A stretch of 64,000 nucleotides of DNA, from IMG/VR virus record IMGVR_UViG_3300034284_001183, positions 1 to 64,000 of that record; one strand, written 5' to 3'. Positions 1-64,000 of this stretch are shown one piece after another. Position 1 is the first letter of the stretch, and each line of letters starts with the position of its first letter. Source of the stretch: a virus. The position numbers and the translations under genes are program-made. Under the pieces are notes generated by a model. That model saw only the letters and a list, made by a program, of their open reading frames with translations. It ran no database searches and was not told the origin of the DNA.

Positions 1-3000
1 TGGAAAGAATTAAATAGAAAAGAAAGAAACTCTGTATTGGATAGATACGGAAACTTAAATATACACCCATCAGCACTTAACGTTAACGAAGGTTACGGTA
101 GATTAGGCGATGGATTGGGTGACGCTGTTGTTGAAGCTTTTGGTGAAAAAAGAGCTAGAAAATATATGTTCTCACTTGAGAACTTAGCTTGGAGAGATTC
201 TGCACAGTTTAACGAATTACCACCTTGTGAAAAAGGTTCTAACGGTGGTAGAATTATGTGGTTCCCACCATATAACATAAGATTTACAGACGATACAACA
301 ACAAACTGGACAACACACCAATTCTTAGGTAGACCAGAGGCAATATATACATATAACAACACCGAAAGATCTGGAACATTATCTTGGGATATTGTTGTCG
401 ATCACCCAACAATAATGAACTTATTGGTGGATAAAGAATTTGCAGCTTTAACAGATGGTGAAGTTGATGAATTATTGGCGGCTTTCTGGGCTGGTTGTTT
501 GGATTACGACATTTTTGAATTGGCTAGAATTTGGGGTGTATTTAGTGATAGTGATATTGAGTATTTTAAAAAGGTTATATCAGATTTAGATATTAGATTA
601 CCAAATGATAAAATTAGAAGTAAAGTTGAGTCATCAGGTAGTTTCCAACAAGAAGGTGTTAAAATTGAAACACCAAGGCTTCAGATAGTACCATTAACTA
701 AATTTGATTTATTTTTCGAAAACGATATACCATTACCTAAAGATTCTTATAAAAACCCTCTAACACCTTTTAATGTGGCTGGGTATGATACATATTACAA
801 TATATACGCTAATTTAGCTAGAGGTAAAAATCTGAATCAAAATTCAGAGTTTCAAGAATTAGCTGTAGGTGGTAACTCTGGTTTAAGTGAATCTGGAAGA
901 ACGAATTGGATTAGATATGATTATACTATAGGTGAAAATGCACCAGCAGATAACCAACATTTCTTTACAAAAGATAGGGTAAAATATGATAAAGAATCAT
1001 ATGGGTATGAACAACAGTATGAAAGCATTGCTTTAGAATATTCAGCAGACAAATATGCTAGTGTTAAAGACTATAACCTAAGATTTGCAATGGTTGCGCA
1101 TGCATCACCTTCAGCACCTGGTAGCAATGATGCAGCACTAAAAGAGTATAACAATAAATTAGCGTCAAGAAGATTTGTTTCAGTTACAAAATGGTTAATA
1201 CTTAATGTACTGAAATCTCCTGGTGATAATGGTGAAATTAAATGTTATACATTAGGTAACCAAGAAATAAAATCAGTAGAGGATGTTGATAAATTACATG
1301 GTGATTTAGAAATATCTAAATCAATTACAATATTAAGGGGTGACCTTAATTCAAGACAAGAAATTAGTTTTAATATTGTTTCAAGAGGCCAAGATATTAA
1401 TGATTTATTTCAAAAAAATCCAGAATCAACCACCCCAGTTGATGTTATTCGGGATAGGAATCAGTATACTAGTTTATTCGGTAGACCACTTACAGGAGCA
1501 ACCTCTGGTGTTGAGTATTTTCCTATAAGTTATGGTGCTAATGAAACTTATTATATGGTTAAAACATATGATGAGTTTAATAAACTTATAGTAGCTGGGT
1601 CACCTGATGAAACTACTTTTATACCTTCTGTACCAAAAGGTATTACAACACCAATAAAAAGTAAATATATTGGTACTTGTGTAGCTATACTAAGCAATGG
1701 AAAGCGACCAGAGACCAGAGAAGCGGACGTTATTTGTGGTAGCTTGTCCCCAATTGCATCATTTGCGAGAAGGGTTGAGATTGAAGCAAAGTTAATACCG
1801 AAGGAAATCCCATTGGAAAGAAAAAATCCGCCAGGTGAAACACCACCATTATATGTTGAAGAGCAGGTCCCAACAACCAATGTAACAAAAAGAGAGATTG
1901 CACAAAGAATACTTAATAAATTATTAACAGAATGTGATTATTTTGAATATTTGTCAAAAGAGTCACCAATTATTTTTGATAGTTTAAAACAAAAATTAAA
2001 ATATTTTAGCCCAGCATTCCATGCAATGACACCTGAAGGGTTAAACGCTAGATTAACCTTTTTACAGCAATGTATGAGACCTGGTGATACAATCACTAAG
2101 GACGTTGGTGTTTCTGGCTGTGACGCTAAGAATACAGCGTTTGGTAGACCACCTGTATCTGTTTTAAGAATCGGAGATTTTTACCACACAAAAATCATCA
2201 TTAATAGTTTAAATATTAGTTATGATCCATTATTATGGGATTTAAACCCTGAAGGTATTGGTGTACAACCAATGCTAGCAAAAGTTAATATTTCATTTAA
2301 ATATATTGGTGGACAAGGTTTAAGAAGATACGTTGATCAATTACAGAATGCATTAACATTTAACTATTACGGTAACACAGATGTTTACGATGAAAGAACA
2401 TTTGCTAATACAGATAGAAGAGAAAGGGACTTAATAAATCTTGAACAAGATTTCTTTGCTGAAAATTCGTTGGATTTAATACCAATCGTTGCGGCAGCTG
2501 AGTTAATAACACCTTCAACAGAAGGTTTACCAATACCTTATGGTACTATTGGGGTTATTAGTGAGAGATTGTTACCAAAATTGGCTGGTGGTACGTATTA
2601 CCATAATTTAACTGGTGCAGCAACATTTGACCTAACAAAAGAGTACATAGCGGAAACATGTGTTACATACCAAGGTCAATACTATGTTAGAAAAAACGTA
2701 AAATACCCGATAGCAGATGGTTTATATACTAAAACATTACCAACAGACACAGCAACTTGGACAGCAATAGACCACTCTAATTTTGGTGAATTTGCATTTA
2801 GACAAGAATACGGTAGATTATACTTACAAAGATATGATATACAATATTATGACCTATTTAGTGAGTTGTATTATAGCTTTGGTGATTATGTAAATAATTT
2901 TGCTAATTACATAGGTAAAACCGAAGACAAAACAATTGGTAAATATAAGGTAATTAATAACGTATTAAAAAATAAAAACTATAAAAAACCTTTATCAACT

Positions 3001-5397
3001 ACTGGTACAACCATTAGTGAAATAATCGGTAATATATCTGGTACAACATTACCAAACACAAATCTTAGTGGTTTAACTTATTCCGAAATTTTTAACACCG
3101 TTGCTAATGAAAGAAGATATATTGGACTTGGTGATGTGTTTAAATATCACCCATTCTTTTTAAGTAAAAATAATAATAAAGAAGAACCTTTTGAGGCTTT
3201 AAAATTAAATTTACATCCACAAGAGTACATGTTTAAAATTGGTGACGGTAAAGGTTTACCTTATAATTTCACAGCTTTAACAGGTGCAACTAATAACGGT
3301 AGAAGTAGCAAATATTTCCAAGGTAACTTTACAAACGGTTATACAAACAATGTAGATGGTAATTCTGAAACTGGTGGTATTTTCTTTAGAGACACAAACG
3401 GTATAAAAATATATAAGGATATTGAATCTAATTTTGTCAATGAGTTTAGAACAAAAATTGCGACAAACACGTTAGGTTTTTGGTTTGATACAACAGATAA
3501 TTTAAAAGGGTTTAAAAACTTTTATAAAAATCTGGAAACTAGTCACATAAAAGATTTTACTAGTTATATTGATACACAATTTGTTTCATTCTATTCTAAG
3601 AGAGATTCTGACACCGATTCAACAATAACAGCGTTAAACGATTCAATCGCAAGAATGTCGGTTATATTGGCTGGTTTATCGTTACCATTGTATGGTTACG
3701 ATGCAACGCTTTCAGAAGGTAGGGCTAAATTATACGAAGTAATACCTAACGCTAAAAAATTAAGCACACCAGTTACTGGTAGTACCATGTTTGGTTACAA
3801 CCCATACGAAAAATACAAAAAACTATCGATAGATGGTGGTGAATTAATTAGTTTAAGTGATGTTTATGGTATTTTAACTGAAGCGAACGGTATTCAAACA
3901 AGTGGTTTCACAATAAATAAATACGCATCACTTGGTAACGGTATGTATTTCTTTAAACAACTTAAAAACAATTTAAATAACACAACATCTGATAGTGTTA
4001 TTAAAGAGTATGTAAGAAATATGACCTATATTAGTAAAGTGTTTGGTTATACCACTGTTGGTGATTTACCAAATCAATATGATTTTGATAATTTCTTACC
4101 AACGAATAATAATTTAACAGCGTCAATTTCAACAGCAAACACCTTTAAATTTGGTCAAATAAATCCAGCGGTAAGCGGAAACCCAACAGACGAGAATTTC
4201 TCACTTAACCCTTATGAGTATGGTACTAGCTCAAGCGCTAGATCTTTGGAAACAACATCATACGCATTGGTTAGTAGAGATAGTAGTAATATTGTAAATA
4301 ATACAGCAAATAATGTTTACCAACAAGGTGAGTATCAAATGAAATACACGTTTGAAAAAATTAATTATGAGTTGTTAGATTTTAGTAATAAAACTTTAGA
4401 GTTTATGTTATCAGATGAGTCTGAAACTAAAAACAATGATATTGATTTAGTTTATACACCAAACTATGAGCTTGATTTACAAATTAATAGTTTAACTGGT
4501 GTAACTTTAAACCCAACGGGTTCAACAAGTGGTGTAACAACCTCAGATGTTTTATTTTACTACGGTTTAAATAAGAAAACCAATTCACAAAATAGCTTTA
4601 TAAAAGATATAAATTATTATTTATTTAACGAAAATAACCCTAATTTAACAGGGACTACATTAAATACACAATTAAAAAATCTTAATACTTTAATGATGTA
4701 TGATTATACCATAACAGAGGAATACGTAAATTCACTACCAGATCAGCAAAAGTTTAAATTAAACGGATTTGTCAGTGGATCTACAAGCGGTACAACAACT
4801 GGTATAACATATGGTGAAACCGTAAAAATGTCAGCAATGCAAGATGTTTTATTTATAGAATTTTTATATAACTTATATGTGAGTAAATCAGTTCATATTG
4901 AAGCTATTATGGCTAAAATAGAAAAAACTGGTATCAACCCACCAGCAAGTATTAAGAATAACCCAATAAGGGTTGATAAATACAAAAAAGACCAAACGGT
5001 TAAAATTAAAAAATCAATTGAGGGGGCGTTCAAACTTATTGAAACTTTTGTTAAAAAATACGACTCTGATTTGGCTGATGTGCTTAGCTATACATCAAAC
5101 CTGAATGATAACACCATAAAAAATATAAATAAAAATATTTTTGGTGTTAATAATTCAGCTAAAGTATTAGACAAATTTGAAATAAAAAATAAGTTAATTA
5201 AGGGTAATTTTGACGATTATACGGTTACATTCAGGGAGACAAGTAAACTAGACAGTACGATCATTAAAAACTTAAAACTCTTTACAAAATATAAAAATGA
5301 ACCTATTATTAATATATGTTCAACAAACGAGGCTGAATCGATTAAAGTAAACACCGAAACACAATTGGCAATGCTTTACCCAGAGCTTTATAATTAA
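1..5397 (+). CDS. Giant tail/baseplate structural protein with OmpA-like segment (5' truncated)
   Basis: The reading frame is open from base 1, so the true start lies upstream; a TTG at 37 is only the first possible start inside the window. About 1798 codons are visible. A segment at roughly nt 1020-1390 resembles an OmpA C-terminal peptidoglycan-binding fold: a YNNKLASRR helix followed by VTKWL, and later SRQEISFNIV in place of the family's NRRVEI. The aspartate that normally binds diaminopimelate seems absent, while the arginine pair is kept. Around nt 2150-2400 there is a stretch (RIGDF, then ISYDPLLWDL and a P-rich beta strand) like those in tail-tube-associated baseplate proteins. A short TCVTYQGQYYV segment near nt 2640-2780 looks like a CBM5/12-type module. 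It sits directly before a gp53-like wedge gene, so baseplate membership is likely; the exact role is not recognised. Confidence 0.6.
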   Translation, partial: WKELNRKERNSVLDRYGNLNIHPSALNVNEGYGRLGDGLGDAVVEAFGEKRARKYMFSLENLAWRDSAQFNELPPCEKGSNGGRIMWFPPYNIRFTDDTTTNWTTHQFLGRPEAIYTYNNTERSGTLSWDIVVDHPTIMNLLVDKEFAALTDGEVDELLAAFWAGCLDYDIFELARIWGVFSDSDIEYFKKVISDLDIRLPNDKIRSKVESSGSFQQEGVKIETPRLQIVPLTKFDLFFENDIPLPKDSYKNPLTPFNVAGYDTYYNIYANLARGKNLNQNSEFQELAVGGNSGLSESGRTNWIRYDYTIGENAPADNQHFFTKDRVKYDKESYGYEQQYESIALEYSADKYASVKDYNLRFAMVAHASPSAPGSNDAALKEYNNKLASRRFVSVTKWLILNVLKSPGDNGEIKCYTLGNQEIKSVEDVDKLHGDLEISKSITILRGDLNSRQEISFNIVSRGQDINDLFQKNPESTTPVDVIRDRNQYTSLFGRPLTGATSGVEYFPISYGANETYYMVKTYDEFNKLIVAGSPDETTFIPSVPKGITTPIKSKYIGTCVAILSNGKRPETREADVICGSLSPIASFARRVEIEAKLIPKEIPLERKNPPGETPPLYVEEQVPTTNVTKREIAQRILNKLLTECDYFEYLSKESPIIFDSLKQKLKYFSPAFHAMTPEGLNARLTFLQQCMRPGDTITKDVGVSGCDAKNTAFGRPPVSVLRIGDFYHTKIIINSLNISYDPLLWDLNPEGIGVQPMLAKVNISFKYIGGQGLRRYVDQLQNALTFNYYGNTDVYDERTFANTDRRERDLINLEQDFFAENSLDLIPIVAAAELITPSTEGLPIPYGTIGVISERLLPKLAGGTYYHNLTGAATFDLTKEYIAETCVTYQGQYYVRKNVKYPIADGLYTKTLPTDTATWTAIDHSNFGEFAFRQEYGRLYLQRYDIQYYDLFSELYYSFGDYVNNFANYIGKTEDKTIGKYKVINNVLKNKNYKKPLSTTGTTISEIIGNISGTTLPNTNLSGLTYSEIFNTVANERRYIGLGDVFKYHPFFLSKNNNKEEPFEALKLNLHPQEYMFKIGDGKGLPYNFTALTGATNNGRSSKYFQGNFTNGYTNNVDGNSETGGIFFRDTNGIKIYKDIESNFVNEFRTKIATNTLGFWFDTTDNLKGFKNFYKNLETSHIKDFTSYIDTQFVSFYSKRDSDTDSTITALNDSIARMSVILAGLSLPLYGYDATLSEGRAKLYEVIPNAKKLSTPVTGSTMFGYNPYEKYKKLSIDGGELISLSDVYGILTEANGIQTSGFTINKYASLGNGMYFFKQLKNNLNNTTSDSVIKEYVRNMTYISKVFGYTTVGDLPNQYDFDNFLPTNNNLTASISTANTFKFGQINPAVSGNPTDENFSLNPYEYGTSSSARSLETTSYALVSRDSSNIVNNTANNVYQQGEYQMKYTFEKINYELLDFSNKTLEFMLSDESETKNNDIDLVYTPNYELDLQINSLTGVTLNPTGSTSGVTTSDVLFYYGLNKKTNSQNSFIKDINYYLFNENNPNLTGTTLNTQLKNLNTLMMYDYTITEEYVNSLPDQQKFKLNGFVSGSTSGTTTGITYGETVKMSAMQDVLFIEFLYNLYVSKSVHIEAIMAKIEKTGINPPASIKNNPIRVDKYKKDQTVKIKKSIEGAFKLIETFVKKYDSDLADVLSYTSNLNDNTIKNINKNIFGVNNSAKVLDKFEIKNKLIKGNFDDYTVTFRETSKLDSTIIKNLKLFTKYKNEPIINICSTNEAESIKVNTETQLAMLYPELYN

Positions 5398-5405
5398 TTA
5401 TTGAT

Positions 5406-5723
5406 ATGGCTAGATATTTTAATAGATATAAAACGTTAGATAGTGATTCAAAGCACATATCCCCACCGTTTATTAAATTGATTGAAAAAACAACCGATTT
5501 ATTCACTGTTTATAATACGGGTAAAAGTAGGTTGGATAAAATTAGTCAACAATATTATTCTGCACCATATTATGGTTGGTTAATTTTAATGGCGAACCCA
5601 GATGTGGCACCTAGTGAATGGGAAATACCCGACAACACAACACTTAGAATACCTTACCCTTTGCAAGATACTTTAAAGGAATATGAAACAAAATTAAAAA
5701 ACAGGGTAGAATATTATGGCTAA
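5406..5723 (+). CDS. 53: Baseplate wedge protein, T4 gp53-like (LysM-type fold)
   Basis: This 105-residue protein has the layout of the gp53 wedge family: a short N-terminal region ending in YNTGKSRLDKISQQYY, then YYGWLILMANP, then a tail ending TLRIPYPL. That matches the LysM-like pattern of 'G-R-D-I-A-YG, W-I-N, L-IP' seen in small baseplate proteins. In T4, gp53 helps join the wedges around the hub. The length is shorter than T4 gp53 and close to the minimal LysM core. It starts 8 bases after the preceding gene, and its stop lies within the next gene, an 8-base overlap that suggests translational coupling. It could instead be a generic LysM tail protein, but the neighbours favour a baseplate role. 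Confidence 0.7.
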   Translation: MARYFNRYKTLDSDSKHISPPFIKLIEKTTDLFTVYNTGKSRLDKISQQYYSAPYYGWLILMANPDVAPSEWEIPDNTTLRIPYPLQDTLKEYETKLKNRVEYYG

Positions 5724-8670
5724 TACGTATGATGAAAAAATACTATCCAGTTTTGGTAAAAGATCAACTGAAGCAAATAGTTCCATACCTAATGGGATTT
5801 TTGTAGTTGACCCAAATAAGGTAATTAATAGCGATAACAATATTATTCCTAGATATGTTAAACAGGAAGATCTTGTAATGTACGCAAATCTTACCGCTCG
5901 TTTAAACCCTGACAGCGCTATTGTAAATAATGGTGATGGGGAAAAATCTAAAATTATTACTATTGGTCAAATAGGGGTTAATTTTATGAACCCTTTAGAA
6001 AGAGCTGTAAAAAATAATGATGGTACTATAGATTTTTCTAAAAAAAGAAATAAGGGTGTTTTTACAACAGACTGGAGTGATTTTTTTACAACAAATAGTG
6101 ATCAGGAAGGTTTCTTTGACCCAGAAACATTTGGTATAACAAGCATTGACGTTTCTCATAACGCATCGATGACACCTATCATAAAAATAGAATTCGTTGA
6201 CGTACAGGGTAGAACATTGCTTGAGAGAGGTAATGACCCAACAAACCCATATAATATTTTTTATAGGTTCCCGTATCCTTTATTTAGTTTAACGATAAAA
6301 GGTTATTACGGTAAAGGTATTGAATATCCTTTGTCAATGACAAAAACGTCAACAACTTTTGACTCATCAACGGGTAATTACATAATTAGAGCTGAATTCT
6401 TATCAAGAACGTTTTCAATATACAATAACTTTTTAATGGTATATGCTTACTTAGCACCTTACATGTATCAAATTGGTGATGCAAATAGTGGTGATTATCT
6501 CGGTAAAAGATTATTAAAAGGGTTGTACCAAAAACAAAACAAAAAATATGAAAAAAAATATGGTGTAACAGCCAAATTTGTTGATGGTAATTGGGTTGTA
6601 ACTGGACCAAATGAAAAAAGTATAAATGAGTTTAAAAAACACCAATTTGTAAAATACCCATCAATATTAGATATGATTAGAACAAGTAGTGTTCTAAATA
6701 AAAATGAATTGGCTTATGCGAATGAATTAAATGAAACAAATAAAGATAGGGGGGTAGCTTTAGAAGTATACGCTAAATTAGAAGAAAAATTTGATCAGGC
6801 AATAAGAAAAGAAATACCAGTGTGGGGAAAAAAATTAGTACAAGATAAAAGAAACACTGGTGATTATTACCTTAATGAAAATCTTTTGTCTAGGTTAAAT
6901 AATGGATCCGTTGCCAATCTATCTAACCAAACAATGGCTAATGAGACTGGCGCCAATAAAATTGATCCGTATCTTTTAATAAGAGAGTATTCTGAAACAG
7001 TCACTATAGAGCTGGAAAAGTTTTCGGGTAGCGATTATAAAACATCTGAAGGTGTAAACGTTAATTTAAAACAAAATATTATTAATGATATTAAGTTAGA
7101 GTTGACAGCAGCTAAAGGTTTTAAAAACGAAACTTCATATATACAAAAACTAAATAGCAGTAATTTAAAAACTATTTTTAATGATGATTTAATACTGTTT
7201 AATAACACTTCATTGAGGGATAGTGACAGCCTTAAAAATGTGTATTTTAGTGAGGTGTTTTTTAAAAAGATACATAAAATTATAATTAAAAATCTTATTA
7301 ATTTTTTTGAAAAAGCAGATTCTGTTACTGAAGATCAGTTATTTTTTAATTTAAAAGAAAAAATAGGTTTTGTACCTAATATTGACAATGTTATTCGTAT
7401 TTTAATGAATAACATGCAAGTATTCTTAACATTATTAAATCTATCGGCATTAAACTCATTTAGGCAAATTAAAGATGATGATAGTAGGGAAAAAATGCAA
7501 TCACTTTTTGGTGAGTATGAAATCGATATTGATAACCCAGACATAAAAAAATTCTACCCATTCCCAAATTATTTTCAAAAAGAATTGGATATTGAAAGTA
7601 ATACATACGTTTTTAAAAAAACATACCCTGGGAATAAAAATACAAAACATTGGTTTGAGGTTCAGTTTACCGAGGAAATTTTTCGTGCACTAACAAGAAT
7701 GAAAACTGTGTATGGTGGTGAGAATATTAACAATATCGACCCATACGATAACCAAACACAAATATACTATGAAAATTTAAGAAATCAAACGGTTTTAACC
7801 GCTAGTAATCAAATTAAAGGGTTGATATCATCGTTATTGGTCATAAACAATCTTAACCCTTACGATACACAACAAACCCCAATCGAAACAGTTTATGAGT
7901 TTGTTGATAAATTGATGTTATTTTCTGGTTTTGCAAATACTGAAACAGAGAAAATAAACCCAAAATTAATTGACATGTTGGCCACACATGAATTTTCAAT
8001 GTTAGAGGATTCGGTTAGAAATGCTGATAAAACAAGTCTTAGTGTTTTTTATACCAATATAAATAATAAAATAAAAACAGCTGCTGGTACAACAGAAACA
8101 TATTACGATGCTTTTGCAAGAACAATGGCGGGTAGCGATACAAATTCAACTGGACTTGTTAATAACATTAATAACGTAATTGTACAAATAACACAATTAT
8201 TGAATAAGCAATATACTATTACTGAGTTAAATATGACCAAACAAAAAATAGAGGGGTACATTAATAGCGCAACGAATTTAGAAACGTTTAAAACATTATA
8301 TGATTATGACCCTTTAGAATATAAGAGTCGTAAAAACCCCAACACACCAGAAAGATTACATGCTGTGTTTTTTAACGGTTTAAACATGCATGATCAGATT
8401 GAAGGTAATGACCCTAACCTAAGTACACTGGCGGCAGAAATTAAAGCTAATTATACTAAACCAACTAAAAATACAAGTGGTTATCTTCAATCATTTGATG
8501 TGGATGTGGAATCATACCCATTAGATTTTAAAATAGACAATAAAGTTTCGACCAATAAAGAAAATTCAAACGCTTTAGCTATATCAGTTAAAACTGATGC
8601 AATAAATCCAGGTCTCATACCTAATAAAAAAATTAAAGATCAAACTAAATATAGTAAAATATTAATATAA
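5716..8670 (+). CDS. Large baseplate-associated structural protein, unknown family
   Basis: This 984-residue protein has no signal peptide, membrane segment or catalytic motif that I can see. The best-ordered region is residues ~140-250, a beta-rich stretch with FVDVQGRTLLERG, YRFPYPLFSLTIKGYYGK and a following FDSSTGNYIIRAEF. This reads like a tail hub or wedge beta-domain that contacts neighbouring subunits. The middle (about 300-640) is helical, charged and asparagine-rich, and the end is extended. Its start overlaps the gp53-like gene by 8 bases and its stop is 3 bases before the giant hub gene, placing it in a baseplate operon. I infer a hub-proximal structural role. A gp27-like function is possible but cannot be shown by eye. 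Confidence 0.55.
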   Translation: MANTYDEKILSSFGKRSTEANSSIPNGIFVVDPNKVINSDNNIIPRYVKQEDLVMYANLTARLNPDSAIVNNGDGEKSKIITIGQIGVNFMNPLERAVKNNDGTIDFSKKRNKGVFTTDWSDFFTTNSDQEGFFDPETFGITSIDVSHNASMTPIIKIEFVDVQGRTLLERGNDPTNPYNIFYRFPYPLFSLTIKGYYGKGIEYPLSMTKTSTTFDSSTGNYIIRAEFLSRTFSIYNNFLMVYAYLAPYMYQIGDANSGDYLGKRLLKGLYQKQNKKYEKKYGVTAKFVDGNWVVTGPNEKSINEFKKHQFVKYPSILDMIRTSSVLNKNELAYANELNETNKDRGVALEVYAKLEEKFDQAIRKEIPVWGKKLVQDKRNTGDYYLNENLLSRLNNGSVANLSNQTMANETGANKIDPYLLIREYSETVTIELEKFSGSDYKTSEGVNVNLKQNIINDIKLELTAAKGFKNETSYIQKLNSSNLKTIFNDDLILFNNTSLRDSDSLKNVYFSEVFFKKIHKIIIKNLINFFEKADSVTEDQLFFNLKEKIGFVPNIDNVIRILMNNMQVFLTLLNLSALNSFRQIKDDDSREKMQSLFGEYEIDIDNPDIKKFYPFPNYFQKELDIESNTYVFKKTYPGNKNTKHWFEVQFTEEIFRALTRMKTVYGGENINNIDPYDNQTQIYYENLRNQTVLTASNQIKGLISSLLVINNLNPYDTQQTPIETVYEFVDKLMLFSGFANTETEKINPKLIDMLATHEFSMLEDSVRNADKTSLSVFYTNINNKIKTAAGTTETYYDAFARTMAGSDTNSTGLVNNINNVIVQITQLLNKQYTITELNMTKQKIEGYINSATNLETFKTLYDYDPLEYKSRKNPNTPERLHAVFFNGLNMHDQIEGNDPNLSTLAAEIKANYTKPTKNTSGYLQSFDVDVESYPLDFKIDNKVSTNKENSNALAISVKTDAINPGLIPNKKIKDQTKYSKILI

Positions 8671-8673
8671 AAG

Positions 8674-11600
8674 ATGCCATCATATAATCAAAATTTTTTA
8701 GATAAAAGATATATATCAAATACTGATATTGACATAAACGCTATGATGAGTAGTGTTACAGGGGAAACTATTGATGGAACTTTTTTAACACTCAGAAAAG
8801 AATTAGAAGATACTAACGCATACCCAAATACTATGCTAGATGCTGGTGTGAATAATCACGCTATTTTTGCACAAAACATGGTTAAAGAAACAACCACTGG
8901 TAAATTTTTTAAAAGCGGCCAAATGTTTTTAAATACCATCAAATGTGAATCAAATTTTGGTTCTTTTGGTTTTTTGGATACATCTTTCCTAAGAACAGCT
9001 TTTAAAACAACACAAGGATTAGTTGAATTACCAATACACACAATATTAAAAATTGGTGGTATATATGATTTTTATTATTATAATGATTACGAAAAAGATA
9101 CTAAAATTGATCTTGACATTGTAAATGGTTTAAAAACAAATAACGGTTATGATTTATTCGATGACCCTATTGTAAAGAACAAACATTACGGTACCTATGT
9201 GTTTGATGATAAAAACCTTATTTTAGCGACAGCACCATTTGTAAAACCAATTACCCCAAGGCATATTGATGACTCGATTGGTAATGGTAGTGATTCTTTT
9301 AGTAAAACTAATATTAGTAAAAACTATAAAGAAAAATATTACGATTATAATTATGGTCTTGAATTATCTTTAAATAATAATATTTCATCACACATGCCAT
9401 TTAGTGGTTACGGTGTATTGAATAATTATATGAATTCGATGTCCCATTTCTTTTTTGGGGAAGGTCTTGATGGTGGTACTGACATAACTGACACGAGAAA
9501 TAATAACGGTATACCTTATCATATTATAGGTAATTTTAAAGGTAACCTAAAAACTTTTAAAACTTATAACGACACTCAAATTAATTTTTTAGCGTCATAC
9601 AACAATTACGGAACCAAAATTCAACATGACCTTAACGGTTTAAAAGCAGCGTTAGATACATTAACAAAAACAATAACCCTTGACACTAATTTTGTTTTTT
9701 CAAAATCACCTAAAAAAACTGAGTTTTTTTTAATGCTGTCAAAAATTAAAGCTAATTATCTTGGTGGGTACATCGCAACAGATTATCTATACACAGTAAT
9801 AAAAGATTTATGTACCGTTAATAATTTAAAAGCAAAATCTAATGACGTTCCTTTATCCGATTTTGCCGCATTATTAATACATTTACTTTTTTACCCAGAT
9901 GGTGCTGAAAAAGATTCTAGAAGACCTAACAAAACAGTTAGGGTATTATCTTTATATGATGTGGACCCAAATTCATTCACGAATGTTGTGGAATATGAAA
10001 CAAATACTCTTTACACAACTATAGATTTTTTGTTATTTATATTAGGAGAAACCCAGGAAAAACAACACGAACAAGTTTCAAAGTTATTATTATCCTTATG
10101 GACAAAAGAATTTAACACAGAAAAGGGTTCTAGGTTATCACCATTAGATAAACAAGGTACATATGTTGTTTACCCAAGCTGCGGTGGTGAGATTAATATT
10201 AAAGAATTATTTTCAAATAAAAATCATACCTATCATAAAACAAATAATGTATCAACATTTATAGAAACACCTGATTTAAGTAACTCTTATGTTACAGGTT
10301 TAACAACATCATCATTTACTAATACTGATACGGATGGTAAATATTATGATAATATAAGCAATGATACATTAAGTGCTTTAAATTTTGATTACAAAACTTT
10401 TTATGGTAACTTACCAAACAACATTTCAATTAATAACCCATTTACTGAGTTTTTAAATTTAAAAGGTTTAGTTAGCACGCTTAAATATTCGCAAAAGAAT
10501 ACGGTACCAAAATCAATACCAGATAACGATAATTTCTTTTTGAGTAGATATAACCAGTCTTTATACGGTCTTGGTTTAATAACCACAAATATAACAAACC
10601 CAATGGTAACGTCAAATCTTGATAGATATGATGACTTGTATATTATTGCAAATACAACAGATCCATCTGGAGTTAAAGAATTATATTTTGACAACAGAAC
10701 GCTTATTAATAACACATCCAAATTATTTTGGTTTGACCAAACAAGAAATGTTTTCCCGTATACTGAGATTTATAGATCGCAAAATGGTGAACATTTAAAA
10801 GATATTAAAGTTGTTGATAACCGTGAGGTGGCACAATATGGCTATGGTGATAACGTAAAACAGTTATATGAATGGGGTGATCCATTAGATGCTGAGTCTA
10901 ACCTTTGGATTTACGACTACTCAAAATTTGAAAAGGATAGAACCTTTTATTTCGATGGTTATAAGTCTGACATTGACATATATATTGATATATTTGGTGT
11001 TGATAAATTAGAAGATTTTAGGGCTTTATTTAAAAATTTTGTTGATAAGGACACAAAAAATTATTTTACAGAAGCATTTAATACATTTAATTTTCAGTCG
11101 TTAATTAAACACACAAATATTTTTGGTTATACACATTTACCAGATAGCGTTACATTAGATAGGGTATACACAAAAGAAGAAATATCAGCTTTTTTATGCG
11201 GTTATTCTGGTGATTTTATTGAGTTTGCATCCAAAAACGATGTATCTAAAATAATAAACTACGCTTTAACAATTGGTCAAGAAAATAAGGCTAAAATTGT
11301 TATTGATGAGTTTATGAACGCAAAAATAACAATCAATAACTATTCAACAACAGGGCCTTTATATGTAGATAATACTGGTGATAACCCAGAAGGTCTTAGG
11401 TTAAATTCTAACATATTTAACCCGATAATAATGTATGCTAGTGAAACAAGAACAGCTGATAGTATTATTAGTAAACTTGACTATAGGTTATTATTTAGAA
11501 CATTATTATTTGGTGACCAACCAATTAGCCCGTATGATGTAAAAACAATACCAGATAATTTTAACACTTTGGTTGATAAATATCTGGATGTTTGGCGATT

Positions 11601-14600
11601 AAGAGTTGTTAACCCAGAACTTCGTAAAACATTATTACCTGAATTAACAAGATTATTCTTTAGTACATTAAATATTGAAATTACCGAAGGTAATTTCAAA
11701 TTATTATTAACATATTTAAAAAGTTATATAAATAATTTTGGGATTCTAAGTGGGGGTAAATATACAACAGGCGTTATTTTTTTAGCAAATAGGAATGCAA
11801 CAATATTCCCATCAGCTGAAGGTGCGGTTGATAAAGAATTTGATTATACTATTGACGATTTTATTATAACAAATAAAGTTATAGGTGGTGTTTTAACAAA
11901 AGTTGGAGAGGTTAAATATGAATTTAATACCATTGACGATCTTAAACCAGTTGATAAACTTAAAGAATTTATTGATTACACCAATAAAAATATTTTAACA
12001 AAACAAATAGAAGCGTTTAACACGGGTTTAAAGAAATTTTCAGAACTAACAAAATCAAAAATTGATGGAGTTAGTACGTTAAAAGATTCTAATTCTGTTG
12101 ATGAGTATGAAGAAGATTTAGACAAGGGTGAGATTGAAAGAAGAACAGGTACCTACTATAGGATTAAAACCTTATATGATAGAAGTGTTTCGTTTAACAA
12201 TATAGATCTAAACGATAGTAGATTAATTAAAAAAAGAAGTAAAGATTTAGCAACCATAAATGTAAGCGATATATTAAATCATCCATTATTCTTCAATTTT
12301 AATATTGAGACTGATGATACTGATTATGAAAATTGTATTGATAAAAAATTAAGCGCTGACAAAAGTCTTATTGATGGTAAATTAAAAGATCTTTATGATT
12401 ATGCATCGGTTCTTGATAGAGGTAATAATGATTACGGTACTAAGGTATTAGCAAATATTGATGCACTTAAAAAGGTTATTGCCGATGATTTAACAAACGT
12501 TACACAAGTTGAAAACACATTAAGGTCAAAATCAATGTGGTCCGTTTTATCTACTTTAGCAAGTGACCATGAGTTTCTGTTATTACCTTTAACATCTTAT
12601 GTTAACTTAAACGGTGCTGTTAAAAACAGTAAAGACCCATTTGAAGTGGCCCATGATATGTTTGGTGTTTTTAACAATCTTGAAATGTTTGATTCAAACC
12701 CAGCATTTATATTCCAATTAGGTTCATTAACATCAAATGTTTCTGCGGGTAATAAACAAAAGAAAAATAGTTTATCTGAATTTGATTTAAGTAACACCTT
12801 TTGTATGGACATAGAAACAACCCAACTGGGTCCAGACGGTAGAGGTAAAATTTTAGATGAGGGTATACCAAATGACATCGTAAACTCAAATGTTTCGTCA
12901 TTCATTGTTGATTTTGGAAATAAGAACCAAAATATGTTCCAGAACATCCAATTATCAACGGATGAATTTGCTAATACAGAAGAAAGTATATATACTCAAG
13001 TTAGTTTAACATCAAGTGATAATATAACTCAGTTATCAAGCGGTAAATTATTTACCGCAATGGAAAACAGATCTTATTCTTGTACCGTTACAAGTTTAGG
13101 TAATGCTGGTATACAACCATTAACATATTTTTATGTTAAAAATGTACCGTTATTTTACGGAAGTTATTGGATTACAAATGTAAGCCATAAAATAACACCT
13201 AATAATATGACAACAACGTTTAAAGGTGTTAGACAACCAATATCAAAAAAACCAACGGCAAACACCTCTATATTACAACAATTACTTAAAACTGCACAAG
13301 CTAATGCTGAAGCTGCTGGTTATATTGATCCTAATAGTAGATTACAAGTACCAACAAGTGGACAAGTTTACGCATATAACAATAGAGAAACCAACGGTAC
13401 TGATAATGAATATGGTATATTTTCACAAGCAACAACAGCAAATCCTGGCCTTTATGTAAACTATAGCGGTTTATGGGTAACAGCTGCCTATCTACGTTTA
13501 ATGACAAATGGTGATCAGAATAATAAGTTATTAATAAAAGCTTTAATTGCGTACCTATATAATAACGCTTACACATTATCTGGTAGTTCAGATCCAGCAA
13601 CAGCAATTAAATATTTTATGGACATTGTTTTATATGATATGTCTGTTAAATTAGGAGTTGATACATCATTATATAATTTATTAAGCGAATACTCAACAGT
13701 CAACACAGCATATGAAGAAATACTATCTGAATTCGCAAAAACAACTTTAGAGGGGGGTGATAACAACGTTTTTAAATATTTAGAACACGACCAACCATTA
13801 ACAGGTATTAAAACAACATTAATTACAACAGCAGCTGGTGGTGTTATAGCCGAAGATGCAACTGCCACAATAACTGGAATAACCATAACATACCCTTCTG
13901 ATATCGAAATACCAAGTACACATTCTAATGAAAGTAAAAATGATTTTATCGGTTCGGCATATTGGGTTTCAGATAAACCAGCAAATAATTTTACTGAATT
14001 ACAAGGTTTTAGTAGATATCGTTTAACAAATGATGTGTTTAAAACAAAGGGTTCAGTACCGAGTAAAATAAACCCTTCCTTGTTAAATTTATTAAAAAAT
14101 AACCCTGGTGATCAATTTGTTGATTTTGACGCAGCATCAATTACTGGTATTAAAACTGATCAAAAATATTTTGCTGTTGTTAAATATTTAAATAGTGCCA
14201 CAAATAGGTATGAAGCTATTGATGCGCAGTACAATGGGGTTTCTGGTTATCAAATAATTAAAAGCCCTGTTAATAATAGTAGATCATATTATGGTAATAA
14301 TCCATTGCAGGGTAGTGATGGTACTTACTTTAAGTCAGGTGTTCAACCTTCAACTATACCTACTAATTCTGGTACTATAAAAGAGAGGTATTCAACATTT
14401 TATGTGGGAAATAATGGTGTAAAACCACAAATAATAGTTAATGGTTTAAAATTCCAAAACACCACTGAAATGATTGTTGAGGTTTATACCCCTTATGTCA
14501 CAACAGATGGTTATCCTATAGTAACAACAGATAGAGATAATATTGGGGTTATTAACAATCTTGGTATCTATAAAAAAATTGGCACCTATAATAATTATAA

Positions 14601-16089
14601 AACTGGTTATCTGGATAATAATGATAGTGTACCTGTTGTACTTGGTTTTGGGACAGCAACTGGGACAACACAAAGTCAAAATACTAATGGTAAACTTAAG
14701 TATCTCACAACATATGGTGACCCTTTTATACCAACTGGTGAATTATCTGGCTCCACACAATATCAAGCGGATGTATTGGGTGCTATTAGTAACGGTAACT
14801 CATACATTAGCTTTATAGCCATAGGTCTTGAGGATCAGATAAAATCAAAAATAGTTTTAGAAAGAACTGTAAGGAGTTACATTAATAAAGATGTTTTGGG
14901 TACTAAAGAGTTTCCAAAAGCTTATACGATACTTGATAAAGATATTACTAGTAAAGAAATTTATATACCACCAACTAAAAAATTATCAAACGGTAAAAAA
15001 ACAAAGGTAAGTGGATGGGTTGATCCTTTAAAATCTATTACCATTGGTTCTGGTTACGGTAATAGGGTTCTTAATGGTGAACCAGATTTCCATAGAGGTA
15101 TTGATTTATCCACACCAGTTGGTACTCCAGTGTTCTCAGTTTTACCTGGTAAAGTGGTATATGTCGGTGACTCAACTGGTTATGGACAGGTAGTTATAAT
15201 TTCACACCAAGATAAAGGTATATCAACGTTATATGGCCACGTTTCATCAATTAATACAAGCGCTGGTGCCACTGTTAGTGCTGGTGATATTATAGCTAAA
15301 AGTGGTAATATAGGTAAAAGTACTGGTCCTCACTTACATCTTGAAATTCGTAAAGTTGTTGCGACTAATAAGGATTCTTATTTTGCAATTAATAAAGATG
15401 GTGATGAAGACCCAGAATCTTATTTAAGTTTTAACAGTGCATCCCCTGATGTAAAAACAGTAACACCTGCTGAAACTGAGGCTAATAAAATTGAAATTAA
15501 AAATTACCTAAAGGGTAAAGGTTTTTCTAAAATTGAGGTAGCAGCTGTTTTAGGTAATATACATAAAGAAACTGGTGGTACATTTAACCCATATTCCACA
15601 AACCCAAAAGATGAAAATGGTTTTGCATCTTTAGGTTTAATACAATGGAACGCAAAATATATTGGTGGTGGAATAAAAGATACTGAAGAAGCTTTTAAAA
15701 TTATCGGATTAACCGTAGCTGCACAGATGATTTATATGACTGAAGGTGCTTGGAAAAACAATACAGATAGATTCCGTGATGCGTATAAAAATAAATTGTC
15801 AACTATTGATACGTCAGGTGCAAAAGTTACAAAGAGAGGTAAAGAGGGTGATAAAGTTGCAAATTTAAAACCAGAAGAATTAAACGCTTATTTAGCAGCA
15901 TTTCTTTTTGCTAATATTGTTGAGGTTTGTGCTGGATGTAATGATAAAAAAGGTGACAACCTGAGTGAACAGTTTAAAAATTATCATATTGGTGCTAAAG
16001 CTGAACAATTTGAAGTATGGGTAAGAAGCGAAACAGCGGTTGATTATCTTAAACAAATGAATAACTCAAGTGATAAGTTAAAATGGTAA
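8674..16089 (+). CDS. Giant tail hub / cell-puncturing protein with M23 peptidase and phage-tail lysozyme domains
   Basis: This 2471-residue protein is probably the central hub and puncturing device. Residues ~1465-1525 carry a segment typical of contractile-tail hubs (IQPLTYFYVKNVPLFYGSYW, then VSHKI and a TTFKGVRQP end). Residues ~2110-2230 form a complete M23 (LytM/lysostaphin-like) metallopeptidase: HxxxD at H2140/D2144, YGH with H2189, and HLHLE with H2220/H2222. Residues ~2270-2440 match the phage-tail lysozyme family (Phage_lysozyme2): an AAVLGNIHKETGG helix with likely catalytic E2299 and a following GLIQWN. In T4 these jobs are split between gp27 and gp5; here hub and two different peptidoglycan-cutting activities seem fused. 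The gene ends its operon and is followed by a hairpin terminator. The long N-terminal ~1400 residues are unassigned. Confidence 0.85.
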   Translation: MPSYNQNFLDKRYISNTDIDINAMMSSVTGETIDGTFLTLRKELEDTNAYPNTMLDAGVNNHAIFAQNMVKETTTGKFFKSGQMFLNTIKCESNFGSFGFLDTSFLRTAFKTTQGLVELPIHTILKIGGIYDFYYYNDYEKDTKIDLDIVNGLKTNNGYDLFDDPIVKNKHYGTYVFDDKNLILATAPFVKPITPRHIDDSIGNGSDSFSKTNISKNYKEKYYDYNYGLELSLNNNISSHMPFSGYGVLNNYMNSMSHFFFGEGLDGGTDITDTRNNNGIPYHIIGNFKGNLKTFKTYNDTQINFLASYNNYGTKIQHDLNGLKAALDTLTKTITLDTNFVFSKSPKKTEFFLMLSKIKANYLGGYIATDYLYTVIKDLCTVNNLKAKSNDVPLSDFAALLIHLLFYPDGAEKDSRRPNKTVRVLSLYDVDPNSFTNVVEYETNTLYTTIDFLLFILGETQEKQHEQVSKLLLSLWTKEFNTEKGSRLSPLDKQGTYVVYPSCGGEINIKELFSNKNHTYHKTNNVSTFIETPDLSNSYVTGLTTSSFTNTDTDGKYYDNISNDTLSALNFDYKTFYGNLPNNISINNPFTEFLNLKGLVSTLKYSQKNTVPKSIPDNDNFFLSRYNQSLYGLGLITTNITNPMVTSNLDRYDDLYIIANTTDPSGVKELYFDNRTLINNTSKLFWFDQTRNVFPYTEIYRSQNGEHLKDIKVVDNREVAQYGYGDNVKQLYEWGDPLDAESNLWIYDYSKFEKDRTFYFDGYKSDIDIYIDIFGVDKLEDFRALFKNFVDKDTKNYFTEAFNTFNFQSLIKHTNIFGYTHLPDSVTLDRVYTKEEISAFLCGYSGDFIEFASKNDVSKIINYALTIGQENKAKIVIDEFMNAKITINNYSTTGPLYVDNTGDNPEGLRLNSNIFNPIIMYASETRTADSIISKLDYRLLFRTLLFGDQPISPYDVKTIPDNFNTLVDKYLDVWRLRVVNPELRKTLLPELTRLFFSTLNIEITEGNFKLLLTYLKSYINNFGILSGGKYTTGVIFLANRNATIFPSAEGAVDKEFDYTIDDFIITNKVIGGVLTKVGEVKYEFNTIDDLKPVDKLKEFIDYTNKNILTKQIEAFNTGLKKFSELTKSKIDGVSTLKDSNSVDEYEEDLDKGEIERRTGTYYRIKTLYDRSVSFNNIDLNDSRLIKKRSKDLATINVSDILNHPLFFNFNIETDDTDYENCIDKKLSADKSLIDGKLKDLYDYASVLDRGNNDYGTKVLANIDALKKVIADDLTNVTQVENTLRSKSMWSVLSTLASDHEFLLLPLTSYVNLNGAVKNSKDPFEVAHDMFGVFNNLEMFDSNPAFIFQLGSLTSNVSAGNKQKKNSLSEFDLSNTFCMDIETTQLGPDGRGKILDEGIPNDIVNSNVSSFIVDFGNKNQNMFQNIQLSTDEFANTEESIYTQVSLTSSDNITQLSSGKLFTAMENRSYSCTVTSLGNAGIQPLTYFYVKNVPLFYGSYWITNVSHKITPNNMTTTFKGVRQPISKKPTANTSILQQLLKTAQANAEAAGYIDPNSRLQVPTSGQVYAYNNRETNGTDNEYGIFSQATTANPGLYVNYSGLWVTAAYLRLMTNGDQNNKLLIKALIAYLYNNAYTLSGSSDPATAIKYFMDIVLYDMSVKLGVDTSLYNLLSEYSTVNTAYEEILSEFAKTTLEGGDNNVFKYLEHDQPLTGIKTTLITTAAGGVIAEDATATITGITITYPSDIEIPSTHSNESKNDFIGSAYWVSDKPANNFTELQGFSRYRLTNDVFKTKGSVPSKINPSLLNLLKNNPGDQFVDFDAASITGIKTDQKYFAVVKYLNSATNRYEAIDAQYNGVSGYQIIKSPVNNSRSYYGNNPLQGSDGTYFKSGVQPSTIPTNSGTIKERYSTFYVGNNGVKPQIIVNGLKFQNTTEMIVEVYTPYVTTDGYPIVTTDRDNIGVINNLGIYKKIGTYNNYKTGYLDNNDSVPVVLGFGTATGTTQSQNTNGKLKYLTTYGDPFIPTGELSGSTQYQADVLGAISNGNSYISFIAIGLEDQIKSKIVLERTVRSYINKDVLGTKEFPKAYTILDKDITSKEIYIPPTKKLSNGKKTKVSGWVDPLKSITIGSGYGNRVLNGEPDFHRGIDLSTPVGTPVFSVLPGKVVYVGDSTGYGQVVIISHQDKGISTLYGHVSSINTSAGATVSAGDIIAKSGNIGKSTGPHLHLEIRKVVATNKDSYFAINKDGDEDPESYLSFNSASPDVKTVTPAETEANKIEIKNYLKGKGFSKIEVAAVLGNIHKETGGTFNPYSTNPKDENGFASLGLIQWNAKYIGGGIKDTEEAFKIIGLTVAAQMIYMTEGAWKNNTDRFRDAYKNKLSTIDTSGAKVTKRGKEGDKVANLKPEELNAYLAAFLFANIVEVCAGCNDKKGDNLSEQFKNYHIGAKAEQFEVWVRSETAVDYLKQMNNSSDKLKW

Positions 16090-16106
16090 AATAAGGTAAT
16101 TAGAAT

Positions 16107-16130
16107 AAGTTTGGTGTAATACCAACTTTT
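16107..16130 (+). terminator. Probable rho-independent terminator after the hub gene
   Basis: A hairpin with arms AAGTTTGGT and ACCAACTT (one bulged base) around a GTAAT loop is followed by a short T-rich run. It lies 17 bases after the hub stop codon and before a promoter-like ATATTTAT motif, as expected at an operon boundary. The stem is modest, so partial readthrough is possible. Confidence 0.55.
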
Positions 16131-16141
16131 ATTAAAATATC

Positions 16142-16152
16142 AGATATTTATA
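16142..16152 (+). promoter_or_regulatory. Candidate phage late promoter (AGATATTTATA)
   Basis: The motif GATATTTATA lies 14 bases before the ATG of the 75-residue gene and just after a terminator hairpin. The same core precedes other structural blocks in this window. No clear -35 element is visible. Assignment as a promoter is inference. Confidence 0.4.
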
Positions 16153-16166
16153 GTAAATAAAAGCGT

Positions 16167-16394
16167 ATGAGCAATTTTAATAGTAAATTAGACCAATTTT
16201 TAGGTAAAAAAATTGAAGAGGCACAAATCGGTGAAGAAGTTTGTGATATTAAAACTGGTGTTTGTTATGTAAAAACAAAAGACGGTTTAATTGAAAGAAC
16301 ATTGATTGAGAAGAAATTAATGATGGAAGATGGTAGAGAATTACTAAGAGAAGAATCACCAATAAGTCACAGTCGTAAAACATATTTAAGATGA
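16167..16394 (+). CDS. Small conserved-looking phage protein, unknown function
   Basis: This 75-residue soluble protein has a central VCDIKTGVCYVKTKDGLIER segment with two cysteines eight residues apart, then a charged helix ending in basic residues. The segment has the look of a conserved small phage family, but I cannot name a function. It is the first gene after a terminator and the AGATATTTATA motif. Its TGA stop overlaps the next ATG (ATGA), so the two are likely coupled. The cysteine pair could bind a metal or form a disulfide, which is speculative. Confidence 0.7.
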   Translation: MSNFNSKLDQFLGKKIEEAQIGEEVCDIKTGVCYVKTKDGLIERTLIEKKLMMEDGRELLREESPISHSRKTYLR

Positions 16395-17152
16395 ACAAAA
16401 ATTTAGATAAAGTATTATCCGAAGAGGTAAAAAGATTTAATAGCATTATGGCTTACCAAGAAAAATTGGGTGAAGGTCATCATTATAAATTCTATGAAGC
16501 TGAGGGCGATGCCCCAACTGAAGAAGATCCAGCTACAGATGCTGGTGTTGATACCGCTGTTCCAGATGCTGAGTTAGGTGTAGAGGCACCTGCTACAGAC
16601 GTTGGTGTTGATACAGCTGTTCCAGATGCTGAAATGGGTATTGAACCAGGTATGGAAGCAGCTCCTGTTACCCCAGAAGGTGGTGAGATGATTCCAGATG
16701 CCGCAGCTGAAGGTGACACCGAAATTGATGTGACTGATTTAGTTAATACAAGCAAGGAATTAGCTGGCAAAACAGATAGTATCATGCAAAAAATTGTTGA
16801 TTCTAGTTCTAAAATTGAGGCTATAATTAATAAAGTTAGTGGTGTTGAACAGGGTTTACAAAAAATGGACTCAGTTATCCAACAAATGAACGCTTTAACA
16901 AAACAAGTTGAGTTGATGAGACCACCAACCGAAGAGGAAAGAAGAAAAGCTTTGGCTAAAGATTCTTACCCTTTTAGTGTTACACAAGATGAGTATATGG
17001 GTGGAAACTCAGCAAAAACACAAACTGATCTTGAAAATAGACCAGATAAATTATCTATGATGGACAACCTTATGAACAATTATAATGAAATGGACATTAA
17101 AAATAGTTTCTATAATTCTAATAATAACGAAAAACCTGTAAGCAATTATTAA
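16391..17152 (+). CDS. Acidic repeat and coiled-coil protein, unknown; possible structural or assembly factor
   Basis: The 253-residue product has three parts. Residues 1-40 are a charged helix. Residues ~40-110 are a low-complexity acidic region with two tandem copies of a GVDTAVPDAE unit set 20 residues apart. Residues ~115-175 form a helical, heptad-like stretch (SKELAGKTDSIMQKIVDSSS, then QKMDSVIQQMNALTKQVELM) that should make a coiled coil. The C-terminal part is polar and contains a YPFSVTQDEYMGG stretch. No enzyme motif is visible. Acidic-plus-coiled-coil layouts occur in phage scaffold or assembly proteins, but that is only an analogy. It overlaps the preceding gene by 4 bases and is 1 base from the next. 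Confidence 0.65.
   Translation: MNKNLDKVLSEEVKRFNSIMAYQEKLGEGHHYKFYEAEGDAPTEEDPATDAGVDTAVPDAELGVEAPATDVGVDTAVPDAEMGIEPGMEAAPVTPEGGEMIPDAAAEGDTEIDVTDLVNTSKELAGKTDSIMQKIVDSSSKIEAIINKVSGVEQGLQKMDSVIQQMNALTKQVELMRPPTEEERRKALAKDSYPFSVTQDEYMGGNSAKTQTDLENRPDKLSMMDNLMNNYNEMDIKNSFYNSNNNEKPVSNY
16531..16642 (+). repeat. Two-copy tandem repeat, 60-bp period
   Basis: Two copies of about 52 bases (16531-16582 and 16591-16642) are offset by exactly 60 bases and keep the frame. They encode the duplicated ATD(A/V)GVDTAVPDAE(L/M)G unit in the acidic protein. Differences lie mostly at third codon positions, so the duplication is not brand new or is under protein-level constraint. Confidence 0.85.
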
Positions 17153-17153
17153 T

Positions 17154-17459
17154 ATGAATAATATACAACAAGAATTAATTACACAAAAACTAACTGTCGG
17201 TGATCCAGCAATTGGTTTTGTAAATACAGCTGACTATACAATAGAATATTACGGTTTTATAACATTAGGTAATACAAACGATACAATAGTTGCAACAATT
17301 AACGGTGTTGATGACATAACGTTCTCAATGATGGGTATGATTGAAATACCATTACAGTCTTTAGAGGTTACAGCGGTAAACGCAAGTCTGAATGAAACTA
17401 CTAGTGTTTACAGAGGTTTATTAGTGTTTGGTATCAAAAAGTACAAGTCAATTTTCTAA
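17154..17459 (+). CDS. Small beta-rich protein, unknown; possible virion component
   Basis: This 101-residue protein alternates hydrophobic and polar residues as a small beta-sandwich would (YTIEYYGFITLGN, TIVATINGVDDITFSM, YRGLLVFGIKKYK). It has no cysteines, signal peptide or membrane segment. It is the last gene before a terminator-like hairpin, following the acidic coiled-coil protein by one base. A small decoration or tail accessory role would fit, but nothing in the sequence proves it, and I do not recognise the family. Confidence 0.6.
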   Translation: MNNIQQELITQKLTVGDPAIGFVNTADYTIEYYGFITLGNTNDTIVATINGVDDITFSMMGMIEIPLQSLEVTAVNASLNETTSVYRGLLVFGIKKYKSIF

Positions 17460-17476
17460 TATTTTAAAAATATTTC

Positions 17477-17503
17477 CCCAGAAGTTTGTTTTTTGGGTTT
17501 TTT
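17477..17503 (+). terminator. Probable rho-independent terminator before gp32
   Basis: CCCAGAA pairs with TTTTGGG (one G-T wobble) around a 7-base loop and is followed by six T residues. It lies 17 bases after the stop of the 101-residue gene and separates the first tail block from the replication block. Confidence 0.6.
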
Positions 17504-17537
17504 GTTCTTAATATTGTACCATAAAATTTATATATTT

Positions 17538-18488
17538 ATGATTGACTACAAAAAAATCGATTGGTCCAAGGCCGCAACAGACACTCTGGCCGACTATGAA
17601 AAAGCAAAGTCGAAAACAACACAGACTACCCAATCTAGTTCTGTCGACTTAACAAAGTATTTCACAATTGCACTTGATGAGGGTGCACAAAGTGGTGAAA
17701 AATCAGTTAGGATTCTTCCTAACCAAGACGATCCTACCAAATGGTACAAAGTTGGTTATTTCCACAACCTAAAAATTGGTAAGAGATGGACAAAACTTTA
17801 TGATCCATCACAAGATGGTGACGAATCTCCTTTGAATGAGATGTACAAATTCTTAATGAAGAGTGCGGACAAAGAAGACAAGAAATTGGCCATCAACTAC
17901 AAATCACGCCAGTTCTTTATTGTTCGTGTTATCGAACGTGGTAAAGAGCATGAAGGTGTAAAATTCTGGAGATTCCCAGCAGTACAAGACGGTTCAGGTA
18001 TTATGGACAAAATTGCACCACTTGTTAAAAAATACGGTGCATTCTGGAACCCATTCGAAGGTTTCGACATTACAATCTCTATGCTTAGAGATAAATCAAA
18101 AGACAGCAAAGTTGGTTTTACTAAAGTTGCATCTATCATCCCTGATAGAGAGTCTAAATTGTCTGAGGACGAAAACCAATCAGTTGAGTGGTTAAGCAAT
18201 CCAATGGCATGGACTGATGTCTTCAAGAAAAAATCTGTTGAATATTTAAACATTGTTGCGGAAGGTAGTGAACCAATGTGGGATGCTGAGCAAAAATGCT
18301 TTATCGCTAAAGTTGAAGATGGTGTTAGTACCTACACAGGAACTTCAGCACCAACACCTAAAGCTAAGTATGAGACACCAGCACCAGTTGCTATGTCTGA
18401 AGAAGATACTGATATTGATGGTGGTGTTGAAGAAGAAGAAGAAAGCGCACCAGCGGGTCAGTTAAAGATTGACGATTTACCATTCTAA
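17538..18488 (+). CDS. 32: Single-stranded DNA-binding protein, T4 gp32-like
   Basis: This ~316-residue protein resembles gp32: a basic N-terminal segment for cooperative binding (IDYKKIDWSKAA), a core with KYFTIALDEGAQSGEKSVRI, the conserved KSRQFFIVRVIERG and VKFWRFPAVQDGSGIMDKI stretches, and an acidic C-terminal tail with a poly-glutamate run. It coats ssDNA and recruits replication and recombination partners. Two features differ from T4: the cysteine-rich zinc site is missing (only one cysteine, near residue 255), and the end is DDLPF, like the DDIPF tip of bacterial SSB. The ATG at 17538 is preferred because an in-frame TTG at 17493 lies inside the upstream terminator hairpin. It is followed by a strong hairpin and uvsX. 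Confidence 0.88.
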   Translation: MIDYKKIDWSKAATDTLADYEKAKSKTTQTTQSSSVDLTKYFTIALDEGAQSGEKSVRILPNQDDPTKWYKVGYFHNLKIGKRWTKLYDPSQDGDESPLNEMYKFLMKSADKEDKKLAINYKSRQFFIVRVIERGKEHEGVKFWRFPAVQDGSGIMDKIAPLVKKYGAFWNPFEGFDITISMLRDKSKDSKVGFTKVASIIPDRESKLSEDENQSVEWLSNPMAWTDVFKKKSVEYLNIVAEGSEPMWDAEQKCFIAKVEDGVSTYTGTSAPTPKAKYETPAPVAMSEEDTDIDGGVEEEEESAPAGQLKIDDLPF

Positions 18489-18502
18489 AAATAAAACTTA
18501 TA

Positions 18503-18556
18503 AACATGGACATTAACATGGACATTATGTCCAAGTACTTGTCCATGTTTTTTTTT
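18503..18556 (+). terminator. Strong terminator with a duplicated 5' stem arm
   Basis: AACATGGACA occurs twice (18503-18512 and 18515-18524) and either copy can pair perfectly with TGTCCATGTT at 18540-18549, which runs into nine T residues. A competing short hairpin, GGACAT with ATGTCC, is also possible around 18519-18532. The element lies between gp32 and uvsX. It looks like a rho-independent terminator, and the alternative pairings could tune readthrough. Confidence 0.8.
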
Positions 18557-18572
18557 AAACATTAAATATTAT

Positions 18573-19589
18573 ATGGCAGTAAAGAAAAAAGAATTTTCTT
18601 TTGATGATCTCAAAAAGAAAATGAGTACGACAACTAAATACAAATCAGACTTATTTCTGAGTTGTGGTGAAGCCTTTTTAGAGGCATCTGGCGTTCCAGG
18701 TCCGTGTATGGGTCACATTAACATGTTACTTGGTCATACCAACACTGGTAAAACAAGTGCATTAATTGCAGCGTCAGTTGATGCCCAAAGAAAGGGTATC
18801 TTACCAGTTTATTTGGTAACTGAAAAGAAATGGAGTTTTGAACACTGCCAACTTATGGGTTTGGATTGTTCAAGAAACGAAGAGACTGGTGAATGGGATG
18901 GATTTTTCCTTTACCGTGACGATTTCAATTACATTGAACAAGTTACAGATTACATCAATGAGGTTTTAGACATGCAAGCAAAAGGTGATTTACCTTATGA
19001 TGTTTGTTTCTTCTGGGATTCAGTTGGTTCAGTACCATGTAAAATGACATGGGAAGGTAAAGGTGGTAAACAACATACCGCAGGTGCGTTGGCTGAAAAG
19101 ATTAATATGGGTATTAACCAAAGAATCAATAACAGCCGTAAAGAAACATCACCATACTTAAACGGTTTTGTTGTATGTAACTTACCATGGGTAAGACTTC
19201 CAGATTCACCAATGGGTCAACCTAAGATGAAACCAAAAGGTGGTGAGGCTATTTACCAGGCAGCTACATTAGTTTTCCGTTTTGGTAATGAAGCTGATGG
19301 TGGTATCAACAAAATTGATGCAACAAGTAAAGGTAGAAAAATTAACTTTGCAACAAGAACCAAAGTTACTGTAGACAAAAACCATATCAATGGTCTTGGT
19401 TACGCTGACTCAAAAATTATTGTTACACCACACGGATTCATCACAGATGACAAACGTGATAATAAAGTAGCGTTAGACTTGTACAAAAAAGAAACTTTTG
19501 AGTACTGGGCTAGTAAAATAGATGATGCTAACTTTGAGTTAGAGGAATACGAGGTTAACCAAAAAATCTCTTATTCCGATGAAGATTAA
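18573..19589 (+). CDS. uvsX: UvsX/RecA-type recombinase
   Basis: The 338-residue product is a RecA-fold ATPase that forms filaments on ssDNA and carries out strand exchange in phage recombination-dependent replication. Walker A is GHTNTGKT at residues 54-61. A Walker B-like strand is VCFFWDSVGSVP near residue 145. Later stretches (KINMGINQRINNS, GFVVCNLPWVRLP) fit the UvsX core, including the glutamine-rich ssDNA-binding area. Length is slightly below T4 UvsX (~390). It follows gp32, as expected for a partner that works on gp32-coated DNA. The end overlaps the exonuclease gene by 11 bases, so the two are probably coupled. Confidence 0.9.
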   Translation: MAVKKKEFSFDDLKKKMSTTTKYKSDLFLSCGEAFLEASGVPGPCMGHINMLLGHTNTGKTSALIAASVDAQRKGILPVYLVTEKKWSFEHCQLMGLDCSRNEETGEWDGFFLYRDDFNYIEQVTDYINEVLDMQAKGDLPYDVCFFWDSVGSVPCKMTWEGKGGKQHTAGALAEKINMGINQRINNSRKETSPYLNGFVVCNLPWVRLPDSPMGQPKMKPKGGEAIYQAATLVFRFGNEADGGINKIDATSKGRKINFATRTKVTVDKNHINGLGYADSKIIVTPHGFITDDKRDNKVALDLYKKETFEYWASKIDDANFELEEYEVNQKISYSDED

Positions 19590-20634
19590 TAAACCCATAA
19601 GGCGTAATAAAGTTAATACTACTATTAACTCATTACTTATAGATGGTGAATATTTACTAAAACAAGGGTTTCATGGTACCAAGCAACTTCAAGGAAAAGA
19701 AGGTAGCGTTGGTACCATATTCCATTTTATTAATACCATTAAGAGGTTCTATCAAGATTACGCAGTTACAAAAGTTGTTGTGTTTTGGGAAGGTAAAGGT
19801 TCTAAAGAATATAGACAAGGTTACTACCCATACTACAAGCAAAACCGTGATAATAAAGTAACGATTGATGAAAAACACGATTTGGACCGACAAAGAATCC
19901 GAATCAAACAATACCTAGAGGAATTATCAATTAGACAGGTTGAAATTGATGGATGTGAAGCTGATGACGGTATAGCATACTATTCAATGAACTCAGTTAA
20001 TGAGAGTAAGATTGTTTACACAAATGATCGTGATTTACTACAATTATTGGATGAAAATACAAAAGTGTGTTTGACAATAAAAGGTGCTAAGGTTATGATC
20101 AATATGGATAATTTTGACACCTATTTTGATTACCATTATTCAAATGTTGGTATCATTAAAATGATTGCTGGGGATACAAGTGATAATATATCTGGTTTAC
20201 AAAATATTGCTGAAAAAACAGTATTAAAATATTTTCCAGAAATAAAAAAACAAACCGTTAACCAGGATTGGGTTATTGATAGAACAAAAGAACTATTAAT
20301 TGAAAAACCGAATGATAAAACGTTAAACACGATTATTAACGGTGAAACTAAATGGGGTACATACGGAACTGATTATTTTTCGGTAATGAATAAAATAATC
20401 AACCTCAAAGAACCATATGTTACTGAAGAGTTAAAGGAAGCTATTAGTGAAATGGTTAACGAAACTTTATCACCTGAAGGACGTGGCGGTATTAAAAAAA
20501 TCATGGAAATGATGAAAGAAGATGAATTATTAAACTTTTTACCAAGAAATGATGACTCATTCTTTGTTTTCTGGAGTTCTTTTATTACTATTATAAAAAA
20601 AGAAGAAAATGCATACAATACAAAAAACAAATAA
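19579..20634 (+). CDS. 5'-3' exonuclease / RNase H-like flap nuclease (PIN-FEN family)
   Basis: The 351-residue protein has the ordered acidic motifs of the FEN nucleases: LLIDGEYLLKQGF near the start, VVVFWEGKGSKEYRQGYYPYYKQNR, then EIDGCEADDGIAYY and IVYTNDRDLLQLL, followed by a helix-hairpin-helix-like segment at GDTSDNISGL. In T4 the equivalent (gene rnh) removes RNA primers and flaps during lagging-strand maturation. The place between uvsX and the helicase fits. The C-terminal ~120 residues are less typical. It overlaps uvsX by 11 bases. T5 D15-like exonuclease is the alternative name; both are the same fold. Confidence 0.85.
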   Translation: MKINKPIRRNKVNTTINSLLIDGEYLLKQGFHGTKQLQGKEGSVGTIFHFINTIKRFYQDYAVTKVVVFWEGKGSKEYRQGYYPYYKQNRDNKVTIDEKHDLDRQRIRIKQYLEELSIRQVEIDGCEADDGIAYYSMNSVNESKIVYTNDRDLLQLLDENTKVCLTIKGAKVMINMDNFDTYFDYHYSNVGIIKMIAGDTSDNISGLQNIAEKTVLKYFPEIKKQTVNQDWVIDRTKELLIEKPNDKTLNTIINGETKWGTYGTDYFSVMNKIINLKEPYVTEELKEAISEMVNETLSPEGRGGIKKIMEMMKEDELLNFLPRNDDSFFVFWSSFITIIKKEENAYNTKNK

Positions 20635-20635
20635 C

Positions 20636-21115
20636 ATGGAAGAAAAAAGAGAACAACGTAAATTTGAATTTACACTTTATCTAAACGACAACATTATCGT
20701 ACAAAGATTCTTTAACATTATCGGTTTTAATAACAAAGCGATAAACTCAATGAACTTTAAATATGCAGTTGACGAAAACGTTGAGTTAATTAAAAGTGTC
20801 CTAAAAGACAGAGCATTAGACTTCATGACTGAACACCAAAGATATTTTTTGGAAACACCAGGCTACGAACAAAATACCTCTAAAGACATGATGAGAATTG
20901 TGGTTAAACACGATGGTAATGTAATTGCCTACAGAGAGTGGGATGCGACAATTTATCCTGTAAAGGTTAGATACACAGTTGATGTTCGTCAACACATCTA
21001 TGAATTGATTACACGTATTCAAAAATGTTTATGTACCCCAACAAGGGAGTTAGATACAGAATACCTTGGGTACAATTTACAGTTACAAGCACAAACACAA
21101 GTACAAGCACAATAA
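20636..21115 (+). CDS. Conserved-looking replication-block protein, unknown function
   Basis: I place the start at ATG 20636, one base after the exonuclease stop and after an A-rich stretch; an upstream ATG at 20609 would overlap the exonuclease by 26 bases. The 159-residue product begins with charged residues, then FEFTLYLNDNIIVQRFF, and has alternating strands and helices (MRIVVKHDGNVIAYREW; YTVDVRQHIYELITRIQ). The end is a glutamine/threonine-rich repeat-like tail. No known motif is seen. Its position between exonuclease and helicase suggests a replication accessory role, such as helicase loading, but that is a guess from position only. Confidence 0.65.
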   Translation: MEEKREQRKFEFTLYLNDNIIVQRFFNIIGFNNKAINSMNFKYAVDENVELIKSVLKDRALDFMTEHQRYFLETPGYEQNTSKDMMRIVVKHDGNVIAYREWDATIYPVKVRYTVDVRQHIYELITRIQKCLCTPTRELDTEYLGYNLQLQAQTQVQAQ

Positions 21116-21127
21116 AAATAAAATTAA

Positions 21128-22540
21128 ATGGCCAATATAATAAGCAGCTTTGAAGATTTAGGCAAAGACTTTCAATTACAATTAATTAATGAAATAGTTA
21201 CAGACCACAAATTTGGTGAATCAATAATTGATATTATTGAACCAAAGTATTTTCCGTCTGAGGCTTTCCAAAAGATTGCTCACATAATTAAGAATTACCA
21301 TAAAGAACATGATGTGTTATTAAATTTCCCATCATTAAGACTTGAGGTTAAAAACGAAATTCCTGTTGAGCATGAAGCGTTTAGAACGCAATTAGATGAT
21401 ACTATCAACGATATAGAAGATTGTAAAGTTGGTAATTTAAATACACAGAATAATGCTAAAAAATTCTGTAAATTACAGTCAATACGTACTGCTGTAAATG
21501 AGATAAAAACAAAATTAGACCGTGGTGTTATTTCAGACTACGATGAAATCGAAAAAAAGATTAAGGATGCTATTACCTTTAAGGAAGAACAAGATCCTAT
21601 TTTAGTATTTGATAACATAGACAAGGTATTATCAGAAGATTATAGAGATCCAATACCAACAGGTATTCATGGTATTGATAGTTGCACAAAAGGTGGGCTA
21701 TCAAAAGGTGAGGTTGGTTTAGTTATTGCACCACTTGGTGTTGGTAAAACGACTTTCTTAACAAAAGTCGCTAGTAGCGCATTTCTTAGCGGTAAAACTG
21801 TGTTACAAATATTTTTTGAAGATAAAGAAGAAGCTGTGCAAAGAAAACACTTTTCAGCTTTAACTGCTATACCTCTTAGTGAGTTATCTGATAATAAATC
21901 TTTAATACAAAGTAAGATTAAACTGATTAAAGATGAACACAAAAATAATTTGTATTTACAGAAATTACCAGCCGATGGTGTTACGATAAATAAAATCAAA
22001 AACATAATCAAAAAAATCAATTCTAAGGGCACTAAAGTAGACATACTCGTCTTAGACTACATCGACTGCCTTTCTATGGAGAAAGAGCACTCAAATTCAG
22101 AGGAGTGGTCAAATGAGGGTAAGATCATGCGTGCATTTGAAAGTATGGTAGACGAGATGAATGTTGCTGGTTGGACCGCAACCCAGGGTAACAGAAGCTC
22201 AACGAGTGTTGAGGTTGTTAAAACTGAAAACATGGGTGGTAACCTTAAAAAGGCGCAGATTGCTCACTTTATTATGAGTATCGGTAAAACCCTTGAACAA
22301 AAAGATCAAAAGGTTGCAACAATATCAATCCTTAAAAACCGTATGGGTGATGATGGTATGATATTTAAAGATTGTTTATTTGACAACTCAAGAATTTTAA
22401 TTGACACAAATGATATGTTAACTGAAAAAGGTTTTGAGACCCAAAAACAACAGCAAAGCGTTGAAAGTAGAAGAAAATATCTTGAAGGGTTGAAAAAAGA
22501 TAAAGAAGAAACGACAGAAATTAGTGCAGATTTAGGATAA
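21128..22540 (+). CDS. 41: Replicative DNA helicase, DnaB/T4 gp41-like
   Basis: The 470-residue protein is a RecA-fold hexameric helicase. The N-terminal ~165 residues are helical, as expected of the DnaB collar. Near residue 205 is Walker A in GLVIAPLGVGKTTF, followed by ILVLDYIDCLSME (Walker B) and TATQGNRSSTSVE, then an arginine-finger-like ISILKNRMGDDG. In T4 gp41 moves 5'-3' on the lagging strand and works with the gp61 primase, encoded here some 28 kb downstream. The end is lysine/glutamate-rich and probably disordered. It begins 12 bases after the 159-residue gene. Confidence 0.88.
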   Translation: MANIISSFEDLGKDFQLQLINEIVTDHKFGESIIDIIEPKYFPSEAFQKIAHIIKNYHKEHDVLLNFPSLRLEVKNEIPVEHEAFRTQLDDTINDIEDCKVGNLNTQNNAKKFCKLQSIRTAVNEIKTKLDRGVISDYDEIEKKIKDAITFKEEQDPILVFDNIDKVLSEDYRDPIPTGIHGIDSCTKGGLSKGEVGLVIAPLGVGKTTFLTKVASSAFLSGKTVLQIFFEDKEEAVQRKHFSALTAIPLSELSDNKSLIQSKIKLIKDEHKNNLYLQKLPADGVTINKIKNIIKKINSKGTKVDILVLDYIDCLSMEKEHSNSEEWSNEGKIMRAFESMVDEMNVAGWTATQGNRSSTSVEVVKTENMGGNLKKAQIAHFIMSIGKTLEQKDQKVATISILKNRMGDDGMIFKDCLFDNSRILIDTNDMLTEKGFETQKQQQSVESRRKYLEGLKKDKEETTEISADLG

Positions 22541-22546
22541 TAATTG

Positions 22547-22554
22547 TATCTTTG
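22547..22554 (+). promoter_or_regulatory. Possible host-type (Bacteroidetes) -7 promoter element before nrdB
   Basis: TATCTTTG matches the Bacteroidetes form TAnnTTTG. It lies in the short gap between helicase and nrdB and would give a leader of about 40 bases. The upstream TTG element of this promoter class is not clear at the right distance, so the call is moderate. Confidence 0.45.
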
Positions 22555-22599
22555 CCCATATTTATTTAAACAAGAAAAATTAAAGATCAATAAAAAATT

Positions 22600-23550
22600 A
22601 TGCAAGAAAAAATTTTACAGGAAAATCCAAATAGGTTTGTTATTTTCCCCATCGAACACAACGACATTTGGGAGTTCTATAAGCAACATCAGGCCGCATT
22701 TTGGACGGCAGAAGAAATTGACCTATCTAACGATATTAGGGATTGGCAAAACTTAACGGATAATGAAAGGTATTTTGTTAAAAACATTTTATCATTCTTT
22801 GCCTCATCGGATGGTATTGTAAATGAAAACCTTGCTGAGAATTTTTTAAAGGAAGTGCAATACCCAGAAGCCAAGTTTTTTTACGGGATTCAGATTGCCA
22901 TGGAAAACATCCACAGCCTTATGTATTCTTTGTTAATTGATACTTACATATCAAACGCACAAGAAAAACTAGAAAGTTTCAGGGCATTGGAACATTTACC
23001 AGCGGTACAGAAAAAAGCTAAGTGGGCTTTTAATTGGATTGAAAGCGCTTCTTTTCAAGAAAGACTAGTTGCATTTGCAGCAGTAGAGGGTATTTTCTTT
23101 TCAGGATCCTTTTGTTCAATTTTTTGGTTAAAATCAAGAGGTTTAATGCAGGGTTTATGTAACGCAAATACGCTTATTTTTAAAGATGAAAATTTACATT
23201 GTGATTTCGCAATACACCTAATCAACAATCACATTGAAAATAAACCATCAGAAGCTAGAATCAGAGAGATTTTATTATCTGCTTTGGAAATAGAAAAAGA
23301 ATTTATCACAGAGTCATTACCAGTGTCACTTATTGGTATGAACTCAAACTTAATGAAACAATATTTAGAGTTTGTTACAGATGGTTTGTTGGTTAAATTT
23401 GGGTGCAAAAAAGAGTTCAATGTTGAACAACCTTTTAAATTCATGGAACAAATTGCTGTAGAGACAAAAGGTAACTTTTTTGAGTCAAGAACAGTAGAGT
23501 ATCAGAAAGCTAAATTGAATGAGAAGCTTAGCTTTACTGAAGATTTTTAA
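22600..23550 (+). CDS. nrdB: Class I ribonucleotide reductase small subunit
   Basis: The 316-residue protein is the radical-generating beta chain that makes deoxyribonucleotides with NrdA. All metal ligands are present: D41 (in [11 protein letters not shown]), E102 and H105 (MENIHS), E163 (AVEGIFFSG), E197 and H200 (KDENLH). Y109, seven residues after E102, corresponds to the radical tyrosine, so a tyrosyl-radical class Ia enzyme is likely. The WTAEE/MENIHS style is that of the eukaryote-like R2 branch, which is also common in Bacteroidetes. The C-terminal tail ([11 protein letters not shown]) should dock on NrdA. nrdA follows 28 bases later. Confidence 0.93.
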
Positions 23551-23578
23551 ATTAAACTAAACAAATAAAAAAAATAAA

Positions 23579-25993
23579 ATGATCATACAAAAACGTAATG
23601 ATGAGCAAACTGCGTTTAATCCGTCAAAAATTTTGACTAGGATTAAGAAAGCCGCTAAAGGGTTAAAGGTTAGTTCAGACGAAATTTTTATAAAAGGAAT
23701 TACCTCATTACCAAATGAGGGTGTTATAACAACAAAAGAAATTGATAAGTTGTTGGCTGAAATAGCGGCATCATATACTGGTAGTCATTACGATTACAGT
23801 AAATTGGCCGCACATATCGCCATATCATCTTATCACAAAGAAACAAACCCAAGCTTTACCGAAACAATGAAATTGTTAGCTGAGGATAGTATCATCAATG
23901 AAGATTTAATAAAAATGATTGAAGAGTATGGTGCTGATGAAATAGATGCGGCTATCGATCATGAAAGAGATTTTCAGTTTGACTATTTTGCTTGGAGATC
24001 TTTACATGAGATGTATTTAACAAAAACATCACAGGGTAAACAAATTGAAAGACCACAACACATGTATATGCGTGTAGCTTTATGGGTGACTAAATCGTTT
24101 GAAGAGGCAGTTGAGTACTACGAAGCATTATCTAATCAATTCATTTCACCCGCAACACCAATCATGATTAATTCAGGTACCAAAATTCCTCAATTAGCAT
24201 CGTGTGTATTGCATTACAATAACGATGACTCAAGAAACGGTCTTTTAGATAGTTTGAGAGACATCTCAGTTTATTCTGCTGATGCAGCTGGTATTGGTTT
24301 ATGTATGTCAAATATCCGTAGTAAAGAAAGTAGAATTAAAACATCTGGTGGATTTGCTGGTGGGTTATTAAAATACCTTAAAATCGTAAACGAATCACTT
24401 CGTTTCTTTAATCAACAAGGTCGTAGGCCAGGAAGTGCTGCAATTTATATTGAACCATGGCACAAAGATATTTTTGACTTACTTGAACTTAAAAAGAATA
24501 CTGGCGCTGAAGAATTAAGAGCAAGAGATTTGTTCACAGCGTTGTGGATCCCAGATAATTTCATGAGAGCGGTCCAGGATGATACTGATTGGTATTTATT
24601 CTGCCCAAATGACATCGTTAAGAACGGTTTAAAACCACTTCAGGAGTGTTTTGGGGATGAATATGAGGATAACTATAACAAAGCTGTAGAAATGGGCTTA
24701 GGAAAGAAAATAAAGGCTCAGGAAATCTGGATTAAAGTTATTGAATCGCAAGTTGAAAGTGGTGTACCTTACCTTTGTTCAAAAGACAATGCTAATAGAA
24801 AAACCAATCACCAAAATATTGGTGTTATTAAACAATCAAATCTTTGTAACGAGATTTACCAGTTTACGGACGAAAAGACAACAGCTATTTGTACATTATC
24901 ATCTGTAGTTGTTAAAAACTATGTTAAAAACAAAACATTTGATTTTGACCGACTTTATGTTGAGGTTAAAAAAATTGTTAGAGCACTTAACAAAGTTGTT
25001 GACATTAACTCATACTCGACCGAAAAAGGTAAAAAAGGTGGCTTAGACCAAAGAGCAATTGCTATTGGTGTGCAAGGACTTGCCGATGTATTCTTTTTAA
25101 TGGATTATGTATTTACATCTGAAGAGGCTAAAACCCTTAATAAAAAAATATTCGAAACAATTTACTTTGCTGCTATCACTGAAAGTAATGAGTTGTGTAA
25201 AATTGGTGAATACAAACCTTACAAACATTTTAAAGGTTCTCCAATGTCAAAAGGTATATTCCAATTTGATATGTGGGGTATTGATCAAAGTGAATTGATG
25301 TGGGATTGGGACTCTTTAAAAGAAAATGTTAAAACTTACGGTGTTTGTAACTCATTATTCACGGCACAAATGCCAGTGGCATCTTCGGCTAAAATTACTG
25401 GTTCATATGAGATGACCGAAGTTATACCATCTAATTTATTCAACAGAAGAGTTGTTGGTGGTGAGTTTTTAATCGCTAATAAATATTTAATTGAAGATTT
25501 TGAAGATTTGGGTATTTGGTCAGAAACATTTAAAAACGAAATAATTATGAACGAAGGGTCTATCCAAAATATTAATTTTAATAAATTTTTGGATACAACT
25601 GACAAACATTATGAGAAAAAAATTAAAAGAATTGAACATTTAATTCAAAAATATAGAATAATTTGGGAAGTTTCACAGAAAGAATTGATTGATATGGCGG
25701 CTGACAGAGCACCTTTCATTGACCAATCTCAGTCTATGAACGTTTATTTCCAGAATCCAACTGTACAGAAATTGTCATCTAGTCACTTCTGGGCTTGGAA
25801 ACGTGGTCTTAAATCACTTTGTTACTATGTTAGAACAAAAGCTATCTCAACAGGCGCAAAACACTTGGCAATTAGCATTACCAGTGCTGAAACACCAACC
25901 GCTGTAATCACACCTAAACCAGAACCAATGCAAGTTCAGGAATCGGTTAAACCAGAAAACAGTCAATTTGATTGTTTTGGGTGTAGCGCTTAA
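23579..25993 (+). CDS. nrdA: Class I ribonucleotide reductase large subunit
   Basis: The 804-residue alpha chain reduces ribonucleotides. Residues 1-90 form an ATP-cone (IQKRNDEQTAFNPSKI), so dATP feedback control may be retained. The catalytic core has the redox pair C209 (QLASCVLHY) and C438 (AICTLSS), the thiyl-radical loop N421-C423-E425 (SNLCNEI), and the tyrosine pair in LCYYVRTK for radical transfer. The C-terminus is DCFGCSA, with C799 and C802 serving re-reduction by thioredoxin or glutaredoxin. No intein or intron is present. Its A-rich upstream region without a Shine-Dalgarno is typical of this genome. A strong terminator follows, closing the replication block. Confidence 0.95.
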   Translation: MIIQKRNDEQTAFNPSKILTRIKKAAKGLKVSSDEIFIKGITSLPNEGVITTKEIDKLLAEIAASYTGSHYDYSKLAAHIAISSYHKETNPSFTETMKLLAEDSIINEDLIKMIEEYGADEIDAAIDHERDFQFDYFAWRSLHEMYLTKTSQGKQIERPQHMYMRVALWVTKSFEEAVEYYEALSNQFISPATPIMINSGTKIPQLASCVLHYNNDDSRNGLLDSLRDISVYSADAAGIGLCMSNIRSKESRIKTSGGFAGGLLKYLKIVNESLRFFNQQGRRPGSAAIYIEPWHKDIFDLLELKKNTGAEELRARDLFTALWIPDNFMRAVQDDTDWYLFCPNDIVKNGLKPLQECFGDEYEDNYNKAVEMGLGKKIKAQEIWIKVIESQVESGVPYLCSKDNANRKTNHQNIGVIKQSNLCNEIYQFTDEKTTAICTLSSVVVKNYVKNKTFDFDRLYVEVKKIVRALNKVVDINSYSTEKGKKGGLDQRAIAIGVQGLADVFFLMDYVFTSEEAKTLNKKIFETIYFAAITESNELCKIGEYKPYKHFKGSPMSKGIFQFDMWGIDQSELMWDWDSLKENVKTYGVCNSLFTAQMPVASSAKITGSYEMTEVIPSNLFNRRVVGGEFLIANKYLIEDFEDLGIWSETFKNEIIMNEGSIQNINFNKFLDTTDKHYEKKIKRIEHLIQKYRIIWEVSQKELIDMAADRAPFIDQSQSMNVYFQNPTVQKLSSSHFWAWKRGLKSLCYYVRTKAISTGAKHLAISITSAETPTAVITPKPEPMQVQESVKPENSQFDCFGCSA

Positions 25994-26021
25994 TTAACCT
26001 TACTTATCAAACTGGCAAGAT

Positions 26022-26050
26022 AAATCCCACCTAACTAGTGGGATTTTTTT
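26022..26050 (+). terminator. Strong rho-independent terminator after nrdA
   Basis: AAATCCCAC and GTGGGATTT form a perfect 9-bp stem around the 7-base loop CTAACTA, and the 3' arm runs into further T residues. It lies about 30 bases after the nrdA stop and ahead of the second tail block. Confidence 0.92.
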
Positions 26051-26072
26051 ATTTACAAAAAATAAATTATTA

Positions 26073-26083
26073 CGATATTTATT
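26073..26083 (+). promoter_or_regulatory. Candidate phage late promoter (CGATATTTATT)
   Basis: CGATATTTATT lies 11 bases before the ATG of the gp25-like gene, directly downstream of the nrdA terminator. The identical CGATATTTAT is found again before the fibre gene at 43410. A new transcript must begin here if the terminator is efficient, which supports the promoter reading. Confidence 0.5.
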
Positions 26084-26094
26084 TATAAAAGAAT

Positions 26095-26511
26095 ATGGCA
26101 ATTAAAAAACAAACATTTGGTATTGATTTCCCGTTTACTGAATCAAGTAGTGGAGATTATGTTGGTTTGACCAGTATACCAGAAGCTGAAGTAAAATCTA
26201 TGCTAATACATCTTCTTTTAACTAAAAGGGGTTCCAGATATTATTTACCAGATTTTGGTACAAATTTATATCAGTATATATTCGAACCATTAGATGAAAC
26301 AACCCTTGGTAAAATTGAAAATGAAATACAGGATGCTGTTGAAAAATACATACCAAACCTAAAATTAAACGCCATCAATATTACAAAAGTTGGGGATGAG
26401 GCTGAGTTTTTAAATAATACAGAAAAAGAACACCAAATTAGAATAAATTTAGATTACACAATAAGCTCCAAGACATTCTCAACGAGCGATAAATTATCAA
26501 TAACAGTATAA
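26095..26511 (+). CDS. 25: Baseplate wedge protein, T4 gp25 / GPW family
   Basis: The 138-residue protein follows the gp25 pattern: an N-terminal strand region (IDFPFTESSSGDYVGL), a helix with VKSMLIHLLLTKRGSRYYLPDFGTNL and then a helix ending in YIPNLKLNAI. The 'RG-R-P-FG' core with basic residues is diagnostic of the gp25/GPW sheath-initiating wedge proteins, which bind the first sheath ring at the inner baseplate. The length is normal for the family. It opens the second tail block and is followed after one base by the gp6-like gene, the same order as in many contractile phages. Confidence 0.88.
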   Translation: MAIKKQTFGIDFPFTESSSGDYVGLTSIPEAEVKSMLIHLLLTKRGSRYYLPDFGTNLYQYIFEPLDETTLGKIENEIQDAVEKYIPNLKLNAINITKVGDEAEFLNNTEKEHQIRINLDYTISSKTFSTSDKLSITV

Positions 26512-26512
26512 A

Positions 26513-28327
26513 ATGGCAAATAGACAAATAAATTATAGTAAAAGAGATTTTGCTTCCTTAAAAACGGAGCAAATAAACTATATTAAACAGTATTACCCTG
26601 AAGTTGTACAAAGTTTTAATGACGCATCGATATTATCGGTGTTCTTAGATTTAAATGCCGCTATTGCGGATAACTTAAACTATCAGATCGATAGAGCCTT
26701 ACAGGAGACTGTTTTAGACTATGCACAGGAAAAACAATCATTGTATAACATAGCTAAGACTTATGGCCTTAAATTGCCCACAAAATCGTCTGCTGTGGCT
26801 GTTGTTGAGTTTACAGCTCAGGTACCTGTTTTTGGTGATCAAGAAGATATTAGATACCTACCTATTATTAAATCTGGTACGCAAGTATCAAATGGTGAAA
26901 ATACATATGAGTTATTGTATGATGTTGATTTTACCTCAGCAACAAATAGTTCAGGTAATGTTGATAGAACAAAAAGACCTATTTTTATTAATAACAAAAT
27001 TGCAAGTTATTCAATAACAAAAACTGGTATTATCATAGCTGGTACAACAAAGGTATTTAATCAAACTTTTGTTAATTCAATACCTTTTTATAAAATAATT
27101 TTACCAGAAAATAATGTTTTATCGGTTGAATCAGTGATTCATAAAGCTGGTACAACATTTACAGCAACGCCAACTGACAGCGAGTTTATTAACAGCCCAA
27201 ATAGATGGTATGAGGTACCTTCATTAGCTGAAGACAGTGTTTTTGTTGAAGACACAAACTCCCCTAGAGTAAATGGTATTGCTAAAGGTATTTATCAAAA
27301 AATAGATAAAAGATATATAACCGAATTTACACCAAAAGGGTTTTGTTCAGTAACATTTGGTGCACAAACAGATTCATCTTTTGATATTTTAGATGATTTC
27401 TTAGACGGTGGTACATTTAACCTTAAAAGTTTTTTGAGAAACGGTAGTTTAGGTATGGCACCGATAGCAAATACAACATTGTTTGTTAAATATAGAATTG
27501 GTGGTGGTGTTGGTACAAACGCTGGCCCTGGTACTATAACAACAATCAATAGATTGGTTGCAAATATAAATGGCCCAGATTCAGCGATTAATTCAACAGT
27601 ACAATCTTCGGTAGTGGTAACAAATACAACCCCAGCTGTCGGTGGATCAGATGAACCGACTATTGAGGAGTTAAGAAACTATATCGGATATAACTTTGCA
27701 GCTCAAAATAGGGCTGTAACATTAAACGATTATAAAGTTTTATTACTAAGTATGCCAAGTAAGTTTGGTGCACCAGCAAAAACAAGTATAACACAAAAAC
27801 AAAACAAAATTGAAATAGGTGTTTTATCATATGACGCAAATGGTGATATATCAAACACTGTTACATCTTTATTGATGGAAAATATCGCGGCATACTTATC
27901 AAAATTTAGAATGATAAATGATTATGTTGTTGTTAAACCAGCTGAAATAGTTGATTTAGGGTTCGAAATTGGTGTATTGGTTGAAAACGGCCAACAAATA
28001 TCCGCAGTATCAAACATAACAACAATTGTTAGTAATGAATTTTTGGATGCTAAAAAACAATTGGGTAAGAGTTATAGTGTTGGTGAGATGATTAAAAAAA
28101 TGACACAGGTTGATGGTGTTTTAAATATAAATTATGTTAAAGCATTTAATAAAACAGGTGTTGGTTACTCAACCAATACCACTAGTCAATCTTTAATTGA
28201 TTCCGTAACTGGTGAGATGGATATAACAAACAATTATATTATTGTTGATGAGTATCAAATGTTAAATATTAGAAACAGTGATGTTGATATAAAAGTGATA
28301 CCAGTTATCGCAACGGGAATTAATTAA
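26513..28327 (+). CDS. 6: Baseplate wedge protein, T4 gp6 / gpJ-like
   Basis: The 604-residue protein has the gp6/gpJ layout: an N-terminal helical region (KRDFASLKTEQINYIKQYYP, then LDLNAAIADNLNYQIDRALQE), a variable beta-domain in the middle, and the conserved EPTIEELRNYIGYNFAAQNRAVTL segment at residues ~380-410 followed by a KVLLLSMPSKFG strand. gp6 forms the inner ring of the baseplate and moves during sheath contraction. It is adjacent to the gp25-like gene, its usual partner, and ends 2 bases before the next structural gene. T4 gp6 is ~660 residues, so the size fits. Confidence 0.85.
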   Translation: MANRQINYSKRDFASLKTEQINYIKQYYPEVVQSFNDASILSVFLDLNAAIADNLNYQIDRALQETVLDYAQEKQSLYNIAKTYGLKLPTKSSAVAVVEFTAQVPVFGDQEDIRYLPIIKSGTQVSNGENTYELLYDVDFTSATNSSGNVDRTKRPIFINNKIASYSITKTGIIIAGTTKVFNQTFVNSIPFYKIILPENNVLSVESVIHKAGTTFTATPTDSEFINSPNRWYEVPSLAEDSVFVEDTNSPRVNGIAKGIYQKIDKRYITEFTPKGFCSVTFGAQTDSSFDILDDFLDGGTFNLKSFLRNGSLGMAPIANTTLFVKYRIGGGVGTNAGPGTITTINRLVANINGPDSAINSTVQSSVVVTNTTPAVGGSDEPTIEELRNYIGYNFAAQNRAVTLNDYKVLLLSMPSKFGAPAKTSITQKQNKIEIGVLSYDANGDISNTVTSLLMENIAAYLSKFRMINDYVVVKPAEIVDLGFEIGVLVENGQQISAVSNITTIVSNEFLDAKKQLGKSYSVGEMIKKMTQVDGVLNINYVKAFNKTGVGYSTNTTSQSLIDSVTGEMDITNNYIIVDEYQMLNIRNSDVDIKVIPVIATGIN

Positions 28328-28329
28328 TT

Positions 28330-30579
28330 ATGGAAAAAAACATTAGAATAGTTTTAAATGATAGCCAAACAAATGAAAGGATACAGGTAAACTTAGAAGA
28401 CGATTTCGATAATCTAGAAATTTTAAGTTTAAAGATATCCAGCACAGATGTTTATAGAAAATCATCATCTGATTTTGGGGTTATTGTTGGTAGGGTTCAG
28501 ACGACAAATGGTTATGGTTTGCAAAATGCTAGGGTATCGATATTTGTACCTATAACAGCTGATGACAAACTTAGACCTGAAATAACTGAATTATACCCAT
28601 TTGAAACTGTTAATGATCAATTTCCTAATGGAGTCAGATATAATTTATTGCCTAGAAATAGGAATCAAAACCCAAGTCATAGAGCTGTGGGTAATTTACC
28701 AAACGCAAATGATTTTGTTCACTATCCACAATATGTTGAGATAATGGAGAAGTATTATAAGTATACCGCAATAACAAATGATTCTGGTGATTATATGATA
28801 TTTGGTATACCCGTTGGTTCACATAATATTATGATGGATTTTGATCTTTTTGACACAAAAAGTTTTGAGCTATCCGCTAATGATTTGGTCGAAACAACAA
28901 CTCAATATACGAGTATACAAGCTATAGCAACATCAACAGGCACAGCAAATACCGCAGATATAAATCAAATACCAAATTATGTTTATCAAAAAAATGGTAC
29001 CTTTAATGTTGAGGTAAAAACAAACATTAATCAAATGCCTAATATCTTTAACGAGGTAAAACAAATTAATGTATCACCTTTTTGGGGTGATGATGTTGAG
29101 CATGATGTTGGTATCACAAGATGTGACTTCAAGGTTAATTACAAATATACACCGACTGCAATATTTTTTGGCTGGATTGGAAGCCCAAGCGCTGGTTATT
29201 ATATAAACGAAAACCATAATTTTTCACTTTATGGTGGCGAAGAACAAATAGAAGTTTTTGGATTTGATAAATTATTAAATCGTGACACATGTGAGATTTG
29301 GCCTCTTGATAACATGGTGGTTGTTGTTTATAGATTAGATGATAAACTAACACCAGGTAGTAGGGTTAGAGTTGGTGCTTTTAAAGCTGAAAAGGGTACA
29401 GGTATATTTAGGGTATCATTACCAATGTACATGGATTATTACAAACTAACTCAATTTGGTGATCTAGTACCAACCGATGATACCGAAAATAGCATACCAA
29501 CAAAAGGTTATTACGCATTTGAGTTATATGAAAACGGAGAAGCTTTCCAAACCAGAATACCTTGGGGTGGATTTAAATTAGCACTAACACCAGGTATAAG
29601 AATACCAGCATCAACAGCTGGCGAGCCATTAACTGGTGGATGGGAAGGCACCAAAAACGGTTTATTTGAATATGATTTAATTAATAAAAGACGAAAATTT
29701 TATACATTAAAAACTAGGTATAATAAACATAGAAACGATAATGTTTCATTGGTTGGTAGTGAATTAACATATTTTCCGTCAATAAACATTAATAAAGATG
29801 TTGAATGGAATTTTCCTTTAAGTAGGGAAGAAGCTATTTACGTTAATACTGTTGAGATAATTGGTTCAGCTTTAATACCAAGATATCTTATTGATGTCGC
29901 ACCTGGGTTTGATAGAGATAAGATTGATTACACAAATGAGGCTTATGATAAAAATTATGATCCAGCTATGATTTTCCCTAAAAACGTATTGAATTTAATA
30001 TGGATACCGCCAGCCAATTCTTATAGCGAAAAGGTTAGGGACCACGAATACCACACTGGTATAGGTTCTGGGTTATCTGGTTTAAATCAGGGTAACGTGT
30101 TTAGTGAAATATTTAATGGTAATGATTTTGTGAACCAAGCTACCAATGAAAATTTTTATGGTGATAGCAGAACCTATAATTTTGGCGATAATTCAGACGG
30201 GCCTTTAAATTTAAGTTTATTTGCTGTTGAGCTAGCTAAAAGCGATGAAGCGACAACAAACGATGGTGGGGTCCACAGAAGATTTACGCAAGCATATAGT
30301 CCTAACTTTACGTTTGGGTCATTTATATCGTCAACAGATTTTCAAAACAAATTTCCTGTTTTAGAAACCTCAATATATGATATTACAGATGAATTAAAAG
30401 AATTAATAGATAATAAGGTTTATACTTCATACGGTTTTTATACTGGTAATGCAGCGCCAACAACATTTAATCCAGATATATCAAATAGATACAAAGGGAA
30501 TTATTATTATTTTGGTTATTGGGATGGTGCGAATGGATTAAGATCGATAGAAAAAAATTATTTTACAAATAATGAGTGA
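28330..30579 (+). CDS. Baseplate structural protein with a carboxypeptidase-regulatory-like (Ig-type) domain
   Basis: The 749-residue protein has an N-terminal stretch with GVIVGRVQTTNGYGLQNARV and, after an insert, AITNDSGDYMIFGIPVGSHN. This is the pattern of the CarbopepD_reg-like beta-sandwich, a fold used as a scaffold in many Bacteroidetes surface proteins. There is no peptidase catalytic site. The rest is beta-rich with many aromatics (FGWIGSPSAGYYINENHNFS), as expected of an outer wedge protein. It follows gp6 and overlaps the next gene by 8 bases. A gp7-like wedge role is possible from position, but sequence alone does not show it. Confidence 0.6.
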   Translation: MEKNIRIVLNDSQTNERIQVNLEDDFDNLEILSLKISSTDVYRKSSSDFGVIVGRVQTTNGYGLQNARVSIFVPITADDKLRPEITELYPFETVNDQFPNGVRYNLLPRNRNQNPSHRAVGNLPNANDFVHYPQYVEIMEKYYKYTAITNDSGDYMIFGIPVGSHNIMMDFDLFDTKSFELSANDLVETTTQYTSIQAIATSTGTANTADINQIPNYVYQKNGTFNVEVKTNINQMPNIFNEVKQINVSPFWGDDVEHDVGITRCDFKVNYKYTPTAIFFGWIGSPSAGYYINENHNFSLYGGEEQIEVFGFDKLLNRDTCEIWPLDNMVVVVYRLDDKLTPGSRVRVGAFKAEKGTGIFRVSLPMYMDYYKLTQFGDLVPTDDTENSIPTKGYYAFELYENGEAFQTRIPWGGFKLALTPGIRIPASTAGEPLTGGWEGTKNGLFEYDLINKRRKFYTLKTRYNKHRNDNVSLVGSELTYFPSININKDVEWNFPLSREEAIYVNTVEIIGSALIPRYLIDVAPGFDRDKIDYTNEAYDKNYDPAMIFPKNVLNLIWIPPANSYSEKVRDHEYHTGIGSGLSGLNQGNVFSEIFNGNDFVNQATNENFYGDSRTYNFGDNSDGPLNLSLFAVELAKSDEATTNDGGVHRRFTQAYSPNFTFGSFISSTDFQNKFPVLETSIYDITDELKELIDNKVYTSYGFYTGNAAPTTFNPDISNRYKGNYYYFGYWDGANGLRSIEKNYFTNNE

Positions 30580-32245
30580 TATTGTTGAAGTATTAGGTTC
30601 AAAAAAGTTTTTTGGTGCAACCAACGAAACATTAAAATCTAGAATTATACTGGAACAACCTGCTATGGTTAGAAATGAATATAATTTATTTACTAACGTA
30701 TCACAGGATGACCAGTTTGTTAAAGAAAAGAATGAAAACCTAAAATATAAAATTTATGGTACAATATCACCTATTGTTTCAAAAGAAATACACTATAGGC
30801 GTATAAAAATAAACGTTGATAAAAATATTTTTACTTTTAATAAAAATAATTGGTCTGTTGTTTTAGCAATACCAGTTAAATTTAATTCAGCAAAAGGTAA
30901 AAAGGAGTATGCTATAAAATATACTTCAGCAAATGGTAATACAAGTAAAATATTTAATATTGATTTTTCAAAAGGTTTACCAGCTAGTGTGATGCACCCT
31001 AACCCTAAAACATCTGACAAAAGAGCATCTTTTTTATTGCATTTTGAACATAATTTTTTGGTTGGTGATACGGTTTATATAAGAAGTGAGGATACACTTA
31101 AATTAGCGAGTGGTTCATATAACATTGTAAATGTTAATGGTAATAAAATCACAATAGATTTTCCGATGTCAAGTAATACCTTTTACACATCTGTGGCACA
31201 GGAAAACCAATCATTACCTAACATTAACACCGCAGCAACTTTAATGGGCATTGAAACAGCAACAGCAACAAATTCGTATACTGGGGTTATAAGAAACGTT
31301 CAAACAACTGATAATACAACATTATTAAATGCTCTAAAAAAACCAAGACCAGCACCATATGATTTAATACAACCAAATTTTTTTATATCTAAAGTTGTTG
31401 ACAATGAAGTATTAGAATATTACGTTAAACAAATAAAAATTGTTAAAATAGCGGATGACCTAGATCAATGCGGTTTCTCTAACAACCTTTTTAATAACGG
31501 GTTGGTCAATTACTATTTTACTGATGATTTAGATATAAATGATTTGTATGATAATAAAAATGAACCAATAACTGAATGTTATCTTGGTATTATAAAAAAT
31601 GGGCCGACAAAAACAAATGCGTTTGAAGCCGTTGAATCTAATTTTAATTATTTAATTGATTATACAAATACTGGTGAGGGTATAAAAACAGTGGCTGAAA
31701 AATCAACATCTGATGTCTCAGATAAACCAGATTTAAATAATGTCTTAGATTATGGTATTTGCGAATATTCTTCTGAGTCATTAACCGAAACCTTAATATC
31801 ACCAATAATGCATAATTTTTTCCATAATGATATTATATTCAAATATCAACCATTTTATGAGATAAAATTAAGGTTAAAATCAACATATGTGGAAGACTCC
31901 ACATCAAATAAATTTATACCAACGTATGCTGTTTACAGTAGAAAAAATGATAAATTTATTTGGAAAGATATATTAGATCTTGGTTTTTCTAATGATGAAG
32001 GTAATTTAATAGATTTTCCCTTTTTAAATGGTAGTAGATATGTTTACCAAAAGTTAAATTTCCATGTTTTAAGTGAAAAAAATAAAACTAAGAAATATGT
32101 TTTAAATGTTAATGATATAACAAATATTGATTCAGTTAATGTTACCGTTGATTATATTAGAAATATTACTGATGATTTATTTGGTGACAATAATGACGAT
32201 ACTAATAATGATTCATTCCAAACTTATACCGATAAGATATGTTAA
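30572..32245 (+). CDS. Tail/baseplate structural protein, unknown family
   Basis: The 557-residue product has no recognisable enzyme or membrane motif. Residues ~85-220 read as alternating strands (NWSVVLAIPVKFNS, FLLHFEHNFLVGDTVYIRS, GSYNIVNVNGNKITIDFP), suggesting a beta-domain. The end is acidic and asparagine-rich (DDLFGDNNDDTNND). It lies in a run of overlapping structural genes, overlapping both neighbours by 7-8 bases, so it is probably made in stoichiometry with them. I assign it to the baseplate/tail periphery by position only. Confidence 0.5.
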   Translation: MSDIVEVLGSKKFFGATNETLKSRIILEQPAMVRNEYNLFTNVSQDDQFVKEKNENLKYKIYGTISPIVSKEIHYRRIKINVDKNIFTFNKNNWSVVLAIPVKFNSAKGKKEYAIKYTSANGNTSKIFNIDFSKGLPASVMHPNPKTSDKRASFLLHFEHNFLVGDTVYIRSEDTLKLASGSYNIVNVNGNKITIDFPMSSNTFYTSVAQENQSLPNINTAATLMGIETATATNSYTGVIRNVQTTDNTTLLNALKKPRPAPYDLIQPNFFISKVVDNEVLEYYVKQIKIVKIADDLDQCGFSNNLFNNGLVNYYFTDDLDINDLYDNKNEPITECYLGIIKNGPTKTNAFEAVESNFNYLIDYTNTGEGIKTVAEKSTSDVSDKPDLNNVLDYGICEYSSESLTETLISPIMHNFFHNDIIFKYQPFYEIKLRLKSTYVEDSTSNKFIPTYAVYSRKNDKFIWKDILDLGFSNDEGNLIDFPFLNGSRYVYQKLNFHVLSEKNKTKKYVLNVNDITNIDSVNVTVDYIRNITDDLFGDNNDDTNNDSFQTYTDKIC

Positions 32246-34281
32246 AAAAACCATTTAAAGAAAACACATCGTTAGTAACAAATTTATTTGCCTCTTCAGA
32301 GGATAATGCTTCTGACACTGATTTTGTGCTTCAAAAAATATTAGATATTGAGTCATTAACTAATATTAACAGCGTTATTGATTTTGAATCTATCGAATAT
32401 AAACATGTTAATAATAATGTTGAATTTGATATCTTTTTTTTACGATATCTTTTAAAAGATGAAATTAATGAAATAAAAAAGTATATTGAGCCATCTTTTA
32501 CTGATTACAGTAGTAAAGTACTTTCAATAAATACATCTGTTAAAAGCGAATTATTTGAGATAAGGGATAATAATGATTTAATAACCCCACAATTTGAGGG
32601 GACACTTGAATCAACTAGAACTGAAATAAACGATAGTAAACCATATGTTGTTACCGATCCATATGTTGAGTTAAGAAAAAATTACCCAGCAAAATCAGGG
32701 TACCCACATTTTTATAACACATTTGTTTTCCCATTTTGGGAAAAAAAAGATGTGTGGGTTGATTTAAAATACGGTTTTAATAACAAAACATATGCATATA
32801 ATTCTTTTTTGATTATTGAGATATATGACACCTATGAGGTTGAGACACAAAAAAGGGTAACAACAATACCCGTATATGTTTCAGACAGATACCTGTTTAA
32901 GGAAAAAAGAAAAACAGCCGATGGTATTACACAAAAAAGACCAGTTTTTAATTTATCAGAAGGTATTGATGGATATTCTTTTTTCTTCCTAAAAAAATAC
33001 ATTAAATCTGATTTTTATGCAAAATTTTATTTTTGGGATGCTTTAAGTGGTAAAAAAATACAATTTATACCGTCAGGAAAAAGTAACAATAAAAAGAAAT
33101 GGTTACAGGACGTTGAAATTTTCGATCAAAAAGATTTGTATTTAAAATATGAAATTGATTATACAAATAAAAAATACAAAATTTTTGATTTAAATAATAC
33201 AACAGGTAATTTTGATGTAGAAATCGATAAAATTGATTTATATGAATTTTCTTATGACGATTACTGGTCAAAGGTTTTTGTTGGAAATACACAACCAACA
33301 AATACAACAACAACACAAACTGTTCCAGTGTATACGGATATACTACCCTTTAAAGATAAAATCTTTGGTAAGTATTATTTAACAGATACAAAGTATCTTA
33401 CAACAAAACAAGGTCTTATGAGTGAACAGGAAGTTGTTGAAGTATCTGTTCAAACAACAACTGAGTATGATCCTGAAATGGGGTATACAACAACATATGT
33501 TCCCTACGGTAATTATTATGGTTATTTTCTTGAAATAGCTAATAATATTAATGTAAAAACAATAGGTTTATTAAACATAAGGGAAGTAAAGTGTGGTGAT
33601 ACGGATATAAAAGGATCTAAAAAAACAATAGAACCTATCAGATTAAAAAATATAAACTCGACCAAGGGCTTTTCAATTGACAGTATTTTACTAGAGGGTG
33701 TTAAATTTACATCAAATGAGCTGAGTGTTGATTTATCAAATACAGGTACATTATCGTATACAAACCAAAATTTATATACGGAAACACATGTCTTACCAAA
33801 AACAAATAGTAAAAAAACTTTTAGTTATTTTGATAATTTATTTAGTTACGCTTTTGACCAATATAAATTAAAAGTTCGTGGTGAACAACAGACCTTTAAT
33901 CAGGATATTTACAATAATTTATACCAAAGAATTTTTGCTAATATGAGTGTATTGGAAAACCGAATTAACCCACCCCAAAATACTTCAGGTCCAGGTGATG
34001 AATATAATTCACAAAATCTCGTACAAAAATTAAAAACCGACCCCTCATTTAAAGAACAAACCTTTGCCTTAACAGCTAGCACTGGATCGAAAAAAATATT
34101 ATATAATGAGGAAATGGTAATATCACTTGATCTTGTTTTTGGTAAATTAGGCCTATTTTATTCTGGTATTATTAAGGAGATGAATATTAAAGGCGCATTG
34201 GTTATTAACTACAGTGAATTAAATAATGAGGATTCATTAACCTACAAAATAAGCATACCAATTAATATTGACATAAAATAA
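32239..34281 (+). CDS. Tail/baseplate structural protein, unknown family
   Basis: The 680-residue product shows no catalytic motif. It is rich in lysine, tyrosine and asparagine. Residues ~150-280 contain beta-type stretches (YNTFVFPFWEKKDVWVDLKY, FYAKFYFWDALSGKKIQF) and the last 80 residues have a SLDLVFGKLGLFYSGIIKEM segment that could be a domain boundary. The stop and the next start share one base (TAATG), which suggests termination-reinitiation. Its role in the tail is inferred from the neighbouring genes. Confidence 0.5.
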   Translation: MLKKPFKENTSLVTNLFASSEDNASDTDFVLQKILDIESLTNINSVIDFESIEYKHVNNNVEFDIFFLRYLLKDEINEIKKYIEPSFTDYSSKVLSINTSVKSELFEIRDNNDLITPQFEGTLESTRTEINDSKPYVVTDPYVELRKNYPAKSGYPHFYNTFVFPFWEKKDVWVDLKYGFNNKTYAYNSFLIIEIYDTYEVETQKRVTTIPVYVSDRYLFKEKRKTADGITQKRPVFNLSEGIDGYSFFFLKKYIKSDFYAKFYFWDALSGKKIQFIPSGKSNNKKKWLQDVEIFDQKDLYLKYEIDYTNKKYKIFDLNNTTGNFDVEIDKIDLYEFSYDDYWSKVFVGNTQPTNTTTTQTVPVYTDILPFKDKIFGKYYLTDTKYLTTKQGLMSEQEVVEVSVQTTTEYDPEMGYTTTYVPYGNYYGYFLEIANNINVKTIGLLNIREVKCGDTDIKGSKKTIEPIRLKNINSTKGFSIDSILLEGVKFTSNELSVDLSNTGTLSYTNQNLYTETHVLPKTNSKKTFSYFDNLFSYAFDQYKLKVRGEQQTFNQDIYNNLYQRIFANMSVLENRINPPQNTSGPGDEYNSQNLVQKLKTDPSFKEQTFALTASTGSKKILYNEEMVISLDLVFGKLGLFYSGIIKEMNIKGALVINYSELNNEDSLTYKISIPINIDIK

Positions 34282-35066
34282 TGACAACAATTTTAATTAA
34301 TGGTGAAAATAGGGTTATTAACCTATACCTTGAGTCAAAAATTGACCCAAACGGATCCTTTGTTTTACCCTATTATTACGAATCAAGCGATAAAATAGCA
34401 CAGATTGAATCAACAATAGTTGATAATAAATTATATGCGTCTGCTAAACCAACCAAAAATTATGTTAGTAACACAACTGACATTTCAACAATTGAACAGG
34501 TTAAAACACATTTTTTACCATCCCCAGATAAATATTTTATTGAAGGTGTAACTGACACCAAATTTTCATTATTGGACCTTAGTTACCCTAAAAATGTGGC
34601 TTTAAGACAATATGAAAGTGAAAACGGAAAAAACTTCACTAGTACTGATTTAAATACGTCCACAGCAACCACACCACCAGATAATATTAGAGTTGGAAAA
34701 AGAATTGAGGTAAGTGGTACAAATGTCGTTGGAATGATTTTATTGGAATCTGCGGCCAGAATTGAATATGTTTTGTATTTAGATACACCAAATCCTATAT
34801 TATATGTTGATAATGCTGTTGGAAATACTATATTTAAATATATGAGAAATAATTTGGGTGAAATCGTTAGACCAGGATTAAATTATTATTCTGACATGGT
34901 TGACGAACCAAAAGTTTTATCCGAAGTATTTATAGACAGAGGAACAAATAATGCGTTTGAACCAATGAGAAAACTAAAAAATATTAAGGATTTAAATGAA
35001 TTGGTAAAAACAGGATTTGGATACTACAAAATAAACACAAGAGGATATAATTTTAAAGATCAATAA
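34281..35066 (+). CDS. Small tail/baseplate structural protein, unknown
   Basis: The 261-residue protein starts with TTILINGENRVINLYLES and contains a beta-strand stretch GMILLESAARIEYVLYLDTP near residues 150-170. There are no cysteines and no signal peptide. It begins on the last base of the previous stop codon and ends 2 bases before the next start, so it is part of the same translationally coupled run. I do not recognise a family. A wedge-linker or fibre-connector role would fit its position. Confidence 0.5.
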   Translation: MTTILINGENRVINLYLESKIDPNGSFVLPYYYESSDKIAQIESTIVDNKLYASAKPTKNYVSNTTDISTIEQVKTHFLPSPDKYFIEGVTDTKFSLLDLSYPKNVALRQYESENGKNFTSTDLNTSTATTPPDNIRVGKRIEVSGTNVVGMILLESAARIEYVLYLDTPNPILYVDNAVGNTIFKYMRNNLGEIVRPGLNYYSDMVDEPKVLSEVFIDRGTNNAFEPMRKLKNIKDLNELVKTGFGYYKINTRGYNFKDQ

Positions 35067-35068
35067 AT

Positions 35069-35962
35069 ATGGCAATTGGTGTATATGGTGTTAAAAGACC
35101 AGCAGATGTTGACCCTTCAGATATAGAAGTTATTGTTTTATATAGTAAAACAAGAAATTCAACTGAGACGCAAACTATCACAAAATTAAAGGGTACTGAT
35201 GTTATCAAACAAGTATTCGACCCAACCAATGCCGTTGAGGTTTTGGGTGGTATGTATAATTTAGAGCTACCTAAAACAGTTTTTAATGCAAGAGGTTTTT
35301 ATACTGTTTACATTAGACCTGCGCAAATAAGATTACAAATTGAAGATTGTGCTGAATTAGCAACTTTTCCAGACATAAAAGGTCTTGTATTTAATACAGC
35401 AAACGTACCAACTGAATTTAGAAGCAAATTCACTAATAACGGTTTAGACGGTTATAGAATAGAGTATTTAAACGAAAACGGTAGTAAACAATCGAATATT
35501 TATAGAATTGTTACATCTTCTTTTATTGTAGAACCAGTACAGGCGGACACACCAAATAGTTCTGTAAAAACAATTAAATATACCTACAATAATGTCGGAT
35601 CACTATTGTTCTGCACGGTAACACCAAATGCGGCACCAAGTTTTAAACCTACGGCAACACCATTTATTGGTTATAAAGGTCAAAGTGCTATAATAACAAG
35701 TACAAGTTTTACACCACAAATACTTGAAGTTGAATTGGTTAACTATGACGCTGAAAGTTTAGCAATTGCTTTATATTCCGATCAAACCAAATCAATGGAA
35801 GATGGTATATACACATTGTATGATTTTGATGGTAATATCTACGCTCAATATGATTTATATGAGATTAAAGATAGTACAGATAAAAAATTGTATGAGGTTA
35901 GAACAAAAAGAAATAATATAGACACAACAAAAGGTTTAAATAATATAGTAGGAAATGGCTAA
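35069..35962 (+). CDS. Tail structural protein, unknown; beta-sandwich-like
   Basis: The 297-residue protein begins AIGVYGVKRPADVDPSDIEV and has strand-rich stretches (GGMYNLELPKTVFNARGFYT, VYIRPAQIRLQIEDC). Residue composition and pattern suggest one or two Ig-like domains. It overlaps the start of the 2472-residue gene by 8 bases. Close coupling to that very large protein suggests they are assembled together, but this is inference. No similarity is clear enough to name it. Confidence 0.5.
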   Translation: MAIGVYGVKRPADVDPSDIEVIVLYSKTRNSTETQTITKLKGTDVIKQVFDPTNAVEVLGGMYNLELPKTVFNARGFYTVYIRPAQIRLQIEDCAELATFPDIKGLVFNTANVPTEFRSKFTNNGLDGYRIEYLNENGSKQSNIYRIVTSSFIVEPVQADTPNSSVKTIKYTYNNVGSLLFCTVTPNAAPSFKPTATPFIGYKGQSAIITSTSFTPQILEVELVNYDAESLAIALYSDQTKSMEDGIYTLYDFDGNIYAQYDLYEIKDSTDKKLYEVRTKRNNIDTTKGLNNIVGNG

Positions 35963-38900
35963 TCTTAGTTACTCAAACACACCATTAATAGCCGATTTAT
36001 ACGATACTCCAGAAGCGGCAATCGCAGCTTCGGCTAATCTAGGTTGTAGTGGATACAGAACGTATAACATTAACGGTCAAAATAAATATGTCCCTTGTTC
36101 GACATATTTGGCTTATGAACAGGCTTTAAAGTTTGTAAAAAGACAGGGTGTTTTAAATGCGATATCTGGTAAAGGTAATATCGGTGATAAAGCCGTTGGT
36201 TTGCAATTCGCAAATAGCAATAATGAAATATCTGGTGACCCATTTTTTACGTTAGGTAATTTTTCGATTAACACTAGTGTTTCGCAAAAACCAGCTGTTG
36301 GTAAAACGGCAAAAATTAGCCCTGAAACAAGAACTTATACAGCGGCATCAATCAATGATTTAAATCCCAATAAAAATACGGATGCAACAACCAATTTGGT
36401 TGATACGATTAACGCTAAAATTGAAAATAATTTAACAGTAACAATTCTTTTTGATAAGAAAAAATTAGAGAATTATGTTTTATATTCTCCATTAAAAGAA
36501 ACTGTTAAAAATACGATTGTTGAGATTTCACAAAAATACCCAGCATCCCTTAAATTAAACGTAATAAGTTTATTATCACCAACAGTAAGTGATTATAGTT
36601 ATAACACTGATAAGGACACCTCTGAGTTTAAGATAAACATAAATAATATTGAAAACCCGTTTGGTATTGAATATACCGTAATTGGTACCACAATAACTGA
36701 TGACGCTAATATAACCCCACTTAGAAATTTTTCTAAAAAATACAGTGATTTTGTACTTTATTATAATGATACTGAATATAAGATATTAAATGTAACCTTA
36801 CCGAGTTCAAAAACTGACACCGATAACGGTATTTATTTGGTTGTTCAGGGTAACCCATTTGATGGTGTGGCTAATAACGATCAAACTGTTAATACAACAT
36901 TCTGGTTAAAGCCATCGTTAAAAAAATTCGATGAATTCCAAAGTAGTTTATCTGACATGGGTAAATTTTTAATGGATTATGATTATGAATTAAAAAGATA
37001 TATTTCAGTTATTAGATATACAAAGGTAACAGATTCTGGAGTTAGAATAAATACTGAAGAACAATTAATTTTCCCGCAATCGGATAAGCATAACATTGAT
37101 ATTTTTACTTCAGATTTTGATGCGTATCTAACAAAATTAAATCAAATATCAGATGATTTTGATGCAACAAAAACAAATTTAATTACTAGGTTTTTAACAA
37201 CAGATTCATTAAAAGAATTTGATACTGATGATAGGAGAATAAATTTAATGTTCGGACTTATCGGTAAGAACTTTGATAACATCAGAAAATACATTGATGG
37301 TATAACCTTCATGACAAATCTTACGTACGACAAAATTGAAAACATACCAGATTTGTTGGTTAAGAATTTTGGTAATATGCTTGGTTTTGAAACATATAAT
37401 GTTGAAGATGAGAACACAATCATTGAATCACTATTCAGTATAAAAGATCTTAATGTTGAACCTGGTTTAACCCCAGCTGAAATTGACATCGAATTATGGA
37501 GAAGAATCTTTATAAACGCTTATTATCTTTGGAAATCAAAAGGTACTAGAAAATCAATTGAATTTATTTTAAATTTGGTTGGTTTACCTGATTCTATTTT
37601 CGAGATTAATGAACATGTTTACATGGCTAGAAACCCAATTAATTATACTGATAAGTCATTTGAAATATATGGTGGTAATTATTCTGATGAGGTTTTATTA
37701 ACTTTATTACCTTTTGATAAAGACGGATACCCAACGGTGCCATACGATGTTAGATACCAAGAAAGTGGTTTTACAACAACAAATGATGGTAGAAATTTTG
37801 GTCCATATGATTTTGGTAAGCAATATATCCAGGCGTTTGAAAAAAGAGGTAACGTAAGTATTTTTACAGTTGACAGATATACTGATAACGTAAAATCATG
37901 GGTTTATAGTACTGAAGAAGTTTTAAGATTATCAGAAGATTCTGTTGGATACACGGAATACTATGAACCACATTCTAAATTAGTTATCAACTCCAAAGAG
38001 CTAGAAGTTTATTTAGCGTCTGATAAAATATTTGATTTATCGGTTTATAGATATTATAACAGAAATGCTGTTGATATTAATAGTGATTTAACGTTCACTT
38101 TTGTACCGACAATAAATGGTGGTGATTTAACTTTTAATCAGTTTTTACAAAAATCACTTGATAATTACATCAAACCAGATAACAGAAAAACAATTAAAAC
38201 GTATCCAACGTTAACCAAGATATATTATGATTATCTAAACAGTGTTTCGTCACCAATGACAAATACAAAAGATTTAGAGTTCTTAAGTTATTTTGATTCA
38301 TCTTGGGTTAAGTTAGTACAACAATTTACACCAGCAACAACAATATTAAACGCTGGTAAAAAAATACAGAACTCCAAGTTCATGGATAATAAATTTATCT
38401 ATAAACATGGTTTAAATAATAGTCTTAGTTGGTTAGGTACAGACGGATCTGAGTTTCAAGATTTAGCTAAAAAAACGGTTAATCAAGGCTTAACAAATCC
38501 TTTCAGCCCGATTGGTATTAAAAAATTACCAATTGCTGGTGAATCGTCAACATTTACGTTGGTAGGGTTAAAGGGTAAAAATTACTTGGGTTATGACCCA
38601 ACAATTAGTGAATACTTTGGTTTTTATTATGGTATTGAAGAAGCTTGCGCTTCTGAGGTTCAAATATATAAATGGGAAAAAAATGTAAACTATGGTGATG
38701 ATGCTATTTACGGTGGCAATATAAACACTGGTTCTGGTGATAGAAAAGGCGTTTATGTTACATATGATAATAATCTTTATAGATTAAACACTGATCAAAT
38801 GCATGTTTCTGGATATACAATTAACACAGACCCAACCCCGTATACAGATAATTTTATATATTTGGAACAAGGTTTAGGTAATCCTGACACAGAAACAATA

Positions 38901-41900
38901 ACATTACCTAACGGTCCAGGTAAATATTTAGTTGAATTTACTATTTATGGCCAAGATACTATAGTGATATATGATGGGTTGGTGTCTGGTACTGAATTGG
39001 ACAGCATCAACGGCCTATCTGGTAGTACGGAAACATACTCAGACACTTTAACATTTACGACTAATCAGATATCGATTTGGAATGCGTTATTAAACCCTAG
39101 TAACATTTCGGTGACTAACCTAAGTATTGGTTTGGTGAGTAATATACCAAACTCGTTTGATGTTTACGATTTAATACCATTAAACGTTGACGCTAGTACG
39201 CTAACATTTAAAGACAGTACGCTAACACCAATATCAATAGCTGAAAGAAACTATTATATTGAGGCGATATCTTTTGGTCATGCTCACTTAGTGGCTGATG
39301 TAGATTTTGTATGCCCAATACCAAAACCACATACATGTTATTTTAATTTTAGCGGTAACACAATATCAATGACTGGTGCTACAAGTTATTATGATGAATC
39401 TGGTAAATATTTGACAATTGAACAATCTAAATATTACGGCTATTCAAAATATACTGGAACAACAGAACCAGATAATGCTGTTTACGGAACAGCATCTAAT
39501 TGGGTTATACCATATCAAAAACAAAATGCTTGGACAAATGGGGTTATTTATTACGCTGGTGATGTTGTTACAAAATCATCGGTTAATTATTTAGTCACTG
39601 GAGCCACTGTGACAGGTTATACAGTAACTGGTACACCATCTGGTACAACGTTAACAAGTATTGTTCCTGGTTTATATCAAAACTATACGAATAGAACAAT
39701 AACAGATCCGTATATGCATATAAATTCTGCATACCTTAAAAAGATTTTGGTTAATCCTTTATTAGATAGAGTATCTTTTAATTTAACAAAATCTTTATAT
39801 CTATACCAAGTTTACAGTGGGGCGACAGATCAAGAAACTTATAAAGTTATTGATAATTTATTAAATGACGAATTATATATTACCGATTCAAATACACTAT
39901 CCTTTGACGGTTTTTATTCATTGGATGAAGATAAAATTGGACCTTTTTATACACCAGATGCCGATCCAATTGGTACCCAAACATTGGTTGAATCAATAGA
40001 TTTAGTTCCAAACAAAAATAATTACGTAGATTTTGAGTCGCTTAATACTAATTTTAATATTGTTAATAGTAATATTAGTTTAGGTCAAGGTTTTTATTTG
40101 ATAAAAAGAAATAAGTATTTTAAGTTTGATATCGATTTATTCTTTGAGTCAGAACTTGTTGCGCAGCAATCTGTTATTATTAAATTAATTAATAAATTCG
40201 GGGCTCTTATATACCAACAATTATTTACATTTAGTGGTGGTGATGAAAGTGCTCTTAGAGTTGTTAACTTTACACACGAAGGTGTATTTTTTACGGATAC
40301 ACAAGTTTATTTAGCAATTGAACCAGTAACACAACCATGTAAATTATCTAGGTATGAAACAATTGATGTTGATTATGCTGATGGTACAACATATGATTCA
40401 TTAGATGACCCTAGATTTAGGGTTTATTTCAATGGGGGTAGATCATTAATCAACAACGCTTATTTTGATGATGCCTTATCAATAGAACCAATTGGTTACA
40501 ATGATGACCATACGGTGGATAATTATTTATTAAAAATTGAAAATTTTACGGATACACACCAATTTATACCAAAATTAAACATAAATCAATCGTACGATGA
40601 GGGCTACAATTTTGGTTTATTATATGGTCAATATTTTGAAAAGTATAAAAACACTTCGCAGATTGGTGATGTAACATCTTATGAGAAGAAATTTAATAAT
40701 GATTATGTTGATTTTGAATTAACTGTTAGAAGTAAAGAATTAAATGACACACCGCAATATTATGCTAGCAATCTTCAAATTTATAATTCATTTGCTGGTG
40801 CTGAAAAAACATACACAATTTCATCGAGTAAAAATTATCTAGGTAACACACCACAAGCTGTTGAAAACACCAGTATAACAAAAAATATTTTTATTGGTAA
40901 AACACCAAAACCTAGAACAATTAGTCTGAATAAACCAGATTACCCGTTTTTAAAATTACATAAAAACGATGTTGCAATAACTGGTACAACAATTGATTTT
41001 ATGGGGTATGATGATGGTCTAATTGATTATAATCATTTAGATTTTAACAGTAATTTAGCTAATAGTTTAATATCTAAAAAAAGGTATAAACTAATTACTG
41101 GTACAACATACGGGTATTGGAAAAAAGAAAATGACGTTTATAAAACAAAACTATATCAAGATATTTTATCTGCTGTACAATATTTTAGTACAAGTATTAA
41201 TAATTACGTTATTAATGATATTGTTAAACTTAAATTAAGTGATTACAGAAAGGTTGTTGAAAGCACTACGGGTACAACAGTAGTAACAACTGATGTTGAT
41301 AGATTATATGTTTGCGTGGAAGATATAACAGATGATCATTTATGTAAGATAACTGGTGCCTCAAGTAAATTTGAGATCCACCCAATCTATAGACCAAATG
41401 GTGCTAGAACTTGTTTTATACCGATAGAAAATTATAATCTAAAAAACTTCACACCAATAGGTTATGATAAACAAATTATAGTTGACGCAATAAAGTCAAA
41501 CGTTGCCCCTTATAGATACAGAGAACCAATTTTATTGGATGGATCACCAACACAAAAATTAAACTTAGGTGATATTGTTAAAGTTTATGCTAGCGGTACT
41601 GGTACAACAATTAATTATAATTTATACGAATATATTTACAATAAACCATTAACTTGGGATTCAACTAATGATTATTTTTACGGTGAAATAGTTTACCACC
41701 CAAATACAGGTGGTACAAATAGTTTTTGGTACGCCCCAAGCGGCATCACCGTTGGAGTATCACCAACGGGTGGTACAGGTGCTTGGTATGAGATGCCAAT
41801 CACTGGCACAAACGCTAACAGCCCATTCTGGTTTAAAGATATCACTGGTGTAACTGCGATTTCAACCCTTTATTTTAGCGGGCCAACTGTTTATAAAATT

Positions 41901-43373
41901 AAAAATTTATTACCAACCGTGGCTAGCTCAGCTGGGTATAGTTATTACCTACCACTAACAGGGACAACAAATATTGTGATTGCTGATTCGTTCTATACGA
42001 CCTTACCTGGTGAAACAAATGGGATTACCGAAAATAGTGATATTACCGCGTATTTTAGAGTAACTGGATCAACATTAAATTATACTGGTACATCTAATAG
42101 TTTAATGACTTTTAGTGCTACACAAGATACCAATTTAATACAGAATAGTTACAATTATACACCATCAGGTGGGTTTTTAGATCCACAAACAGTTGGTCAA
42201 GTAATTTGGATGTACATTAATCGTCCATATGGTATCCAACCATTATTTTATAATGTGGGTACAACAGCAACTGATAATGGGATATTAGATTTTATTGCCA
42301 CTGGTACAACATATAATAGTAGTTCTAATTATCATAGTAAAAAATATACCGTTAGTAGAAACGTTTTATATAGAACAGTTGCTGGTATAGGTACATTTAC
42401 AGGTGCGACAGAACCACATTTATCAACAAATTGGGAAGAGCGCGATTTTATGTTAGTTAAAAAATTCACATTTAAAAAAGATAGATGTAGGGTTAAAATT
42501 TATCAAGGTACAATTGAATCTGTAAATACAATAACAAAAAATAATCTATATTTCTTTGATAGTAATTTAAGACTAAAACCAAGTTTTACAGAACAGACAT
42601 TTAGTGGTGCAACAAAAAACAATAAACTATTAACTGGCGTTAATAAACTTTTTGATGCTAAGAATACAAACCTTAGAAGTGTTAGAGATTACGGTTTAAC
42701 TGGGTTTAGAAGGGTTGGTTCAGACATAATCATGGATTATTATTACGAAAAAGATGACAGCGGTTTACCATTAACTGGTGAGTTTATTGGGGGTTTAACA
42801 ATAACAAACCCTTGTGGGCACACAGCAAAAACAATATTCGGTGCTTTATTTGAAGCTGATTTAACCAAATTGGATCAATTAAAACCTAGAGTTATGTCAT
42901 CACCAGCTTTACCAGAAAATACTGAGTTAATAACTGGATTTAAACCAGAGGTTAGGTTAATCATCAACCAAAATGGTGCATCAAACGTAACTGTTATTGT
43001 TGAAAATAACACAGCTGGTACCACAGTGTTTAATAAAGTGTTGACTAAAAATAAATATTTTGATGAAAATATTATTGTTAATTATGGTGAATTTGTTACA
43101 ATTACTATTAAAACTGACGTAACAAGAAATCTTACTAGATACGCATCAGGATTTATGGATAATTACACATTATTTGATGCAAACGACAATGGTATTGAAA
43201 ACGGATATTTTGCGTCAACAAAAACAAACGTAGGTAGATTAGTAACAAGAACAATAAAATTAAAAGATATAAGTGAAGGTAGGGTTGTAAAAATTGACTT
43301 TGACGGTGCAACACTTGTAACCCTTGAAACGGTTGATCCAAGAGATTACATAAAATTACCAAAAGCTTTATAA
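35955..43373 (+). CDS. Giant baseplate-fibre protein with gpI-like segment and CBM5/12-like repeats
   Basis: The 2472-residue protein looks composite. Residues ~15-55 carry a two-cysteine motif (LGCSGYR, then YVPCSTYLAYE). Residues ~420-560 resemble the P2 gpI tail protein family, ending in ELWRRIFINAYYLWKSKGTR and a following SIEFILNLVGLP. From about residue 900 on, several segments have the aromatic spacing of CBM5/12 chitin-binding-like modules: W-G-Y-G-V-Y patterns at nt ~38670-38800, 39522-39610, 41646-41800 and 42311-42445. Many GTT and GTG-type threonine runs separate beta segments. I infer a wedge-linked protein that reaches toward cell-surface glycans. It overlaps the previous gene by 8 bases; after a 36-base gap with a promoter-like motif the fibre genes follow. 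Confidence 0.65.
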   Translation: MANLSYSNTPLIADLYDTPEAAIAASANLGCSGYRTYNINGQNKYVPCSTYLAYEQALKFVKRQGVLNAISGKGNIGDKAVGLQFANSNNEISGDPFFTLGNFSINTSVSQKPAVGKTAKISPETRTYTAASINDLNPNKNTDATTNLVDTINAKIENNLTVTILFDKKKLENYVLYSPLKETVKNTIVEISQKYPASLKLNVISLLSPTVSDYSYNTDKDTSEFKININNIENPFGIEYTVIGTTITDDANITPLRNFSKKYSDFVLYYNDTEYKILNVTLPSSKTDTDNGIYLVVQGNPFDGVANNDQTVNTTFWLKPSLKKFDEFQSSLSDMGKFLMDYDYELKRYISVIRYTKVTDSGVRINTEEQLIFPQSDKHNIDIFTSDFDAYLTKLNQISDDFDATKTNLITRFLTTDSLKEFDTDDRRINLMFGLIGKNFDNIRKYIDGITFMTNLTYDKIENIPDLLVKNFGNMLGFETYNVEDENTIIESLFSIKDLNVEPGLTPAEIDIELWRRIFINAYYLWKSKGTRKSIEFILNLVGLPDSIFEINEHVYMARNPINYTDKSFEIYGGNYSDEVLLTLLPFDKDGYPTVPYDVRYQESGFTTTNDGRNFGPYDFGKQYIQAFEKRGNVSIFTVDRYTDNVKSWVYSTEEVLRLSEDSVGYTEYYEPHSKLVINSKELEVYLASDKIFDLSVYRYYNRNAVDINSDLTFTFVPTINGGDLTFNQFLQKSLDNYIKPDNRKTIKTYPTLTKIYYDYLNSVSSPMTNTKDLEFLSYFDSSWVKLVQQFTPATTILNAGKKIQNSKFMDNKFIYKHGLNNSLSWLGTDGSEFQDLAKKTVNQGLTNPFSPIGIKKLPIAGESSTFTLVGLKGKNYLGYDPTISEYFGFYYGIEEACASEVQIYKWEKNVNYGDDAIYGGNINTGSGDRKGVYVTYDNNLYRLNTDQMHVSGYTINTDPTPYTDNFIYLEQGLGNPDTETITLPNGPGKYLVEFTIYGQDTIVIYDGLVSGTELDSINGLSGSTETYSDTLTFTTNQISIWNALLNPSNISVTNLSIGLVSNIPNSFDVYDLIPLNVDASTLTFKDSTLTPISIAERNYYIEAISFGHAHLVADVDFVCPIPKPHTCYFNFSGNTISMTGATSYYDESGKYLTIEQSKYYGYSKYTGTTEPDNAVYGTASNWVIPYQKQNAWTNGVIYYAGDVVTKSSVNYLVTGATVTGYTVTGTPSGTTLTSIVPGLYQNYTNRTITDPYMHINSAYLKKILVNPLLDRVSFNLTKSLYLYQVYSGATDQETYKVIDNLLNDELYITDSNTLSFDGFYSLDEDKIGPFYTPDADPIGTQTLVESIDLVPNKNNYVDFESLNTNFNIVNSNISLGQGFYLIKRNKYFKFDIDLFFESELVAQQSVIIKLINKFGALIYQQLFTFSGGDESALRVVNFTHEGVFFTDTQVYLAIEPVTQPCKLSRYETIDVDYADGTTYDSLDDPRFRVYFNGGRSLINNAYFDDALSIEPIGYNDDHTVDNYLLKIENFTDTHQFIPKLNINQSYDEGYNFGLLYGQYFEKYKNTSQIGDVTSYEKKFNNDYVDFELTVRSKELNDTPQYYASNLQIYNSFAGAEKTYTISSSKNYLGNTPQAVENTSITKNIFIGKTPKPRTISLNKPDYPFLKLHKNDVAITGTTIDFMGYDDGLIDYNHLDFNSNLANSLISKKRYKLITGTTYGYWKKENDVYKTKLYQDILSAVQYFSTSINNYVINDIVKLKLSDYRKVVESTTGTTVVTTDVDRLYVCVEDITDDHLCKITGASSKFEIHPIYRPNGARTCFIPIENYNLKNFTPIGYDKQIIVDAIKSNVAPYRYREPILLDGSPTQKLNLGDIVKVYASGTGTTINYNLYEYIYNKPLTWDSTNDYFYGEIVYHPNTGGTNSFWYAPSGITVGVSPTGGTGAWYEMPITGTNANSPFWFKDITGVTAISTLYFSGPTVYKIKNLLPTVASSAGYSYYLPLTGTTNIVIADSFYTTLPGETNGITENSDITAYFRVTGSTLNYTGTSNSLMTFSATQDTNLIQNSYNYTPSGGFLDPQTVGQVIWMYINRPYGIQPLFYNVGTTATDNGILDFIATGTTYNSSSNYHSKKYTVSRNVLYRTVAGIGTFTGATEPHLSTNWEERDFMLVKKFTFKKDRCRVKIYQGTIESVNTITKNNLYFFDSNLRLKPSFTEQTFSGATKNNKLLTGVNKLFDAKNTNLRSVRDYGLTGFRRVGSDIIMDYYYEKDDSGLPLTGEFIGGLTITNPCGHTAKTIFGALFEADLTKLDQLKPRVMSSPALPENTELITGFKPEVRLIINQNGASNVTVIVENNTAGTTVFNKVLTKNKYFDENIIVNYGEFVTITIKTDVTRNLTRYASGFMDNYTLFDANDNGIENGYFASTKTNVGRLVTRTIKLKDISEGRVVKIDFDGATLVTLETVDPRDYIKLPKAL

Positions 43374-43386
43374 ATTTATAAAATAA

Positions 43387-43397
43387 CGATATTTATA
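43387..43397 (+). promoter_or_regulatory. Candidate phage late promoter (CGATATTTATA)
   Basis: CGATATTTATA sits 12 bases before the ATG of the 911-residue gene in a 36-base gap. It repeats the motif found before the gp25-like gene. No terminator precedes it, so it may add a second start inside a longer transcript. Confidence 0.45.
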
Positions 43398-43409
43398 TAA
43401 AAACAAAAA

Positions 43410-46145
43410 ATGAGCTATATAATTAAGAAAAACGATCCGTTGGTTAACGTTAAATTAACCAATAACGGTAGGAGAAATCTAGCTGAAGGGACCTTAAATT
43501 TTACATATTTTGGTCTTGGTGACGGTGAAATGGATTATTCCAACGACTCGTTCCCAAATGTTAACATTTTAAGACCATCTGATAATGTGTTAGGTTTAAG
43601 TTTACCATTAACATCTGACGGTATTAATGTTTTAAACCCAATAACAATTGTTAACGCAATACCAAATGAGATTTATACATCGGCAATAGAAAGAGGTTTT
43701 TTTAATTACGATACAACTGGCTCAACAATAACAGTTGACTCTGATTTGTGGTTAGCAGGGCCATTAACTGGTACAACAGCTGCGAGTGCAACATCACTTG
43801 ATTTAACATATAGTGGTGGAACAATAAATTCATCATACGATACAACAATAAAAGAAGGTGACTATCTTTTTGTTAAATTTAAAACAAGTGGGTACACAAC
43901 AAATTATACAGCAACTCAAGTACCATCTGATGAAATAACAGTGGAACCAGTTCAATATTTAATGTATGTTATAAAAACAATTGAAGGCTCTAGCACATAT
44001 AATTTAACGGGATTAACCAGTGGCACAACAATTACGGTTGTTGTTGATCGTGATTTACCAGCATTTGATTCTTACGAGCTTGACGCTTTTATTTATCCAG
44101 GTAAAGATACAATCAAAGATTACTACGATGAACAAAGCCCAATGGCTTACTGGCAAGGTGGGTTATTAGATTTCTCAAATAATAATACCCAATCAGCTTT
44201 AGATGTCCCAGTTTGGAACATGAACATCATTAATATTGAGGATATTATTGGTTTAGATTCTACAGTTGACAAATCAAAATATGATGTTGTGTCAAAAGAT
44301 TACTTAGGGACTGCAATAAATTTTGGTTATTATGATACAAACACCAAAATTGGCGTTATACATTATACTAATAATACGGTTTCAAATTTTTACGGGGAAG
44401 GTTTTTATCGTTCAACGTTTAAACTTAAAATACCGTATTTAATGTGGCATAAACAACAATTTGATTCTGGCGTTGCAACAACAATTGGTTATACATTTGT
44501 TGCTGACACTGAATTACAATATTTAATAGAAACAACCGAAGCTGGTTTAGGTACATCTAAATACCCTTATTATGATTTAGTTGATCAGGAAACTAACAAA
44601 ACGGTAGTCGGTAAAGTTTTTACCGATGAAAAAGTTATTGTTATTGAACACCCAGAATTATTATCAGCTTTATCATACAAAGCCAATAGAAACTGGACAT
44701 TACCAAAACCTATGTTAAACCTAACAGAACCAGGAATTTGTGGTAATACAAGTACAACAGGTATCCTACAATCAGGTGAGTATTTGTATGTAACTTATAT
44801 GTTACTTGATAGCGCTGGTATAACAGGTATGCACTGTGAAGATTACACAACGATACAAAATACGACAACAACAGCTAAAGACGTTTTATTCCAGTTTAAT
44901 AAAAAAATAGAGGACCCAAATTATACTGAATTCCCTTTTTTAAGAGATTATGATGATGAAACAGGTATTGGTTATAAAACTAACCAGATATTAATGTTAT
45001 GGCAAAAATCTACAACAGCTATAAAACCAGACCCAACAAACTGGGCTTATATCGATGTAAGTGAGTTCTTGGGTACAAATGGTTGTGTGACTGGGGTTAT
45101 GAACCTTAATGGTACTAATTTCGAGTTACATGCTGATATAATTGACTATAATTCTGATAAATTAGGGTCACATACGGTAATTGACGTTAACGCTTTTGAT
45201 GTTTTTGAGTTAGGAAGTACACCAGTTGGTGAAATAATCGTAATATATGGTGGTATTACCCAAACGCAAGCATCAGACGACACATTAAGTGACGGTACAT
45301 ATTATCCATACCCAACAACATACGCTGTTGGACCTAATAATAGAAGAGTTATTGTTTTTGGGCAAGGTTATGGGGCTGACCCAGATCTTTTACAAATTTA
45401 CTATTTAACTGGTACAAGTATTACTTCTAGAACAATTAAACAAGTTATAACGGTACCATCATTGGCTACAATCAACGCAAATACAAACGCTAACGCAATT
45501 TATAAATCAGCGATAGCACCTAATAGAGTATCACTTAAATTGGACAAACAACCAAATAATTCAACAGTATGGTTATTCTATAAAGGTATGTTGTTAAATT
45601 CAACAACATATGGTGTATTTGTTACAAATGAAACAATTGATGACAGACGTGTTGAATTAAATTTCCCATCATTAACAGAAGGTAGTGAAATAACAATGTT
45701 CTATTTAGATAATTCAGGTGCTGGACAAACGGTATCAACAAATGTTTTAACAAAAGACACTATTTCAGCGCTTAGAGTAAATATAGATCAGTTTATGCTT
45801 GACAATAGTGACACCGATATTTATAATTTAAGTGATTATATTACCATACCAGGTATTTCGTCAACGGATTTTACTTTTGGTGATGAGGTATTTTTCTTTG
45901 GTAATGTAGAGACAGATATTAAAGCAACAATATATAAAACACAATTAACTTGTAACGTGTTACCTAATCAATACATATCAACAGATAACCCAACATTTAA
46001 TTCTGATCAGGATAAAGTTGCGTTTACTCAAATAGGTATTTTTGATACTAATGGTGTATTAGTGGCAATTGGTAAATTTTCAGAGCCAATAACAAGAAAA
46101 TATAATTCTGATATGGTAGTAATACAAGCCACAATCGATTTCTAA
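43410..46145 (+). CDS. Tail-fibre-type protein with N-terminal LT-x-GR motif
   Basis: The 911-residue protein begins with a short domain: VKLTNNGRRNLAEG, FTYFGLGDGEMDY. A related domain opens the proteins at 46145 and 48319, so it may be a shared attachment module. The body is beta- and threonine-rich with SGTT-type repeats. A segment with GVIHYTNN and IVIEHPELLSAL and the end QIGIFDTNGVLVAIGKFSEP resemble the corresponding parts of the 625-residue protein at 48571, which I take as a diverged paralogue. The product is likely a fibre or adhesin subunit. Its stop overlaps the next start by one base. Confidence 0.6.
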   Translation: MSYIIKKNDPLVNVKLTNNGRRNLAEGTLNFTYFGLGDGEMDYSNDSFPNVNILRPSDNVLGLSLPLTSDGINVLNPITIVNAIPNEIYTSAIERGFFNYDTTGSTITVDSDLWLAGPLTGTTAASATSLDLTYSGGTINSSYDTTIKEGDYLFVKFKTSGYTTNYTATQVPSDEITVEPVQYLMYVIKTIEGSSTYNLTGLTSGTTITVVVDRDLPAFDSYELDAFIYPGKDTIKDYYDEQSPMAYWQGGLLDFSNNNTQSALDVPVWNMNIINIEDIIGLDSTVDKSKYDVVSKDYLGTAINFGYYDTNTKIGVIHYTNNTVSNFYGEGFYRSTFKLKIPYLMWHKQQFDSGVATTIGYTFVADTELQYLIETTEAGLGTSKYPYYDLVDQETNKTVVGKVFTDEKVIVIEHPELLSALSYKANRNWTLPKPMLNLTEPGICGNTSTTGILQSGEYLYVTYMLLDSAGITGMHCEDYTTIQNTTTTAKDVLFQFNKKIEDPNYTEFPFLRDYDDETGIGYKTNQILMLWQKSTTAIKPDPTNWAYIDVSEFLGTNGCVTGVMNLNGTNFELHADIIDYNSDKLGSHTVIDVNAFDVFELGSTPVGEIIVIYGGITQTQASDDTLSDGTYYPYPTTYAVGPNNRRVIVFGQGYGADPDLLQIYYLTGTSITSRTIKQVITVPSLATINANTNANAIYKSAIAPNRVSLKLDKQPNNSTVWLFYKGMLLNSTTYGVFVTNETIDDRRVELNFPSLTEGSEITMFYLDNSGAGQTVSTNVLTKDTISALRVNIDQFMLDNSDTDIYNLSDYITIPGISSTDFTFGDEVFFFGNVETDIKATIYKTQLTCNVLPNQYISTDNPTFNSDQDKVAFTQIGIFDTNGVLVAIGKFSEPITRKYNSDMVVIQATIDF

Positions 46146-46525
46146 TGGGATTCATAAAAAGAAATAAATATACTTTTGAAATATACCTTACAGACAAGGG
46201 TAGAGAAACATTCATAAACAACGGTTTTCAGAATGAGGTTAAATATTTTTCATTAATAGATAACTCAAACTACAACCAAATGAGTGGTATGGATCCTCAT
46301 GTTTTAACAGGTCAGACAATACCAACAATAAAATTTTATGATACGACAGAAGTTAATAACACGAGTGAGGTCTATGTACAGGACTCTAAAAGAGGCTCTA
46401 TTGATAACAACATACATTTTACTCATGGTTTTTTGGGTGTTAACCAAAGAGCTGAAAATAATTATATCGCATACGATCCAGACCTTTCAACGGAAACGAT
46501 TAAAATAATGACATATAAAGACTAA
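46145..46525 (+). CDS. Small fibre-associated protein with LT-x-GR motif
   Basis: The 126-residue product is mostly the same kind of domain that begins the 911-residue protein: FEIYLTDKGRETFINNGF and then KYFSLIDNSNYNQM. It has no long fibre region. It is bounded by one-base TAATG overlaps on both sides, so its translation is probably coupled to the proteins around it. I infer an adaptor or cap that shares a fold with the fibre N-termini. Function is unproven. Confidence 0.6.
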   Translation: MGFIKRNKYTFEIYLTDKGRETFINNGFQNEVKYFSLIDNSNYNQMSGMDPHVLTGQTIPTIKFYDTTEVNNTSEVYVQDSKRGSIDNNIHFTHGFLGVNQRAENNYIAYDPDLSTETIKIMTYKD

Positions 46526-47577
46526 TGGCTAGACAATACAACCTTAAAAATTTAAACGGTATACATCTTAAAGCACCTTATGATTACACGTCATATAGTA
46601 CTAATGGGGTTGTTAACGCCTTGATAGAAGATTACGATTTTCACCCCTATAGATCAAATGATTTATCTGATTTTGAATTTATAAATGGTTCTTATAATTT
46701 GGTTGATAAAACTTCCATATATGATAATATGCCAATGGGTAATGGTTTTATTGGTGACAATTCAAAAGCAACAAGAAACATTGCTGTTGATTATACACAA
46801 TTTAAGAAAAACAACATGTTAGTTAAGGGTGAGGTTTATTATACAAGTTTTGATATGTACTTTAACTTTAATGGTGATGGCCAGAATTATGAGGTTAGTA
46901 CAACAGGTTATACAATTAATGTTGACATCTACGCTATTTTTGGTAATAATAAGAAAAAACTTAGATTATCAGATTTAAAAGTTTATGATTATGCTTCCGC
47001 TACTTACAGTGGGTCAACATCTAACCCAGTTGTTGCTGGTTATGTTGATATCAGCGCATCTTTTTTTAACAATTGGATTAATATAAGCGGTACTGGTACG
47101 ACAACTGGCGACACGATTAACGTGTCTTATCTACCTCACCCACATGTATATGTGATTGAAAATACCAGTGCATCAAATATTACTTTTCAATGGATAGAGG
47201 GTGATGTTGGTCAACCTTTTTATGGTACATCAGTCTTTTCTACTGTTTCCCCTACTGGTAATCTTTACATAACATCATTTACCCTACCAGTAGTTACCCC
47301 TTTTGATGTTGGTCCAGAACCAGAATATGATATACAAGATCGAGGTCTTGCAGAAGAACCAAACATTAGCCCATTCAACGTTATGAGCGGATATATGTTC
47401 AAGGTTACGGCTGAATTGGATACGAGTACAGAAGAATTATTTAATTCAAACATATGTACTGGTAATAAAGATTTTAAAATAATGGTTGATTATAACGGAA
47501 GGATATCACAAACAACGGTTGGTTATTTGTATGACGATATCGAAGTTGATAATAACCCACCACCTTTACCAGCTTAA
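46525..47577 (+). CDS. Fibre/tail structural protein, unknown
   Basis: The 350-residue protein is beta-rich with aromatic and glycine/threonine stretches (VYYTSFDMYFNFNGDGQNYE, INISGTGTTTGDTINVSYLP). It ends in a proline-rich tail (NNPPPLPA). There is no membrane segment and only one cysteine. It follows the LT-x-GR small protein with a one-base overlap and precedes another structural gene by 11 bases. A fibre or fibre-tip role is plausible from the block it lies in. Confidence 0.5.
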   Translation: MARQYNLKNLNGIHLKAPYDYTSYSTNGVVNALIEDYDFHPYRSNDLSDFEFINGSYNLVDKTSIYDNMPMGNGFIGDNSKATRNIAVDYTQFKKNNMLVKGEVYYTSFDMYFNFNGDGQNYEVSTTGYTINVDIYAIFGNNKKKLRLSDLKVYDYASATYSGSTSNPVVAGYVDISASFFNNWINISGTGTTTGDTINVSYLPHPHVYVIENTSASNITFQWIEGDVGQPFYGTSVFSTVSPTGNLYITSFTLPVVTPFDVGPEPEYDIQDRGLAEEPNISPFNVMSGYMFKVTAELDTSTEELFNSNICTGNKDFKIMVDYNGRISQTTVGYLYDDIEVDNNPPPLPA

Positions 47578-47588
47578 AAAAATAAATA

Positions 47589-48224
47589 ATGGCAACTATA
47601 ATACAATATTACGGAACAAGGGTTGAATATAAAATGCCCGTTTTTAGTTTTAGCGTACCTAAAATTAATTTTTATATAAACACCCCAGGTGTTAGTGTGG
47701 TTGGGCCAGATAAGTATTTAACCACTGAATCAGATGGTAAATTTAAAATATTAAACTCAAACACAACCTCAATATATTTTAATAATTTAACATATGTAAA
47801 GGCGCAATTTAGGGATTCTAAGATAAATTCGACTTTAAACACGTTAAAATTAAAATTGGTAAATGAATACGATGAAACTGATTTAGTTGGTAGTGAAAAT
47901 ATTATTGGTACAAAACATTATCAAGAATATCAAGTAACAAATAACGGTAAATTGATCGGTAAATTAACTTTGGTTATACCTGTTGGTTTATTGGGGTCAA
48001 ACAAGATTTTATTACCATTAACGACTTTAGAGTTTTCAGCTTTTTATGAGGTTTTAAATCTAAATGTCTTAGATACACATTATTATGGTAAAACATCATT
48101 TGACCCAGAAAAAAGAGTTGGCGTTATTGATTTAACCTTTAATATAAAATGCTTTACCGATAACACATTCAATAACGCTGTTAATGAAGAAGTTGTTATT
48201 AGTGTTATACTCGTTAAAACTTAA
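47589..48224 (+). CDS. Small structural protein, unknown
   Basis: The 211-residue protein starts ATIIQYYGTRVEYKMPVFSF and is mostly strand-forming, with LIGKLTLVIPVGLLGSNKIL and a later DLTFNIKCF. It has one cysteine and no catalytic motif. It ends the sub-run that started at 43410; a 94-base gap with an A-rich stretch and an ATATTTAT-like motif follows. I do not recognise the family and place it in the fibre block by position. Confidence 0.5.
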   Translation: MATIIQYYGTRVEYKMPVFSFSVPKINFYINTPGVSVVGPDKYLTTESDGKFKILNSNTTSIYFNNLTYVKAQFRDSKINSTLNTLKLKLVNEYDETDLVGSENIIGTKHYQEYQVTNNGKLIGKLTLVIPVGLLGSNKILLPLTTLEFSAFYEVLNLNVLDTHYYGKTSFDPEKRVGVIDLTFNIKCFTDNTFNNAVNEEVVISVILVKT

Positions 48225-48246
48225 AATAAAAAAAAAACAAAAGAGT

Positions 48247-48257
48247 CGTATATTTAT
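48247..48257 (+). promoter_or_regulatory. Candidate late promoter motif (CGTATATTTAT)
   Basis: CGTATATTTAT is a one-base-longer variant of the CGATATTTAT motif. It lies 62 bases before the ATG at 48319. A second AT-rich stretch with TATTTAAA occurs about 15-20 bases before that ATG, so the exact element is uncertain. Confidence 0.3.
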
Positions 48258-48318
48258 TATATAGGAATAATAACTTGATTTGTAGAATAAAATTAATATA
48301 TTTAAATAAACTAAAAAC

Positions 48319-48564
48319 ATGGGGTTCGTACCACAAAGCGGAAGCACCGAAGAAATTAAAGTTTACCTAACAGAGTTGGGTAGAAGAAAACTTTTGGAAC
48401 AAGGTTTTAAACCAGTTACTTTTTCTATTTCAGATGAAGATGGTAATTACAATGCGTTATCAACTGTCGATCAAATAGTTACAGATATTACTGGTGACTA
48501 TAATGATAATGTTTACGCAATATCAAAAAACATAACAATAAAAGGTCAAATATTAAGAAAATAA
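48319..48564 (+). CDS. Small LT-x-GR domain protein, possible detached fibre N-terminus
   Basis: The 81-residue product consists almost only of the domain that opens the 911-residue fibre protein: IKVYLTELGRRKLLEQGF, then VTFSISDEDGNYNAL. Its TAA stop (48562-48564) is followed six bases later by the ATG of the 625-residue protein in the same reading frame. The pair together has the layout of the 43410 protein, so this may be a split fibre gene or a site of occasional readthrough. It could equally be a genuine separate adaptor. Confidence 0.6.
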   Translation: MGFVPQSGSTEEIKVYLTELGRRKLLEQGFKPVTFSISDEDGNYNALSTVDQIVTDITGDYNDNVYAISKNITIKGQILRK

Positions 48565-48570
48565 CATAAA

Positions 48571-50448
48571 ATGAGTGCGATATTAAAAGTTAGAATTCCA
48601 TATTATAGTAGAACAATTTCTAGTGGTACAGACGGTATTGCTAGTTTCTATTTATTAGAACAACCACCACATCTAACAATTTTAAACCAAAATGTTGTTA
48701 TTACACATACAGAGGTTTCAAGTAGTTCTGGTCTATACAATAAATTAAACTCTTTAGGTGTAAACACGGTTTTAGGTAAAGCTCAAGGACCACCATTAGA
48801 TCTAAGCAATAACCCAACAGCTGTTGCGGCAAATGGGGGTTATAAATACATACTTTCAGTTGCTTATAATGATAAAGAGTTTTCACAACCAAATAACGCT
48901 GGATCTTGTCGTGGTTACATTGAATACGATGTTAACCCAACAAATTATAATGTGCTAAAACCAATTGAGAACGCGATTTTAGTTAATGAAAGTGTACCTT
49001 TTGATTTATCAAACGGTTTTCAAGAATTAAACCACACATTTAGTGGTACAACATTAAATAGCACCGATATTTTACCAGGTTTCTTTGTTGGTAGACAGGA
49101 TAATAATACTATTTTTGCTAACTTATTAAAGTCACTTAATTTACCCGTTACGGATGAAGAATACAAAAAATATTCAAGATCCGCTTATGGTGTTTTATCT
49201 AATGCGGGTACTAATGATACTGTTGCAGCTGTTATTGGTGGTGTTAATAAAAAATGGACCGCAATTACAGATTCATATACTGGTACAACTGACGCATTGT
49301 TGGTTCACCCAGCAACTGGTTATACTGGCGAATACTATGATACTGTTATGCAAACAATTGGTTGCAATGAGTTTGAAACAAACAAACCTTGGAATTTACC
49401 AGTTCCAAATGATTTATACATGATATTTGAAATACCAAATAACAAATACGGTGAAATTATTGATGGTAAGACAATTAAATTAGAATTACCTTATTATACT
49501 GGTGCTTTATCATCCACAGCAGACCCAAAACGTTTGGGTATTATGACTGGTTGGACAGGACCAAGTACTATCGAGTTATACGGTACCTACAATACAGCTG
49601 GTATAAACAATAATTTAGATAAGAAATTATCTGAACCAGATATTAGTGTTAACACACTTGGTGTTAGACCTGATTTAGCCACAGTAAGTTCAACAACATA
49701 TGAGAGTAATGTTGTATTGTTATTTACGGATGCAGTACAAACACCTTCTGTTAATTTTAGTAACTGGGGTGATGCTTATAGTGAAGTTATAAACGGAACT
49801 AGAGTATTTTCACCAACAGCCCAAGAAAAACCAACATACAACTATAAAGATGATGTTTGTGTTGGAGTAGCTTATTTGGACAAAGGTTTTATAGTTATTA
49901 CACACCCATTACTTGTTGATTCATATTTCCACAATATTTTTGATGGCCGTATCTATACAAGTGGTACTTTAACTAGTATGGTTAAAAACTATGACGCAAC
50001 CGTTGACTCATCAAACACACCTGTAATTGCTGAATGGAGAGGCGATGTTAGAACCACAGACTCTAACGATACATATGAATTGATTGTCACTAAAGATGTT
50101 ACTGACATCCTATGGGATAGCACACAATTTATCTATACAGGTACAACAGATTATACATTAACATATAACAGTTACAACACTGAAAAATCTTTAAATATTG
50201 TTTGTTTGGCATCTTCAGATGAATTTTTTAAATCAACAAACGATACCGCAAAAGATATGATGGGCGTTGCCCAAACGGAAGATGTAGCATCGTTTAAATC
50301 AACAAATGGTGATCTATTCCCTGTTATTATTACACAATTGGGTATCCATGATGCTGATGGTAATTTATTGGCGATTTGCAAACCAACACAACCAATTAAA
50401 AAATATTGGTATGACGTTGTGTCGTTCAATATCAAAATAAGATTATAA
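48571..50448 (+). CDS. Tail-fibre-type protein, related to the 911-residue fibre
   Basis: The 625-residue protein is beta- and threonine-rich (SGTTLNSTD, DSYTGTTDAL). A VGVAYLDKGFIVITHPLLV segment and the C-terminal TQLGIHDADGNLLAICKPTQ match the same places in the 43410 protein (IVIEHPELL; QIGIFDTNGVLVAIGKF). It lacks the N-terminal LT-x-GR domain, which is instead encoded in frame just upstream at 48319. It ends the second tail block. A fibre or receptor-binding role is inferred. Confidence 0.6.
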   Translation: MSAILKVRIPYYSRTISSGTDGIASFYLLEQPPHLTILNQNVVITHTEVSSSSGLYNKLNSLGVNTVLGKAQGPPLDLSNNPTAVAANGGYKYILSVAYNDKEFSQPNNAGSCRGYIEYDVNPTNYNVLKPIENAILVNESVPFDLSNGFQELNHTFSGTTLNSTDILPGFFVGRQDNNTIFANLLKSLNLPVTDEEYKKYSRSAYGVLSNAGTNDTVAAVIGGVNKKWTAITDSYTGTTDALLVHPATGYTGEYYDTVMQTIGCNEFETNKPWNLPVPNDLYMIFEIPNNKYGEIIDGKTIKLELPYYTGALSSTADPKRLGIMTGWTGPSTIELYGTYNTAGINNNLDKKLSEPDISVNTLGVRPDLATVSSTTYESNVVLLFTDAVQTPSVNFSNWGDAYSEVINGTRVFSPTAQEKPTYNYKDDVCVGVAYLDKGFIVITHPLLVDSYFHNIFDGRIYTSGTLTSMVKNYDATVDSSNTPVIAEWRGDVRTTDSNDTYELIVTKDVTDILWDSTQFIYTGTTDYTLTYNSYNTEKSLNIVCLASSDEFFKSTNDTAKDMMGVAQTEDVASFKSTNGDLFPVIITQLGIHDADGNLLAICKPTQPIKKYWYDVVSFNIKIRL

Positions 50449-50458
50449 TTAAGATTTT

Positions 50459-51058
50459 ATGATAAAAGAGATACAAGAAGAATATTACTTACTTGGACTA
50501 GATGTTTCAACTAAAACAATCGGAATTTCATTATTCAACAATAAAGGGGAGCTTTTGGAGTTAACACACATTTCCCCAAAAGCTAAACCCGAACCTAAAA
50601 CAAAGACTGAGGAGCTTATCAAAAAAGCTGATTTGTTTTATGATTTCGTACAAAAGTACAAAACACTCAACATTAAACACGTAGTTATTGAGGAACCATT
50701 ATTAAGGTCAAACAACGTTAATACCGTTGGTACCTTATTACGTTTTAACGGTATGGTTACCAAAATATGCTATGACGTAATGGGTATTGTCCCAGAATAC
50801 GTTTCCACTTATGAAGCCAGAAAAAACGCATTTCCTGAGTTTATGCAACCAGGAAGTACTGGAAAACCTGTTTTATTTGGTGGATTACCCAAAGACGTTG
50901 ATAAGAAAAAACTTATCTGGGATAAAGTCTCTAAAAGAGAACCCCAAATTAACTGGTTATTAGACAAAAAGGGTCAATTAAAAAAAGAAAATTTTGATAT
51001 GTCAGATAGTTATGTGGTTATGCTTGCTTATGCCAAAATGAAAGAAATTTTCAAATAA
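50459..51058 (+). CDS. RuvC-like Holliday-junction resolvase (RNase H fold)
   Basis: The 199-residue protein shows the RuvC arrangement of acidic residues: D15 in LLGLDVSTKTIGISLF, E78/E79 in HVVIEEPLLRS, and D180/D183 in FDMSDSYVVMLAYA. These should coordinate the metals that cut branched DNA. In T4 the resolvase is gp49 (endonuclease VII), an unrelated fold, so this phage seems to use a different enzyme for the same step. It begins 10 bases after the fibre gene and precedes a promoter-like site and the primase. A related RNase H-fold nuclease of other specificity is the alternative. Confidence 0.8.
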   Translation: MIKEIQEEYYLLGLDVSTKTIGISLFNNKGELLELTHISPKAKPEPKTKTEELIKKADLFYDFVQKYKTLNIKHVVIEEPLLRSNNVNTVGTLLRFNGMVTKICYDVMGIVPEYVSTYEARKNAFPEFMQPGSTGKPVLFGGLPKDVDKKKLIWDKVSKREPQINWLLDKKGQLKKENFDMSDSYVVMLAYAKMKEIFK

Positions 51059-51059
51059 G

Positions 51060-51091
51060 TTTGTTTGTAAAAGAATAATTTCCTATATTTG
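51060..51091 (+). promoter_or_regulatory. Bacteroidetes-type promoter before the primase operon
   Basis: TTTG at 51060-51063 (with a second at 51064-51067) is followed by TATATTTG at 51084-51091. The TTG-to-TAnnTTTG spacing of 20 bases from the first copy fits the host consensus (-33 TTG, -7 TAnnTTTG). Transcription would start near 51096-51099, almost at the ATG at 51100. Confidence 0.7.
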
Positions 51092-51099
51092 TGGGAATT

Positions 51100-52062
51100 A
51101 TGGATTTACTAAATAACGAATTAGAAACAGATAAGCTAATTGATTTATTGGAATCCTTTTTAGGTGAGCCTAGAAAGCACTATAAACGTAAGAAGCAAAT
51201 TAGTTTTGACTGTCCAAACTGTTCCGCTATGAAAGGAATGGAGTTTGATAAAAAGGGTAATCTTGAGATTTCCTATAAAGACGGTGTGTATAACTGCTGG
51301 TCATGTGGTGAAACAGATGGTACCAAGGGTAGATTATCTTTTTTGTTTAAAACATACTCCGACAAAAAAACATTAGACCAATTTTATAAACTTAATTTTA
51401 AATTCATCCAACAAAAAACTGTTGAGGAGAAAAAAGATGAATTAAGGTTACCTGATGAGTATATACTACTTGATGGTAAGATAGGTAACTCCAGGTTTCA
51501 TGGTGCCTTTGATTATCTCTATACTAGAGGTTTAAACGATTCCCACATCAAAACATACAAAATAGGTTTTTGCCTGGAAGGCAAATATCAAAATCGTGTT
51601 GTTATACCATCCTATGATATTGACAATAAACTAAACTTTTTTGTAACAAGATCCATCAACCCAAAAACAACCAAGTTCAAATACTTGAACCCATCGGTTG
51701 AAAAACAGACATTAATTTTTAACGAAGCTTTAATTAACTGGGAAAAACCAGTGTTTTTAGTTGAGGGTGTTTTCGATCATATCGTTATACCTAATAGCAT
51801 TCCATTGCTTGGTAAAAAAATGTCTGAAAAATTATTTAAAGAATTATATTTTAAATCAAAAAATTTCATTATTATTGCACTCGATCCAGATGCTTGGAAT
51901 GATACCGTTGGAATATACAATAAATTAGATGCTGGCCGACTCTATAAAAAGGTGTTGGTTTTAACATTACCTAAAGGTATTGATATTTCATTGTACTATG
52001 AGAAGTATGGAAAAGAGTATTTAGGTAAATTATTACAAACAAGTAAAAGAATCAAAGAATGA
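51100..52062 (+). CDS. 61: DNA primase, T4 gp61 / DnaG-type (zinc finger plus TOPRIM)
   Basis: The 320-residue protein has a four-cysteine zinc site (C38-x2-C41 and C66-x2-C69, in CPNC and CWSC) for template recognition. The TOPRIM core follows, with E222 (FLVEGVFDH) and the D262-x-D264 pair (ALDPDAW). It makes RNA primers and should pair with the gp41-like helicase. I choose ATG 51100; an in-frame GTG at 51091 overlaps the promoter's -7 element and would lie before the expected transcript start. The mRNA may therefore be nearly leaderless. The end overlaps the next gene by 4 bases. Confidence 0.88.
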   Translation: MDLLNNELETDKLIDLLESFLGEPRKHYKRKKQISFDCPNCSAMKGMEFDKKGNLEISYKDGVYNCWSCGETDGTKGRLSFLFKTYSDKKTLDQFYKLNFKFIQQKTVEEKKDELRLPDEYILLDGKIGNSRFHGAFDYLYTRGLNDSHIKTYKIGFCLEGKYQNRVVIPSYDIDNKLNFFVTRSINPKTTKFKYLNPSVEKQTLIFNEALINWEKPVFLVEGVFDHIVIPNSIPLLGKKMSEKLFKELYFKSKNFIIIALDPDAWNDTVGIYNKLDAGRLYKKVLVLTLPKGIDISLYYEKYGKEYLGKLLQTSKRIKE

Positions 52063-52802
52063 TAACATTAGATCACGCAACCCACACGTACACTAACAGT
52101 GAAAAAACTACCGTTAAGTATACGTCAGTTACTACTGTATTGGGACAGTACAAAGAAAAGTTTAACGAAGATTACCACGCTGAAAGGGTGGCAAAGAGAA
52201 AAGGTGTAACCAAAGAAGAGGTTATTGCTGAATGGAGAGAAATTAACCGCATGGCTAATGAGTATGGAACCGCATTGCACGAAATCCTTGAAAGGTTTTT
52301 GTTAGCGCCTGGTAGAATGTACTCACCACGAGACGAATTTGAGAAAGTTGTGATTGGTGCATTTAGAGATGTTTGTTACGAAGAAGGTTTGGGTTTAATT
52401 GATAGTCCTTTTTTAAAACCAGAGCATATCATGTCGATTGAATTTAATGATGAGGAAGGTGTTGCTGGTACTTCAGATATTATTGAAGATTTACCAGGTG
52501 ATGCATTCTTTAATGTGTGGGATTTTAAGACAAACAAAAAGTTTGAATATGAAAACAAATATGGTGAATTCTTACACTTCCCATTAGATCATTTGGCTCA
52601 CTGCCAGTATAATGATTACACAATTCAATTATCGGTGTATGCTTTGATGTACGAGAAAGAAACTAGAAAAAAGTTTAATCGTGGTGGTTTGTTCTATTGG
52701 GATAAAAACATCCAAACTTTTAAAGTAATCCCAATCTGTTACATGAAAAAAGAAGCTGAAATGCTTATTCAACACTATAAAATGAAAAGACTTATATTAT
52801 GA
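52059..52802 (+). CDS. RecB-like PD-(D/E)XK nuclease
   Basis: The 247-residue protein has the RecB/Cas4-type nuclease order: H74 in EYGTALHEILERF, D140 in VAGTSDII, D155-x-K157 in VWDFKTNKK, and Q190 with Y194 in IQLSVYALMYE. These build a metal-dependent exonuclease site. There is no helicase part and no cysteine cluster of the Cas4 type. It sits between primase and the gp47-like nuclease with 4-base overlaps on both sides, so it is probably used in recombination or in host DNA breakdown. T4 has no direct equivalent at this place. Confidence 0.82.
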   Translation: MITLDHATHTYTNSEKTTVKYTSVTTVLGQYKEKFNEDYHAERVAKRKGVTKEEVIAEWREINRMANEYGTALHEILERFLLAPGRMYSPRDEFEKVVIGAFRDVCYEEGLGLIDSPFLKPEHIMSIEFNDEEGVAGTSDIIEDLPGDAFFNVWDFKTNKKFEYENKYGEFLHFPLDHLAHCQYNDYTIQLSVYALMYEKETRKKFNRGGLFYWDKNIQTFKVIPICYMKKEAEMLIQHYKMKRLIL

Positions 52803-53596
52803 TAGAAACAATTGCACACATAGCGGATATCCATTTTAGAAATATCCAAAGACACAACGAGTTCAGAGCGATTTGCGAAAACTTTTTTGATCAAATGAAA
52901 CGAATCAAACCAGAAAGAATTGTTATTGCTGGTGATATCGTACATTCAAGAAACCAAATTAGCCCAGAATTGGTTAGCGAAGTATCATGGTTCTTAAGTG
53001 GCTGTTCTAAGGTCACTGGTAAGGTTATTATCATTCCAGGTAACCATGACATCGTTGAGCAGAATAAAGAGCGTATGGACGCTCTGACACCCATCATTAA
53101 CGCTTTAGATGCTGATAACATTGTTTATTACACAAAATCAGCTTTATACCAAGACGAAAATGTTGTTTGGTCTGTGTTTAGTATCTTTGATAATCATATG
53201 GCGCCAGAAAGCTTGGAAATGAGACCATATAATGGCACTTACATCGGTTTGTACCACGGTACAATTGTTGGTGCTGTAAATGAACAAGGGTTTAAATTTA
53301 GCCATGGCGCTGAAGTAAACAAATTCAGACATTGTGACATGGTTCTTTGTGGTGATATTCATAAAAGACAAGTTTTTATGCATGATACCACACCAATCAT
53401 AATGGTTGGGTCGCTTATTCAGCAAAATTTTGGTGAAACGGTTAGCGAACACGGTTTTAATGTTGTTAAAATTCAAAATGATAAATTGTTATCATATGAG
53501 TTTTTTGATATTGAAAACCCTGTTAAGTATTTGACATTTAAAATAACCGATATGAGTGATATTGAAGAAAATAACGAGATTTTGGTAAATGCATAG
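52799..53596 (+). CDS. 47: Recombination nuclease subunit, T4 gp47 / SbcD / Mre11-like
   Basis: The 265-residue metallophosphoesterase has the family signatures in order: D10-x-H12 (IADIHF), G-D46 (VIAGDIVHS), G-N82-H83-D84 (IPGNHDIVE), a YHG near residue 155 and a CGDIHKRQ near 185. It forms a complex with the gp46/SbcC ATPase that resects DNA ends for recombination-dependent replication. It is shorter than T4 gp47 (~340), lacking much of the C-terminal capping region. It overlaps both the nuclease before and the linker gene after by a few bases. Confidence 0.9.
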   Translation: MIETIAHIADIHFRNIQRHNEFRAICENFFDQMKRIKPERIVIAGDIVHSRNQISPELVSEVSWFLSGCSKVTGKVIIIPGNHDIVEQNKERMDALTPIINALDADNIVYYTKSALYQDENVVWSVFSIFDNHMAPESLEMRPYNGTYIGLYHGTIVGAVNEQGFKFSHGAEVNKFRHCDMVLCGDIHKRQVFMHDTTPIIMVGSLIQQNFGETVSEHGFNVVKIQNDKLLSYEFFDIENPVKYLTFKITDMSDIEENNEILVNA

Positions 53597-54017
53597 TGTT
53601 AATATAGAAAAATCTTTACATGAGGATATAGTTGACTTTTGTAAGGTAAATCAAATAACTGATGTAGATGATTTTATAAACAAAACACTTAGAAAAGGTT
53701 TTGATTTAAAAAAATATGGTGAATCGTTTGCGATGTTTTTTAACAAGACTGAAGCTGATATGATCTTTAATGGACCACCTGTTGAAGAAGCACCTGTTGT
53801 AGAACCAGAAGTTGTCACTGAACAACCAAAGAAAAAAGGTGGTAGAAAGAAAAAGGTTGAGGAACCTATTGTTGAAAAAGAACCAGAAGTTGTCACTGAA
53901 CAACCAAAGGAACCAACCTATGAGGTTAAACAAGAAGAACCAAAACCAGTAAAAAAACCAATAACATTAATCAAGAAACAACCAAGAGATAATTATGACG
54001 TATATGACGAAATCTAA
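53589..54017 (+). CDS. Linker protein between gp47 and gp46, with N-terminal RHH-like helix and charged repeats
   Basis: The 142-residue product starts MHSVNIEKSLHEDIVDFCKV and goes on with DDFINKTLRKGFDLKKYG; this short strand-helix-helix pattern is reminiscent of ribbon-helix-helix DNA-binding proteins. The second half is disordered, with two copies of an EPEVVTEQPK unit 26 residues apart flanking a GGRKKK patch that could touch DNA. It overlaps gp47 by 8 bases and gp46 by 23 bases, so it is made together with them. I infer an accessory of the Mre11-Rad50-like complex; the family is not recognised. Confidence 0.65.
   Translation: MHSVNIEKSLHEDIVDFCKVNQITDVDDFINKTLRKGFDLKKYGESFAMFFNKTEADMIFNGPPVEEAPVVEPEVVTEQPKKKGGRKKKVEEPIVEKEPEVVTEQPKEPTYEVKQEEPKPVKKPITLIKKQPRDNYDVYDEI
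53802..53909 (+). repeat. Two identical 30-bp direct repeats, 78-bp period
   Basis: Bases 53802-53831 and 53880-53909 are identical over 30 bases and both encode EPEVVTEQPK in frame. Full identity at third codon positions indicates a recent duplication or gene conversion. Confidence 0.9.
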
Positions 54018-56376
54018 AATAGAGTCAGCTGACTTGTACGATAGCAATAACCATATTAAGGTTATGTGGGAAGATACGTTGGATAACCATTCAACGCATA
54101 AGGAAAAGCAAATTGAAAAATACTTTCAAAATAAATATAAAACCACAAAAGTTAAGGTAATCTTTAAACCAATATCAATAAAAAATAGTGATGTTGTTGC
54201 CGAAGGAACTGCTGATGCTTCTGAAATTATTTTGGACGAAAACTACCAAAAACAATTAATAGAAAGTTATTTAAAAGATCAAAACGTTGACGTTCCGATT
54301 GATTATTTAATGAAGCTTGATAATTCGGTAAATGTTGAGTTAGAGGATTATAAGGAACAAACAAATAGGTATAAAAAATTCAAAATTAAACAAATTCAGT
54401 TTTCAAATTTCTTATCATTTGGTGAGGATAACAGAATTGATTTTACTGATAAATTGGGTATTACATCTGTTGTATCAAACCCAGCTAATTTTGGCGGTAA
54501 AACAACAATGACGGTTGACTTATTATTATTCTTATTCTTCGGTGTTACATCAAAGACTGATAAGATGGAAGATGTGTTTAACCGATTCAGTGATGAGGAT
54601 AATGTTAGTGTTAAAGGTATGGTTGAAATCGAAGGTGATAACTACATCATCAGTAGAAAAATCAACAGAAAACAAGGTAGAAATGGCGAGTATACTTGTA
54701 AAAGCGAATTAGATTTCTATCAGGTATTACCAAAAGGTGGTGTTAAACAATTAAATGGTGAACAAAGAAAGTTTACTGATGATTTGATTAAGACTTACGT
54801 TGGTTCATATGAGGACTTCTTAATTACCATCTTAACAACTGGTGATAACTTGGATGATTTAATTAAAACAAAACCAACTGAGCGTGGTAGAATCTTAACC
54901 AAATTTATTGGATTGGAATTTTTTAGAGAGAAAGAAAAAATTGCTAAGAAAAAACACCAGGAGTGGAAAGAAAAATCTAAATTGTACCATAACAACTCAC
55001 AAGAGATTTTTGTTAAGATTGAAGTGGAGAATGATAAGATTAAAAATAACAAAGAATTTATAGACAGTTTAAATATTAGTCTTAAAGCCAAGGTTGATTT
55101 GTTAAAATCTTTTGATGAGGAAAGGGATGAATTAAATAAAATCCGTGTTAATGTTGATACTGAATTGTACAAATTAAATGAGGATGATATTGTGTCTGGT
55201 ATTAATAAACTTAAAGGTTTTGTCAAAACAAAGACAGAGGAGATCGAGCAATTAAAAAAGGATAATCCAATGCCTAATGAACAATTTGATGTTGATGCGT
55301 ATGCAACAGCTGTTTCAAACATTCGTGATGCCAGGGAAAAAGAAGTTGAGTTGAGGGTTGAGATTTCTGGTATTGAAAAAACAATCAGAATGCTTGAGGA
55401 TGGTGAAATTTGCCAATCTTGCCAAAGACCGTTGGAAGGTATTGACCACAAAAAAGAAATTGCTGAAAACAATAAAAAGTTAAAAACTAAAACCACTGCA
55501 CATAAAAAAGCAACGACAAGTATAGAAGAGTTGTCTGCTAAGATAGAAAGTTACGATACCATTAAAACTTTGTGGGATGCTTACAATAAAGCTGAATTGT
55601 TGTTGCAAAACAAACAAATGGAGTTAACTAACTATAACGGTAGTTTAGAGCGTGGTGAAGAAAAGTTAAAATCTTATGGTTTGGCAAAAGAAGCTTTGGA
55701 AAAAAACAAAATAATTGATACCGATTTACAAAGATTGAAGTTCAAAGTTGAAAATGAGACAAACGAGAAAGAAGGATTGATGTTACAAATCAACGGTTTT
55801 AAAAAGGATATTGAATTATCTGAAACCAAAATTGGTGAGTACAATAATTTAATAACTGAGCTTAAACGTGAAGAGGTTGTTGATAAAATTTTCAGGGTTT
55901 ATTTAGATGTATATGGTAAAAACGGTATCTCTAAGATGGTATTAAGCACCATGATTCCGTTAATCAATAGCCACTTGAAAATTCTTTTATCGGATACTTG
56001 TGATTTTGATCTTGAAATGCGCATTAACGATAAGAACGAGATTGAGTTCTGGATGATTGATTGTGAAAGTGGTATTGAAAAACCATTAGCATCTGGCTCT
56101 GGTTATGAGAAAACCGTTAGTTCATTAGCGTTAAGATGCGTATTGAGTAAAGTATGTTCATTACCTAAACCAAATATCATCATATTTGATGAGGTTACTG
56201 GTAAAGTATCTAACGATAACTTGGATAGATTGGGTATGTTCTTCGAGAAATTAAAAACGTTATTTGAACACATTTGGGTGATTAGTCACAACCCATATGT
56301 ACAAGATTGGGCTGATAATATTGTAAGGGTAGAAAAAACAGATAACATCTCAAAAGTAGTTGATGCAAATGGTTAG
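53995..56376 (+). CDS. 46: Recombination ATPase, T4 gp46 / SbcC / Rad50-like
   Basis: The 793-residue protein has the Rad50 plan. An unusual ~130-residue extension comes first. The ATPase head then starts (KIKQIQFSNFLSFGEDNRIDF) with a degenerate Walker A, PANFGGKT at residues 163-170, where the first glycine is replaced by proline. Two long coiled-coil arms flank a zinc hook, C473-QS-C476 (EICQSCQRPL). The C-terminal head has a signature-like ASGSGYEKTVSSLALR and Walker B at D732-E733 (IIIFDEVTGK). It acts with gp47 in end resection. It overlaps the linker gene by 23 bases and the next gene by 8. Confidence 0.9.
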   Translation: MTYMTKSKIESADLYDSNNHIKVMWEDTLDNHSTHKEKQIEKYFQNKYKTTKVKVIFKPISIKNSDVVAEGTADASEIILDENYQKQLIESYLKDQNVDVPIDYLMKLDNSVNVELEDYKEQTNRYKKFKIKQIQFSNFLSFGEDNRIDFTDKLGITSVVSNPANFGGKTTMTVDLLLFLFFGVTSKTDKMEDVFNRFSDEDNVSVKGMVEIEGDNYIISRKINRKQGRNGEYTCKSELDFYQVLPKGGVKQLNGEQRKFTDDLIKTYVGSYEDFLITILTTGDNLDDLIKTKPTERGRILTKFIGLEFFREKEKIAKKKHQEWKEKSKLYHNNSQEIFVKIEVENDKIKNNKEFIDSLNISLKAKVDLLKSFDEERDELNKIRVNVDTELYKLNEDDIVSGINKLKGFVKTKTEEIEQLKKDNPMPNEQFDVDAYATAVSNIRDAREKEVELRVEISGIEKTIRMLEDGEICQSCQRPLEGIDHKKEIAENNKKLKTKTTAHKKATTSIEELSAKIESYDTIKTLWDAYNKAELLLQNKQMELTNYNGSLERGEEKLKSYGLAKEALEKNKIIDTDLQRLKFKVENETNEKEGLMLQINGFKKDIELSETKIGEYNNLITELKREEVVDKIFRVYLDVYGKNGISKMVLSTMIPLINSHLKILLSDTCDFDLEMRINDKNEIEFWMIDCESGIEKPLASGSGYEKTVSSLALRCVLSKVCSLPKPNIIIFDEVTGKVSNDNLDRLGMFFEKLKTLFEHIWVISHNPYVQDWADNIVRVEKTDNISKVVDANG

Positions 56377-56995
56377 AATATTAGATTGGATAGTTTTTAA
56401 AATAAAATATGAAACCTATTTGTTTTTTAACAAAATATTTAGTAAAAAACCTAGAAAGTATATCATGTTTTTTGTTGGAAAATATCCTGATAACTTTAAG
56501 CACGGACTAAAACCAATATTAGATAATGAGCACCAGTTGAAATGGATTTTTGGCCCAGCTTCAATCATACTGATCTTTAACTCAAAAGAAAATATGAAGT
56601 TTCTGGATAAGTTTTTTAAGAAGATGTATTCGGAGTATACAGAATCATTCTTTTTATTTGACATAACAAAAGAAAAGTATTCAAAGCATGTTACAGATGA
56701 ATATTATAAACACTTGTACATGGAAGGGCCTAAAAGACATAACGAGCTAACATTAAATAAAATACAATATTTTGTTGATTTGGTGGCAAAAGCAAGGGAA
56801 CAATATATCGCTTTATTAGAAGAGGAGATAAAAAACGCAACCGAAAAAAGAGATAGAGGTAAAGAGGTAAGAATTAGTATGGATATTATTGATCCAATTT
56901 TGGATAAAATAATTGAATACGGATATGAAAGTTTAACAGAAGAGGAGAAATTAATTTTAAAACGCTATAATACAGACAATGACACAGAGAATTGA
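56369..56995 (+). CDS. Small protein with DUF6576-like C-terminus, unknown
   Basis: I use ATG 56369 (two alternative starts lie at 56360 and 56363). The 208-residue protein has a basic, aromatic N-terminus (WIVFKIKYETYLFFNKIF) that could lie on a membrane or protein surface, then a mixed region and a charged helix. Its end, PILDKIIEYGYESLTEEEKL, strongly recalls the DUF6576 motif that I know from the C-termini of Bacteroidetes rhomboid-family proteins. It overlaps gp46 by 8 bases and the sigma gene by 17. In T4, gene 55 and the 46/47 genes are also near each other. A partner of the sigma factor is a possible reading, but only from position. Confidence 0.6.
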   Translation: MVRILDWIVFKIKYETYLFFNKIFSKKPRKYIMFFVGKYPDNFKHGLKPILDNEHQLKWIFGPASIILIFNSKENMKFLDKFFKKMYSEYTESFFLFDITKEKYSKHVTDEYYKHLYMEGPKRHNELTLNKIQYFVDLVAKAREQYIALLEEEIKNATEKRDRGKEVRISMDIIDPILDKIIEYGYESLTEEEKLILKRYNTDNDTEN

Positions 56996-57785
56996 CACAT
57001 CACACTGGATCGATCAAAGAGAGATCGCAAATTACTTACAAGATGTAAGAAAACATGAACCCCTTACCCGACTTGAGGAACGTGAGTTGCTTAAAGAAAT
57101 TAAAGCTGGGGATAGTAAAGCAAAAGAAAAATTGATTTACTCAAACCTTAGATATGTCATTACTGTAGCGAAACAATATCAGGGTCAAGGTGTAAATTTT
57201 GAGGATTTAATATCTGAGGGTAACCTTGGTTTATTAAAAGCAGCCGAGAGGTTTAATTACGAACAGGAAGAGGTTAGATTCCTATCCTATGCTGTTTGGT
57301 GGATTAAACAATCAATCATTCAATCGTTACATGATAATTCAAGAATGATTAGATTACCAATTAACGTAATTAATGATGTTCGTAAAGCCAACAAAGAAGC
57401 ACAAAAGAATTTTGCTTCCATGACTGAGAACAGTGTTATTAACGGGTTCTCAAATTTACCATCAGTTGAAAGACTTGATGACAAATATGATGATGAAGGT
57501 TTATCTTTATACGATATTTACGAAGATAAATCATCACCAAGACCAGATGAGGCTTATGATAGTGACAGGGTTAATTTAGTTAACGCCTTAAATAACGTTT
57601 TAAATAATCTAACAGAAACAGAAAAACTTGTTATTGTTAGATATTTTGGTTTGGACGGTAATGAATGTACACTACAAGAAATATCTGAAGATTTGGAGCT
57701 AACAAAAGAGCGTGTTAGACAAATTAAAGAGAAAGCAATTAAGAAACTTAGATTTTATTCTGGGGGAATCTTTAATTTATTGTAA
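56979..57785 (+). CDS. Phage RNA polymerase sigma factor, sigma-70 family (Bacteroidetes primary-sigma-like)
   Basis: The 268-residue protein is a full sigma factor: region 1.2 (REIANYLQDVRKHEPLTRLE), region 2 with core-binding and melting parts (NLRYVITVAKQYQGQGVNFE; RFLSYAVWWIKQSIIQSLHD), a shortened region 3, and region 4 (LTETEKLVIVRYFGL; CTLQEISEDLELTKERVRQI). It resembles the short primary sigma of Bacteroidetes more than T4 gp55, which lacks most of region 4. It should direct host polymerase to phage promoters. It is the last gene of the operon that begins at the host-type promoter near 51060. Region 2.4 differs from the usual host ALAEQSR (here SLHDNSR). Confidence 0.92.
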   Translation: MTQRIDTSHWIDQREIANYLQDVRKHEPLTRLEERELLKEIKAGDSKAKEKLIYSNLRYVITVAKQYQGQGVNFEDLISEGNLGLLKAAERFNYEQEEVRFLSYAVWWIKQSIIQSLHDNSRMIRLPINVINDVRKANKEAQKNFASMTENSVINGFSNLPSVERLDDKYDDEGLSLYDIYEDKSSPRPDEAYDSDRVNLVNALNNVLNNLTETEKLVIVRYFGLDGNECTLQEISEDLELTKERVRQIKEKAIKKLRFYSGGIFNLL

Positions 57786-57800
57786 TTTTAATTAAAAACT

Positions 57801-57811
57801 AAATATTTATA
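57801..57811 (+). promoter_or_regulatory. Candidate phage promoter (AAATATTTATA)
   Basis: AAATATTTATA lies just before the ATG at 57815, and TTG occurs about 19 bases upstream of its core. The arrangement resembles the other ATATTTAT sites. The distance to the ATG is very short, so a leader of only a few bases is implied. Confidence 0.35.
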
Positions 57812-57814
57812 AGT

Positions 57815-58108
57815 ATGAACAAAATCGAACAAATTTTGAACAAACATTTTACCAAGATAGTCTTGGTTATGTTAGTATTACTATTCATGAGAACATGTAA
57901 TAGCGATGTAAGGAGTCTGAATAAAAGAATTGACAAGATGTCTAACAAAGTAGATTCGTTGGAAATGATGATAATCACACACGAAGATTTAAGACTTGAA
58001 GGTCTTAGAACCGAAAAACGTATGATCCAATCAACCGATAGAAAAATGTTAGATGTTACCAGACAAGCTGAAATCGATAAAGAAATAAACGCTTTGGAAA
58101 ACAAATAA
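57815..58108 (+). CDS. Small membrane-anchored coiled-coil protein, unknown
   Basis: The 97-residue protein has one membrane segment (residues ~13-27, FTKIVLVMLVLLFMR) and then a charged, heptad-like helix (DVRSLNKRIDKMSNKVDSLE). It is not cleaved by an obvious signal peptidase site. A periplasmic or cytoplasmic coiled coil tethered to the inner membrane would fit. It stands first after the sigma operon and before the ArdC-like gene. Roles in superinfection exclusion or lysis control are possible, but nothing in the sequence decides. Confidence 0.6.
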   Translation: MNKIEQILNKHFTKIVLVMLVLLFMRTCNSDVRSLNKRIDKMSNKVDSLEMMIITHEDLRLEGLRTEKRMIQSTDRKMLDVTRQAEIDKEINALENK

Positions 58109-58112
58109 TCAA

Positions 58113-59639
58113 ATGTTAGTATTTAAACACACAAAATCATCAATTAATGAGGCTTTAACTTTAGCTAAAGTCGTTAAAGATCAATTCGGGTCAAACAGAG
58201 TTATTGTTGTCTCCGATTTAGAAGAGCCTAATGCTGCTACAAAAGAAGTAATCGCAGCTAAAGATATATTAAAGAGAAACGGTTTTATGTGGGACGGCAC
58301 CAATAAACAATGGTGGTTGAACGATAAGTTTAAACCGATTGAGGCTGTTATTGAGATAGCTAAAAGAGCTGTTGCGGAAGCAAATAAATCTTTAGGTGGT
58401 TCAAACGAAGCTAATGAGTTAATACAAAAGCTCGAGGATGTTAAAGATGCTGTTATGTCAGCACCTATTGCACCCGAGTCTGATGTGTCAAAAGATGACA
58501 TTATTAAAAAGATTGAGGGCTTTATTAATGAATTGGCTGATGAGGTTGATAGCGTTACTTTAACTGGGAAGATTAAAGAATATTTTGACTGGTTGGCTAA
58601 ATTTCCAGGTTATTCATTCAATAACCAAATTTTGATTTATATTCAAAAAAGGGATGCGACAAAAGTTAATTCAAGATCTGGTTGGTCTAAATTAGGTTAT
58701 GCCCCAAAAGAAGGTGCTCAACAAATTATTATTTGGAGACCAACACTTAAACCGCCTACGGCTCTAGATAAAAAAACTAGAAAAGAGGAATTCATGAAGA
58801 AGTTTGGTAAAGGTGGTAAATTATCCCCAGATATGCAACAAAAAATGGAAAAAATGATGAATGATCCAGTTGCGTCAATGCCGTATATACTATATCCTGT
58901 TTATGATACTGCCGATGTTGTTAATGATAAAGGTGAAGGTGCTTCTTCTGTTGAAAAACCAAAACTAGACTGGTTTAGTACTGAAGAAAATGAAGTTGCT
59001 GATAAGATCTTTGATGCGATGGTTAAAGTTTACCAAGATTATGGTATTGATTTCGCTGTTGAAGATTCCAAAGGTGGTGAAAAAGGTTATTCAGCTGGTG
59101 GTAAAGTTAGAATCTCTAGCGATGCTGTTGGTGTTGGTAAAGCTTCAACAGCCATACACGAATTTGCCCATGAATTAATGCACCAGGAATTTTTAAAAAC
59201 AAAAGCCAAGGCTGAAGAAACTAAAGATGGTAATTTAAGTGAAAAATCAAAACATATTTTGGATGCGTATGTTGGTAGAGACCTACCTAAAGTTTTGGAA
59301 TTACAAGCTGAATCAGTTGCATATGTTGTTTTAAAATCTTTTGACGTACCAGGTTTAAAATACGCTGTAAATTATATTGCTCTTTGGCAGGGTACTAAAG
59401 ATAGTATCATCGGTAATTTGGATGTAATCACAACAACAGCAAATGTTGTTATCAGAAACATTAACAAACATGTTGTTATGGGTGAGGCTGAAGAACAAAT
59501 TATTCACGGTGATTTGGTTACGCAAGGTGAGGTCGCTAAATTATTAAAAGCTCCTTTGGGTAAAAAAGAAGACTCACTTGATGAGGTTATGGAAGAAATT
59601 AACGAAACAAAAAACATATTTAAAACAATTTTGAATTAA
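58113..59639 (+). CDS. ArdC-like protein with ssDNA-binding and zincin domains, possible antirestriction
   Basis: The 508-residue product has an N-terminal GFMWDGTNKQWWL segment, a middle region with the ArdC N-domain pattern (WLAKFPGYSFNNQILIYIQ, then GWSKLGYAPKEGAQQIIIW), and a zinc metallopeptidase site: H349-E350-F-A-H353 (AIHEFAHELMH) with a likely third ligand E400 (LQAESVAYVV). ArdC proteins of plasmids protect incoming DNA against restriction in some hosts. Here it could guard phage DNA or act on a host factor. It lies four bases after the small membrane gene and overlaps the next gene by one base (TAATG). The peptidase substrate is unknown. Confidence 0.78.
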   Translation: MLVFKHTKSSINEALTLAKVVKDQFGSNRVIVVSDLEEPNAATKEVIAAKDILKRNGFMWDGTNKQWWLNDKFKPIEAVIEIAKRAVAEANKSLGGSNEANELIQKLEDVKDAVMSAPIAPESDVSKDDIIKKIEGFINELADEVDSVTLTGKIKEYFDWLAKFPGYSFNNQILIYIQKRDATKVNSRSGWSKLGYAPKEGAQQIIIWRPTLKPPTALDKKTRKEEFMKKFGKGGKLSPDMQQKMEKMMNDPVASMPYILYPVYDTADVVNDKGEGASSVEKPKLDWFSTEENEVADKIFDAMVKVYQDYGIDFAVEDSKGGEKGYSAGGKVRISSDAVGVGKASTAIHEFAHELMHQEFLKTKAKAEETKDGNLSEKSKHILDAYVGRDLPKVLELQAESVAYVVLKSFDVPGLKYAVNYIALWQGTKDSIIGNLDVITTTANVVIRNINKHVVMGEAEEQIIHGDLVTQGEVAKLLKAPLGKKEDSLDEVMEEINETKNIFKTILN

Positions 59640-60508
59640 TGCGATCAGAAAATAAATTAACAAGAAACTTTATAATTGGAACGTTTGTCACATTGTATGT
59701 GATGGTATCTTTGATATCAACAATCCACGTAATTGATTTCTTTGAGTTATCAAACCCAAGATGGCTAGCCGTAACATTGGCGCTGGCCTTTGAGGTTGGT
59801 GCCGCAGCATCGTTAGCATCCATTATAGCCCTTAAGAAAATGAATAAGGGTATTGTATGGGCCTTATTTTTTATGTTAACGGCAATGCAGGCGATGGGTA
59901 ATGCTTTTTTTGCTTATACCCATTTAACTAACTACCAGTCATGGATTGAATTATTTGGTTTAGTTGATAGTGACCCCATTGAACAAAAAAGAATATTGTC
60001 AATTGTTAGTGGGGCAATCTTACCATTAGTGGCTTTAGGTTTTATTAAATCATTGGTTGATTATATAAGACCAGATGACGAGACAACAACCGCAGTAAAT
60101 GACCAAATAACCGATTCTGTAACACAAACACAAATAACTGATGCGGTTACACAATCAAATTTAAATGATGAGGCTAAAAAAGTTTGGGAAAAAGTTGATG
60201 AATTACGTAAAGAGGGTAAATTACCCGAAATTACTCAAGATGATTTAGAGGATGAACCAACAGCTTTAGCTTTCACACCATATGAAACTGGTGAAGATGT
60301 GGATGATGATCTGGATAATAATTTTGAAGAAGATTCTTTAATAGATATTCAAATTAACACAGAACCAGAAATTGTCGAAGAACCCGCTATTGAAGAAACC
60401 CCAACTGAAAACGATTTAGAAAACTATCCTGTTTACGATAAAACTGATGAAATTAAGAATAACGGAATAGAAAATATTATGGTTTTCACAAAAGATGGTG
60501 GTCAATAA
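59639..60508 (+). CDS. Four-helix membrane protein with acidic tail, unknown
   Basis: The 289-residue protein has four predicted membrane segments at about residues 10-32, 42-66, 73-97 and 120-140 (for example LAVTLALAFEVGAAASLASI). The rest is a cytoplasmic-looking acidic tail with threonine/glutamine and glutamate runs (DDDLDNNFEED). It is not a typical holin by size and topology, though it lies beside lysis-like genes. It starts on the last base of the ArdC-like stop and overlaps the amidase-like gene by 14 bases. Function not recognised. Confidence 0.65.
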   Translation: MRSENKLTRNFIIGTFVTLYVMVSLISTIHVIDFFELSNPRWLAVTLALAFEVGAAASLASIIALKKMNKGIVWALFFMLTAMQAMGNAFFAYTHLTNYQSWIELFGLVDSDPIEQKRILSIVSGAILPLVALGFIKSLVDYIRPDDETTTAVNDQITDSVTQTQITDAVTQSNLNDEAKKVWEKVDELRKEGKLPEITQDDLEDEPTALAFTPYETGEDVDDDLDNNFEEDSLIDIQINTEPEIVEEPAIEETPTENDLENYPVYDKTDEIKNNGIENIMVFTKDGGQ

Positions 60509-61121
60509 GGAATATTACTTTGATAGTAATGAGAGCATACAGAAAAACAAAACCAAAAAGAAACAAATAATTCTTACACATACGTCATGTACCATTGGTG
60601 AGTACTTGGTAAAAATTAAAACACGGTACAACGGTAAATACAACCGATTGCCGTGTTTTTTTATTTCACAAAGCGGAGAAATTTACCAGCACTTTGATCC
60701 TAAATACTATAGCCTACTTATGTGGGAACAGCAAATAGAAAAAAATTCAATAACAATTTGTTTAGAAAATGTTGGTTGGTTAAGTAAAGACCTTGCTTTA
60801 GATAAATATTTTACCTGGAAAGGTTCTGAATATTTTGGTGATGTAGTTGATATACCTTGGAGAAATAAAAAACATTGGGCTACTTATTCCGATGAACAGT
60901 ACACGAAACTTGCGGAATTAATAGACTATTTATGTATAGAATACGGCATAATAAAAGATTTTATAGGGAATAATATTGTTATAAATAAACCAAACTTACA
61001 AAAAGGGGTATTGAATAGGAGTAATTACACAAAAAACAACTATGATTTGTCACCAGCAGCCGATTTTAAGAAAATAAATGAATTAATAAATAAAGAATAC
61101 AAACATGAACAATTACGATAA
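60495..61121 (+). CDS. N-acetylmuramoyl-L-alanine amidase-like protein, metal site doubtful
   Basis: The 208-residue protein follows the Amidase_2/PGRP outline: IILTHTSCTIGEYL holds the first histidine, then CFFISQSGEIYQHFDPKYYS, ITICLENVGWLS, and a late GVLNRSNYTKNNYDLSPAAD where the family normally has a second zinc histidine followed by an aspartate or cysteine. Here N/R stand at that histidine position, so the zinc site may be incomplete. It could be a diverged endolysin or a binding-only relative. It precedes a spanin-like pair, which supports a lysis role. A terminator-like hairpin lies within the coding sequence at 60618-60662. It overlaps both neighbours. Confidence 0.6.
   Translation: MVVNKEYYFDSNESIQKNKTKKKQIILTHTSCTIGEYLVKIKTRYNGKYNRLPCFFISQSGEIYQHFDPKYYSLLMWEQQIEKNSITICLENVGWLSKDLALDKYFTWKGSEYFGDVVDIPWRNKKHWATYSDEQYTKLAELIDYLCIEYGIIKDFIGNNIVINKPNLQKGVLNRSNYTKNNYDLSPAADFKKINELINKEYKHEQLR
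60618..60662 (+). terminator. Terminator-like hairpin inside the amidase-like gene
   Basis: AAAACACGG (60618-60626) pairs perfectly with CCGTGTTTT (60651-60659), with an inner CGGT/ACCG pair, and the 3' arm continues as a T run. It is inside an intact coding sequence, so it could cause partial termination of the transcript arriving from 57.8 kb, or be chance. Confidence 0.45.
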
Positions 61122-61668
61122 AAGCTACGATGATATTAAATCATTACTACACAAAGTAAGAACGGTTCAATTACAGGAATCGGCTAAAAAAACTAAATCA
61201 TTATTAAATGAAAACGATGAAATGGTTAGAACAGAACCTGTTGAGGTTGAATCAAAGGATGGTGAGGAATTAACATTTGACAATATTAATACCGTTGGTT
61301 ATTTAAGTAAAGCTGATGATATTCAGTTATCTGATGAAAGTAAAACTGAGTTTACAAAAGCTATTGGTGATTTTATTGGTGCCACTGGTTTGATGTTACC
61401 GTACGTTAATATCAGGTTAGAGAATGGTCGTGTAATATTAACAGCTGATGTCATTAAAAATCCTACTTTGGATGGTGTTAAAGAGATTGTGGTTGATACT
61501 GATGAAGAGGACCCTAAGATTAATTTAATTGGTGGAACCTTGATTTTAAACCAAGATTTGTTAAATTTATTAAACACAATTGGTAGATCATATAACGACC
61601 CACAAATCGGAAGAAATAATTTGATTAAGATCACACAAAACAAGCAATCACAAAACCCTTTACAATAA
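61105..61668 (+). CDS. Small soluble protein, unknown
   Basis: The 187-residue protein begins with a charged helix (YDDIKSLLHKVRTVQLQESA), is acidic in the middle, and has a beta-type core (LPYVNIRLENGRVILTADVI, then KINLIGGTLILNQDLLNLLN). No cysteine, membrane segment or known motif is present. It overlaps the amidase-like gene by 17 bases and shares one base (TAATG) with the spanin-like gene. I cannot assign a function. Confidence 0.6.
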   Translation: MNNYDKSYDDIKSLLHKVRTVQLQESAKKTKSLLNENDEMVRTEPVEVESKDGEELTFDNINTVGYLSKADDIQLSDESKTEFTKAIGDFIGATGLMLPYVNIRLENGRVILTADVIKNPTLDGVKEIVVDTDEEDPKINLIGGTLILNQDLLNLLNTIGRSYNDPQIGRNNLIKITQNKQSQNPLQ

Positions 61669-62006
61669 TGAAAAAAAATATACTTTTTTTAATCTTTTTT
61701 TTGGGTATTGGTTTTTTAATCTATACGAGTGTTTTTAATAAAAAAAACAACGTAATCGATACAAGCCACTATCAAAAAACAATTGATTCATTAAATATAA
61801 AAATCACAAAAAGTAATCTAAGAATAGATTCTTTAAACAAATCCGTTGAGAATAGAAATGCTAAAATCGCAGCATTTAATGTTGAGTTGGCTGGTTTAAA
61901 AAATAAACTAAATAAGGAAAAAAAGGCACATGAACAAGATATTAATCGTATTAATGCTATGTCTAGCGGTGAGCTCTCCAGCTCTTTCGCAGACGAATTT
62001 AAGTGA
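61668..62006 (+). CDS. Possible inner-membrane spanin (i-spanin-like)
   Basis: The 112-residue protein has a short basic start, one membrane segment (ILFLIFFLGIGFLIYTSVF, residues 5-23) and a long charged coiled coil (YQKTIDSLNIKITKSNLRID, then LKNKLNKEKKAHEQDINRIN). That is the layout of i-spanins such as Rz, which disrupt the outer membrane with a partner in lysis. The next gene begins inside its end (77-base overlap, other frame), a familiar feature of spanin pairs. The sequence identity with any Rz cannot be judged here. Confidence 0.6.
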   Translation: MKKNILFLIFFLGIGFLIYTSVFNKKNNVIDTSHYQKTIDSLNIKITKSNLRIDSLNKSVENRNAKIAAFNVELAGLKNKLNKEKKAHEQDINRINAMSSGELSSSFADEFK

Positions 62007-62337
62007 TTCAACCTGCTGCGTACCTTGTGCGGCAATAAGAAACGCATTGATCCTCAAAAAGGACCATAAGTTATTAAAAGCTGAAATAGGTGTTACAAGG
62101 GATAGTCTTAATTTAATAACCAAACAGTCGGTTGAAAAAGATAGTATCATCATTGACCAAAAACATATTATAACGGAAAAAGATACTATAATAACCACTA
62201 AAGATAAGGTCATTCAAACAAAAGACGAACATATTTCAGATTTAAATCATAATATAAAAGGTTATAAAAGACAAAGAAATATTTCCTATATAACTAGCGG
62301 TGGAGTTTTTATACTAACATTACTACTTTTATTGTAA
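61930..62337 (+). CDS. Secreted coiled-coil protein with C-terminal membrane segment, possible spanin partner
   Basis: The 135-residue protein starts with a signal peptide (MNKILIVLMLCLAVSSPALSQ, cleavage likely after ALS or LSQ), then a CCVPC cysteine cluster, a charged coiled coil, and a hydrophobic end (SGGVFILTLLLLL). Rz1-type partners normally have a lipobox cysteine; here there is no good lipobox, and the C-terminal membrane helix resembles a single-protein u-spanin more. The gene overlaps the i-spanin-like gene by 77 bases in another frame. A lysis role fits; an unrelated envelope protein is possible. Confidence 0.55.
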   Translation: MNKILIVLMLCLAVSSPALSQTNLSDSTCCVPCAAIRNALILKKDHKLLKAEIGVTRDSLNLITKQSVEKDSIIIDQKHIITEKDTIITTKDKVIQTKDEHISDLNHNIKGYKRQRNISYITSGGVFILTLLLLL

Positions 62338-62354
62338 CATTTACGATTTAAAGA

Positions 62355-62363
62355 CTATTTATA
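62355..62363 (+). promoter_or_regulatory. Candidate phage promoter (CTATTTATA)
   Basis: CTATTTATA in the 41-base gap before the ATG at 62379 has the TATTTAT core, with TTG about 20 bases upstream. It is the weakest match of the group because the leading ATA is missing. Confidence 0.3.
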
Positions 62364-62378
62364 TTAATAAAAAGCACC

Positions 62379-62717
62379 ATGAAAGTTAAAATAACTGATA
62401 GCCAATTAAATCAATATTTGAAAGAATGTTTGTTTGAAATGGATGACAAAACACCAATTAATGAAGCACTTAGCCCAACGGATAAGAGTGATATTAAAGT
62501 TTTGATTAAGAATGAAATAAAAGATTTCTTAAACATAACACGTGGTTCTCAGTTTGAAACAAAGGTAAAGGATATTGTAAAAGATACTTTTAAAGGTAAC
62601 AAAGATTTTGAAAATAAAGTGGTTGAAATAACAAGAAACGTGTTGGTTCAATTATATAAACAGTTATGGACCAGAAGAAGTTTCTGGGTAAATGACCTTA
62701 GAAATTCACCCAATTAA
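62379..62717 (+). CDS. Small helical protein, unknown
   Basis: The 112-residue protein begins MKVKITDSQLNQYLKECLFE, is mainly helical and charged, and ends with QLYKQLWTRRSFWVNDL. One cysteine is present and no motif is recognised. It shares its stop with the next start (TAATG), so it should be made with the long cysteine-rich protein that follows. Confidence 0.6.
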   Translation: MKVKITDSQLNQYLKECLFEMDDKTPINEALSPTDKSDIKVLIKNEIKDFLNITRGSQFETKVKDIVKDTFKGNKDFENKVVEITRNVLVQLYKQLWTRRSFWVNDLRNSPN

Positions 62718-64000
62718 TGAAAAAAGAGGATTTTTTAAAAAGTTTATTAAATGAAGAAGGTGAGGCAACATCAACAGCCTCTGTCTTAGGTGACCCAGGT
62801 AGCCCAAACTACGGTGGGTTTATTGGTCCTTTGGGTAGGATATCAAAAAAGAAATTAAACAGTAGACTTTTTCAAACATGGAAAGATTCTAGTGTTAAAA
62901 ACGGTGTTGGTGTGGGTAGAATAGCTATACCACCACAAGGTTATGTTAAGGAACACATATATAGTACTGAAGGTGCTTTGGTTACCGAAGGTGATTTATT
63001 AGATTGGTTTGGTGGTGATTTAAAACAAAAACCAGCTTACAATGGTGGTCAGCTAGTTGCTATTGAACCTAAATGTCTTGCATTCCCATATTGCTCACAA
63101 GGCGCTATTGATAAACCAATCAAACTTATTGGTAAATCAAAAGAAGAAATGTGTGAGGGTTGTTATGGGTATTGCTCTCATATCGCTGAAGAAACTGGTA
63201 AGTCACCAGAATTTGTTGCAAAATTAATCAGAGAAAAATATTTAGCGGAAACAATTGATATGGTTAAAATGGAAAATATCAATGAATCCGTTATTGAACA
63301 ATTAAACGAATCCATCGAATTATTGGATGAAAATTATACAGAAGAAAATAAAAACTTAGAAAATACAAATACTATGGAAAACATACAATTAACGCCCGAA
63401 TTCGCATCAAAATGCATGAGCGGTATTATGGAAAATAAACAACTTTCAGGCTGCATGTACGAAACTTTGGTTCAAGAAGGTTTTTTACCTGAAACACTAA
63501 ATGAAGGTGAGACATATGAAGGTTACTGTAAAACAATGATGGAAGATGCTGAAATTTGCATGGAGATGGTAAAATCTTGCATGATGAATGAAGGTTCTTC
63601 TTGTGCCAACGAAATTGCTAATTATATCTCAGAATCTTATCACAATAAAGGATCTATGGCCTCTGAACAACCAATGTACGAAGATGCTTATTACGCTGGT
63701 GTGGATCCAGAAGAAGGTGGTATATATTTAGAAGAAGAAGGTGAAATGGTAGATGAAGCTGAGGGTATTAACCCAGCTATCCACGACCAATTAGAATATT
63801 GCATTAAACAGGGTCATACTTATGATCAAGCCAAAGAACATGTTGATAAAGCTGTTAAAGAAAAAAGTGAGGATGGAAAAGGGGGATGGGATCTTTCAAT
63901 GGAAGATTATCTTGAAGCCAAAGAAAAATTTGGTAAAGATAAAAGAGATGGTGTTGAATTGGAAGAAGAAGGTTGGATGAATGAAATGGATTTAGGAGAA
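62717..64000 (+). CDS. Cysteine-rich protein, 3' end beyond the window, unknown
   Basis: The frame starts at ATG 62717, sharing one base with the previous stop, and is open to the last base; 428 codons are visible. The N-terminal part is soluble, with a cluster C120, C126, C146, C149, C153 (PKCLAFPYCSQG; MCEGCYGYCSH) that could hold a metal. Later cysteines recur at intervals (SKCMSGIME, SGCMYETL, EICMEMVKSCM). Long acidic stretches rich in glutamate follow (GGIYLEEEGEMVDEAEG). Acidic, repeat-like virion or scaffold proteins of T4-like phages can look like this, but I cannot name it. Confidence 0.7.
   Translation, partial: MKKEDFLKSLLNEEGEATSTASVLGDPGSPNYGGFIGPLGRISKKKLNSRLFQTWKDSSVKNGVGVGRIAIPPQGYVKEHIYSTEGALVTEGDLLDWFGGDLKQKPAYNGGQLVAIEPKCLAFPYCSQGAIDKPIKLIGKSKEEMCEGCYGYCSHIAEETGKSPEFVAKLIREKYLAETIDMVKMENINESVIEQLNESIELLDENYTEENKNLENTNTMENIQLTPEFASKCMSGIMENKQLSGCMYETLVQEGFLPETLNEGETYEGYCKTMMEDAEICMEMVKSCMMNEGSSCANEIANYISESYHNKGSMASEQPMYEDAYYAGVDPEEGGIYLEEEGEMVDEAEGINPAIHDQLEYCIKQGHTYDQAKEHVDKAVKEKSEDGKGGWDLSMEDYLEAKEKFGKDKRDGVELEEEGWMNEMDLGE

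Follow-up and report, generated by a model that had tools for sequence, protein, structure and literature searches.

Gene arrangement at the locus

The analyzed stretch of DNA, called the window in the following, comprises 64,000 nt of a virus record of 72,895 bases. On its forward strand, an 81-codon and a 625-codon open reading frame follow each other in a common reading frame, with CAT AAA as the sole codons after the TAA of the first gene and before ATG 48571. The first-pass annotation had described precisely this layout (81 codons, TAA, two codons and 625 codons in one frame), and the ORF coordinates bear it out. The features of the locus are as follows; one-chain proteins are homologs in which both parts lie in a single ORF.

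43410..46145, + strand: gene of a 911-aa protein with an N-terminal LT-x-GR domain of another subtype (profile comparison)
46145..46525, + strand: gene of a 126-aa LT-x-GR domain protein, with an LT domain akin to the one in the 81-aa protein (39% over 56 aa)
48225..48318, + strand: 94-nt intergenic leader, conserved in alignments of close relatives, with the motif ATATTTAT at 48250
48319..48564, + strand: gene of the 81-aa stand-alone LT-x-GR domain protein (81-codon ORF, stop TAA at 48562-48564), conserved in all close relatives
48565..48570, + strand: spacer CATAAA, 6 nt, varying in length (1–26 nt) and frame among relatives
48571..50448, + strand: gene of the 625-aa structural-type protein, starting from a separate ATG at 48571 (ORF, family alignments, start-context score)
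48571..48930, + strand: N-terminal domain of the 625-aa protein, approx. residues 1–120 (profile coordinates of relatives, AlphaFold2 pLDDT)
48961..50448, + strand: core of the 625-aa protein from approx. residue 131, with its homolog in the C-terminal part of one-chain proteins

A gap of 6 nt between genes is normal in this gene-dense window. Upstream of the 81/625 cluster, at 26095-28327, genes resembling the T4-like baseplate wedge genes gp25 and gp6 (PHROGs 261, 43 and 6) were found. Given these genes, the pair may reasonably be placed in a T4-like tail cluster. The T4 baseplate families gave no match for either the 81-aa or the 625-aa protein.

Properties of the two proteins

In comparisons with five relatives, the 81-aa gene has a dN of 0.011–0.077 versus a dS of 0.148–0.863, corresponding to dN/dS values of approx. 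0.04–0.15. Since dN is far below dS in all five, we conclude that the gene is real and under purifying selection. The predicted model of the protein is poor (pLDDT 46) and too low in confidence for a structure search. In L042 and L047, C-terminal tails have been added to the 81-type protein alone, in line with a gene separate from that of the 625-type protein.

The 625-type protein is conserved from its methionine onward (MSAILKVR in close relatives), whereas the spacer in front of it is without such conservation. According to profile coordinates, residues 1 to approx. 120 occur in the clade with two genes and are absent from the one-chain relatives. AlphaFold2 assigns a pLDDT of approx. 80–90 to most of this N-terminal domain and 67 to the whole model. 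A Foldseek search of the PDB with the model gave no match below an E-value of 0.001, and in comparisons with viral models mainly unnamed or uncharacterized proteins with low TM-scores were obtained. Matches of the model in VIA-align (Z up to 8.0) were discarded, as they covered residues 1–122 only, hit mostly unrelated proteins and were at background level. PHROGs and Pfam contain no convincing family match for the 81-aa protein, the 625-aa protein or the one-chain relatives compared. Further, the 625 family and its one-chain relatives were found in no record among 50,697 phage records. Profiles are now available for the small domain and for the core family, both of which are shared by structural-type proteins of this phage group without a match in the records.

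The 911-aa protein is a different gene of the cluster

The 911-aa protein encoded upstream had been taken as a chain that contains both parts of the 81/625 pair. It does carry an N-terminal LT-x-GR domain and a related C-terminal motif. However, profile comparison with the 625 family revealed only approx. 44–45 common residues at the C-terminus (43% identity), corresponding to the last approx. 45 residues of the 625-aa protein, and with the 81 family approx. 34 residues around the LT-x-GR motif are common. At least two subtypes of LT domain are distinguished by profile score, one located at the N-terminus of 911-type proteins and the other in 81-type and one-chain proteins. Phages that have the one-chain form usually carry a 911-type gene as well, as a separate gene just upstream of the one-chain gene. 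Because the subtype differs, the overlap is short and one-chain phages have both genes, the 911-aa protein is, on these comparisons, a different gene of the cluster. It was rejected both as an unsplit version of the pair and as the equivalent of the one-chain form, and the claim that both parts are united in it falls.

One-chain relatives and the history of the two modules

The same 12 contigs were obtained whether the 625 family or the 81 family was used for scanning, and wider scans raised the number of distinct pairs on the tree to 17, including the window. All 17 have two separate genes. A scan with a deeper alignment yielded 78 loci. Among these, a distant uncultured group (mostly 24–34% identity) encodes an LT-x-GR domain followed by the 625-type core in a single ORF of approx. 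396–432 aa. The LT domain obtained a better score from the 81-type profile than from the 911-type one in 24 of 24 one-chain proteins. A third group has a core that begins on its own, and the preceding gene often encodes a longer LT protein of 261–539 aa. The core belongs to a little-known protein family with a history of one-chain and two-gene forms, of which the former occur in distant relatives and the latter in the clade of the window.

An unrooted tree of the core was built from 303 columns. In this tree, the window and the rest of its two-gene clade make up one side of a branch with a support of 100/100, and the one-chain forms comprise a clade of 23 rows and, independently, L114. The latter is a single chain with LT domain and core approx. 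250 residues apart; it is placed among separate-gene rows (99/93), and over its first approx. 139 residues it matches the LT genes that stand apart in those rows. At least two changes are needed to explain the one-chain forms on the tree. This also holds with L132 set aside as a one-chain case that lost its start. From the placement of L114 and the one-chain clade it follows that the modules were joined or parted more than once. L132 had been considered as a case without an LT domain, which was dropped since the domain is present in frame and the start was lost by deletion or misassembly. At L132:3490-3720, a one-chain LT and core gene is missing its first residues and the start codon, and lies beside a shortened 911-type gene.

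To address the direction of the change, the tree was rooted on the 911 family, whose C-terminal domain served as outgroup. Under this root, which relies on 106 columns, has a long outgroup branch and is weakly supported (95/61 and 89/73), separate-gene rows branch first and all one-chain rows except L114 form a nested clade (99/92). Fusion is more parsimonious in this topology, and we weakly favor separate genes as the ancestral state with fusion in other lineages. The first-pass annotation had instead suggested fission of one fiber gene, which in its present form would mean that a one-chain ancestor broke in the lineage of the window and its core then gained a new N-terminal domain. We regard this history as less favored than fusion elsewhere, and on the whole as rather unlikely. 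One-chain forms are indeed widespread in distant relatives, they carry an LT domain that resembles the 81 type more closely than the 911 type, and the unrooted tree requires no more than a single change to set the one-chain clade apart from all other rows, except for L114. Against this stands the outgroup root. Further, as the whole clade shares the layout and the 625-aa protein has the additional N-terminal domain, the window does not represent a recent fission. Since one-chain forms are devoid of this domain, the stop at 48562 is not the place where an ancestral chain broke, i.e., the scar of such an event. What remains of the suggestion is the existence of one-chain forms in distant relatives.

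Comparable rearrangements were found in other genes of the cluster. The 126-aa protein and a 350-aa protein of the window, encoded in different frames at 46145-47577, correspond to successive parts of single proteins of 403 aa (L092:1535-2746) and 392 aa (L096:1265-2443) in members of the same clade. In a distant group comprising L056, L057, L059, L060, L065 and L067, the 911-type gene is divided into two genes, with parts covering approx. residues 1–432 and 448–911 and lying 8 to 3,141 nt apart. As an example of a split structural gene, it is clearer than the 81/625 pair. Taking the 126/350 pair, L114 and the split 911-type genes together, the cluster is one in which modules are commonly joined and parted.

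Reading frame, spacer and stop codon across close relatives

The spacer between the two genes differs among the 17 pairs. It measures 6 nt in the window, L075, L077, L080 and L083; 4 nt in L079 and L091; 5 nt in L085 and L087; 7 nt in L081; 1 nt in L088, L094 and L096; 11 nt in L092; 23 nt in L089 and L097; and 26 nt in L099. Consequently, the pair is in frame in five cases, including the window, and the second gene is out of frame in the other 12. The frame shifts even between close sisters, as L081 with 7 nt stands beside L080 and L083 with 6 nt in the closest subclade. For non-overlapping neighbors, one in three is expected to share a frame a priori. Since 5/17 is approximately this chance level, the frame common to the 81- and 625-codon genes is, judged by this distribution, accidental.

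The first-pass annotation had also offered a regulated readthrough of the stop, giving a free domain and a long form, and had named one two-gene layout in all relatives as the finding that would speak against it. We checked the stop in the relatives, and this layout is what we found; a fused ORF was not detected in the two-gene clade. Regulated or leaky readthrough of TAA 48562 would produce some fusion protein of approx. 709 residues besides the free domain, and the frame is indeed open through the stop in the five in-frame pairs. In the 12 others, however, readthrough cannot join the two proteins, and in the out-of-frame pairs listed the next stop is reached 0–16 codons past the one read through. 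The first gene ends with TAA in all pairs listed, and no tRNA as a suppressor candidate was found in the window or in the loci of four relatives. In addition, ATG 48571 itself is a strong start for the second gene and is kept in relatives: with leave-one-out scoring on the other genes of the window, its context reaches 4.87 bits compared to a median of 0.98 for genes, and just 0.1% of 1,055 internal ATGs score as well. Thus, neither a missing initiation site downstream nor a conserved open frame, both marks of programmed readthrough, was observed. On these sequence comparisons we reject readthrough as a conserved mechanism and consider its operation at TAA 48562 very improbable; low-level readthrough may occur in the five in-frame relatives. 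An origin of the stop in faulty sequencing or assembly, as had been considered as well, is practically excluded by a near-identical second public contig with the same stop (identical over 13,875 bases; one mismatch in 22,733 bases); the same TAA is present in relatives at 69–85% protein identity, and we found no support for an error.

A known case of a short tail protein beside a longer form is that of the P2 tail genes E and E+E′, which depends on a translational −1 frameshift (PMC3091744). In P2, both forms have a common start. In contrast, the second gene studied here has its own start, the spacer varies freely and no frame relation is conserved.

Two separate genes and a possible docking partnership

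Altogether, we interpret the locus as two genes of an uncultured, T4-like phage that point in the same direction, are translated separately and meet at an ordinary gene boundary, and we assign a probability of approximately 0.9 to this two-gene reading. The first gene would yield a free LT-x-GR domain of 81 aa, and the second, initiated at ATG 48571 six bases past the first stop, a 625-aa protein of tail or baseplate type. Because the cluster lies downstream of the gp25- and gp6-like baseplate genes, we infer that both products are located in the virion, in the tail or the baseplate.

An interaction is common for modules that form one protein in some genomes and two in others. Since distant relatives have both parts in one chain, a contact between the 81-aa and the 625-aa products in the particle is suggested. 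The 911-, 126- and 81-aa proteins all have an N-terminal LT-x-GR domain, as do neighboring proteins in relatives. Because the domain recurs in this position in several neighboring proteins, it is most simply understood as a domain for docking on the particle, and the 81-aa protein would then be the docking domain supplied as its own subunit. We give roughly even odds to the 81-aa protein being the docking partner of the 625-aa protein. The tempting reading of a readthrough switch gives way to a probable binding of two proteins encoded side by side. More tentatively, the LT-x-GR domain of this uncultured T4-like group might be a common plug that joins several different baseplate or fiber proteins to the particle and has repeatedly switched between a free subunit and the N-terminus of its partner.

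The literature on split or fused tail-fiber genes provided one useful analog, the anchors and adapters of receptor-binding proteins, such as gp37, which is a separate adapter in phage K1-5, and the anchors located N-terminally in proteins of T7, K1F and the Klebsiella phages KP32 and KP34 (PMC6872550). There, too, the conserved module for attachment to the virion is either the N-terminus of a fiber or spike or a protein of its own, and the organization varies among related phages. In contrast, the LT domain is short (approx. 50–80 aa) and occurs in several neighboring genes, and its attachment role is one that we infer; the likeness does not imply a claim of sequence relation.

Further observations on LT proteins and intergenic regions

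A 485-aa LT protein is encoded at L143:2324-3781, and its residues 72–186 match a PHROG annotated as baseplate hub subunit and tail lysozyme (E-value of 2e-9).

In the approx. 1,040 intergenic bases of the window, six of the nine + strand copies of the 8-mer ATATTTAT were found, 12–69 nt upstream of the next gene (at 16144, 22558, 26075, 43389, 48250 and 57803). The 8-mers ATAAATAT and TATAAATA, which have the same A/T make-up, are absent from these intergenic bases. ATATTTAT is, therefore, proposed as a candidate promoter motif, and the 94-nt leader at 48225..48318 likely holds the promoter of the 81/625 pair.

Follow-up and report, generated by a model that had tools for sequence, protein, structure and literature searches.

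In group 2 jumbo phages, some of which infect Bacteroidetes, Iyer et al. (2021, PMC7824862) described two kinds of phage-encoded sigma factors: a minimal type, and an RpoD-like type that probably came from cells. In the T4 late system, which relies on gp55, gp33 and gp45, the promoter consists of a −10 element only (PMC2988020, PMC7892883). On the host side, flavobacterial sigma-A is known to use TAnnTTTG as its −7 box, at −12 to −5 (PMC9723704).

Here we analyse a stretch of 64,000 nucleotides of viral DNA (the window). It belongs to a virus record of 72,895 bases which is 99.999% identical over its full length to a stretch of G001, a 165,848-base contig from which the genome-wide counts for this phage are taken. 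T4-like genes in the window comprise gp25, gp6, a gp53-like gene, UvsX, gp41, NrdA/B, gp61 and gp46/gp47; G001 encodes a family B DNA polymerase outside the window. The window's phage is a large T4-like phage, probably of a Bacteroidota host, the host assignment being drawn from promoter type and sigma ancestry.

The locus resembles the group 2 jumbo phages in its T4-like background, its near-complete RpoD-type sigma and the existence of a second, minimal sigma type in the group (PMC7824862). It differs in that both sigma types are found in the same genomes, for which an operon, two promoter classes and a late motif are also defined, and in that gp33 was not found. Since RpoD-like sigmas in such phages have already been reported, the additions are a putative division of work between two sigmas, a motif with a −10 element only, and the modified form of the RpoD-like sigma, namely a short region 3.1, the substitution R584K and an invariant LF tail. 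The reading we favour, and hold to be fairly probable, is that the phage owns a primary-type sigma derived from Bacteroidota, which serves host-type promoters, and that a separate gp55-type late sigma acts at −10-only TATTTATA promoters.

A search for relatives of the RpoD-like sigma returned 215 stretches in viral contigs, of which 80 were kept for comparison. The contigs are uncultured and possibly incomplete, and gene starts were called mechanically.

The replication operon and its closing gene

The first-pass annotation had described a seven-gene unit running from primase to a sigma factor, with small overlaps, no terminator between the genes and a host-type promoter in front. This layout, computed directly, was borne out (Table 1). 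Successive genes overlap by 4, 4, 8, 23, 17 and 17 bases, terminator-like matches on the + strand occur only inside coding sequence, and both promoter boxes are present before primase. Primase most likely starts at ATG 51100; the alternative GTG at 51091 is disfavoured because it includes the final base of the −7 box.

Table 1. Coordinates of genes and promoters in the window
Feature	Position	Strand	Evidence
TATTTATA before ORF 16167	16145..16152	+	
TATTTATA before gp25-like baseplate gene 26095; overlaps ATATTTAT at 26075	26080..26087	+	
TATTTATA before ORF 43410, where a new unit begins (presumed structural region)	43390..43397	+	
Host-type promoter: −33 TTTG (51060-51063), N20, −7 TATATTTG (51084-51091)	51060..51091	+	
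DNA primase (gp61-like)	51100..52062	+	phrog_47 E 2.8e-40
RecB-like PD-(D/E)XK exonuclease	52059..52802	+	phrog_298 E 3e-23, PF12705
gp47 (SbcD-like)	52799..53596	+	phrog_100 E 1e-25
Linker gene	53589..54017	+	ORF, no family match; similar ORF in 63/79 loci
gp46 (SbcC-like)	53995..56376	+	phrog_77 E 6.4e-49
DUF6576-ended protein overlapping sigma start	56360..56995	+	PF20216 E 2.2e-6; similar ORF in 48/79 loci
RpoD-like sigma, 268 aa, regions 1.2-2.4 and 4, short 3.1, IFNLL C-terminal tail	56979..57785	+	PF04542, PF04545, phrog_351 E 4.9e-56
TATTTATA late-type promoter directly past sigma stop	57804..57811	+	
Putative membrane protein, 97 aa, first gene past late-type site	57815..58108	+	
TATTTATA before ORF 62379	62356..62363	+	

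The association of the sigma with recombination and replication genes is widely kept. Within 10 kb upstream of it, gp46 is found in 78 of 79 loci, gp47 in 68 and primase in 54, some of the gaps being due to truncated contigs. The gene directly upstream of sigma is more variable: in L020, L025 and L026, a DNA methyltransferase-like gene takes the place of the DUF6576-type neighbour. The idea that this neighbour is an obligate anti-sigma was dropped, as the methyltransferase-like gene or another ORF stands there in some relatives.

Promoter placement around the sigma gene was followed in 57 distinct loci. None has TATTTAT before sigma and two have a boxed host-type site there. Past the stop codon, TATTTAT occurs within 25 nt in 30 loci, and 15 of the remaining 27 carry a host-type −7 box within about 45 nt. 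Sigma thus usually closes its unit. A strong promoter immediately before sigma would have made the operon layout irrelevant; in the window, neither promoter class is present within the 160 nt upstream.

Two classes of promoters

Matches to the pattern TTTG-N20-TATATTTG number six in the window against 3.2 expected by chance. Such a match means little by itself; what lends it weight is that it stands in front of an ORF, that it recurs at primase in related loci and that a −33 box is found at TAnnTTTG sites genome-wide. In the clade of the window (L002-L018), a host-type promoter is found at the primase start in 12 of the 13 distinct loci; with the near-identical L002 left out, the count is 11 of 12. 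Across five genomes, the alignment of 92 TAnnTTTG sites reveals TTTG(G) at −24 to −20, which corresponds to the spacing of the Bacteroidota −33 box. By direct count, this box accompanies 54 of 101 TAnnTTTG sites versus 27 of 278 TATTTAT sites (P = 3e-18). A scan for E. coli-type sigma-70 promoters gave fewer matches than in shuffled sequences, this consensus being uninformative for Bacteroidota.

Many of the host-type −7 boxes are located 12-16 nt before the start codon (window 51084-51100, and sites in G001 and G017). Since flavobacterial transcription starts about 12 nt after the first T of the box, one would expect many early transcripts to lack a leader or to have only a very short one.

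The second class had been noticed in the first-pass annotation as a different motif preceding structural blocks, and ATATTTAT/TATTTATA is indeed strongly enriched just upstream of genes. In each of the five genomes analysed, no 7-mer is more enriched there than TATTTAT; G001 has it in 30 upstream regions compared with 4.5 expected. Over the whole window ATATTTAT/TATTTATA is not enriched (TATTTATA is seen 15 times, with 17.6 expected), and upstream of genes there is a sense bias of 156 TATTTATA versus 53 TATAAATA. As the enrichment lies upstream of genes and favours the sense orientation while whole-window counts stay at chance, we reject the reading of TATTTATA as mere AT-richness. No upstream element emerged from 253 aligned TATTTAT sites of the five genomes. 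The two classes are also separated by gene: in G001, 28 genes have late-type sites only and 13 boxed host-type sites, with no gene carrying both.

In motif and in position before virion genes, these −10-only sites agree with the late promoters of T4; TATTTATA and TATAAATA are identical at 6 of 8 positions (PMC2988020, PMC7892883). A literature search for TATTTATA as a phage promoter returned nothing relevant, which is weak evidence of novelty given that subscription journals were mostly outside its reach.

The late motif can also be followed in a cultured phage. The complete genome of Flavobacterium phage vB_FspM_immuto (L296-L299), a distant relative, shares with the window's phage a gp55-type sigma (gp118, E 1e-24), a similar primase-exonuclease order and TATTTATA before virion genes. 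It differs by the lack of an RpoD-like sigma, for which no match was obtained in its genome at E ≤ 10, and by its early motif, GTTGC...TATATTTAGG instead of TTTG...TAnnTTTG. Dividing immuto by genome region rather than per gene, TATTTATA occurs in 15 of 26 upstream stretches in structural regions versus 7 of 66 elsewhere (P = 7e-6), a separation which was computed directly. Genes with the motif upstream include those for tail sheath, tail tube, tape measure and portal. Two uncultured, fragmentary genomes, G027 and G029, likewise carry a gp55-type protein and the late motif, and no RpoD-like sigma was found in these possibly incomplete contigs. The late motif thus does not need an RpoD-like sigma. 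The early promoter class of immuto consists of approximately GTTGC, a spacer of about 20 and TATATTTAGGTATCAATAATTAAA, with almost no TAnnTTTG.

Two sigma factors in the same genomes

The sigma closing the operon had been called a complete sigma of the host primary type. Its host type is upheld: profiles recognise sigma-70 regions 2 and 4 (PF04542, E 4e-16; PF04545, E 4e-14), and its best phage family is phrog_351 and not phrog_234. It is not a reduced, gp55-like protein with a gp55-type region 2 only, as it possesses RpoD-type regions 2 and 4. Completeness could not be sustained: region 3 is some 20 residues shorter than in hosts, spanning mostly 65-72 residues in phage sigmas versus 85, and identity in region 3.1 falls to 0.11. 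Because region 3 is not intact, the protein is classed, by its sequence, as RpoD-derived rather than as a complete RpoD.

When about 85,000 species genomes were compared, the best 80 of 593 matches were RpoD-type proteins, almost all of them from Bacteroidota. A phylogeny, which the first-pass annotation had proposed as a check, places all 41 phage proteins in one clade (support 0.999), sister to the Bacteroidota-type RpoD, pointing to a single old acquisition by phages. Identity with Bacteroidota sigma-A/RpoD amounts to about 40-46%. In E. coli numbering, the promoter-reading residues W433, W434, Q437, E585, R588 and Q589 match the hosts in all 41 phage sigmas; for Q441 and N455, which are specific to Bacteroidota, this holds in 40. 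The exceptions are R584, which is replaced by K in all 41 phage proteins and in none of 33 hosts, R436, which is K in 37, and G458, which is N or Q in 37. Besides R584K, the shorter region 3 and another C-terminal tail distinguish the phage proteins from Bacteroidota RpoD.

R584K, the short region 3.1 and the different tail may have shifted the specificity of the protein. One could consider that it reads a middle subset of TAnnTTTG promoters, with an altered −33 or spacer preference, which host RpoD reads poorly. The three substitutions and the shortened region 3.1 are in line with such a role, as is the position of the gene in an operon with replication genes. Against it, the TAnnTTTG sites were treated as one class in our analysis, and G029 shows the boxed class at 10 of 15 sites in the absence of a detected RpoD-like sigma. 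We regard this middle class as unlikely. As no promoter class readable only by the RpoD-like sigma was found, the assignment of its targets to the host-type promoters rests on residue conservation.

The second sigma factor is a protein of 237 aa (G001:161270-161983) with orthologs of 230-270 aa. Of the 24 contigs with an RpoD-like sigma that were searched, 14 gave phrog_234 matches (best E 4.6e-5). When 14 orthologs were aligned with three known gp55 proteins, hhalign returned an E of 8.7e-5 and a probability of 60% over region 2. In a PDB profile search, T4 gp55 was the sole sigma among the matches (E 0.32). The predicted structure, of low confidence (pTM 0.40), combines a helical segment resembling region 2 with a helical C-terminal segment. 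Almost all top Foldseek matches of this model are sigma factors, although every match has E > 0.7 and none is significant. The relationship to gp55 is remote, and its assignment rests mainly on profile comparison and on recurrence across genomes. The protein occurs in 15 of the 24 contigs and in 15 of the 16 longest ones (at least 142 kb), that of the window included; this co-occurrence was computed directly. Its neighbourhood (PhoH, three genes without assigned function, the gp55-type gene and further genes) is kept in 15 of 15 genomes. Compared with T4, the putative late sigma is homologous to gp55 over region 2 and bears an extra C-terminal helical domain, a gp33 and a gp45-type clamp are undetected, and the RpoD-like sigma comes in addition.

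Within this block, a conserved gene adjoining PhoH (L119:18749-19384 and orthologs, alignment A4) has a HAD/nucleotidase-like start, IGIxINGVLRD, with altered catalytic Asp positions; its product is possibly an inactive enzyme with another role. This 211-aa gene had been entertained as a clamp, a suggestion dropped in view of its degenerate HAD/nucleotidase-like N-terminus.

The C-terminal tail of the RpoD-like sigma deserves separate mention. All phage RpoD-like sigmas have an [LI]F tail (window 57768-57782), which is missing from all 80 host RpoD compared, whose C-termini are mostly LK-x-YLG-like; F265 is invariant in 26 phage sigmas. The C-terminal clamp motifs of T4 gp55 and gp33 are hydrophobic-acidic (PMC2988020), so that the phage-specific [LI]F-x-hydrophobic tail might be imagined to dock on a clamp or partner, making the protein a one-chain relative of the split gp55/gp33 which couples transcription to replication. 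Several results speak against this docking, which we consider very improbable. Profile searches recognised neither a gp45-type nor a bacterial beta sliding clamp in G001 and its relatives. The motif is absent from DNA polymerase C-termini in the window's group; three of five genomes have no other protein with it and the other two one dissimilar stray match each. The tail is perhaps just a shortened sigma-4 end. Searches for T4-like gp33 and gp45 (phrog_254, phrog_223, PF02916) likewise gave no acceptable match, although highly diverged versions could be missed, and the phrog_168 clamp-loader match in G001 proved to be PhoH. The sliding-clamp idea thus found no support in DNA polymerase C-termini or in the gp45, beta-clamp and gp33 searches. 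A review of T4 asks why there is no fused late sigma (PMC2988020), and T4 workers have remarked that none was known from nature. That the phage protein is such a natural one-chain sigma, its LF tail docked to a sliding clamp or to some other replication protein, and combines −10/−33 reading with replication coupling, seems to us extremely improbable.

No C-terminal sliding clamp-binding motif was found in the gp55-type protein either, the C-termini of which differ among orthologs. Phages of the G001 type may use the host clamp. With gp45 clamp and gp33 not found, late transcription need not run as in T4.

A proposed division of labour

We infer the functions of both sigmas and promoters from sequence, including the pairing of sigma with promoter class, the timing, core binding and the benefit of an extra sigma. 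Host RNA polymerase with host RpoD would read TTTG-N19/20-TAnnTTTG promoters and transcribe the early units, including the one that extends from primase through gp47 and gp46 to sigma. The phage RpoD-like sigma would then bind the host core and most likely go on reading the same host-type (early/middle) promoters. The phage would thereby have a primary sigma of its own to draw on when host RpoD runs short or is displaced. The protein may prolong early/middle transcription, stand in for a disabled host RpoD or prefer some of these promoters. Late units, mainly for virion proteins, would start at the −10-only TATTTATA promoters, which are most likely read by the separate gp55-type sigma.

The first-pass annotation had read the same operon otherwise. 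From a host-type promoter opening the unit and a host-type sigma closing it, a layout that stands, it proposed that the full-length sigma, made early, reads ATATTTAT/TATTTATA and brings about the early-to-late switch instead of gp55. The terminal position of the gene, the TATTTAT sites which often follow its stop codon and the universal R584K, which could alter −33 reading, are all compatible with that proposal. Our results nevertheless do not bear out the switch role, which we consider improbable: a gp55-type sigma is present in the same genomes, TATTTATA lacks the −33 box, an element which the RpoD-like sigma is fitted to recognise, the region 2.4 residues remain host-like, and immuto, G027 and G029 have the motif and a gp55-type protein with no RpoD-like sigma found.

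The division between a primary-type and a gp55-type sigma corrects the tempting reading of a full host-like sigma in place of gp55. It suggests how transcription may be shared out between two phage sigmas in a large clade of T4-like Bacteroidota phages, most of them uncultured. For annotation of this clade, TATTTATA without a −33 box provides an explicit late-promoter consensus, and the cultured immuto offers a phage in which half of the model would be testable.
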